DNA of 27,472 bases from a virus, in the IMG/VR virus record IMGVR_UViG_3300034104_004615, positions 1 to 27,472 of that record; one strand, 5' to 3'. A program made the translations under genes and the position numbers. The notes beneath the pieces are model-generated. The model was not told where the DNA came from. It ran no database searches and saw nothing but the letters and a program-made list of their open reading frames with translations. This document shows positions 1 to 27,472 of the stretch, one piece after another. Position 1 is the first letter of the stretch, and each line of letters starts with the position of its first letter.

Positions 1-1
1 C

Positions 2-79
2 TTTGCAATAACTGACCTCAATTCCCGCGGACACTGGAAAGAACAAAACATCCGCATCCACGAGGGCAAAATATGGTAA
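2..79 (+). CDS. 3' end of an upstream gene (partial)
   Basis: This is an open frame that enters from the left edge and stops at TAA 77-79. The visible 25 residues end in RGHWKEQNIRIHEGKIW. The stop overlaps the start of the next gene (ATG 73-75), the same tight packing seen through the window, and the next gene's ribosome-binding site GAGGG (62-66) lies inside this frame. The tail is too short to assign a family. It could be chance reading in front of the metallopeptidase gene, but the overlap geometry and lack of stops favour a real gene. Confidence 0.5.
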   Translation, partial: FAITDLNSRGHWKEQNIRIHEGKIW

Positions 80-369
80 AGCGACGCAAGCCGCCGGCCA
101 TCGATTGCACCTTGGGCGGCCGCGAGTGGCGGATAGAGTTTGTGACGCGGTCGCGATTGCCGCGAGACCTCGGAGCGTGTTACTGGGACAAAAGGCTTAT
201 ATTGGTGCGGTACGATCAGCCGCCGAAAGAGATAATCGATACGCTCATTCACGAATGCCAACACGCTCTATCAGAGATACACTTTGCCGCCGAAGCTTGG
301 ATCGACCAGACTTCTACCGAGCTTGCCGATGTGCTCGATCGGCTGGGCGTCCGCTGGCCGGACAATTGA
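73..369 (+). CDS. small HExxH zinc metallopeptidase-like protein
   Basis: The 98-residue product has a clear zincin motif, LIHECQHAL (about residues 59-67), in which two His would bind zinc and Glu would activate water. The block before it (RLILVRYDQPPKEIIDTLIHE) resembles the strand and helix leading into the active site of SprT/ImmA-like phage metallopeptidases. The length fits a minimal single-domain enzyme. No signal peptide or membrane segment is seen, so it should act in the cytoplasm. The start ATG at 73 has GAGGG seven bases upstream. Substrate unknown: small zincins of this kind in phages are linked to repressor cleavage (ImmA) or DNA-protein crosslink processing (SprT), and the sequence does not decide between these. 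Confidence 0.7.
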   Translation: MVKRRKPPAIDCTLGGREWRIEFVTRSRLPRDLGACYWDKRLILVRYDQPPKEIIDTLIHECQHALSEIHFAAEAWIDQTSTELADVLDRLGVRWPDN

Positions 370-370
370 C

Positions 371-481
371 ATGCCGGGCGATTGTGTTATCGTTGATAGG
401 CCGCTAGCCGAATCCTATACCGTCGATTCGTCGGCGGCAAAATTCGGACTCAATCCGCGTGATTCGGCAGCGGATTTTTAA
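371..481 (+). CDS. small protein of unknown function
   Basis: This 36-codon frame starts with ATG one base after the metallopeptidase stop (TGA 367-369) and ends 12 bases before the nuclease gene. The product MPGDCVIVDRPLAESYTVDS... has no family I recognise and no membrane segment. It is supported only by position in the co-directional run and by filling the gap exactly. There is no strong Shine-Dalgarno, so expression would rely on translational coupling. The longer frame starting at 284 overlaps the metallopeptidase gene and is less likely. It may be non-coding. Confidence 0.4.
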   Translation: MPGDCVIVDRPLAESYTVDSSAAKFGLNPRDSAADF

Positions 482-493
482 CGCAGGGACAAC

Positions 494-913
494 ATGCTTA
501 ACGTTCGCGAATACACTTGCCGCATCGTGCGGATCGTCGACGGCGACACGATTGTCGTCGACATTGATTTAGGCTACGGGCTTTGGCAAGTCGGTGAGCC
601 GCTTCGGCTTCGCGGAATTGACGCCGCGGAGACAAACGACCCGGACCCGCGGCTAAGAGCGTTGGCAAAGTATCAGCGGGAATGGCTGGCGTCGAAGCTC
701 GAAGTCGGCAAGGTGTATCGTTACAAAAGTTACCAAACGAAGTCAGGCGATGAGCGGGAAAAGTATGGGCGGTTTGTTGCTTACTTTAGCGAGCTTTGGG
801 ATTATCCAGTCACCGCGTACAACGGCAAGATAAGTCGAGACCTGTTAGCGGATTTGCATATTTTGCTTTACCATCATCTAGTTCATCGGGGCCAAATCGA
901 GGCGGTGAGATGA
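494..913 (+). CDS. staphylococcal nuclease-like (TNase) endonuclease
   Basis: This 139-residue protein has the thermonuclease fold signature. VDGDT (15-19) corresponds to the calcium-binding Asp loop (D19/D21 of staphylococcal nuclease), LRLRGIDAAE (37-46) holds the equivalents of Arg35, Asp40 and Glu43 (here R38, D43, E46), and KYGR (90-93) holds the Arg87 equivalent. The catalytic set is complete, although Thr41 of the calcium site is replaced by Ala44. The family cleaves DNA and RNA to 3'-phosphates with calcium. There is no signal peptide, unlike secreted TNases, so it is probably intracellular, for instance degrading host nucleic acid. Its stop overlaps the next start (ATGA at 910). Confidence 0.85.
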   Translation: MLNVREYTCRIVRIVDGDTIVVDIDLGYGLWQVGEPLRLRGIDAAETNDPDPRLRALAKYQREWLASKLEVGKVYRYKSYQTKSGDEREKYGRFVAYFSELWDYPVTAYNGKISRDLLADLHILLYHHLVHRGQIEAVR

Positions 914-1146
914 GCGAACAAGACGACACGGCGGAACTGATTGACGATTTAAGGGAACTGGCAAAAGACCTTACGGAATGCGATCTTAAATACGCTGGCC
1001 AGCTTACGCTAGAAGCGTCTGATCGGCTCCAGCATTTACACGACCGACTAACCGCAATCGAGCAGGCAAACGCCGAACGATCGGCGATCAGCGAGCGATA
1101 CTATCAGCAAGCAATCGAGGAAACGAGGGACTACGGTGACGACTAA
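910..1146 (+). CDS. small helical/coiled-coil protein, paralogue family member 1
   Basis: The start ATG at 910 overlaps the nuclease stop in ATGA, giving 78 residues (MSEQDDTAELIDDLRELAKDL...). The sequence is rich in Glu, Asp, Leu and Arg with heptad-like spacing, so it is probably an alpha-helical hairpin or coiled coil. It resembles two proteins 14 kb downstream (15560 and 15823): all three share an M-S/T-(E/Q)2-3-x-D-T opening, a central A..L...A..R(I/L) segment and a helix ending near H(L)(H/A/R)xR. This suggests one family multiplied within the genome. I do not recognise the family. A scaffold or host-interaction role is possible but unsupported. Confidence 0.65.
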   Translation: MSEQDDTAELIDDLRELAKDLTECDLKYAGQLTLEASDRLQHLHDRLTAIEQANAERSAISERYYQQAIEETRDYGDD

Positions 1147-1324
1147 AGCATCTATCTCCGCCCACGCCCGCCGCCTCGGGCTACACGCAAAGACGCTCTG
1201 GCGTGGTCTCCGCGTCGCTGGCATTGCTGGCGAGCGGTGCGGCCAAGCAATTCTGATCACCAGATCGGAAGCGGCAAAAGCGGCGGCGGCGGTTAATTCG
1301 CGACCAGGGAGGCCGCGAAAGTGA
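1136..1324 (+). CDS. small basic protein, possible helix-turn-helix
   Basis: This 62-residue frame begins with GTG at 1136, overlapping the upstream stop (TAA 1144-1146). The product is basic and ends in NSRPGRPRK, an AT-hook-like GRPRK tail that could contact the minor groove. The N-terminal part (SISAHARRLGLHAKTLWRGLRVAGI) has the spacing of a helix-turn-helix, like small phage DNA-binding or terminase-small-subunit-like proteins. Both features suggest DNA binding, but no family is certain. It is the last gene before a non-coding gap with a conserved element, so it may close the first operon or be an autoregulator. Confidence 0.55.
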   Translation: MTTKASISAHARRLGLHAKTLWRGLRVAGIAGERCGQAILITRSEAAKAAAAVNSRPGRPRK

Positions 1325-1351
1325 GTTTCGCCAACGAATTTACGTGGCGGA

Positions 1352-1400
1352 AATAATTCGCGAAAAATTGCCAAGTTGGGCTTTTACTTTGTCGATACAA
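1352..1400 (+). promoter_or_regulatory. conserved intergenic element, copy 1
   Basis: The gap 1325-1457 contains the ordered blocks AATAATTC, AAAAATTGCCA, GGGCT and TTGTCGATACAA. The same blocks in the same order occur at 14401-14461 upstream of another small gene; only the distance between GGGCT and the last block differs. The last block has TTGT and ACAA as inverted ends around CGAT. The repeated order points to a shared promoter or operator. In this copy I see no well-spaced -35/-10 pair, so the promoter reading is tentative. Confidence 0.5.
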
Positions 1401-1457
1401 AGATTAAGATCTTGGAGTCGGACAACGATAACAACACCCAACAAGTGAGAAACAAAG

Positions 1458-1715
1458 ATGAGCCATTTGGACCTACGTTCTATCAATCTTGGCGATAAAA
1501 ACATTTTAACTTTTCAAACTAAAAAGCTTGCAAAAAAATTCAACCTTCCACACTTGTCGTACATTACACAAGCGGCGAACCGCTTTTGGGCTTTTTGGGT
1601 AATTGTTCGCCAAGATCAAGATGGAACCTTTTCTGTTTTAACAAAATCAGGAGATTTTTTGACGATTAAAAACAGAAAATGGGTTAGCGATGGAAAGACT
1701 TACATCAATTCATGA
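1458..1715 (+). CDS. hypothetical protein, AT-rich gene
   Basis: This 85-residue protein (MSHLDLRSINLGDKNILTFQTKKLAKKF...) has no family I recognise. It is rich in Lys, Phe, Asn and Trp and looks like a small soluble beta-rich domain (FWAFWVIVRQDQDGTFSVLTKSGDFLTI). It stands alone between non-coding gaps, with the shared element upstream and a hairpin downstream, so it is probably transcribed separately. Its codon use is visibly more AT-rich (AAA, TTT, AAT, ATT) than its neighbours, which suggests recent acquisition. The start ATG has only a weak GTGAGAAAC leader. It may be a moron-type gene. Confidence 0.7.
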   Translation: MSHLDLRSINLGDKNILTFQTKKLAKKFNLPHLSYITQAANRFWAFWVIVRQDQDGTFSVLTKSGDFLTIKNRKWVSDGKTYINS

Positions 1716-1729
1716 CACACCCCCGCCCT

Positions 1730-1753
1730 AATCCGGGATGGGCTCCGGATTTT
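1730..1753 (+). terminator. weak rho-independent terminator
   Basis: AATCCGG (1730-1736) and CCGGATT (1745-1751) form a perfect 7-bp stem with an 8-base loop, ending in TTTTC. It sits just after the AT-rich gene and would isolate it from the next operon. The T-run is short, so termination may be partial. Confidence 0.5.
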
Positions 1754-1784
1754 CAACACACACACACAACACAGGAACACGACG

Positions 1785-1991
1785 ATGACAAAAACGAAAA
1801 TCCAACAGTACGCGGTCGAAATTATCAACGTGCAAACGGTCGGCGCTCGTTGTGGCGTCGGTCGCGGCAAGACGCTTGCCGAAGCTCAGCAGGACGCAAT
1901 GCGACAAGCCAACACGCATTACGCCGGCTGTAATCCGCGGCTATCGGAAAGCGGCTGGTCGGTTTACATCGATGGCGGGGTGAACTGCTAA
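1785..1991 (+). CDS. small hypothetical protein
   Basis: This 68-residue protein starts at ATG 1785 behind AGGAAC and ends in TAA overlapping the next ATG (TAATG). It resembles a small alpha/beta domain: a strand QYAVEIINVQTVGARCGVGRG, a helix TLAEAQQDAMRQANTHY, then SGWSVYIDGGVNC. I do not recognise the family. It opens a run of translationally coupled small genes reaching to about 4370. Confidence 0.65.
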   Translation: MTKTKIQQYAVEIINVQTVGARCGVGRGKTLAEAQQDAMRQANTHYAGCNPRLSESGWSVYIDGGVNC

Positions 1992-2128
1992 TGACTTGCT
2001 ACTACTGCCGCGACGCGGCCACCAAAACCGCAGGCGGCCACCACGTGTGCGACGATTGCCGATCAAGCTACGAGCGGCAAGTATCTAAACGAGCTGAGGA
2101 CGCGAAGCGTGAAATCAAAAGTAATTAG
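1991..2128 (+). CDS. 45-residue zinc-ribbon-like protein
   Basis: ATG 1991 shares its A with the upstream stop (TAATG), and the frame ends at TAG 2126-2128. The product has two CxxC pairs, CYYC near the N-terminus and CDDC about 20 residues later, with HH between them, which is a zinc-ribbon or treble-clef pattern. The C-terminal half is a charged helix (SYERQVSKRAEDAKREIKSN). Such miniature zinc proteins are common in phage early regions and usually bind nucleic acid or host proteins. Partner unknown. The stop-start overlap and paired cysteines make it a convincing short gene. Confidence 0.65.
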   Translation: MTCYYCRDAATKTAGGHHVCDDCRSSYERQVSKRAEDAKREIKSN

Positions 2129-2312
2129 AAACGGCATCATCCGGGCCGGACGCGGCTGGGTTGAATACGAGGCGCGCGGGCGAGTGTATCACGCCACAAC
2201 TCCTTCGCGGCTGTGGCGGATGCTGTGTCGGGTCGGTGTCGATCGCGTTACGGCGGATGAAATCAGTTGTGCGGTACAGTTTCTAGTCGATGAAGTGGAG
2301 GTGGCAAAATGA
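2109..2312 (+). CDS. small hypothetical protein
   Basis: This 67-residue protein uses GTG 2109 inside the end of the zinc-ribbon gene. It reads MKSKVIRNGIIRAGRGWVEYEARGRVYHATTPSRLWRMLCRVGVDRVTADEIS..., probably a beta-hairpin followed by helices, and is basic. Family not recognised. Its last codons (CAVQFLVDEVEVAK) are encoded by DNA that is duplicated after the next gene. The embedded GGAGGTGGCAA provides the ribosome-binding site for the downstream start. Confidence 0.6.
   Translation: MKSKVIRNGIIRAGRGWVEYEARGRVYHATTPSRLWRMLCRVGVDRVTADEISCAVQFLVDEVEVAK
2261..2310 (+). repeat. direct repeat, left copy (3' end of gene 2109)
   Basis: This segment starting at ISCAV and running through GGAGGTGGCAA is repeated with a few substitutions at 2565-2620. 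Here it is in frame and encodes the C-terminus ISCAVQFLVDEVEVAK plus the Shine-Dalgarno of the next gene. Confidence 0.75.
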
Positions 2313-2575
2313 ATTTAACGAAAAAGATCGCAGCCGCAATTAACGCAAATGGCGGGCAATGCCCAGTGATTGAAGAGGCACTGATAGAGTCGCTCGATTT
2401 TGTTCTGGCCAGGACGCCGACGGATTTCAATCCATCAATAGAGGTGCTTTCGGTGTTTGGTCGGGCACGAATCAAGATCACGGACGGACTTAGCGTCGTA
2501 ACGCTGGACGTGTCGCCAGAAGGCGTCAAAAGATTGATTCAAGAGTTTGAGACTGTCTTAAGCATGGCGGATTAG
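2309..2575 (+). CDS. hypothetical protein
   Basis: This 88-residue protein starts at ATG 2309, overlapping the previous stop, behind GGAGGTGGCAA. It reads MNLTKKIAAAINANGGQC..., followed by a strand-rich middle (VLSVFGRARIKITDGLSVVTLDVSP) and a helix (GVKRLIQEFETVLSMAD). I recognise no family. It lies exactly between the two copies of the direct repeat, as if a segment bounded by the repeat had been duplicated or this gene inserted there. Confidence 0.6.
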   Translation: MNLTKKIAAAINANGGQCPVIEEALIESLDFVLARTPTDFNPSIEVLSVFGRARIKITDGLSVVTLDVSPEGVKRLIQEFETVLSMAD

Positions 2576-2620
2576 TTGTGCGGTACGGTTTTTACTGGAC
2601 GAAGTGGAGGTGGCAAGGTG
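2565..2620 (+). repeat. direct repeat, right copy (fossil gene end)
   Basis: In the frame of gene 2109 this copy reads ISCAVRFLLDEVEVAR followed by a stop, nearly identical to the C-terminus ISCAVQFLVDEVEVAK encoded at 2261-2312. No gene now uses that frame here, so it is a remnant. The surviving function is the GGAGGTGGCAAG Shine-Dalgarno serving GTG 2618. Confidence 0.7.
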
Positions 2621-3331
2621 AGTCAACCAAAAGAACGGCCGATTCTGTTTAGCGGGCCGATGGTCCGTGCGATCATCGACGGACGGAAGACGCAGACGCG
2701 GCGACTGGTCAAAAATGTTCCGAATTGGCTTCACGGAGGAAGGAGCATCATGGAATGGGATTTGTCGGGTTGCCACACAGACGAAAACGGAAAACATTGG
2801 CTTGATGTTCAAATCGACGTAGATGATTACCTTCGCAACGAAATACGGTGCCCGTATGGAGAGGCTGGAGACAAATTGAGAATTAGCGAAGAGGTTAAGG
2901 TAAGCTCTATTTTTGAAGATTGGTTCGGTGTTAATTTTGTTGCTGATGGTTTGTACCTGGAACGGCCTTGCGACTTTGAATTGACAGAAAAAATAAAAGG
3001 CTACAAGACAGGGCATCTTCGCGGCGTTCACTTGCCGCCGGCGTTTTCAAGGCCAACGCGGCTTGAGATTACCGCCGTTCGCGTTGAGCAATTGCAGGAC
3101 ATCAGCGAAGCGGACGCGATTGCGGAGGGCATTGAGAGCCGTCCTATATCTTGGCTACCAACCGCATGCGAATATCGTTACTACGGATCGCTCTACAAGC
3201 ATGATCAGTGGTCGTTGTTGCCAACAAATAGTTATGAGTCTCTTTGGGAATCAATAAACGGCCCGGAATCATGGGACGCAAATCCTTGGGTGTGGGTGAT
3301 CGAGTTTCAAAAAGTAGAGGTGGCAAAGTGA
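2618..3331 (+). CDS. ASCH/PUA-like phage protein (PILFSGPMVRAI...GRKTQTRR family)
   Basis: The 237-residue product begins MSQPKERPILFSGPMVRAI and continues through DGRKTQTRRL, a strongly conserved opening of a phage family often annotated as ASCH-like or, without good evidence, morphogenetic protein. Later, GDKLRISEEVKV, LPPAFSRPTRLEITAVRVEQLQDISEADAIAEGI and ESLWESINGPESWDANPWVWVIEF match the family pattern of a PUA-like beta barrel with a C-terminal W-V-W strand. ASCH domains are linked to RNA or modified-nucleoside binding; the role in phages is unproven. I chose GTG 2618 because it follows GGAGGTGGCAAG directly and starts at the conserved N-terminus; the in-frame ATG 2576 would add residues from the fossil repeat. 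Confidence 0.75.
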   Translation: MSQPKERPILFSGPMVRAIIDGRKTQTRRLVKNVPNWLHGGRSIMEWDLSGCHTDENGKHWLDVQIDVDDYLRNEIRCPYGEAGDKLRISEEVKVSSIFEDWFGVNFVADGLYLERPCDFELTEKIKGYKTGHLRGVHLPPAFSRPTRLEITAVRVEQLQDISEADAIAEGIESRPISWLPTACEYRYYGSLYKHDQWSLLPTNSYESLWESINGPESWDANPWVWVIEFQKVEVAK

Positions 3332-3756
3332 TCAACATTCGAACAGCAACTAACGACGACCTGCGACGATTGTGCGCGATCCACGAATCGTTTGACCCGA
3401 TTACTCCGATGGGGCTTAAGAAGCTAACCGCAGTCTCGGGTCGACACTGCAAAGCAATTGACCTGGACGGCCACACGGTCGGGCTGCTAATCGTGCAACT
3501 GAGCAACAAGGACGCAAGAATCATCCGGCTGGTGATCGATCCGGCGTTTCGTCGGCGGGGCATCGGCCGGGCGGCTGTGGCGTGGTGTCGGCAAAGGTTG
3601 AGGGCAGACCGGAAATTCCTGCTTATGCACCTGCCAGGGCAGACACAGGAACAAATGCAATTCGCTCACGCCGTTGGCTTTCGATGCGTTGCGGCTTATG
3701 GCGGCAAGCATAAAACGTTTACATACGCAATTGAGTCGACGGAGGTGGAAGCATGA
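3328..3756 (+). CDS. GNAT-family N-acetyltransferase
   Basis: This 142-residue protein starts at GTG 3328, overlapping the previous stop. The N-terminus MINIRTATNDDL is the typical first strand of RimI-like GNATs. Motif A is clear: ARIIRLVIDPAFRRRGIGRAAVAW, with the acetyl-CoA pyrophosphate loop RRRGIGR at about 75-81. The fold ends with AHAVGFRCVAAYG, the usual GF..v..y element. It should transfer an acetyl group to a protein N-terminus or a small amine; substrate unknown. It is slightly short but complete. The upstream in-frame ATG at 3244 would run through the ASCH-like gene and is rejected. Confidence 0.85.
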   Translation: MINIRTATNDDLRRLCAIHESFDPITPMGLKKLTAVSGRHCKAIDLDGHTVGLLIVQLSNKDARIIRLVIDPAFRRRGIGRAAVAWCRQRLRADRKFLLMHLPGQTQEQMQFAHAVGFRCVAAYGGKHKTFTYAIESTEVEA

Positions 3757-4031
3757 GCCGCACAATCCGACGCTACGATCGCGAGTGCCGAGACGTAACA
3801 GACATGCCTAGTCTATGGTCTGATGCCGATTGTGAGATTTTGCAGACGCGATACAGCGATCCAATGCAAACGACAGGCATAAAAACGAACGGGCCGCCGC
3901 TGATTTTTATACGATTGCCAAACTGCGGAGACCGTCGGAGCGAGTGGAAGCATTGCGACATGCTTTCGCTATACGGAGTGCTTAATAAGTGGCTGGTGTT
4001 CGGGCCTGACGCATTTTGGGGGCAATCATGA
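3753..4031 (+). CDS. hypothetical protein
   Basis: This 92-residue protein is coupled by ATGA to the acetyltransferase gene, whose last codons carry GGAGGTGG. It begins MSRTIRRYDRECRDVTDMPSLW and contains several Trp, Cys and Pro residues (PPLIFIRLPNCGDRRSEWKHCD). No domain is recognised and no membrane segment is seen. The stop overlaps the start of a small membrane protein. Confidence 0.6.
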   Translation: MSRTIRRYDRECRDVTDMPSLWSDADCEILQTRYSDPMQTTGIKTNGPPLIFIRLPNCGDRRSEWKHCDMLSLYGVLNKWLVFGPDAFWGQS

Positions 4032-4126
4032 GACAACAAGCCGACTTTATTATCGTGGCCGGCTTTTGGCTGGCCGTGTTCGTGTTTACGCTTTGGCGGT
4101 ACGTTCCGCAGGCGTTGGGGCAGTGA
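4028..4126 (+). CDS. 32-residue single-span membrane peptide
   Basis: ATG 4028 overlaps the upstream stop (ATGA), and the frame ends at TGA 4124-4126. The product MRQQADFIIVAGFWLAVFVF plus TLWRYVPQALGQ has one hydrophobic span (about residues 7-23) followed by Arg, so it probably inserts with the N-terminus outside. Tiny membrane peptides of phages can act in superinfection exclusion or as host-inhibitory proteins; nothing in the sequence tells which. The coupled start and clean hydrophobic pattern support a real gene. Confidence 0.55.
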   Translation: MRQQADFIIVAGFWLAVFVFTLWRYVPQALGQ

Positions 4127-4138
4127 AAGGGGGCAAAA

Positions 4139-4369
4139 ATGGGCGATGGTCAAGAGTGTCAAATATGCCGAAGGTCGCAAAGGAACTGCGAATGCAATCC
4201 GCCGTTTGAGGTTGTCGCTACATGGTTTGGCGGACGGACGTCAAAGCAATTTGCGTACAATCGCAGAGAGGTACGAGAGCTTTGTGATTGGTTTCGTATG
4301 CGGGAAAAATGCGACGGCGTTTACGTTAACCGGTACGTAGAAGGAATTGGCTACGTTTTAAACGAGTGA
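4139..4369 (+). CDS. small Cys-cluster protein
   Basis: This 76-residue protein starts at ATG 4139 behind AAGGGGGC. It has an N-terminal cysteine cluster, CQICRRSQRNCEC (C7, C10, C17, C19), a plausible zinc site, followed by an alpha/beta segment (FEVVATWFGGRTSKQFAYNRREVRELCDWF). Family not recognised. It is the last gene of the first accessory operon and is followed by a terminator-like hairpin. Confidence 0.6.
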   Translation: MGDGQECQICRRSQRNCECNPPFEVVATWFGGRTSKQFAYNRREVRELCDWFRMREKCDGVYVNRYVEGIGYVLNE

Positions 4370-4401
4370 TCAACCACCGTCGCGGCTCGTTGTCGCGGCG
4401 T

Positions 4402-4431
4402 CCCGGCGGGACCATCCGCTCGCCGGGTTTT
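4402..4431 (+). terminator. rho-independent terminator
   Basis: CCCGGCG (4402-4408) pairs perfectly with CGCCGGG (4421-4427), leaving a 12-base loop, and TTTT follows. It lies between the Cys-cluster gene and the ParB-like gene and would end the upstream transcript. The T-run is short. Confidence 0.55.
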
Positions 4432-4432
4432 C

Positions 4433-4446
4433 AACTTACGTTAGTT
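4433..4446 (+). promoter_or_regulatory. near-palindrome upstream of the ParB-like gene
   Basis: AACTTACGTTAGTT is a 14-bp palindrome with a single mismatched pair, centred on ACGT, 20 bp before the ParB-like start. Its size and location fit an operator or a parS-like site for the adjacent protein. That is inference from position only; no second copy was noticed. Confidence 0.3.
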
Positions 4447-4465
4447 TTTTAATCGAGAGGCAAGT

Positions 4466-5386
4466 ATGAACGATAATTGGTGTGAAGATTTTGGAGCGTT
4501 GGACGTCATGGACGATCTTGGCATAGCATGCAAAAAAGCGGTGATCAGGATTGATCATATCGATTTCAAGGAAAGCCAAAAGAACAACGCAAGGGAAGAA
4601 CGGCTAAACAAAGATCACGCCGAATCTATCGCCATGGCGCAGCGGCTTGGCAGGTCGATACCGAAGATCGTTGTTCGCGAATTTTCTGGACGTGCTAAGC
4701 ATGTCATTTGCGGCGGAAATCATAGGGCGGAAGCTTGCCGAATCAACGGCATCGACGCGATACCAGTTTACGTTGTCGAGTGCAGCGACGCGGAATTTAT
4801 CGTGCTTTGCCAAATGCTCAACACGACTGTCGGCATGGGTGCGAGTCACGAGCTAAGAGCAAAGCAAGCTGCACAGGCCGTAATCAGCGGAAGCGTCACG
4901 GAAAAGCAAGCCGCCGAAATGTTTTCAGTGCCGAAATCTACAGTTAATCGAGTGCGAAGAATGATTGCCGCACGCGAAAAGGTTGCCGCTAGAGTTGGGC
5001 TGGCAAAAGCAATAAAGCTTCCGGAAGACACTCTTTTTGCATTGTCGGAAATTCAATCCGACAAAGCTTTTGGAAAAGCGGTTGAGTTATCGACGAAAAT
5101 TAGTGCTAAGGATTTTCGATCGACAATTAAACAAGCGTTAGATTCTCCAACAGAAGATGCAATCGTTCAGGCAATTGAAAAGGAAATAGAAAAATGCGAG
5201 ACGCCAGTACGCAAGAAGTTTTCAATCGAGACCAAAGAAAAGCTAAGCCTGATGAGGGCTGTATCGATGATGGAAAGTTGGGTGAATCTAAACAAGAGCT
5301 TGTTAGAGACAGGGGTGAGGGGCGAAGAGTTGGCCGATTTAAAATTAAGGCTACAAAGGATTGCAAGTATTCTGAGCTCGCTTTAG
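4466..5386 (+). CDS. ParB-like protein (ParB N-domain plus HTH)
   Basis: The 306-residue product has a ParB/Srx-type domain: VIRIDHIDFKESQKNNAR, then KDHAESIAMAQRLGRSIPKIVVREF and the phosphate-binding loop CGGNHRAEA (82-90), then IPVYVVECSDAEFIVLCQMLN. A helix-turn-helix follows (TEKQAAEMFSVPKSTVNRVRR, about 145-165), then a long helical C-terminus. Chromosomal ParB proteins bind CTP at this domain and load at parS; phage relatives include nucleases and transcription regulators. No ParA partner is present, so plasmid-style partition is unlikely and a regulatory or nuclease role is more plausible. ATG 4466 has GAGAGGCAAG upstream. The 3' end overlaps the next frame by 193 bp. Confidence 0.8.
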   Translation: MNDNWCEDFGALDVMDDLGIACKKAVIRIDHIDFKESQKNNAREERLNKDHAESIAMAQRLGRSIPKIVVREFSGRAKHVICGGNHRAEACRINGIDAIPVYVVECSDAEFIVLCQMLNTTVGMGASHELRAKQAAQAVISGSVTEKQAAEMFSVPKSTVNRVRRMIAAREKVAARVGLAKAIKLPEDTLFALSEIQSDKAFGKAVELSTKISAKDFRSTIKQALDSPTEDAIVQAIEKEIEKCETPVRKKFSIETKEKLSLMRAVSMMESWVNLNKSLLETGVRGEELADLKLRLQRIASILSSL

Positions 5387-5829
5387 CTGGCAAATGGATT
5401 GTAGCGGGGCGGCTTTGGCTTGAAGACAATACGCCATGCGAAACGGTATATGCGATCGAGCAAATTGCAAAGTTTCTTCCGTACACAACACGCCACGGCC
5501 GCAGGGCAATTGACAGAATGTACATCGCACGCGATGCGATTTATCGGGCCTACGGTACGAGCGACTTAGATAAACAACTACCCAAACTCTTGCCTTCAGG
5601 AAGGCGAGGAAAATCCGTAATTCGGATGATGCTTAACGAGATACTAAACAATGGGCCAGCCAAGCCAGCGGATTTTGTAAACGCAACTTTCGTTTCCGCC
5701 AGACTTTGTCACCTCGTTAAGCAAGGAGATATTAAGCGACAGAACGGAATCTACTTTGCGGATGGACAGGATGTTTCTACGTACCAAAAACGACCAAGAA
5801 CAATTGAGGTAAATGATGAGGCAATTTGA
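5194..5829 (+). CDS. putative winged-helix protein overlapping the ParB-like gene
   Basis: This 211-residue frame starts at ATG 5194 behind AAGGAAATAG and overlaps the ParB-like gene by 193 bp. The part after the overlap (KWIVAGRLWLEDNTPCETVYAIEQIAKFLP... GRRAIDRMYIARDAIY) looks genuinely coding. The C-terminus (SVIRMMLNEILNNGPAKPADFVNATFVSARLCHLVKQGDIKRQNGIYFAD) has the pattern of a winged helix. The first 64 residues are highly charged, as expected if composition is constrained by the other frame. No ATG or GTG lies between 5386 and 5518, so either the long overlap is real or the frame is joined to the ParB-like protein by frameshifting. Function unknown; probably DNA-associated. Confidence 0.6.
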   Translation: MRDASTQEVFNRDQRKAKPDEGCIDDGKLGESKQELVRDRGEGRRVGRFKIKATKDCKYSELALAGKWIVAGRLWLEDNTPCETVYAIEQIAKFLPYTTRHGRRAIDRMYIARDAIYRAYGTSDLDKQLPKLLPSGRRGKSVIRMMLNEILNNGPAKPADFVNATFVSARLCHLVKQGDIKRQNGIYFADGQDVSTYQKRPRTIEVNDEAI

Positions 5830-6136
5830 TTCAATCGAGCTATGGCAAGACGCCATATGGGGTTGGGCGACGGAACGCAACCTAATCGACGGATCTACAA
5901 TCGATGGGCAACTAGGCAAGCTTGCCGAAGAGATGCAAGAGCTGCGCGACGCGATCGCAAAGCACGACAGCAAGGAAACTCAAGACGCGATCGGCGATAT
6001 GGTCGTCGTGCTGACGGTCATTTGCGAAAAGCTTGATTTGTCTTTGCGGCATTGCATGTCAACGGCATTTGACGAAATCAAAGACCGCAAGGGCCGAATG
6101 ATCGATGGGCAGTTTGTCAAAGAGGTGGCAGAATGA
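5813..6136 (+). CDS. MazG-like nucleotide pyrophosphohydrolase
   Basis: This 107-residue protein contains KLAEEMQELRDAI (EExxE, about 39-43) and QDAIGDMVVVLTVICEKL (DxxxD, about 58-62), the two acidic metal-binding helices of the all-alpha NTP pyrophosphohydrolase fold, followed by HCMSTAFDEIKDRKGRM, the usual MazG tail. The family hydrolyses NTPs or dNTPs to monophosphate and pyrophosphate. Phage versions are thought to lower (p)ppGpp or unusual nucleotides during infection. The size fits a single-domain MazG. The start may be either of two consecutive ATGs (5813 or 5816), after GAGGTAA. Confidence 0.85.
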   Translation: MMRQFDSIELWQDAIWGWATERNLIDGSTIDGQLGKLAEEMQELRDAIAKHDSKETQDAIGDMVVVLTVICEKLDLSLRHCMSTAFDEIKDRKGRMIDGQFVKEVAE

Positions 6137-6399
6137 AATGGCTACAAGGCACATCGCACAACATTCGACACGGATTTACCGAAGACGAAAAGGACATCAA
6201 AACCGTGATCGAGCTTGTCGTCGTTTTTTCAGAAACAAAGTCAAGAATGCTTTCGAACAAGATTGTCAGAGTCGACGCGGTATCAGATTTTCGCGTTTGC
6301 ATGACCCCGCTAGAGGCAACGGCACTTGCGGCGTCTCTGGTAGAGTACGCAGAGCAAGCCGAACGGCAGGCCGAAAAGATCGAGGTGAAAAATGACTGA
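6133..6399 (+). CDS. hypothetical protein
   Basis: This 88-residue protein is coupled to the MazG-like gene by ATGA, with GAGGTGGCAG as ribosome-binding site. It reads MKWLQGTSHNIRHGFTEDEKDIKTVIELVVVFSETKSR..., then TPLEATALAASLVEYAEQAERQAEKIEV, a C-terminal helix. I recognise no family and see no membrane span. Coupling suggests co-expression with the nucleotide-pool enzyme. Confidence 0.6.
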   Translation: MKWLQGTSHNIRHGFTEDEKDIKTVIELVVVFSETKSRMLSNKIVRVDAVSDFRVCMTPLEATALAASLVEYAEQAERQAEKIEVKND

Positions 6400-6625
6400 C
6401 GAACAATTACAAAAGCTGATCGACCACAAAGTAGCGGAAGCGACGGCACCGCTTGAGCGGCGGTGGGAGACGCTTCGGAAGATTGTTGCGGACTGGAAGT
6501 CGCAGGCAGACAATCCCAACGGAAAAATTGCCTACGGTTGCGTTTTAGGCGCGATAGACGAACTTGAAAAAACAACAGAGCCGCGGCGGAAGTTGCCGAC
6601 AGACCCGAGGAGGGTGAAAAAATGA
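6392..6625 (+). CDS. hypothetical helical protein
   Basis: The 77-residue product MTDEQLQKLIDHKVAEATAPLERRWETLRKIV... is mostly helical, with a basic C-terminus (EPRRKLPTDPRRVKK). The start ATG overlaps the previous gene by 8 bp and follows GAGGTGAAAA. Nothing identifies a function. Confidence 0.6.
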   Translation: MTDEQLQKLIDHKVAEATAPLERRWETLRKIVADWKSQADNPNGKIAYGCVLGAIDELEKTTEPRRKLPTDPRRVKK

Positions 6626-6930
6626 AGCCGCGACGTTATCGAGTTGCAAGCCGACTAGACAGCAACAGCGTAATTTATTCCGACGAATACACGACCGCTG
6701 CACAAGCGGACCGCGAAGCCGATTACATCGCGGGACTAACGTGGACAGAGGTTTTTGACGAAGTGCACAAAGGCTGGATTGTTCTTAGTTACCAGTTGGC
6801 ACAATTTCAAGACAGCGGCCGAGACGTGCTAATCGACATCGACGGAACGGGCCGCTGGGAGTTGTTCAGCAGTTGCAGCAACCAGCACGACGCGAGAAAC
6901 ATGGCAAAGCACTACCAGGAAAACCGATAG
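6622..6930 (+). CDS. hypothetical protein
   Basis: This 102-residue protein starts at ATG 6622, with GAGGAGGGTGAAAAA as a strong ribosome-binding site. It resembles a small alpha/beta domain: KPRRYRVASRLDSNSVIYSDEYTTAAQADREADYIAG, then GWIVLSYQLAQFQDSGRDVLIDIDGTGRWELFSSCSN. Family not recognised. It is the last gene before the hairpin region at 6929-6987. Confidence 0.6.
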   Translation: MKPRRYRVASRLDSNSVIYSDEYTTAAQADREADYIAGLTWTEVFDEVHKGWIVLSYQLAQFQDSGRDVLIDIDGTGRWELFSSCSNQHDARNMAKHYQENR

Positions 6931-6987
6931 GCCGAATAGCGTCGCGGGTGCGAGTCCCGCACGGCCTTTGCCGCCAATGCAGCGGCG
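6929..6987 (+). terminator. tandem hairpins after gene 6622, one resembling a tRNA T-arm
   Basis: AGGCCG (6929-6934) pairs with CGGCCT (6962-6967). Inside it, GCGGG (6944-6948) and CCCGC (6956-6960) form a 5-bp stem around the 7-base loop TGCGAGT, the geometry of a tRNA T-arm. A second hairpin, GCCGC/GCGGC with loop CAATGCA, follows at 6971-6987. TTT after the first and GTTATTTC after the second are poor T-runs. The structures start at the stop codon, so a terminator or mRNA 3'-end stabiliser is most likely. No D-arm or anticodon arm exists, so it is not a functional tRNA. Confidence 0.4.
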
Positions 6988-7017
6988 TTATTTCAACACT
7001 TTACAGAAGGTTTACAG

Positions 7018-7629
7018 ATGCCCCTAGTTGTACCGAAAAACGAATCGTCGAATTACGAACGATGCCCGGAAGGCAATCACGTCGCGGTATGTTGTGCCGT
7101 GATCGACCTCGGAACGCAGGCTGAGAGCTACGAAGGAAAGCCGGAGGTTTTTCGCCGCAAGATTCGCATTGTTTGGGAGATTGCAGAAGAAAAGCAAAGC
7201 GACGGAAAGCCGTTCAAGATGGGAAAGACCTACAATCTTTCGACGAACGAAAAGGCGACTTTCCGCCGCGACCTCGAAAGCTGGCGAGGCCAGAAGTTTA
7301 CCGATGAAGAGCTTGGCACCTGGGAAGTGCGAAGGATCCTTTCGGTAGGCTGTATGCTGAATGTGATACATGCGGAATCGCCAAACGGAAAAACTTATGC
7401 CAACGTGCAGAACATCGCGAGGCTTCCGAAGGGCATGAAAGCACCAGCGACAAGCGAGCCGCACTTGTTTTTTAGCTTATCGCCAGATGAGTTTGATCCG
7501 CTGGTTTTTGAGTCGCTTCCGGACAGGATGAAGGAAGAGATCCGGCAGTCGCCAGAGTTTCGCGAACTAGCATCGGCCGTCGATGCTGACGGTAAGCCGG
7601 TCAACATGATTGCGGACACGCCATTCTGA
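7018..7629 (+). CDS. phage single-stranded DNA-binding-like protein (OB-fold candidate)
   Basis: The 203-residue product begins MPLVVPKNESSNYERCPEGNHVAVCCAVIDLGTQ and has alternating strands (VFRRKIRIVWEIAEEKQSDGKPFKMGKTYNLS... VGCMLNVIHAESPNGKTYANVQNIARLPKGM), the pattern of a conserved phage family of putative ssDNA-binding proteins. The C-terminus, after a linker, is MIADTPF, very like the acidic DDIPF-type tip that bacterial SSBs use to recruit partners. It would coat single strands during phage replication or recombination. The start ATG has AGAAGG upstream. The SSB reading rests on overall pattern and tail, so it is moderately sure. Confidence 0.65.
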   Translation: MPLVVPKNESSNYERCPEGNHVAVCCAVIDLGTQAESYEGKPEVFRRKIRIVWEIAEEKQSDGKPFKMGKTYNLSTNEKATFRRDLESWRGQKFTDEELGTWEVRRILSVGCMLNVIHAESPNGKTYANVQNIARLPKGMKAPATSEPHLFFSLSPDEFDPLVFESLPDRMKEEIRQSPEFRELASAVDADGKPVNMIADTPF

Positions 7630-7913
7630 TGCGACCTAAGCAACCAGCCGACAAGCCAGCGGCGGTGATCATCAAGCCGATGACGCCGCCGCCGGGCTTC
7701 CGGTTCTTCACCATAGGGCCGGAACAGATGGACGCGATACCGCTTTGCAATTGCGGATCGTACAAGACCACCGAGACGCTAACCGGTGAATGGCTCTGCC
7801 GCTGGTGCGAACCAGAGCGAGCGAGAGAACGCGGCGAACGAACGATCGGGCTACTAAAAGCACGGGCGAAGATTTTACAAAACAACGGACCAACAAAGAG
7901 GGAAATCAAATGA
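7629..7913 (+). CDS. small CxC...CxxC protein
   Basis: This 94-residue protein is coupled by TGATG to the SSB-like gene. It has a Pro-rich N-terminus (MRPKQPADKPAAVIIKPMTPPPGF) and a compact metal-binding module, CNCGSYKTTETLTGEWLCRWC, whose two Cys pairs are 17 residues apart, a zinc-ribbon pattern. A basic helix follows (EPERARERGERTIGLLKARAKIL). It may assist the SSB-like protein or helicase, but only position suggests that. Confidence 0.65.
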   Translation: MRPKQPADKPAAVIIKPMTPPPGFRFFTIGPEQMDAIPLCNCGSYKTTETLTGEWLCRWCEPERARERGERTIGLLKARAKILQNNGPTKREIK

Positions 7914-8311
7914 CACAGCGAAAATTGGACGATGGTCTAATCCGGAGATTGCGAGCAGCGAAAGACGCTTTGATAAATGTTAATTGGAAGCTGACCTCAG
8001 AGGGGCATGATTTTTGGGAAGATATATATAATCGCATTCAAAACAAAGCCAACCACGGCACAACCGACGGGAAGCCGTGGGTCGAGCCGGAACTAACCGA
8101 CGAAGACGCGCTGCGGCGGCCGTGGGTCAAGGTTAAAGACTACGAAGAAACAAGTTGGTCCTCTTTTGTTGTAAGGCTTGTTTACGTGAAGCCAGCAGGG
8201 AGCAAGTATAGGTTTTCGGCTGAAGATCCAAACGACGATCACGAAGTGCGGAAATGGAACTTCTGCCGCCTTGCCACCCCAGAAGAGATCGAGGCCGCCA
8301 ATGTCCGATGA
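7910..8311 (+). CDS. hypothetical protein
   Basis: This 133-residue protein starts at ATG 7910 (ATGA overlap) behind AGAGGGA. The N-terminal helix is MTQRKLDDGLIRRLRAAKDALINVNWKL. The C-terminal half, RRPWVKVKDYEETSWSSFVVRLVYVKPAGSKYRFSAEDPNDD, followed by NFCRLATPEEIEAANVR, looks like a small beta barrel with a conserved RLATPEEI end often seen in phage hypothetical proteins. Function unknown. Confidence 0.65.
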   Translation: MTQRKLDDGLIRRLRAAKDALINVNWKLTSEGHDFWEDIYNRIQNKANHGTTDGKPWVEPELTDEDALRRPWVKVKDYEETSWSSFVVRLVYVKPAGSKYRFSAEDPNDDHEVRKWNFCRLATPEEIEAANVR

Positions 8312-8483
8312 CGACATCACCGAGCACTTCGCCGAGCGTGCGGCCATTGCCGAGCACGACGGCGGCTTGTCGCGGCGGGTCGCGGAGTATCAAGCGGCAC
8401 GGGCGACGCGGGAAGAGTTCGGCCGCTTGACGGACGAGATCGACAGGCAGATGAGGGAGACGAGAGGCATTGTCAACGGTTGA
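8301..8483 (+). CDS. small acidic helical protein
   Basis: ATG 8301 overlaps the previous gene by 11 bp. The 60-residue product MSDDDITEHFAERAAIAEHD... is acidic, charged and helical (VAEYQAARATREEFGRLTDEIDRQMRETRG). I recognise no family. The promoter-like element of leader 1 begins inside its last codons. Confidence 0.6.
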   Translation: MSDDDITEHFAERAAIAEHDGGLSRRVAEYQAARATREEFGRLTDEIDRQMRETRGIVNG

Positions 8484-8497
8484 CAGTGCGGTAACAT
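8470..8497 (+). promoter_or_regulatory. promoter-like element of leader 1
   Basis: TTGTCA (8470-8475) and TAACAT (8492-8497) are spaced by 16 bp, an acceptable sigma70 pair. The segment aligns base by base with 11008-11036 (TTGnnA, AC, GGTTGACAG, five variable bases, TA). It also contains the perfect inverted repeat GTCAAC-G-GTTGAC (8472-8484), a possible operator. It would drive the helicase-methyltransferase pair. Confidence 0.5.
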
Positions 8498-8506
8498 TTT
8501 AGAAGC

Positions 8507-8594
8507 CGTAGCGGGCTACCAACAACACAACCACCGGCGGTGCCTTCGTGCCTATCTAGGCTGGCCCGCTACGCCGCGCCGCCGGTGGCTTTTT
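8507..8594 (+). promoter_or_regulatory. leader 1: interleaved A-B-A'-B' inverted repeats plus T-run
   Basis: Four perfect 10-base arms occur in interleaved order. CGTAGCGGGC (8507-8516) pairs with GCCCGCTACG (8564-8573), and CCACCGGCGG (8531-8540) pairs with CCGCCGGTGG (8579-8588), followed by T5 (8590-8594). A small GCCT-ATCT-AGGC hairpin lies between. The two long stems are mutually exclusive unless they form an H-type pseudoknot. The second stem plus T-run resembles an intrinsic terminator, so this may be an attenuator controlling the helicase gene that starts 9 bases later. Confidence 0.7.
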
Positions 8595-8603
8595 GGTGTT
8601 TTC

Positions 8604-10001
8604 ATGGATTACGAACAGTTCATCCGATCGAAGGTGCGATCGGCAAGGCCGTTAGGCTTTGAGGTTGCGGTTAGCGAGCTTCCGAAAGCTCTCAAGGGCT
8701 GGCAAGCCAAATGCGTACAGTGGTCGCTACAGCGTGGCCGAGCGGCTTTGTTTGAGGATACCGGCCTAGGTAAGACGATACAGCAACTAGCCTGGGCGGA
8801 CGCGGTTTGCAAACGATCGCGGCGGCCGGTTGTCATTCATACGCCAGTTGGCATTCGGGCCCAAACAAAACGAGAGGCCGAAAAATTTGGCATCGAGACG
8901 CCAATTGCTGTGGTCGATGAGCGGGCCGAAATTGTCGACGGGATTAACCTGGTCAATTACGAAAAGCTTCACAAGTTTGACGCTTCGATTTGGTCAGGTG
9001 TAGTGCTTGACGAATCGCAGATACTTAAAAATTTCACCGGGAAGATCAAGCAAGAGTTGATCGACTCATATCGCGAAACGCCCTACCGATTGGCATGTAC
9101 CGCAACACCGGCACCCAACGACCACAAAGAACTGGGTAACCACGCCGATTTCTTGGGAGTCATGCCATCAAACGAAATGCTGTCGCGTTGGTTTATCAAC
9201 GACACCATGAAGGCAGGTGGCTACCGGCTAAAGAAGCACGCTCAAAAGGACTTTTGGCGATGGGTAACCTCGTGGGCCGTTTGTTTGTCGCGTCCGTCTG
9301 ATCTTGGCGGAAGTGACGACGGCTATATATTGCCACCGCTGACCGTTGAGCGGCACATTGTGAGCGTTGCCTATGATGGCGTTGCCGATGGCTTTCTATT
9401 TGACGTCGAAGGGATTTCGGCGACAAACATCCACGAAGAAAAGCGGCGGACAAACACCGAACGAGCTAAGCGAGTTGCGGAGATTGTCCGTGAGTCAGAG
9501 AGGCCGGCGATTGTTTGGTGCTACACCGATTACGAATCTTCGGAGTTGATGAAGCATGTCGACGGGGCTGTTGAGGTTCGCGGATCGATGCCGGAGAAGA
9601 AAAAGCAGGATCTACTTTTGGGCTTTGCTGAAGGGCAGTTTCCGGTGCTTGTGACTAAGCCGTCGATTGCTGGCGTCGGGCTAAACTTTCAGGTTTGCAA
9701 TACGCAAGTATTCGCGTCGCTTTCGTTTTCGTTTGAAGAGTATTATCAGGCCGTTCGAAGGTCTTGGAGATTTGGTCAAACGCGGCCCGTGAAGGTTCAC
9801 ATCATCGGCAGCGATGCAGACGCGAACATCGAAAAGAGCATCGCTCGAAAGGGTGCCGATCACGGTTTGATGCAAGCCTCGATGGCGGAAGTTGTGAGGC
9901 AGTTTGGCTTGGGAAATCAAGCCGAGTTGATGCGGGTCGGTTTATCGGCGTCGGCGGTTCCGACGATTCCTAGTTTCTTAAAATCAAAGGCAGGTGTATG
10001 A
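8604..10001 (+). CDS. SNF2-type superfamily 2 helicase
   Basis: The 465-residue protein carries SF2 helicase motifs: Q-tip region LKGWQAKCVQWSL, Walker A EDTGLGKT (51-58), motif II LDESQ (135-139, DESQ replacing DEAH), and motif III CTATPAPND (165-173). In the C-terminal RecA-like lobe, AIVWCYTDYESSELM, LVTKPSIAGVGLNFQVCNTQVF and YQAVRRSWRFGQTRPVKVHII form motifs IV-VI with the arginine finger, typical of compact phage SNF2 proteins. It should be an ATP-driven DNA translocase in replication, repair or packaging preparation. It overlaps the methyltransferase gene by 8 bp; this pairing recurs in phages and suggests joint action on DNA. Confidence 0.9.
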   Translation: MDYEQFIRSKVRSARPLGFEVAVSELPKALKGWQAKCVQWSLQRGRAALFEDTGLGKTIQQLAWADAVCKRSRRPVVIHTPVGIRAQTKREAEKFGIETPIAVVDERAEIVDGINLVNYEKLHKFDASIWSGVVLDESQILKNFTGKIKQELIDSYRETPYRLACTATPAPNDHKELGNHADFLGVMPSNEMLSRWFINDTMKAGGYRLKKHAQKDFWRWVTSWAVCLSRPSDLGGSDDGYILPPLTVERHIVSVAYDGVADGFLFDVEGISATNIHEEKRRTNTERAKRVAEIVRESERPAIVWCYTDYESSELMKHVDGAVEVRGSMPEKKKQDLLLGFAEGQFPVLVTKPSIAGVGLNFQVCNTQVFASLSFSFEEYYQAVRRSWRFGQTRPVKVHIIGSDADANIEKSIARKGADHGLMQASMAEVVRQFGLGNQAELMRVGLSASAVPTIPSFLKSKAGV

Positions 10002-11007
10002 AATGGGTTGCATGAACGAGCAGCACGGAACGGACTGGACATTTTACAACGGCGATTGCGTCGAGCTTATGCGGGACTTGCCGGATAGCTCGATCGACTT
10101 TTGCATTCACTCGCCGCCGTTTTCTTCGCTGTACATCTACAGCGATTCGGAAAACGACATGGGCAACGCTGCGAACGATGAAGAGTTCTTTCGCCACTAC
10201 GCTTTTGCGATCAAAGAGCTTTATCGATTGACGGTTCCGGGCCGCCTTTGCGCGGTCCATTGCAAGGACTTGCCGCGATATGCGAACGTCTACGGCACGA
10301 CGGGACTTATTGACTTTCCTGGGGCTTGCATTCAGGAATTTGAGGCCGCTGGATGGGTCTTTCATTCGCGGGTAACGATATGGAAATGCCCCGTCACAGA
10401 GCGGGAGCGGACCAACAATAACGGACTACTCCACAAGACCGTCAGGCGTGATACGTCACAAGTGCGGCAAGGAATGGCGGATTATCTGATCGTCTTTCGC
10501 AAGCCGCCCAGCGAAGGAAGCGGCTTGATGAGCGACAAGCCTATCGTGAGGACAAAAGGATTTTTGCGGTACATCGGCGAAGCGGGAAGCTCAAACGATA
10601 GCCACCCATCGCCGTTTTCACGGAAGAAAAACGCGGCAGATCCGTCGATCGATATTTGGCGGCGATACGCTGAACCGGTTTGGTGGGACGTCAACCAAAC
10701 CGACGTGCTAAACTTCAAACTAGCGACAACGGAAAACGATGAGAAGCATATCTGCCCGCTACAGCTTGGGTTGATCGAAAGAGCGGTTGACTTATGGACG
10801 CTTCCAGGCGACGTCGTGTTTTCGCCATTCGGTGGCGTCGGTAGCGAGGGCGTAGGGTCGCTTAGGTGCGGCCGAAAGTTTGTGGGCGTTGAATTGAAAG
10901 AATCCTACTGGCAACACGGATGCAATTTCCTGCGATCGCAAGAGGAAAAGAAAAACGTCCCGATGCTGCCGTTCGATGACGCGATCGAAGCCGACGACGT
11001 TTTTTAG
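9994..11007 (+). CDS. DNA methyltransferase (N6-adenine or N4-cytosine, beta-type motif order)
   Basis: This 337-residue protein has NGDCVELMRDLPDSSIDFCIHSPPF, with catalytic motif IV SPPF at 40-43, and later the S-adenosylmethionine-binding loop FSPFGGVGSEG (276-286) followed by RKFVGVELKESYW. Motif IV before motif I is the beta-class order. SPPF/SPPY catalytic loops occur in N4-cytosine and some N6-adenine enzymes. No restriction endonuclease is adjacent, so it is an orphan enzyme, probably protecting phage DNA from host restriction. The start could be ATG 9994, 10003 or 10012; AAGGCAGG upstream fits 9994 or 10003. The target sequence cannot be read from the protein. Confidence 0.88.
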   Translation: MYEMGCMNEQHGTDWTFYNGDCVELMRDLPDSSIDFCIHSPPFSSLYIYSDSENDMGNAANDEEFFRHYAFAIKELYRLTVPGRLCAVHCKDLPRYANVYGTTGLIDFPGACIQEFEAAGWVFHSRVTIWKCPVTERERTNNNGLLHKTVRRDTSQVRQGMADYLIVFRKPPSEGSGLMSDKPIVRTKGFLRYIGEAGSSNDSHPSPFSRKKNAADPSIDIWRRYAEPVWWDVNQTDVLNFKLATTENDEKHICPLQLGLIERAVDLWTLPGDVVFSPFGGVGSEGVGSLRCGRKFVGVELKESYWQHGCNFLRSQEEKKNVPMLPFDDAIEADDVF

Positions 11008-11036
11008 TTGCGAACAGGTTGACAGATTGTTATAGT
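11008..11036 (+). promoter_or_regulatory. promoter of leader 2
   Basis: TTGCGA (11008-11013) and TATAGT (11031-11036) are separated by 17 bp, a good sigma70 -10 with a moderate -35. GGTTGACAG lies in the spacer at the same place as in the element at 8470-8497. It would transcribe leader 2 and the replication genes. Confidence 0.6.
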
Positions 11037-11047
11037 GTACGAAATAG

Positions 11048-11135
11048 GCTTGACCGGCCTACAAACCAAGCCGCTGCCCGGATTCATTCGCGTTCTGCGA
11101 TTGCCGGTCAAGCATCCGGGCAGCGGTGTTTTTTT
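11048..11135 (+). promoter_or_regulatory. leader 2: interleaved A-B-A'-B' inverted repeats plus T-run
   Basis: GCTTGACCGGC (11048-11058) pairs perfectly over 11 bp with GCCGGTCAAGC (11103-11113). CCGCTGCCCGGAT (11071-11083) pairs over 13 bp with ATCCGGGCAGCGG (11114-11126), then TG and T7 (11129-11135). The arms are interleaved as in leader 1 but with unrelated arm sequences, so topology, not sequence, is conserved. The second stem with T7 is a plausible terminator with a long loop; the first stem competes with it or pseudoknots through it. The initiator gene starts 10 bases after the T-run. Confidence 0.75.
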
Positions 11136-11144
11136 GGTAAAGCA

Positions 11145-12230
11145 ATGACCGATCCTCCTAAGATCGACTACCCAAAGCGGGATAAGTTTTTCGCCCACAA
11201 AGCCTTCCGCAAGATGCACAAATCGAGTGCGGCGGCGGACATGGGGCGGGATGCTTTTTGCTTGGTCGCCGTCGTGCTACACACCGAAGACGCGGCACGC
11301 TACCGAGGGCCGGTTCGGTTCTTTAACTCGCAACTGATGGAGACGCTTGGCTTCGCCAAATGGGAGACGTTTGACAAAGCTAGGAAGCGAGCTATCGACT
11401 CTGGTTGGCTTCAGTATCGAGGATGCGGCAAGCGAACCGCTGGCCTCTACTGGGTCACGGTTCCTGCTGACCTAGACGACATGGACGACTTGCCGATTGA
11501 AGAATCGATCGACTCACTATCCCCTAAGGCTGGATATAAAGAGGGGTATAAAGTGGGATATAAAGAGGGGTACGATCGTGGGATAATCGAGGGGATAAAT
11601 GGGGGTACGATCGGGGGACAATCGGGGGTACGACCGGGGGATAAACAGGGATACGATCAGGGGATAAACGGGGGTACGATCGGGGGACAAACAGGGGGAA
11701 CCATCTACCCTAGTCCTGTTCCTGATCCTATCCCTAGCCCTAACCCTAGCCCTGATCCTGATCCTAAAAATACATACGCGGCAGAGCCGCTAGCCTCTGT
11801 CTCTCAAAAGCGAACACGGCGTCCATCGGTTGCAATTGATCGACCCGAAGACATTTCCGAACACCACTGGCGAGACTGGACGGCGTGCCGACGCAAGCCG
11901 GTTACGGAATCCGTCCTGGTGCGAATCCGACGCGAAGCGGCCAAGGCTGGCATGTCTGCCGATGAGGCGATCCGGACTGCGGCGGAACGGCAATGGGAGG
12001 GCTTCCAAGCCGATTGGCTGAACAGCGACCGAACAGCGGCGGAGCGTAAGCCGTCGCAGCCGAAAACGTTTGCACAGATCCGGGAGGAAAATACCAAAGA
12101 TGTATTCAGACGATTCGAAGAATCTGGACAGCTCAAAGCTATTTTCGACGCTGTTAATGGGGCTTCTACAGTCCCACCAAGTGGAGGCGAGCGAGGCGAT
12201 GCTACAGGTTTACTTCTTGGCCCTGGCTGA
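11145..12230 (+). CDS. phage replication initiator (lambda O-like organisation)
   Basis: The 361-residue protein starts at ATG 11145 (the in-frame start at 11019 would run through the leader). The N-terminal winged-helix-like domain (FFAHKAFRKM... GPVRFFNSQLMETLGFAKWETFDKARKRAIDSGWLQYRG) resembles phage initiators. The middle is low-complexity: Gly-rich repeats (about 127-183) and a Pro-rich linker (YPSPVPDPIPSPNPSPDPDP). The C-terminus (HHWRDWTACRRKPVTESVLVRI... MSADEAIRTAAERQWEGFQADW) matches the helical tail common at the end of phage replication proteins. The Gly-rich part is encoded by iteron-like DNA, the lambda arrangement in which the origin lies inside the initiator gene. It overlaps the next gene by about 130 bp. 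Confidence 0.75.
   Translation: MTDPPKIDYPKRDKFFAHKAFRKMHKSSAAADMGRDAFCLVAVVLHTEDAARYRGPVRFFNSQLMETLGFAKWETFDKARKRAIDSGWLQYRGCGKRTAGLYWVTVPADLDDMDDLPIEESIDSLSPKAGYKEGYKVGYKEGYDRGIIEGINGGTIGGQSGVRPGDKQGYDQGINGGTIGGQTGGTIYPSPVPDPIPSPNPSPDPDPKNTYAAEPLASVSQKRTRRPSVAIDRPEDISEHHWRDWTACRRKPVTESVLVRIRREAAKAGMSADEAIRTAAERQWEGFQADWLNSDRTAAERKPSQPKTFAQIREENTKDVFRRFEESGQLKAIFDAVNGASTVPPSGGERGDATGLLLGPG
11532..11700 (+). repeat. iteron-like G-rich repeats, probable replication origin
   Basis: Five imperfect units of about 22-24 bp with the core GGGGTACGATC plus GGGGATAAAC lie between 11566 and 11700. They include a 31-bp repeat with one mismatch at 11591-11621 and 11660-11690. Before them, GGATATAAAGAGGGGTATAA and a similar unit form an A+T-richer run (11532-11568). 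The + strand carries many G4-G5 runs, and the following stretch (11707-11766) is C-rich with CCCTA repeats. Iterons plus an easily melted segment inside an initiator gene match the lambda ori plan. Confidence 0.6.
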
Positions 12231-12795
12231 CCTGACGCCGGAACAGATGCAAACGGCGGTCTTGAGGGCCATCCGCGAACTTCCGCGAATGCCGAGACCT
12301 GCCGAGCTTCGTGAGTTGGCCGGCGCCAACGTGGCCGAAGATACGCGAGCCGTTGAGGCTTGGAGCGACGTGCAGCGGGCGGTTGCCATCGGGCCGTACA
12401 AGTGGATCGACTTTGGCGACCAACGCATCAACGCGACTATTCGCAGCATGGGCGGCTGGCCTAACTTTTTGGAGTCGTTCAACGATGCCGAATCCGAAAA
12501 GTGGGCACGGCATAATTTTCTCAAAGCCTACCTAACCGTTGGCGACAGGCTATCGCCCGAGTCGTGCCGACCGCTGATTGGGCTTGGCGAGAAAACTTGC
12601 GTCGCTGGCAAGATGGTCGACCCGGTTGTGCGGATCGAATGCGATAGCCCGGAGCGGCGAACCGCGATTGAGTACAGGCCGATAACGGCACCAATCACCC
12701 CCCCCGCGATGGCCGAATCGATAACCGCCCATCCCACAACGGGCCCGGCGTGGCGCGAACGAATCCCAGTAACTTTCCGCAAGGTGCCGACATGA
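12100..12795 (+). CDS. replication protein P-like (helicase-loader position)
   Basis: The 231-residue protein starts at ATG 12100, with GGGAGGAAAA upstream. The N-terminal half (KLFSTLLMGLLQSHQVEASEAMLQVYFLALADLTPEQMQTAVLRAIRELPRMPRPAELREL) has the pattern of phage proteins placed after the initiator: a helical layer followed by an MP(R/K)PAE(L/I) turn. The family, by analogy with lambda P, may recruit or load the replicative helicase. A W-containing middle (YKWIDFGDQRINATIRSMGGWPNFLESF) also fits. Its 5' end lies inside the initiator gene in another frame. An alternative TTG at 12070 has no better ribosome-binding site. Confidence 0.65.
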   Translation: MYSDDSKNLDSSKLFSTLLMGLLQSHQVEASEAMLQVYFLALADLTPEQMQTAVLRAIRELPRMPRPAELRELAGANVAEDTRAVEAWSDVQRAVAIGPYKWIDFGDQRINATIRSMGGWPNFLESFNDAESEKWARHNFLKAYLTVGDRLSPESCRPLIGLGEKTCVAGKMVDPVVRIECDSPERRTAIEYRPITAPITPPAMAESITAHPTTGPAWRERIPVTFRKVPT

Positions 12796-13079
12796 CCGAC
12801 GAATTTGAGCAGCGGTTGCAAACCGATTTTATTTTTGACGGATGCAAGCAGGACGTTATCGACTTGTGGCTATCCAATCGATCAAGCTGGTATCCGGCTA
12901 CTTTGCTAAAGGTGGGATCGGATGGATTTTTAAGGTGCAGCGTAACCGGCGTACGTTGTCACCCACTTAGTGTTTATCCGAAATTTTGTCGTCTCAACAC
13001 AATGCGGTACATAGCGTGCACAAGCGGCGAGTGTCTTTATGTCTTTGAAGCTTGCAAGCGTGGCGAGGTGCCGACATGA
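12792..13079 (+). CDS. hypothetical Cys-containing protein
   Basis: This 95-residue protein starts at ATG 12792 (ATGA overlap) behind AAGGTGCCGAC, a junction sequence reused twice downstream. It reads MTDEFEQRLQTDFIFDGCKQDVIDLWLSNRSSWYPATLL, then a beta-rich part (FLRCSVTGVRCHPLSVYPKFCRL... CTSGECLYVFEACKRG) with seven cysteines spread through the chain. Metal binding is possible, but the spacing is not a standard ribbon. No family recognised. Confidence 0.6.
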   Translation: MTDEFEQRLQTDFIFDGCKQDVIDLWLSNRSSWYPATLLKVGSDGFLRCSVTGVRCHPLSVYPKFCRLNTMRYIACTSGECLYVFEACKRGEVPT

Positions 13080-13312
13080 GCGACGACAGCAAACCAGACT
13101 TGGTAAATCATCCACCGCATTACACGCAGCATCCAAGCGGCGTCGAGTGTATTCAGATCACCGAGCATCTAAACTTCTGTCTCGGCAACGCCGTCAAGTA
13201 CATTTGGCGACGCGGAGAAAAAGACGACGAAATCCAAGACCTGAAAAAAGCCGCTTGGTACATCAATCGAGAGATCGCACGACTAGAAAAGCAGCGAGAG
13301 GTGGCAACATGA
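13076..13312 (+). CDS. DUF3310 family protein
   Basis: The 78-residue product reads VNHPPHYTQHPSGVECIQIT then EHLNFCLGNAVKYIWRRGEKDDEIQDLKKAAWYINREI, an almost full match to the DUF3310 (SaV-like) consensus: HPxHY, G.E.I..., F..GNA.KYI.R and DL.KA..YI. These small proteins are widespread in phages, usually next to nucleotide-metabolism or replication genes, and sometimes occur as domains of nucleotide kinases. The biochemical role is not established. The start ATG overlaps the previous stop and follows GAGGTGCCGAC. Confidence 0.9.
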   Translation: MSDDSKPDLVNHPPHYTQHPSGVECIQITEHLNFCLGNAVKYIWRRGEKDDEIQDLKKAAWYINREIARLEKQREVAT

Positions 13313-14025
13313 ACTCACGATCGAAAACAGTTTGGCAGCAATGGGTCGAGAAAGTCGAGGCCGCTTGGCCGGTAGCCGCGTCACAAATTGCGAGTATTTG
13401 CGATTGTGACGAACGCACGGCGACACGTATACGCGACTCGATCGCAAGCAGCCGCGGCGAAGATCCGCCCAAACTAAAGATCGGGGCGAAAAGAGTCGAG
13501 ATAGACGAACAAATTATCGAGCACGTTGTTAAGAACTGGCCGATGTCGGCGGACGCGATCGGAAAGAAATTCGGCTTGGGCTGGACGTTGTCGCGACGGC
13601 ACAGGAATGAGGCAATATCGCGTCACAATTTGCCAACTGACATCTGCCGGATTAAAGCGATACGGCATAACGAAATGCAGTTTGCTAAGTTGGATGCGAT
13701 CCGTGCAGAAAGGGGCGACGACAATTTGCTGCGCGAAGATTTGCGTTATCTTGTCGGATGTAGCTGGGACACGATTACAAATTGGAAACTAGCACGCGGT
13801 CTGCCGGTCAGAGTGCTCAAGCGCAAGGCACCGCCAAAGCGGACCATGACAAGCGTCTATGAGGCTAGAAAAGCAAGAGAGCAAGCGGCCGAGCCGGTTG
13901 TGAAGCCCAGGCCGCAAGCCTACGCGCTAGGCCGCCGATTTCGAAACAAGCGATCGGGCGAAGTTGTGCCGGCGTTTTTTTCCGTGAGCGGTTCCGAGGT
14001 TAAGTTTTTTGAGGTGCCGACGTGA
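13309..14025 (+). CDS. multi helix-turn-helix DNA-binding protein (putative)
   Basis: This 238-residue protein starts at ATG 13309, with GAGAGGTGGCAAC upstream. Three consecutive segments look like helix-turn-helix units: AASQIASICDCDERTATRIRDSI, SADAIGKKFGLGWTLSRRHRNEAI and LREDLRYLVGCSWDTITNWKLARG, the first two each preceded by a W-P pair. A basic, Pro-rich linker and a short C-terminal beta part (YALGRRFRNKRSGEVVPAFFSVSGSEVKFFEVPT) follow. The pattern suggests a sequence-specific DNA-binding protein, perhaps a regulator of middle or late genes since it lies just before RusA and the late promoter. No known regulator family is matched with certainty. Confidence 0.6.
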   Translation: MNSRSKTVWQQWVEKVEAAWPVAASQIASICDCDERTATRIRDSIASSRGEDPPKLKIGAKRVEIDEQIIEHVVKNWPMSADAIGKKFGLGWTLSRRHRNEAISRHNLPTDICRIKAIRHNEMQFAKLDAIRAERGDDNLLREDLRYLVGCSWDTITNWKLARGLPVRVLKRKAPPKRTMTSVYEARKAREQAAEPVVKPRPQAYALGRRFRNKRSGEVVPAFFSVSGSEVKFFEVPT

Positions 14026-14405
14026 TTAAATTTCAAATTAAGGCCCGTCCGCAGCCGAAGGAGCGGCCGTATCTGATACGCGGCAACAAGCGGCGAACGC
14101 CTCCGCGAACAGTCAACTTTGAGTTGACGGTTGCGGCGGAGTTTCGCGCACAACATCCGTTCCATGAGCTTTTTACAGGGCCGGTTGGTATGTTCGTCGA
14201 TATTCAGTTTCGGCGGCCGAAGACGGTTGCGAAGGGCTATTGGCACACAAATCCAGGCGACGCCAGCAACGTCGTAAAAGCGATCGAGGACGGCCTAAAC
14301 CGCGTCGCGTGGGCTGACGACCGACAGGTCGCAGATTTACACGCAAAAAAGCACTGGGGCGACAGCGACCGAATCGTCGTATCGATTTGGCCTCTAGAGG
14401 AATAA
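14022..14405 (+). CDS. rusA: RusA-type Holliday junction resolvase
   Basis: The 127-residue protein starts at GTG 14022 (overlap with previous TGA) and opens IKARPQPKERPYL, the RusA P..K.RPR strand. The catalytic region is NPGDASNVVKAIEDGLNRVAWADDRQVADLHAKKHW: D80, K86 and D99/D100 match Asp70, Lys76 and Asp91 of E. coli RusA, while the Asp72 position is Ser82. DxSN variants occur in other phage RusA proteins, so activity is still likely. RusA dimers cut four-way junctions symmetrically, resolving recombination or replication intermediates before packaging. Length is normal. Confidence 0.9.
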   Translation: MIKFQIKARPQPKERPYLIRGNKRRTPPRTVNFELTVAAEFRAQHPFHELFTGPVGMFVDIQFRRPKTVAKGYWHTNPGDASNVVKAIEDGLNRVAWADDRQVADLHAKKHWGDSDRIVVSIWPLEE

Positions 14406-14462
14406 TTCCAAAAAAAAATGCCAGATCGGGCTATTGCAACGATTGCCGATTGTCGATACAAC
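14401..14462 (+). promoter_or_regulatory. conserved intergenic element, copy 2, with promoter-like pair
   Basis: The blocks AATAATTC, AAAAAATGCCA, GGGCT and TTGTCGATACAA repeat the order seen at 1352-1400. Here TTGCAA (14434-14439) and TACAAC (14457-14462) are 17 bp apart, a weak sigma70-type promoter whose -10 lies in the last conserved block. It would transcribe the genes from 14502 on. Confidence 0.5.
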
Positions 14463-14501
14463 TATGGGGCAGGCAGTAATCAACGCGAACAGGTGACAAC
14501 G

Positions 14502-14669
14502 ATGAAAAACGAAATCTTAAACGCATTACGAACGATTGGCAGTCAACCAACAAGCGTTTTGTCATACGCTTTTGGTTCAGGATTTGCCAAAGCAATAAAA
14601 GCTTTGCACAGCGAAGGAAAAGTTGAAAAAACCAAAAACGGATGGAAAGCAACGCAGGTGACAGCATGA
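14502..14669 (+). CDS. small winged-helix-like protein
   Basis: This 55-residue protein starts at ATG 14502 behind AGGTGACAAC. MKNEILNALRTIGSQPTSVL plus SYAFGSGFAKAIKALHSEGKVEKTKNGWKAT has the helix-helix-helix-wing pattern of a minimal winged helix, with K(V/I)EK..NGW as the beta-hairpin wing. It is probably DNA-binding and may be a small regulator. It is slightly A+T-richer than its neighbours. Confidence 0.55.
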   Translation: MKNEILNALRTIGSQPTSVLSYAFGSGFAKAIKALHSEGKVEKTKNGWKATQVTA

Positions 14670-15016
14670 ACGGACTAACGGCGGCGGATGTCAGAAATTT
14701 AACCGGAGCAATTAGCCAGTCAGCCGACCGGTACAGGGCAAGCGGCAAAAAGGAGATAGCAGGAGCGTTAGACGATTTGCTGTACGCCATTAACGAAATG
14801 CAACGATACAACACCACCCAAGCAAGCCGGCCCGACAGGGTGGGTGATGAGTGTTGGTATGCTCTTTGGGACGTCGATAACGGACGTTGGGACTGGAGGC
14901 GTGGAATCTTTCGAGGAATTTGCGATCGCAGTTATCCGTTTGTCGCAGAGGACGCGATCACAAAAAGTCTAGAGCTTTGTCTGCATGTAAATTTTTCCGC
15001 AGAGGCCCCGAAATGA
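14666..15016 (+). CDS. hypothetical protein
   Basis: This 116-residue protein starts at ATG 14666 (ATGA overlap), with CAGGTGACAGC before it. An N-terminal helical half (LTAADVRNLTGAISQSADRYRASGKKEIAGALDDLLYAINEMQRY) is followed by a Trp-rich half (GDECWYALWDVDNGRWDWRRGIFRGICDRSYPFVAEDAITKSLELCLHVNF). Family not recognised. Confidence 0.6.
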   Translation: MNGLTAADVRNLTGAISQSADRYRASGKKEIAGALDDLLYAINEMQRYNTTQASRPDRVGDECWYALWDVDNGRWDWRRGIFRGICDRSYPFVAEDAITKSLELCLHVNFSAEAPK

Positions 15017-15195
15017 CCTACGATCCTTGCCGACAACTTGGCCGCGTGCCGGACGCAATGTGGGCACAACTCAAAGCCGCGGCCGCCCGGGCTGGCGTGC
15101 CGTTCACGGCGTGGGCGGTTGAAGGGCTGTTGTGGTACGAACAAAAGCAACTAAAGGAGATAAAAAAATGTGGAAAGAATACAAAGAGCCGATAA
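15013..15195 (+). CDS. small ribbon-helix-helix-like protein
   Basis: This 60-residue protein is coupled by ATGA. RVPDAMWAQLKAAAARAGVPFTAWAVEGLLWYEQKQL has the spacing of a ribbon-helix-helix: a short strand, a helix, a G-V turn and a second helix. It may be an autoregulator or DNA-binding accessory. Its last 28 bases overlap the next gene, whose AAGGAGAT ribosome-binding site it contains. Confidence 0.55.
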   Translation: MTYDPCRQLGRVPDAMWAQLKAAAARAGVPFTAWAVEGLLWYEQKQLKEIKKCGKNTKSR

Positions 15196-15563
15196 TTGCG
15201 TTGGTGTTCTGCTTGTCAATCGCGGCGACGTTTCTTGGTTTTTTGCTATGGGCGGTTCCGACGTATGGCGTTTGGCGTGCCGGGCTAAGCGGCAAAGCGG
15301 CGTTGATGCAGGCGGAGCAAGAAAAGCAAATCCAAGTTGAGCAAGCTAAGGCAGAGTTAGAATCGGCTAAGCTTCGCGCGGAGGCTATTCAGATCGTCGG
15401 CGAAATGTCGCAAAAGTATCCTGAATATCGAACACAGGAATTTATCGGAGCGTTTGCCGATGCGATCAAATCGGGCGAAGTCGAGCAAATTATTTACGTG
15501 CCCACCGAAGCGAACATTCCCATTGTTGAGTCGGGTCGCGTTTCAATGAGGGCCGAACGATGA
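15168..15563 (+). CDS. SPFH/HflK-like phage membrane protein
   Basis: This 131-residue protein starts at ATG 15168 behind a strong AAGGAGAT. It has one N-terminal membrane span (IIALVFCLSIAATFLGFLLW), then AVPTYGVWRAGLSGKAALMQAEQEKQIQVEQAKAELESAKLRAEAI, a long charged coiled coil, then QKYPEYRTQEFIGAFADAIKSGEVEQIIYVPTEANIPIVESGR. This arrangement matches short phage proteins annotated as membrane protease subunit, related to the coiled-coil end of stomatin/HflK proteins. They lack protease residues. By analogy with HflKC, it might shield phage proteins from FtsH or organise the membrane; that is inference. Confidence 0.75.
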   Translation: MWKEYKEPIIALVFCLSIAATFLGFLLWAVPTYGVWRAGLSGKAALMQAEQEKQIQVEQAKAELESAKLRAEAIQIVGEMSQKYPEYRTQEFIGAFADAIKSGEVEQIIYVPTEANIPIVESGRVSMRAER

Positions 15564-15826
15564 CACAACCAACCGACACGCTTGTCGAAAACCTTCGGAA
15601 GCTTGCAGTCGATCTTGAAGGTGGCAACTACGGCGACGCCGATAAACTTGTCACATTGGCGGCTGACAGGATCGATGAACTCGTTGCTGCCATTTTGCAT
15701 CTCGCCGATAGATGGGAGGAAAAAAATAGACAATTCAAAAACGCCGAAAAGCATTTTTATCAAGCCGCCGAAGAGCTTAAAAAGCTTGAAGCTGAAAACG
15801 CAAAACTGAGAGGATGGAAGCAATGA
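15560..15826 (+). CDS. small coiled-coil protein, paralogue family member 2
   Basis: This 88-residue protein (MTQPTDTLVENLRKLAVDLEGGN...) is coupled to the SPFH-like gene by ATGA. It is highly helical, with a C-terminal coiled coil (EEKNRQFKNAEKHFYQAAEELKKLEAENAKLRGW). The N-terminal half resembles the products of 910 and 15823: T-D/DT opening, LRKLAVDLEGG...DADKLVTLAADRI against LRELAKDLTEC...YAGQLTLEASDRL. It is likely an oligomerising small protein of unknown role. Confidence 0.65.
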   Translation: MTQPTDTLVENLRKLAVDLEGGNYGDADKLVTLAADRIDELVAAILHLADRWEEKNRQFKNAEKHFYQAAEELKKLEAENAKLRGWKQ

Positions 15827-16065
15827 CACAACGAACTGACACGGCAACGCTGATCGACGCGGTCGAAGCCGTGATCGGAGTTTCCGGCGGAGAATTGCAT
15901 AAGCTGCTCGTTGCGGTCGCCGGTCGGCTTGAAGAGCAGGAAGCGACGATCCGGCATTTGCGTGTTGAGCTTTGCAATGCTTCGGCGGTAGCGATGGAGC
16001 ACGTCGAGGCGGTAAAGACGTTCCGGGCTGAAATCGACCTGCTAAACAAGCGGTCGAAAAGCTAA
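15823..16065 (+). CDS. small coiled-coil protein, paralogue family member 3
   Basis: ATG 15823 overlaps the previous stop (ATGA), with GAGAGGATG upstream, giving 80 residues: MTQRTDTATLIDAVEAVIGV then SGGELHKLLVAVAGRLEEQEATIRHLRVEL. The opening MTQ-TDT matches its immediate neighbour, pointing to a local duplication that has diverged. An in-frame ATG at 15814 would add three residues. The gene's 3' end forms part of a hairpin that overlaps the late promoter. Confidence 0.6.
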   Translation: MTQRTDTATLIDAVEAVIGVSGGELHKLLVAVAGRLEEQEATIRHLRVELCNASAVAMEHVEAVKTFRAEIDLLNKRSKS

Positions 16066-16097
16066 CCGCTTGACAAAGCTTGCCAATTAGCTAGAAT
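16047..16097 (+). promoter_or_regulatory. late promoter with overlapping hairpin
   Basis: TTGACA (16070-16075, perfect consensus) and TAGAAT (16092-16097) are 16 bp apart, the best sigma70-type promoter in the window. It lies at the start of the lysis, fibre and packaging genes. CAAGCGGT (16047-16054) and ACCGCTTG (16065-16072) are an 8-bp inverted repeat whose right arm covers the start of the -35, so a bound protein could block or recruit polymerase. There is no T-run, so it is a poor terminator. Confidence 0.65.
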
Positions 16098-16130
16098 CCG
16101 GCGTACTCTCTTTTCTTCACGGAGTCGCCG

Positions 16131-16478
16131 ATGCTGTTTCAGCGCATTCGAAAATCTATAGAATTTGCCAACGTTCGCCGAAAGCGTAACGAATGCGCCC
16201 GAGAGGGATTGACGCAAGAGCAAGTCAATTTTGCTTATCAGTTGGCCGCCGAGACCATTGCCATCGGTGAGTTTTTTGGCGTCGAGCAGCTTCAATCAAG
16301 CCTCCAGGAAAAAGTCGCGGGTCGATACAATCTCGATCCGGCGACCATTTATCTTTTGGTCCAGTTGATTATTTTGGTCTACAAAGCTTACCAGTGGGCC
16401 AAAGAAAACGGGCTGTTGAGCGACGGCAACCCGTTCGGAAGCGTGGCAGACATTCGCGAACTTATCGAGGGCAAGTAA
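16131..16478 (+). CDS. first gene of the late/lysis cassette, hypothetical
   Basis: The 115-residue protein starts at ATG 16131 behind CACGGAG, 34 bases after the promoter -10. It has a basic N-terminus (MLFQRIRKSIEFANVRRKRNECAR), a helical middle (QVNFAYQLAAETIAIGEFFGVEQLQ), a hydrophobic segment LDPATIYLLVQLIILVYKAYQWA (about 73-95) and a polar tail. The hydrophobic stretch could be a membrane-associated helix. Family unknown. Position suggests a role in lysis or virion assembly. Confidence 0.65.
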   Translation: MLFQRIRKSIEFANVRRKRNECAREGLTQEQVNFAYQLAAETIAIGEFFGVEQLQSSLQEKVAGRYNLDPATIYLLVQLIILVYKAYQWAKENGLLSDGNPFGSVADIRELIEGK

Positions 16479-16669
16479 TGGATTGGGCATCAATCGGCCG
16501 CGGTGCGGCAATAGCGATCGGCGGGGCTGCTTTGACCTTTGCAGCGACGGTACTTATCCCCGCGATGCAGGCAAGCGGAAACGCTACGCTGTTGATGGTG
16601 GCCGCTTTCGCGTCGGTTGCGATCAACATCGCGCGAAAGGCACTTGAGCAAAAAGAGCCATCGGCATGA
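16478..16669 (+). CDS. small two-span membrane protein, holin candidate
   Basis: This 63-residue protein is coupled by TAATG. It has two hydrophobic spans, GRGAAIAIGGAALTFAATVLIPAM and ATLLMVAAFASVAINIA, separated by a short polar turn (QASGN), and a charged C-terminus RKALEQKEPSA. Size, two spans and a charged tail are typical of class II holins, and a putative wall- or envelope-degrading protease lies about 1.1 kb downstream. Other small membrane proteins nearby are alternative holins or antiholins. Confidence 0.55.
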   Translation: MDWASIGRGAAIAIGGAALTFAATVLIPAMQASGNATLLMVAAFASVAINIARKALEQKEPSA

Positions 16670-16929
16670 GCTGGGAAAAGTACATACCTGCAGCATTGGC
16701 CGCGGGTGCGGCGGTGGTGTTGTTCGGCGACAAATTGCGTGCCGTTGTTGGCAACGCTTGGGGGCGTGGAGCCACGGCCAGCGGCGAGAAGAAATTCTTG
16801 TCTTTGGTCGTGGCGTCACGTAGTCTGATCGAGCATTTCGAGAGCACGGGCAACTCGGAAGGACTAGAGGCGGCCAGGAGGGCCGCAGCCCTTTTATTTG
16901 AAGCCGACAAGCCGGAGCCAAAGGCGTGA
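16666..16929 (+). CDS. small membrane-anchored protein
   Basis: This 87-residue protein is coupled by ATGA. It has one N-terminal hydrophobic segment (YIPAALAAGAAVVLFGDKL) and a soluble helical part (KKFLSLVVASRSLIEHFESTGNSEGLEAARRAAALLFEADKPEPKA). Its place directly after the holin candidate suggests a lysis or membrane role, for example an antiholin or spanin-like partner, but no motif proves this. Confidence 0.55.
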   Translation: MSWEKYIPAALAAGAAVVLFGDKLRAVVGNAWGRGATASGEKKFLSLVVASRSLIEHFESTGNSEGLEAARRAAALLFEADKPEPKA

Positions 16930-17300
16930 GCCAAACAACGCGAATCGGCTTTGCCCTATTGCTCTTGGCCGCTGCCATTTGGTTTCGCGGATCGGCTGGA
17001 GGATCGGGCGGCGAAGGCGGTCTGTGGGTGTTGGTGGTGAAGGATGGCAGCAAGCCGCAAGAGCTAACCGAGAGCCAAGGCGTCGTCGCCAATTCGCTGC
17101 GGTTGAAAGAGGCGGTTGACGCGAATGGTGGTAAGTATCTTTCGCAAGATTGGCGGGATGACTTTTCGCAACTTGGCTACTGGGGCGAATTGAAAAAGGC
17201 GGTTGAAAAGCCGCCGGCGATTGTGGTTTCAAGCGGTGGGCGGATCGTCGTAAATAAGATCCCGGAATCGGTCGATGCGGCGATAGGGTTGATCAAATGA
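16926..17300 (+). CDS. exported protein, possible thioredoxin-fold without CxxC
   Basis: This 124-residue protein starts at GTG 16926 (overlap with previous TGA). The N-terminus MSQTTRIGFALLLLAAAIWF is a signal peptide or anchor, followed by a Gly-rich linker. The rest, LWVLVVKDGSKPQELTE..., then a helix, then KPPAIVVSSGGRIVVNKIPESVDAAIGLIK, has the order strand-helix-(P)P-strand-GG-strand-helix seen in thioredoxin-like folds, with PPAIVV at the cis-Pro position. No active-site cysteine pair is present. The fold is inference. Its neighbour does carry CxxC, which strengthens the idea. Confidence 0.5.
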   Translation: MSQTTRIGFALLLLAAAIWFRGSAGGSGGEGGLWVLVVKDGSKPQELTESQGVVANSLRLKEAVDANGGKYLSQDWRDDFSQLGYWGELKKAVEKPPAIVVSSGGRIVVNKIPESVDAAIGLIK

Positions 17301-17629
17301 ACCTCGCCGAACGAATAGGAGTCGTGATTATGCTATGGGTGGCAGTTTTGACAGCGGCGTTTTTTCTCAACAGCGGCGACGGAAGGCACGATCCGGTAAA
17401 AGATCCGGTTACTGGCATTGAAGTCGATAGGCCGACCGTGATCATGATCACCAAAGAAGGATGTGCGCCGTGCGAGCAGATGAAGCGTGAGACGTTGCCG
17501 AAAGCCATGGACAATGGCTACGCAATTTGGACGATCGAACGCAAGGCCGAACGCTACCCAACCACGAGAATCTGGAACGGCCGCGAGTGGCGTCAACGGT
17601 CGGGCTTTTTTCGGTGGGGTGATCGATGA
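17297..17629 (+). CDS. membrane-anchored thioredoxin-like protein (CAPC)
   Basis: This 110-residue protein starts at ATG 17297 (ATGA overlap). An N-terminal hydrophobic segment (IGVVIMLWVAVLTAAFFLNSG) is a signal anchor. After a polar linker, PTVIMITKEGCAPCEQMKRETLPKAMDNGYAIWTIERKAERYPTTRIWNGREW follows: a thioredoxin strand, the redox CAPC active site at the helix start, then the alpha2-beta3 region and a YPTT cis-Pro loop. The domain is short, lacking a full C-terminal helix. It would act as a periplasmic or extracytoplasmic thiol-disulfide protein. The gene directly downstream encodes a cysteine protease, which needs a reduced thiol, suggesting functional pairing. Confidence 0.8.
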   Translation: MNLAERIGVVIMLWVAVLTAAFFLNSGDGRHDPVKDPVTGIEVDRPTVIMITKEGCAPCEQMKRETLPKAMDNGYAIWTIERKAERYPTTRIWNGREWRQRSGFFRWGDR

Positions 17630-18459
17630 CGTATCAATCGGACCTCGGGTCAAACCCGTTGATCATCGACGACGGCAACGCATTGAAGCTAGTCGATCAG
17701 TGGCGGCAAGAAGGACTTACATTTGGTGGGATGTCGCGAGATTACAATTCTGCACCGTTTGGATCGGCGAACAAGCCGTCGAAGTTATTTCAATACACGT
17801 TCGAGAGCGACCGCGGAAAGCTTCGTGACCGGATTCAAAGAGCGGATGAAAACAAGACGACTCCCGATGATTGGCGGCGAGCGGCCGGAGTGCCAATTCT
17901 AAATCAAGGCCAATGGGGATATTGTTGGTTTTTTGGCCCGACCGGTGCGATGATGACCTGCTACGCCATGACCGGCGGCGTGGTTCCTCACCTAAACGCA
18001 TTCCCGACCGCGTACCGCATCAAAAATGGTCGCAATGAAGGCGGCTGGGGCGAAGAGGCGTTGCGTGGCATCGAGCAATACGGCGTCGTCGAAGAGTCGC
18101 TATGGCCAGGGCTCGAAGCCAAGATGTCGAACTGGGACCGCCAAGAGGTCAGAGCCAACGCGGCTTTGCACAAGGTCACAGAGTCGCTTGAGCTTCCGCG
18201 GCGCGATATCTTGGCTCTTGTTTCCGTTCTTACCGATCCGATAAACCCGCGTCCGGTGACGGTCGGTTATGACTGGTGGGGCCACCTGATCTACGCCGTT
18301 CGAGCCGGTTGGAAAGACGGCAAGTTCTTAGTTAAAATCGTGAACAGTTGGAAAGAGACGTGGGGCGAAAAGGGCACCGCGTGGTTGACGGAATCTAAAG
18401 CGATCGCATCGGAGCAGATCGCAATTCAACGCGTTTCCCCATTGGTGTTAGCAGCATGA
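17626..18459 (+). CDS. papain-like (C1 family) cysteine protease, putative lysis enzyme
   Basis: The 277-residue protein contains NQGQWGYCWFF (93-103), matching papain's DQG.CGSCWAF: oxyanion Gln94 and catalytic Cys100 with the canonical six-residue spacing. WWGHLIYAVRAG supplies His220, and KIVNSWKETWGEKGTAWL supplies Asn240 with the NSW...WG...G signature. So Q, C, H and N are all present in order. The usual disulfide Cys before the active site is Trp97 here. It has no signal peptide, and about 80 residues precede the catalytic domain, perhaps a short prodomain. It lies after holin-like genes and no peptidoglycan hydrolase is visible, so it may be the lysin, cutting a protein-rich envelope, or a virion-entry protease. 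Confidence 0.85.
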   Translation: MTYQSDLGSNPLIIDDGNALKLVDQWRQEGLTFGGMSRDYNSAPFGSANKPSKLFQYTFESDRGKLRDRIQRADENKTTPDDWRRAAGVPILNQGQWGYCWFFGPTGAMMTCYAMTGGVVPHLNAFPTAYRIKNGRNEGGWGEEALRGIEQYGVVEESLWPGLEAKMSNWDRQEVRANAALHKVTESLELPRRDILALVSVLTDPINPRPVTVGYDWWGHLIYAVRAGWKDGKFLVKIVNSWKETWGEKGTAWLTESKAIASEQIAIQRVSPLVLAA

Positions 18460-18743
18460 AAGGCGTAACCTTCGAAGGCATAAGCCGCGAAGACGGCAGC
18501 GGAAAAACCACCGCAGTTGCCAACGGCGAACAGGTGTTGTCAATTTATTGGCGAGGCGAAAACGGAGTGACACCGCTGGAGGTAATCGGCGTTACCCGCC
18601 GCAGAATGGAGTCAGAGCAAAAAGGTGGGCCGTTTGCCGATCCCAAGGCGGCGAAGGCGATTGCCCACTTGATGCAAGCCGAAGCGGAGTTGACGGGCGA
18701 CAAAGGGCCGGATGGCGTGCCGATACTTGGGGCGACAGAATGA
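18456..18743 (+). CDS. hypothetical protein
   Basis: This 95-residue protein is coupled by ATGA to the protease gene. It reads MKGVTFEGISREDGSGKTTAVANGEQVLSIYWRGENG..., a beta-rich N-terminal half, followed by a helix (ADPKAAKAIAHLMQAEAELTGD). GSGKTT looks like part of a P-loop, but it lies near the N-terminus without the other parts of an NTPase and is probably coincidental. Coupling suggests a protease partner, chaperone or inhibitor, without proof. Confidence 0.6.
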   Translation: MKGVTFEGISREDGSGKTTAVANGEQVLSIYWRGENGVTPLEVIGVTRRRMESEQKGGPFADPKAAKAIAHLMQAEAELTGDKGPDGVPILGATE

Positions 18744-19213
18744 GCGAGCCGGTACCACCGCTGCTTCGGTTGATGGCGATATCGTCTTTTGTCGCATTGC
18801 TGTTTGCGGCGATAATCGGAAAAATTCCAGTAACAGACGAAACCGTCCAAATCGCTGACCAGCAAGTGCAGCAAGCAGTCGAGGAGCAAGCAGAACGCGA
18901 ATCGAACACGCTAAGCGTTACCCGATCGATATCGACGATCGTCTTTGTCGGAGATGCGTCTAGCGAATACGGTCGGCGATGGCTTGCGAACGAAGCGGCA
19001 CAGTGCGAATCGAAAGGATGGCAGATCAAAACGGTTGACCTTAGCGGCATGGAAGATCCAAAGTTTTTTGTTTTTGCGGGTGGTGCATGGATGACGCACA
19101 ACGGGCATCTCAGTCTATCGAGCCTTTCCGCTCTGGTGTCACGGACGACGGCCACACAATCGCAGCCGACAGGGCCGCTTCCGTCCGTGGCACCGCGGAG
19201 GGCGTCGGAGTGA
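18740..19213 (+). CDS. membrane-anchored protein, possible degenerate thioredoxin fold
   Basis: The 157-residue protein starts at ATG 18740 (ATGA overlap). It has an N-terminal span (LLRLMAISSFVALLFAAIIG), a Gln/Glu-rich coiled-coil stalk (VQIADQQVQQAVEEQAERE) and a globular part: TIVFVGDASSEYGRRWLANEAAQCESKGWQIKTVDLSGMEDPKFFVFAGGAWMTHNGHLSL. This can be laid over the CAPC protein at 17297: strand, turn, helix, GW/GY-I-T strand, P-x-F/R strand, G-AW/REW loop. The CAPC position reads SSEY, so it would be redox-dead. Alternatively it is an unrelated exported protein. Confidence 0.55.
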   Translation: MSEPVPPLLRLMAISSFVALLFAAIIGKIPVTDETVQIADQQVQQAVEEQAERESNTLSVTRSISTIVFVGDASSEYGRRWLANEAAQCESKGWQIKTVDLSGMEDPKFFVFAGGAWMTHNGHLSLSSLSALVSRTTATQSQPTGPLPSVAPRRASE

Positions 19214-19512
19214 ACTTCCCACTTGATGACGATACAAAAAAGTGGTTTGTTCACCTTGCCTTTCAGCAGGGTTTTCCTGCTTTTATGCTGCTTTGCGTGA
19301 TGGTTTTTTTGGCCTATGCCGTCATTTATTTAATCCCAGAAATTGACAAGAAACGAACCGAAGATTTAACGACTAAGTTTGAAGCGATTTCAGCAGGCCA
19401 CGATAAGGTTTTGCAGCAACTTATCGAAAGCCATTCAGAGGACCGAAGAGTCTTTGTTGAAATTATGCGAACGCACATTCCCGCCCTGCCTAAACCCGCC
19501 GAGGCCCGATGA
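19210..19512 (+). CDS. membrane protein with C-terminal coiled coil
   Basis: This 100-residue protein starts at GTG 19210, overlapping the previous TGA. It has a polar N-terminus (MNFPLDDDTKKWFVHLAFQQ), one span (FPAFMLLCVMVFLAYAVIYLI) and a long charged helix (DKKRTEDLTTKFEAISAGHDKVLQQLIESHSEDRRVFVEIM). The upstream in-frame ATG 19087 would overlap the previous gene by 127 bp with poor sequence and is rejected. It could be a holin-like or spanin-like component, but size and single span do not decide. Confidence 0.6.
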   Translation: MNFPLDDDTKKWFVHLAFQQGFPAFMLLCVMVFLAYAVIYLIPEIDKKRTEDLTTKFEAISAGHDKVLQQLIESHSEDRRVFVEIMRTHIPALPKPAEAR

Positions 19513-19709
19513 TGGAAGTTTGGATGTTGTGTTGTATCTCAGGAATGGTCGCGGCGGTCATTGTTGCGATGTATTCGCAATCGGTGATTGCTGGGCACGG
19601 GGGTTTGCAAGATGGAACTGTTGGAAGCGATATACCGATTCGGTCAAGTAATTTTCGAGCCGATCATTACAGGACCGGACCCAATGGATATATTCAACAC
19701 GATCGATGA
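19509..19709 (+). CDS. small membrane protein
   Basis: This 66-codon frame starts at ATG 19509 (or the adjacent ATG 19512), overlapping the previous stop. The first 30 residues (MMEVWMLCCISGMVAAVIVAMYSQ) are a membrane span with two adjacent cysteines. The C-terminal half overlaps another frame (19612-19752) and is less convincing. It resembles other one-span products of this cassette. Confidence 0.45.
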   Translation: MMEVWMLCCISGMVAAVIVAMYSQSVIAGHGGLQDGTVGSDIPIRSSNFRADHYRTGPNGYIQHDR

Positions 19710-19752
19710 TTACGTTCGTTGGATTTTCGGACAACCCCCGCGCGAACCATGA
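19612..19752 (+). CDS. 46-residue amphipathic protein
   Basis: The frame runs from ATG 19612 to TGA 19750-19752, which overlaps the next gene's ATG (ATGA). The product MELLEAIYRFGQVIFEPIIT then GPDPMDIFNTIDDYVRWIFGQPPREP is rich in Ile, Phe and Trp with acidic residues, like an amphipathic membrane-surface helix pair. It overlaps the 19509 frame by 98 bp. The coupled stop-start with the following gene and the natural-looking composition favour it. Function unknown. Confidence 0.45.
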   Translation: MELLEAIYRFGQVIFEPIITGPDPMDIFNTIDDYVRWIFGQPPREP

Positions 19753-19931
19753 ACAACCACTTAACTGTTTTCTTGCTGTTTGTCGCCGCATCGTTTTTAA
19801 TCGCTTGGCAGTCGTTTTGGCTATCTTGGCAACTACGCAAACAACGCGAACGCGATAAGCACGTCATTGAAATGATTTTAAAAGCGTCTCGCTTTGCCGA
19901 GGTGCTGACCGACCGAATCACCCGCCAGTAA
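19749..19931 (+). CDS. small one-span membrane protein
   Basis: This 60-residue protein starts at ATG 19749. It has one N-terminal span (LTVFLLFVAASFLIAWQSFWLSW) and a charged helical tail (QLRKQRERDKHVIEMILKASRFAEVLTDRITRQ). Architecturally it is like an inner-membrane spanin or Rz-type protein cut short. It ends the membrane-protein cassette. Confidence 0.6.
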   Translation: MNNHLTVFLLFVAASFLIAWQSFWLSWQLRKQRERDKHVIEMILKASRFAEVLTDRITRQ

Positions 19932-19962
19932 ATCCCGCCTACCAACCTACCCACCTGCCATC

Positions 19963-20475
19963 ATGAACCCAATCGACTGGACTAAACCCGCGGCCGACAT
20001 TTTGCAAGAGCTACTAGCAATCGTCGAAAGACGGCTGCCGCTAAGCGAGGCGTGGGCGACGGGTGCAAGAGGCTTGCGGGACTTCGGTGCGGGTGCGGCT
20101 GGTTGGGGCGGGATGTTGGCAAAACTGAAGCAAATCGGATACAGCGACGTGGCCGATCAGATGGTGAGCGGGCTTGATTTTGGCGACCCGCAAGTGCAGG
20201 GAATGATTACGCAACTTGGCACAATCGAGCCCGACACGTTTACGCCGGAGCGGGTTGAAATATTAAAATCATGGGGCGTCGATAGGCGACCCCGATGGAC
20301 GCTGGAGGGATTTGCAAGTCAGCCGAGCGTCGAGGGCATTGAGCAACGCAAGGCCACAGAGGCCGAATCGGTACACAGGCAAAAAGCAAAAGTTGCGGGC
20401 GTTCGATTTGGCGATCAAATGCCAATTGACGGCGATGCGGCCGTAGTTATGGCACAAATCTGGAGCACGCTGTGA
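19963..20475 (+). CDS. hypothetical protein before the tail-fibre genes
   Basis: The 170-residue protein starts at ATG 19963. The leader 19932-19962 has no purine-rich Shine-Dalgarno; instead it holds CCTACC-type pyrimidine repeats, which is unusual here. The protein begins MNPIDWTKPAADILQELLAIVERRLPLSEAWATGARG, continues with a Gly-rich turn (RDFGAGAAGWGGMLAKL) and ends in a helical, charged part. No known family. Since the next gene overlaps it by 4 bp (GTGA), it is probably structural or related to fibre assembly. Confidence 0.6.
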   Translation: MNPIDWTKPAADILQELLAIVERRLPLSEAWATGARGLRDFGAGAAGWGGMLAKLKQIGYSDVADQMVSGLDFGDPQVQGMITQLGTIEPDTFTPERVEILKSWGVDRRPRWTLEGFASQPSVEGIEQRKATEAESVHRQKAKVAGVRFGDQMPIDGDAAVVMAQIWSTL

Positions 20476-21368
20476 ACGTTGAAGCCCTGATTTTTCAACA
20501 GATTGTAGATGCTAATTTCGACCAAGCTGTCTACACCGCTTCGCCCAACAACACAATCAACGTCGTGGAAATTGCGGCGAAAGGTAGCGGCACAAATATC
20601 GGGCTTGCGTTGAGCCCGAAAGGGACCGGGTACATATCAGCACAGGTGCCCACGGGCACTACGGCGGGAGGTAATGCAAGGGGGGCGTATGCCGTCGATT
20701 TGCAAAGGCAGCGAAATGGGGCGAGTCAGGTTGCTTCCGGGGCTGCTTCATGCGTAGTCAACGGCGAGCAAAATACAGCCAGCGGGACATATGCTTTTGC
20801 TGGTGGACTTGCCAACACTGCTTCTGGGCAGTACGGGTTTGCGTATGGCATTACTTCGCAAGCAGTAAACCAAGGTGCGGTCGGAATCGGGGTTACGGCC
20901 GTTGCTTCTGGAATCGGTTCGTTTGCGAGCGGAATGTCTTCGTCGGCTAATGTAGCTGGCATGAGATCACATGGCTTTGCGTCGGGCGTACAAAAAGTAA
21001 ACGTTTGCTTCACGGCAAAAACCACAACAAATTCACTGACTGAATTGCGTGTGTCGCTGTCTGCCGAGCGATTTGTTTTGCCGACAAATACCGCCATGCT
21101 CGGGTTGCTGCAAATACTCGGAACCAAGAGCGATGGGACCGCATTTGCAAAGTACACAAGACAGGTTTCGATTCGCAGAACTGGTGCCACAACACAACTG
21201 ATTGGAAGCGTCGAGACGGTCGGAGTAGACCAAGCTGCGGGAACGTCAATAGCAGTTACAGCAGATGATGTCAATGAGTCGCTAAAGGTAGAGGCGGCTG
21301 GAATTGATGGAGAAACGTGGGCGTGGGCGGCGGTTTTCTCAGGCGTCCTAAAAACAATGACCTACTAA
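20472..21368 (+). CDS. tail fibre/adhesin with YadA-head-like repeats
   Basis: This 298-residue protein starts at GTG 20472, overlapping the previous stop. After an N-terminal part (QAVYTASPNNTINVVEIAAKGSGTNIGLALSPKGTGYIS), residues about 75-165 consist of repeats of the form (N/S)xA(S)GxxxFAxG, such as NTASGTYAFAGG, NTASGQYGFAYG and GIGSFASGMS. This matches left-handed beta-roll repeats of trimeric autotransporter heads also used in phage fibres. The C-terminus (ETWAWAAVFSGVLKTMTY) is a beta-rich cap. It should be a trimeric fibre or spike contacting the host surface. Repeat regions like this often diversify to change host range. Confidence 0.75.
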   Translation: MNVEALIFQQIVDANFDQAVYTASPNNTINVVEIAAKGSGTNIGLALSPKGTGYISAQVPTGTTAGGNARGAYAVDLQRQRNGASQVASGAASCVVNGEQNTASGTYAFAGGLANTASGQYGFAYGITSQAVNQGAVGIGVTAVASGIGSFASGMSSSANVAGMRSHGFASGVQKVNVCFTAKTTTNSLTELRVSLSAERFVLPTNTAMLGLLQILGTKSDGTAFAKYTRQVSIRRTGATTQLIGSVETVGVDQAAGTSIAVTADDVNESLKVEAAGIDGETWAWAAVFSGVLKTMTY

Positions 21369-21381
21369 CGGATGCAACTGA

Positions 21382-22623
21382 ATGGCAACACAAACAATCG
21401 AGTTTCGCAGCCCTCCAAGCCAGACGGTTACGCTACGGCTATTTGTGCAGGGCAGCGATACGCAAGTCGCTTCGGCATCAGCGACAGAAGCGACTAACCG
21501 AAAAGGCACTTACACCGCGGTATTCAGTTCGATCGCAGCCGGCGAATATCAACTGATCGCGACCATCGGCACGAGCCCGATAATTCCAGTCGCAAGCGGT
21601 TTTGTGACGCTGACACTGACCACGGCAACGTTTTTTGCCTATGCAAAAGCCGAGCTAATCACGACGCCGCCAACCGCAGGGGCAATTGCGGACGCGGTAT
21701 GGGACGAAGCCTACAGCGGCCACACAACCGCAGGCACGTTTGGCAAGCTCATGGACATTTTGCGAAAGTCGAACAACGTAATCGAAGGCACGATTCTATC
21801 TAGCCCGACGCCAACGACGACTGTTTTCAAAATTAGTGGAGCAAATTACCCTACGGGAGCGCTAGAGCATTCGGTTTTGTGGATGAGCACGGGCACTTCG
21901 GCAGAGCAAAATAGCCCGATACTAACGACGGTCAACAACGGCGACGGAACGCTAACAATCACGCTCGAAGAGGCGTTGACGACGGCACCCGTCGCGGGCG
22001 ATACAGTGTTGATCGACCCGACAAGCCATGTTCATGCGATTGCGGACATTGCGGCGGGAATCTGGTCGGCTGCGTCGAGTGCCTATTCGGCCGCGACCGG
22101 CACGATGGGGCTGATCATGTACGCATTCTCGCAGATGCTCGAATTGGTCACCGGTGTGTGGCGGTGGAAGGCGACGGCGCTGAGTCAGGCACCAAGTAGC
22201 ACCGGGGGCGATGCGACCGAAGCCAAGCAGGATCAGATCATCTCGCTTATCCAGGGTAGCGAAGTACTGACCGTGGCGACGCCGAACGTCAACGGCAATC
22301 TAGTATTGACGCAAGGCGACACCTACGACGGAGCGGCAAGCGGAAACGCCAAAGCGACATGGACCGTATCGACCAACTATACGGACGGTTGGGCTGTACG
22401 GCTGACGATCAGGGACAAGGATGATGCGGTTGTATATACTAACACCGGTACGGTTGATTCAGCGACTAGCGTATCGGTGCCGATCGTGGTGCCGACAGTG
22501 TCGCCGTTTACGGGATGCCCTGGCGTTTGGCAAGGTAAATACGACGTTCAGTTAACGAAATCAGGCAGCATTAAGACGATTGCAATTGGGGTTGTTTACA
22601 TAAATGAAGATCAGACGCGATAG
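21382..22623 (+). CDS. tail/baseplate protein with Ig-like and BppU-like regions
   Basis: This 413-residue protein is Thr/Ala-rich. The N-terminal domain (IEFRSPPSQTVTLRLFVQGSDTQVASASATEATNRKGTYTAVFSSIAAGEYQLIA) looks like a carboxypeptidase-regulatory or Ig-like beta sandwich. GAIADAVWDEAYSGH resembles the AVWD linker of many phage and virion-associated proteins. The C-terminus (LTQGDTYDGAASGNAKATWTVSTNYTDGWAVRLTIRDKDDAVVYTN... GKYDVQLTKSGSIKTIAIGVVYINED) resembles the baseplate upper protein N-domain. It probably joins fibres to the tail. It starts at ATG 21382, 13 bases after the previous stop. Confidence 0.65.
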   Translation: MATQTIEFRSPPSQTVTLRLFVQGSDTQVASASATEATNRKGTYTAVFSSIAAGEYQLIATIGTSPIIPVASGFVTLTLTTATFFAYAKAELITTPPTAGAIADAVWDEAYSGHTTAGTFGKLMDILRKSNNVIEGTILSSPTPTTTVFKISGANYPTGALEHSVLWMSTGTSAEQNSPILTTVNNGDGTLTITLEEALTTAPVAGDTVLIDPTSHVHAIADIAAGIWSAASSAYSAATGTMGLIMYAFSQMLELVTGVWRWKATALSQAPSSTGGDATEAKQDQIISLIQGSEVLTVATPNVNGNLVLTQGDTYDGAASGNAKATWTVSTNYTDGWAVRLTIRDKDDAVVYTNTGTVDSATSVSVPIVVPTVSPFTGCPGVWQGKYDVQLTKSGSIKTIAIGVVYINEDQTR

Positions 22624-22739
22624 AGCGACAGGCTGGCAGGCTACCCCCCCCGGCGGGCTTGGGTCCCTTTTAGGCCCTAGATGCCCTTGCGGTCAGGAAA
22701 AAGCCCGGCTTATGAAAAACACACTCCGGCGATAACGAC
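22624..22739 (+). other. non-coding gap before terminase, cos/pac candidate
   Basis: This 116-bp gap is the only long non-coding stretch in the structural half. It contains a C8 homopolymer followed by GGCGGGC, a compact GGGTCCC and AGGCCCTAG, and AAAAAGCCCGGC, with no gene or T-run terminator. It lies immediately upstream of the small terminase gene, where cos or pac sites usually occur. Assignment is by position only. Confidence 0.35.
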
Positions 22740-23126
22740 GTGACAACCGACGCGGGGAGGGGGAGGCTGTTGGCCGATCCAGCCAAGCAACACGACGACC
22801 TGAGGCTATTGAGGCGAGCGATTAAGCAAAGATGGGAGATACCCGCAGAATTTCGAAGTGTGGTGGTCGGAAGGCTTCGGGACTTGATTATGGAAGGCGA
22901 CCCGGAGATCGCATTGAAGGCGATTGCCGAAGTCAGGCACCTGGAGTCGCAGAACCAAAAGGACGAGCATAAGGCGGTAGATGTTAGCCTTAGAGCAGAG
23001 CACGATCGACTGGATGAGATCGCTAGAGACCTCGGCATTGAGGTCGGTCTTATCGAAGCTGCCGAAAGACAAAGCGGCGGCGGCGATAGCGTCACTCAAG
23101 CGGTCGGTATCGTTAACGCCGATTGA
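22740..23126 (+). CDS. putative small terminase subunit
   Basis: The 128-residue protein starts at GTG 22740. It is helical throughout: LLADPAKQHDDLRLLRRAIKQRWEIPAEFRSVVVGRLRDLIMEGDPEIALKAIAEVRHLESQNQKDEHKAVDVSLRAEHDRLDEIARDLGI. The basic N-terminal helices may bind DNA; the middle helices would oligomerise, as in TerS rings. It overlaps the large-subunit frame by 146 bp. Size and position fit TerS, but sequence alone gives no diagnostic motif. Confidence 0.6.
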   Translation: MTTDAGRGRLLADPAKQHDDLRLLRRAIKQRWEIPAEFRSVVVGRLRDLIMEGDPEIALKAIAEVRHLESQNQKDEHKAVDVSLRAEHDRLDEIARDLGIEVGLIEAAERQSGGGDSVTQAVGIVNAD

Positions 23127-25146
23127 CGATGCGACGTCAAAGGACATTAAGCGAAAGCGTCAGGAACGCAGCGAAGCGGCCCGAATTGTCATTCCTGAAT
23201 GCAAGAACCCGACCCGCCGCGAATCGTGCCTAGACGATCCGGAGCGGTTCCTAAAGACGTACTTTCCGCGGGTGTACCGGTTAGGCTTCGGCACCGATCA
23301 CCGATTCATGATTAGAGCCATTCTTGACATTGCCACAACGGGCGGGTGTCAAGCTGTAGCCGCACCGCGAAGCCGCGGGAAGACCGAGATTGTCAAAGGC
23401 ATGGCGTTGTACGCAATTCTTGGAGGAGTATCGCGATTTATCCTCCCGATCGCAGCCACGACGGCACTGGCCGAGCGTCTCTACCAGGACATCAAGCGAA
23501 AGATCGCAACGAACGAAATGCTCCTGGAGGACTTTCCCGAAGTATGCTGGCCGGTGCGGTGCCTGGACGGAGCCCCGCAGCGGGCAAGCAAGCAGCACGT
23601 CGACGGCATCAAGACAAATATCGTTTGGTCGGGCGATTATTGTCGATTTGCCGACGTGCCAGGATCGCCTTACGGCGGCGTCAAAATGGCCTATTACGGC
23701 CTAGACGCGGCATTCCGAGGCGTGAACATCGACGGCGACCGGCCCGACTTTGTTATCGTCGACGACCCCGAAACGAAGGAATCGGCAAAGAGTCAACTGC
23801 AGATCGAAGACCGTGAAAACACGCTCGACAAAGACATCGCGGGGCTTGTGTCGCAAGATGGCCGCATGGCGATCATGGTTATCACCACGACACAGAACTG
23901 CTTTTGTTTATCGGCACGGCTGACCGATCCGAAGATTAAACCGGCGTACAACGGGCGACGGTTTGGGCTTATAGAGTCGTGGCCGGCCAACCTCGAGCTG
24001 TGGGACGAGTACATCGCTATCCGCCAAGCGTCGCAGCAAAAAGGCGATCGGCACGGAGCGGAGGCGGTAGACTTCTACGTCGCGAACTGGGAGGCGATGA
24101 ACGCGGGCGTAAAGATGATCGCGGACCACTTTACCGAGATCGAAGACGAGAGCGGGCGGCCGATGGTGCTTTCGGCGATCCAACAAGCCTACAACAAGAT
24201 CGCCGACACAAATCTATCGGCGTTCAAAACCGAATACCAAAACGATCCGGACCCGGAAGAGCAGCCGGAAACGACGGGGCTAACCGCTGGCAGGGTGGCA
24301 AGTCGAGTCAGTGGAATGAACCAGGGCGACTATCACACCGATACCGAGTTTGTTACGGTCGGGCTTGACGTCGGAAAGTACTATTCCCATTGGGTCAAAA
24401 TCGGTTGGCATGGCAACGCGATCGGGCACATCGTTGATTATGGAGTTATGGAAACTCCGGGAATGATGGCGGCGACGAACGATAAAGCGGTAATGACCGC
24501 ACTTATTCCTGCACTTGCTCAATGGCGTACCGACATCACAGCAGACGGTAAATTGGACTTCTGCCTGATCGACTCAGGCGATTACACCGAAGCCATCTAT
24601 GAGTTTGTTAGGCAGGTTGGCGGAACCCCGTTTGCGGCGTCCAAGGGCTGGGACCAGGGCCGGTTCCGATTGCCGAACGAGGGACCCGGCAAGCGGCCGT
24701 TTATTGAAGCCTACGCGGCACACCAGCCAGCCGAAAGGCTGTGGCTCTACAATGTCAACACAGAACATTGGAAGCAATGGACGCAAGAGCGTTTTGTCAC
24801 TGCGACTTTTGACGACCAGAACCAATTTAACGACGGGACGCTATCGCTCTATGCTTCAACAGATCGCAAACGGCACTTGTCATTCTCTCACCACATCGTT
24901 GCGGAAGAACGGCGGGAGACATTCGTGCCCGGTCGTGGTATGATTCGGAAATGGGTAGTGTTGTCGAAAAATAATCACTACCTAGATGCGGCGGCGTTGG
25001 CTTGTGCGGCAGCGGGCGTTTTAGGCGTCCGGATCTTGCCGAAAACGCAGGCGACGCCCGTATCGCAACAGTTGAGGCAACAGCAACCAGTACGGCGTCT
25101 GCTCAACAGCAGGGGCCAACCTTTTCTTGTGACGGAGCGTAGATAG
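22981..25146 (+). CDS. terL: large terminase subunit (ATPase and nuclease)
   Basis: The 721-residue protein has Walker A APRSRGKT (128-135, a variant P-loop), Walker B VIVDDPE (258-264) and a coupling motif region MVITTTQN (299-306). The C-terminal RNase H-like nuclease has VGLDVGKYYSHW (Asp463), FCLIDSGDYTEAI (Asp531/534) and NNHYLDAAALACAAA (Asp669), three acidic metal ligands. It packages DNA into the prohead and cuts genome ends. It is longer than many TerL proteins, mainly in the N-terminus and in the 310-450 linker. The first 48 codons overlap the small-subunit gene; ATG 22981 has no strong Shine-Dalgarno, so translational coupling or a later start is possible. Confidence 0.92.
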   Translation: MLALEQSTIDWMRSLETSALRSVLSKLPKDKAAAAIASLKRSVSLTPIDDATSKDIKRKRQERSEAARIVIPECKNPTRRESCLDDPERFLKTYFPRVYRLGFGTDHRFMIRAILDIATTGGCQAVAAPRSRGKTEIVKGMALYAILGGVSRFILPIAATTALAERLYQDIKRKIATNEMLLEDFPEVCWPVRCLDGAPQRASKQHVDGIKTNIVWSGDYCRFADVPGSPYGGVKMAYYGLDAAFRGVNIDGDRPDFVIVDDPETKESAKSQLQIEDRENTLDKDIAGLVSQDGRMAIMVITTTQNCFCLSARLTDPKIKPAYNGRRFGLIESWPANLELWDEYIAIRQASQQKGDRHGAEAVDFYVANWEAMNAGVKMIADHFTEIEDESGRPMVLSAIQQAYNKIADTNLSAFKTEYQNDPDPEEQPETTGLTAGRVASRVSGMNQGDYHTDTEFVTVGLDVGKYYSHWVKIGWHGNAIGHIVDYGVMETPGMMAATNDKAVMTALIPALAQWRTDITADGKLDFCLIDSGDYTEAIYEFVRQVGGTPFAASKGWDQGRFRLPNEGPGKRPFIEAYAAHQPAERLWLYNVNTEHWKQWTQERFVTATFDDQNQFNDGTLSLYASTDRKRHLSFSHHIVAEERRETFVPGRGMIRKWVVLSKNNHYLDAAALACAAAGVLGVRILPKTQATPVSQQLRQQQPVRRLLNSRGQPFLVTERR

Positions 25147-25455
25147 ATGGCGAAGCGTGGAAATCTTTTAAGCGTTGACGGTGAAGAGCCGCAAGCCCCG
25201 CAGGTGATCGAGTCGACGGCGATCGTCGAAGTGCCGCTAGGCGTTGTTTCGGGATCGGGTTACGTGTCAAGGCGTGCCGACGTAAAGCTAAGCCGCGATC
25301 AGTGCTTGACACTTCGGGCACTACTTAGAGGCTTGCAGGATCGCGGCGAACAATTGCAAAACGGGCGACCGGTGACGAATTGCACTTCGGCGGTGCAGTG
25401 GATGCTTGAGAAGATTGCATCTAGTGCCGATAAACCGTTTGTCGGTTCTATCTAG
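25147..25455 (+). CDS. hypothetical protein between terminase and portal
   Basis: This 102-residue protein starts at ATG 25147, immediately after the terminase stop. The N-terminus is Glu/Pro-rich and flexible (MAKRGNLLSVDGEEPQAPQVIESTAIVEVPLG). The C-terminal part (GYVSRRADVKLSRDQCLTLRALLRGLQDRGEQLQNGRPVTNCTSAVQWMLEKIA) looks like a short helical domain similar to ribbon-helix-helix-type or head-tail connector helper proteins. No family recognised. Confidence 0.65.
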   Translation: MAKRGNLLSVDGEEPQAPQVIESTAIVEVPLGVVSGSGYVSRRADVKLSRDQCLTLRALLRGLQDRGEQLQNGRPVTNCTSAVQWMLEKIASSADKPFVGSI

Positions 25456-25467
25456 CAATTCGCACTT

Positions 25468-25489
25468 CATGCCATAGCATCATGGCATG
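25468..25489 (+). promoter_or_regulatory. inverted repeat covering a start codon
   Basis: CATGCCAT (25468-25475) and ATGGCATG (25482-25489) form a perfect 8-bp stem with loop AGCATC. The right arm contains the ATG (25487-25489) of the next gene, and there is no Shine-Dalgarno nearby. In mRNA this would hide the start codon and limit translation. Confidence 0.45.
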
Positions 25490-25762
25490 GTGATTGCGGA
25501 CATCGAAGCCGATCTTATCGAGTATGCCGATTTTGAAGAAGTCGGCAGCGTCGCGCGGGCCAAGCTATTCATCACGGCGGCCAAGCGTTGGCTTATTCTC
25601 CGCCCGGAATCGGCAAGCAATCAATCTTCGTCTTTGTCAATCGGCAAGGACTCTGTTCAAGAGCTTATGCGGCGGGCCCAGGATTACGTCGCGGCTAACG
25701 GCACGACTTCGGGCGGTGGCCGAAATAGCGTGCGGTTCCTCAGTGCGACGAGGTTCCGCTAA
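25487..25762 (+). CDS. head-tail joining-like small protein (gpW position)
   Basis: This 91-residue protein starts at ATG 25487 (or in-frame GTG 25490). It contains DIEADLIEYADFEEVGSVARAKLFITAAKRWLILRPESASNQ, helical, then SVQELMRRAQDYVAANGTTSG. Its place between terminase and portal, its length and its opening helices resemble lambda gpW-like head-completion proteins, but the fold is not certain. Its stop overlaps the portal start (TAATG). Confidence 0.55.
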   Translation: MVIADIEADLIEYADFEEVGSVARAKLFITAAKRWLILRPESASNQSSSLSIGKDSVQELMRRAQDYVAANGTTSGGGRNSVRFLSATRFR

Positions 25763-27472
25763 TGGGCAAGTACAAAGACGCTAGGGGCATCGCGGCGACG
25801 TTCGATAAGATCCGGGCCGATTACGACATGAGCCGGGAGAACCGGTTCATCCGTCGCCGCACTGGCGTCAACCCGCAAGGCACCGGACCGAATTATCACT
25901 ATCGCACCGAGGACAAGTATTACGCGGACATCGAGCAAGCCCGCGACATGGATCGCAACGACGGGCTAGTCGGCACGCTAGTTGATCGCCGCGTCGATAA
26001 CATCGTCCAAAGCGGTTTCGTTCAGCATCCGGCGACGGGCGACAAAGGACTTGACCTAGAGTTGTATAACCGCTGGGAGTCGTTTTCGAACGACCCGGAC
26101 CAATGCGACGTAGCCGGAGAATTGACCTGGAAGGAAATGGAACGGCAGGCGTGCCGGTCAGAGTCGATCGACGGCGACATCGTTGTTCTCGGGACTGAGG
26201 ATGGTTCTTTTCAACTTGTCGAAGCTCATTCAATCAAGACCAAGAGCAGAATTGAAAACACCTTCCTCGGAATCACGACAGATCGATACGGCAAGCGGAT
26301 TCAATACCACATTCTCGAAGAGCTTAACGAGTTCGGACTAAAGGGCGAATCGCGACCGGTTGACGTTCGCGATAGCGAAGGCTTGCGGCAAGTCTTCCAT
26401 GTCTACAACCCAAAGCGGGTCAGGCAAAATCGAGGCGTTACGCAACTCGCGCCGGTGTTTGCATACTCGGGGATGCTCGAAGACATCAACTTTGCGAAGC
26501 TTGTTCAACAGCAGGTGGTTTCGTGCTTCGCGATCTTCCGCAAGATCGCTGCGGGCTCACCTTCGCTTCCCTCTGTCGACGGCATGTTTGGGGACGCTTC
26601 GACACAGCCGACCGGAAGCGGTGTTAGGCAGCTCGAAGGCATCCAGCCCGGCATGATGATTGACGGCGTGCCCGGCGAAGAGTTGCAAGGATTTAGCCCT
26701 AGCGTGCCGAACGCGGAGTATTTCGATCAAGTCAAATTGATTTTGCAAATCATCGGCGTCAACTTTGGCTTACCGTTGTGCTTGGTCTTGATGGATGGCA
26801 GCGAAACGAACTTTAGCGGCTGGCGTGGTGCCGTTGATGAGGCCCGCAAAGGCTTTATCGCCGATCAGTTGAACTTAGTTCGGCGGCTTCACTCGCCCGC
26901 TTGGCGGTGGTGGGTATCGCGTTTGCTTGAAAGCGAACCCGCGATGCGTCGAGCGTCGAAGCGGTCGGGCGTTGACATCTTTGGACACGTATGGAACTTG
27001 CCGACGTGGTCTTATATCGAGCCGGTGGCGGACGCAGAGGGCGACGCAACGCAGCTTCGCAACGCTCTAACAAGCCCACGAAGGATGCACGCGGCCCGTG
27101 GCAAGGACTGGGAAACAATCGCCGAAGAGATCATCGACGACAACGTTTATGCGATTGAACGAGCCAACAAAGCGGCGGCAAAGATCAACGCAGGCAACCC
27201 GTTAGCGCCGGTGACGTGGAGAGACCTTATCCCGCTTGCGATGCCAGCAGGTACCACGATGGCGATGCAGGACCCGAACGCCGTTGCGGTGCAAGAAGCA
27301 GCGGCCGGAAGTGACACCGAAGCGGCTACGCCGACCGGCGAGTTTGCTGGCATCACTCGCCAGCAGTGGAACCGCAACCGCAAGGCAATCAAGGACGTGC
27401 TAGACGAAATGATCGCAGGCACGACAAGCGAAGCGGCGGCCCGTGTTTTTCTTGGCGGAATCGGACTTTCGC
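25762..27472 (+). CDS. portal protein, lambda gpB-like (partial, runs off the end)
   Basis: ATG 25762 overlaps the upstream TAA. About 570 residues are visible with no stop before the window ends. Features match the lambda-type portal family: an N-terminal RTEDKYYADIEQARDMDRNDGLVGTLVDRRVDNIVQSGF, then RSESIDGDIVVLG, VFHVYNPKRVRQNRGVTQLAPVF, GMLEDINFAKLVQQQVVSCFAIF and, near residue 355, NFSGWRGAVDEARKGF. Twelve copies form the ring at one head vertex through which DNA passes. The visible end (ITRQQWNRNRKAIKDVLDEMIAGTTSEAARVFLGGIGLS) lies beyond the usual portal core and is an added helical tail of unknown role, perhaps a fused scaffold- or protease-linked part. Confidence 0.88.
   Translation, partial: MGKYKDARGIAATFDKIRADYDMSRENRFIRRRTGVNPQGTGPNYHYRTEDKYYADIEQARDMDRNDGLVGTLVDRRVDNIVQSGFVQHPATGDKGLDLELYNRWESFSNDPDQCDVAGELTWKEMERQACRSESIDGDIVVLGTEDGSFQLVEAHSIKTKSRIENTFLGITTDRYGKRIQYHILEELNEFGLKGESRPVDVRDSEGLRQVFHVYNPKRVRQNRGVTQLAPVFAYSGMLEDINFAKLVQQQVVSCFAIFRKIAAGSPSLPSVDGMFGDASTQPTGSGVRQLEGIQPGMMIDGVPGEELQGFSPSVPNAEYFDQVKLILQIIGVNFGLPLCLVLMDGSETNFSGWRGAVDEARKGFIADQLNLVRRLHSPAWRWWVSRLLESEPAMRRASKRSGVDIFGHVWNLPTWSYIEPVADAEGDATQLRNALTSPRRMHAARGKDWETIAEEIIDDNVYAIERANKAAAKINAGNPLAPVTWRDLIPLAMPAGTTMAMQDPNAVAVQEAAAGSDTEAATPTGEFAGITRQQWNRNRKAIKDVLDEMIAGTTSEAAARVFLGGIGLS

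Follow-up and report, generated by a model that had tools for sequence, protein, structure and literature searches.

What function do two interleaved pairs of complementary arms serve directly in front of two early genes of a phage? The window analyzed here covers all 27,472 bp of an IMG/VR virus record. A preliminary description had reported that, at positions 11048 to 11135, arms A and A' (11 bp) and B and B' (13 bp) follow each other in the order A-B-A'-B' and are succeeded by T7, and that the same topology occurs a second time nearby. The letters agreed with this exactly, since A pairs with A' at 11/11 positions and B with B' at 13/13 in leader 2, while leader 1 (8507 to 8594) carries a 10-bp A/A' and a 10-bp B/B' pair in the same order, followed by T5. 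As had also been claimed, both leaders span 88 bases from the start of A through the end of the T-run, and their arm letters are wholly different. When both strands of the window were scanned for interleaved arms that match perfectly over 9 bp or more, span at most 110 bases and are followed by a T5, only these two leaders passed. None of 100 dinucleotide shuffles of the window gave any site, in line with the earlier statement that a chance origin is unlikely.

Table 1. Positions of the two leaders, their parts and the adjoining genes in the window
Feature	Position	Strand	Remarks
Operator-like palindrome TTGTCAACGGTTGACA	8470-8485	+	Overlaps the -35 of leader 1
-10-like hexamer TAACAT (TAAGAT in most relatives)	8492-8497	+	Predicted RNA start ~8504
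Leader 1	8507-8594	+	A 8507-8516, B 8531-8540, P3 8550-8561, A' 8564-8573, B' 8579-8588, T5 8590-8594
SNF2-type helicase gene behind leader 1	8604-10001	+	PF00176, PF00271
Operator-like imperfect palindrome TTGCGAACAGGTTGACA (TTGTCAACAGGTTGACAA in relative L006)	11008-11024	+	Overlaps the -35 region of leader 2; same motif at leader 1
-10-like hexamer TATAGT, preceded by TG	11031-11036	+	17 bases after TTGCGA (11008)
P1, local 5' hairpin UAGGC..GCCUA	11045-11061	+	Loop is the core of arm A
Arm A GCTTGACCGGC, 5' strand of the proposed antiterminator helix A/A'	11048-11058	+	11/11 with A'
Linker between A and B	11059-11070	+	A/C-rich, G-poor, unstructured; common to the leader class
Arm B CCGCTGCCCGGAT, 5' strand of the terminator	11071-11083	+	13/13 with B'
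P3, small hairpin within the terminator loop	11088-11100	+	Covaries in relatives
Arm A'	11103-11113	+	Pairs with A
Arm B', 3' strand of the terminator	11114-11126	+	Directly adjoins A'
T7 run of the intrinsic terminator	11129-11135	+	TG between B' and T7
Lambda O-like replication initiator gene behind leader 2	11145-12230	+	361 aa; phrog_678, E 8.7e-11

The two leaders resemble each other in more than arm order. Both sit between genes of the same direction, have a start codon shortly past the T-run and contain a P1 hairpin with the core of A as its loop, an A/C-rich linker and a P3 hairpin in the terminator loop. In both, a promoter-like site, with the -10-like hexamer 16 to 17 bases past a TTG-type -35, places the predicted start within a few bases of A (~11043 for leader 2), and arm A is predicted to lie at or near the 5' end of the RNA. 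The stretch TATAGTGTACGAAAT at the -10 region of leader 2 was conserved in all variants of this leader, and the two leaders share a palindrome, TTGTCAAC-GTTGACA, that overlaps their -35; at the two operator-like sites of Table 1 it takes the form TTGTCAAC-N1-2-GTTGACAA. This shared palindrome is probably the operator of one regulator acting on both early promoters. At the other end of leader 2, B/B' followed by TG and T7 forms the GC-rich stem and U-run of an intrinsic (Rho-independent) terminator.

Two further regions of the window deserve mention. Inside the O-like replication gene, at ~11525 to 11690, short iteron-like direct repeats of the GGGGTACGATCGGGGGATAAA type resemble the replication-origin iterons known from lambda O. 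A candidate third leader at ~366 to 480 (A GCCGAATC, 407 to 414) was rejected, as arm B is missing from relative L408 and the stem can be read as a single long hairpin; what the region holds is a TTGACA promoter-like site, a long stem and T5, before an endonuclease gene at 494. In L402, downstream of a homologue of the window's open reading frame at 73 to 369, a tRNA-like sequence (GGTTCGATTCCTGCC T-arm) behind a TTGACA site occupies the place of this candidate.

With the helicase and Rep proteins as queries, many near relatives were retrieved. The preliminary description had named absence of the topology from close relatives as a result that would count against it; the topology was kept there. 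Leader 2 occurred in five distinct sequences, and over the 24 pairs of the crossed structure 97.5% of the cells in this five-variant alignment were paired. Changes on both sides of a pair were found in 12/24 pairs, 4/11 in helix A and 8/13 in helix B, a level of covariation reached by none of 500 shuffles, and when the partner columns were slid by 1 to 3 positions, double changes fell to 0 to 1. Since compensatory changes affect both helices and no shuffle matched them, A/A' and B/B' of leader 2 are RNA pairings under selection, as judged from the alignment. P1 and P3 covary as well: the P1 stem forms in every leader-2 variant, with covarying pairs, and P3 stems across relatives read GCGA/UCGC, GUGG/CCAC and GCGCA/UGCGC. 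A comparison of L004 with L096 showed leader cores that differ at ~40% of positions (23 to 26 of 40 identical) between near-identical promoters and Rep N-termini that are 99% identical; all A and B helix pairs were kept except the outermost A pair. The replication-gene N-terminal domain shared by L004 and L096 is of the GRIRTIKPEFF type, and other relatives carry a different one. The idea that the arms of leader 2 go together with the N-terminal domain of Rep was dropped, given that L004 and L096 combine the same N-terminus with different arms, and one arm set was moreover found with different downstream proteins. The arms of leader 1 were constant among close relatives, where only P3 varied, with compensation; covariation in leader 1 thus supports P3 only. 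As to hosts, planctomycete MAG contigs carry helicases related to that of the window, and the replication protein gave weak, stop-interrupted matches in only 2 of 392 planctomycete genomes.

The topology also recurs with unrelated arms. We curated 19 such leaders, mostly from distant phages, and since they were picked by eye after scans, the boundary of the class is soft. They often directly precede a SNF2-type helicase gene or a lambda O-like replication gene: L198, a contig attributed to a deltaproteobacterial MAG, and also L263 and L292 have unrelated arms ahead of the same helicase gene, and L439/L440, L447 and L470 have them ahead of O-like rep genes; L423 also fits, as judged by eye. Other places were found in L031, L032, L198 (second site), L335, L255, L320, L283, L392 and L398. 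TTGAC-like hexamers lie 33 to 39 bases before A in L335, L198 (two), L255, L031, L032 and L292, and T4 to T8 stand behind B/B' in the other curated instances, often after 1 to 3 other bases. The linkers between A and B of the curated leaders contain 15% G where 28% is expected (p ~1e-9), as if they were bound to stay unpaired. In L398 (5115 to 5230) and L292 (9654 to 9790), a copy of arm A stands right before the start codon (AACCACAACCC and GCCATGAAAGG, respectively), and A' could there cover the ribosome-binding region also; as a general trait such pairing was rejected, being significant in these two leaders and not in the 17 others. The tR' leader of phage lambda (L413, 44696 to 44790) holds a weak interleaved pair, GCAGGC/GCCTGC around AATCCCGAAAC/GTTTCGGGATT, which is possibly due to chance.

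A strict scan of 1.72 Mb gave 10 real sites versus 0 and 1 in controls, and a scan of 2.19 Mb with looser cuts gave 7 versus 2, 4 and 0, some of the real sites being iteron arrays. Such arrays (L202, L289 and L225) and AT-rich hits in L129 mimic interleaving and were set aside. A duplex-energy scan with bulges allowed returned 9,111 loose hits, real sequences equaling shuffled ones, and was replaced by an ungapped test, the cleanest measure of enrichment, in which the upstream arm alone was shuffled for 121 non-redundant, long-loop, terminator-like hairpins. A loop-complementary upstream arm scoring at least 23 points was found in 21/121 real cases versus 1, 2, 4 and 6 shuffled ones, and at 25 points or more in 12 versus 0, 0, 0 and 2; reversed upstream arms gave 7 and 4. 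Since the loci were chosen mainly by helicase or Rep similarity, these scans yield no rate for phages in general. Covariation of both leader-2 helices, recurrence with unrelated arms in distant phages and enrichment of the upstream arm together lend good support to the earlier proposal of a conserved regulatory device; its further suggestions, sensing by a phage protein and timing of the replication genes, are conjecture.

How could such a device work? In nested-model computations of the competition between the two helices, RNAs ending at A' formed A/A' with a mean pair probability of 0.91 to 1.00 in 18/19 curated leaders (0.47 in L470), so that the alternative helix forms first, and upon addition of B', B/B' reached at least 0.78 in 17/19. 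The exceptions were L398b (0.51) and L031 (0.00), the nested fold of the latter retaining A/A' even with B' present. A and A' do not overlap B and B', unlike a classical antiterminator, which shares nucleotides with its terminator. Taking the folding results together with the position of B/B' and U4 to U8 a few bases ahead of a start codon, which is the anatomy of an intrinsic terminator, we favor, with moderate confidence, the reading that every leader acts in cis as a transcription attenuator and forms the 5' end of an early phage transcript. RNA polymerase would start within a few bases of A, as the promoter-like site suggests, and transcribe in turn A, the A/C-rich linker, B, a spacer often holding a small hairpin, A', B' and the U-tract. 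A' would emerge from the polymerase ahead of B' and pair with A, closing a loop around B and adjoining B'. Because A/A' would enclose B and abut B', the terminator could not close before the polymerase clears the U-tract, and the replication gene would be read, readthrough presumably being the early outcome. If A were instead unavailable, whether sequestered in P1 or occupied by a protein or a second RNA, B/B' would form and transcription would stop after ~90 nt. In both leaders of the window, A/A' would be weakened by P1, which may be a natural point for a signal to act; alternatively, polymerase speed alone may matter. A search of the leaders for a conserved sensor domain found none.

Since the competing helices have no shared strand, exclusion would have to come from their crossing. 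A/A' would close a loop that contains B at a time when the polymerase presumably still holds the 3' end of B', and mutual exclusion of the two helices is probably steric or topological. The gap between A' and B' is 0 to 8 nt in 15/19 curated leaders (10 to 27 nt in L032, L439, L263 and L447), and beside A helices of 7 to 12 bp such short gaps strain the simultaneous formation of both full helices. Alternatively, both may form together as a strained pseudoknot of the H type; leader 2 shows interleaved strands and covariation of both helices, and the wider gaps of L032, L439, L263 and L447 count against exclusion.

Other readings assign the conserved pairs a different role. The terminated RNA of ~85 to 90 nt could itself be the product, a trans-acting small RNA whose 5' arm A folds into its own terminator loop as a pseudoknot, with the gene fed by readthrough. 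Promoter, ~90 nt and terminator are the anatomy of a small RNA, a short free end with A at the extreme 5' terminus could thread into the loop, and the diverged L004 and L096 cores with their kept pairs are what diversifying selection on pairing specificity would be expected to leave; the Gifsy-1 prophage RNA IsrK exists both as a terminated small RNA and as a readthrough mRNA (PMC4825925). In a self-regulating form, A and A' would pair with nascent like leaders and favor termination, giving early-gene shut-off or copy control. Against this, the arms of leader 1 do not diversify, no trans target outside the leader came to light in passing, and since the start codon lies within tens of bases past the T-run in most cases, a role in cis is simpler. 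Nor is prophage immunity indicated, since seven related contigs, possibly fragments, yielded no integrase. We therefore regard a small RNA as unlikely. Somewhat further down the scale we place a combination in which a widespread, sequence-independent switch works by topological exclusion, the terminated ~90-nt leaders also shut off early genes by feedback in trans through pairing of A in one molecule with A' in a second, and the arms diversify against cross-regulation between related phages.

A protein might also read the leader, with A/A' as the recognition structure for an N- or Q-like antiterminator acting near the promoter. Lambdoid late genes have the order promoter, leader, terminator and gene, the weak pair of the lambda tR' leader is interleaved too, and the likeness of the two leaders of one phage in shape and not in letters would suit a reader of shape. 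However, the lambda A arm is just 6 bp and is not at the RNA 5' end, no antitermination protein was found among the window proteins scanned, and unrelated phages keep the topology only, their loops and arms differing in letters, so that a protein would find little to read, which makes this reading distinctly improbable. A small-molecule riboswitch with a pseudoknotted aptamer would share the pairing of a 5' hairpin loop with a downstream strand beside the terminator, and P1, P3 and the linker do recur across leader-2 variants; yet no conserved unpaired core, such as would bind a ligand, is common to leaders 1 and 2 or the distant instances, whose arms and loops turn over freely, and even at permissive settings no Rfam family matched the leaders, bar one chance-level snoRNA match. 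There is accordingly very little to be said for a riboswitch. Least credible of all is that plain terminators insulate the genes from upstream transcription and that A/A' is accidental: the placement between same-direction genes would fit, but this reading is contradicted by the covariation of four A/A' pairs in leader 2 and by the enrichment of upstream-arm complementarity over shuffles, and A/A' recurs at predicted transcript 5' ends.

The same layout written in different letters in unrelated phages suggests an on/off switch for early genes that has evolved repeatedly. If the attenuator reading is true, crossed, non-overlapping helices would decide between stop and go, a simple design rule seemingly reached by evolution repeatedly, and many uncultivated phages would control helicase and replication-initiator genes by a small RNA device that topology alone defines. 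With no letters conserved, such a device would be invisible to Rfam-like searches, and we found no description of the A-B-A'-B' leader topology in the open-licence literature.

In classical transcription attenuators, both of the trp type and in the antisense-controlled leaders of pT181 and pIP501, one strand is common to antiterminator and terminator. The leaders described here resemble them in having competing helices in a 5' leader and an intrinsic terminator directly ahead of the gene. In contrast, A/A' and B/B' cross without having a base in common. A leader peptide is not apparent, and the minus strand near 11135 shows no antisense promoter-like site; lacking the shared strand, the leaders would be a variant of their own and not a member of that class. 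Phage early transcription is likewise controlled at the RNA level near the promoter in phage P4, where a separate CI RNA pairs with leader sites to give immunity, and in HK022, whose put RNAs act on the polymerase and have conserved letters. The present leaders share neither topology nor letters with these systems, and no separate RNA like CI was found. For IsrK, we know of no interleaved architecture. Its locus in Gifsy-1 is similar in combining a phage promoter, a terminated short RNA and a readthrough mRNA, but the target of IsrK, a trans-acting RNA, is translation of the long isoform (PMC4825925). In the fluoride (crcB) riboswitch, as proposed for the leaders, the loop of a 5' hairpin pairs cotranscriptionally with a strand further downstream, and the resulting pseudoknot competes with the terminator hairpin; its pseudoknot strand overlaps the terminator base, whereas that of the leaders adjoins it (PMC11077080). 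The leaders further differ in having no conserved ligand core and in that the two pseudoknot strands flank the terminator's 5' strand. In logic, the leaders come nearest to attenuators of the shared-strand kind and to transcriptional riboswitches with a pseudoknot, of which the fluoride switch is one; in setting, they come nearest to IsrK.
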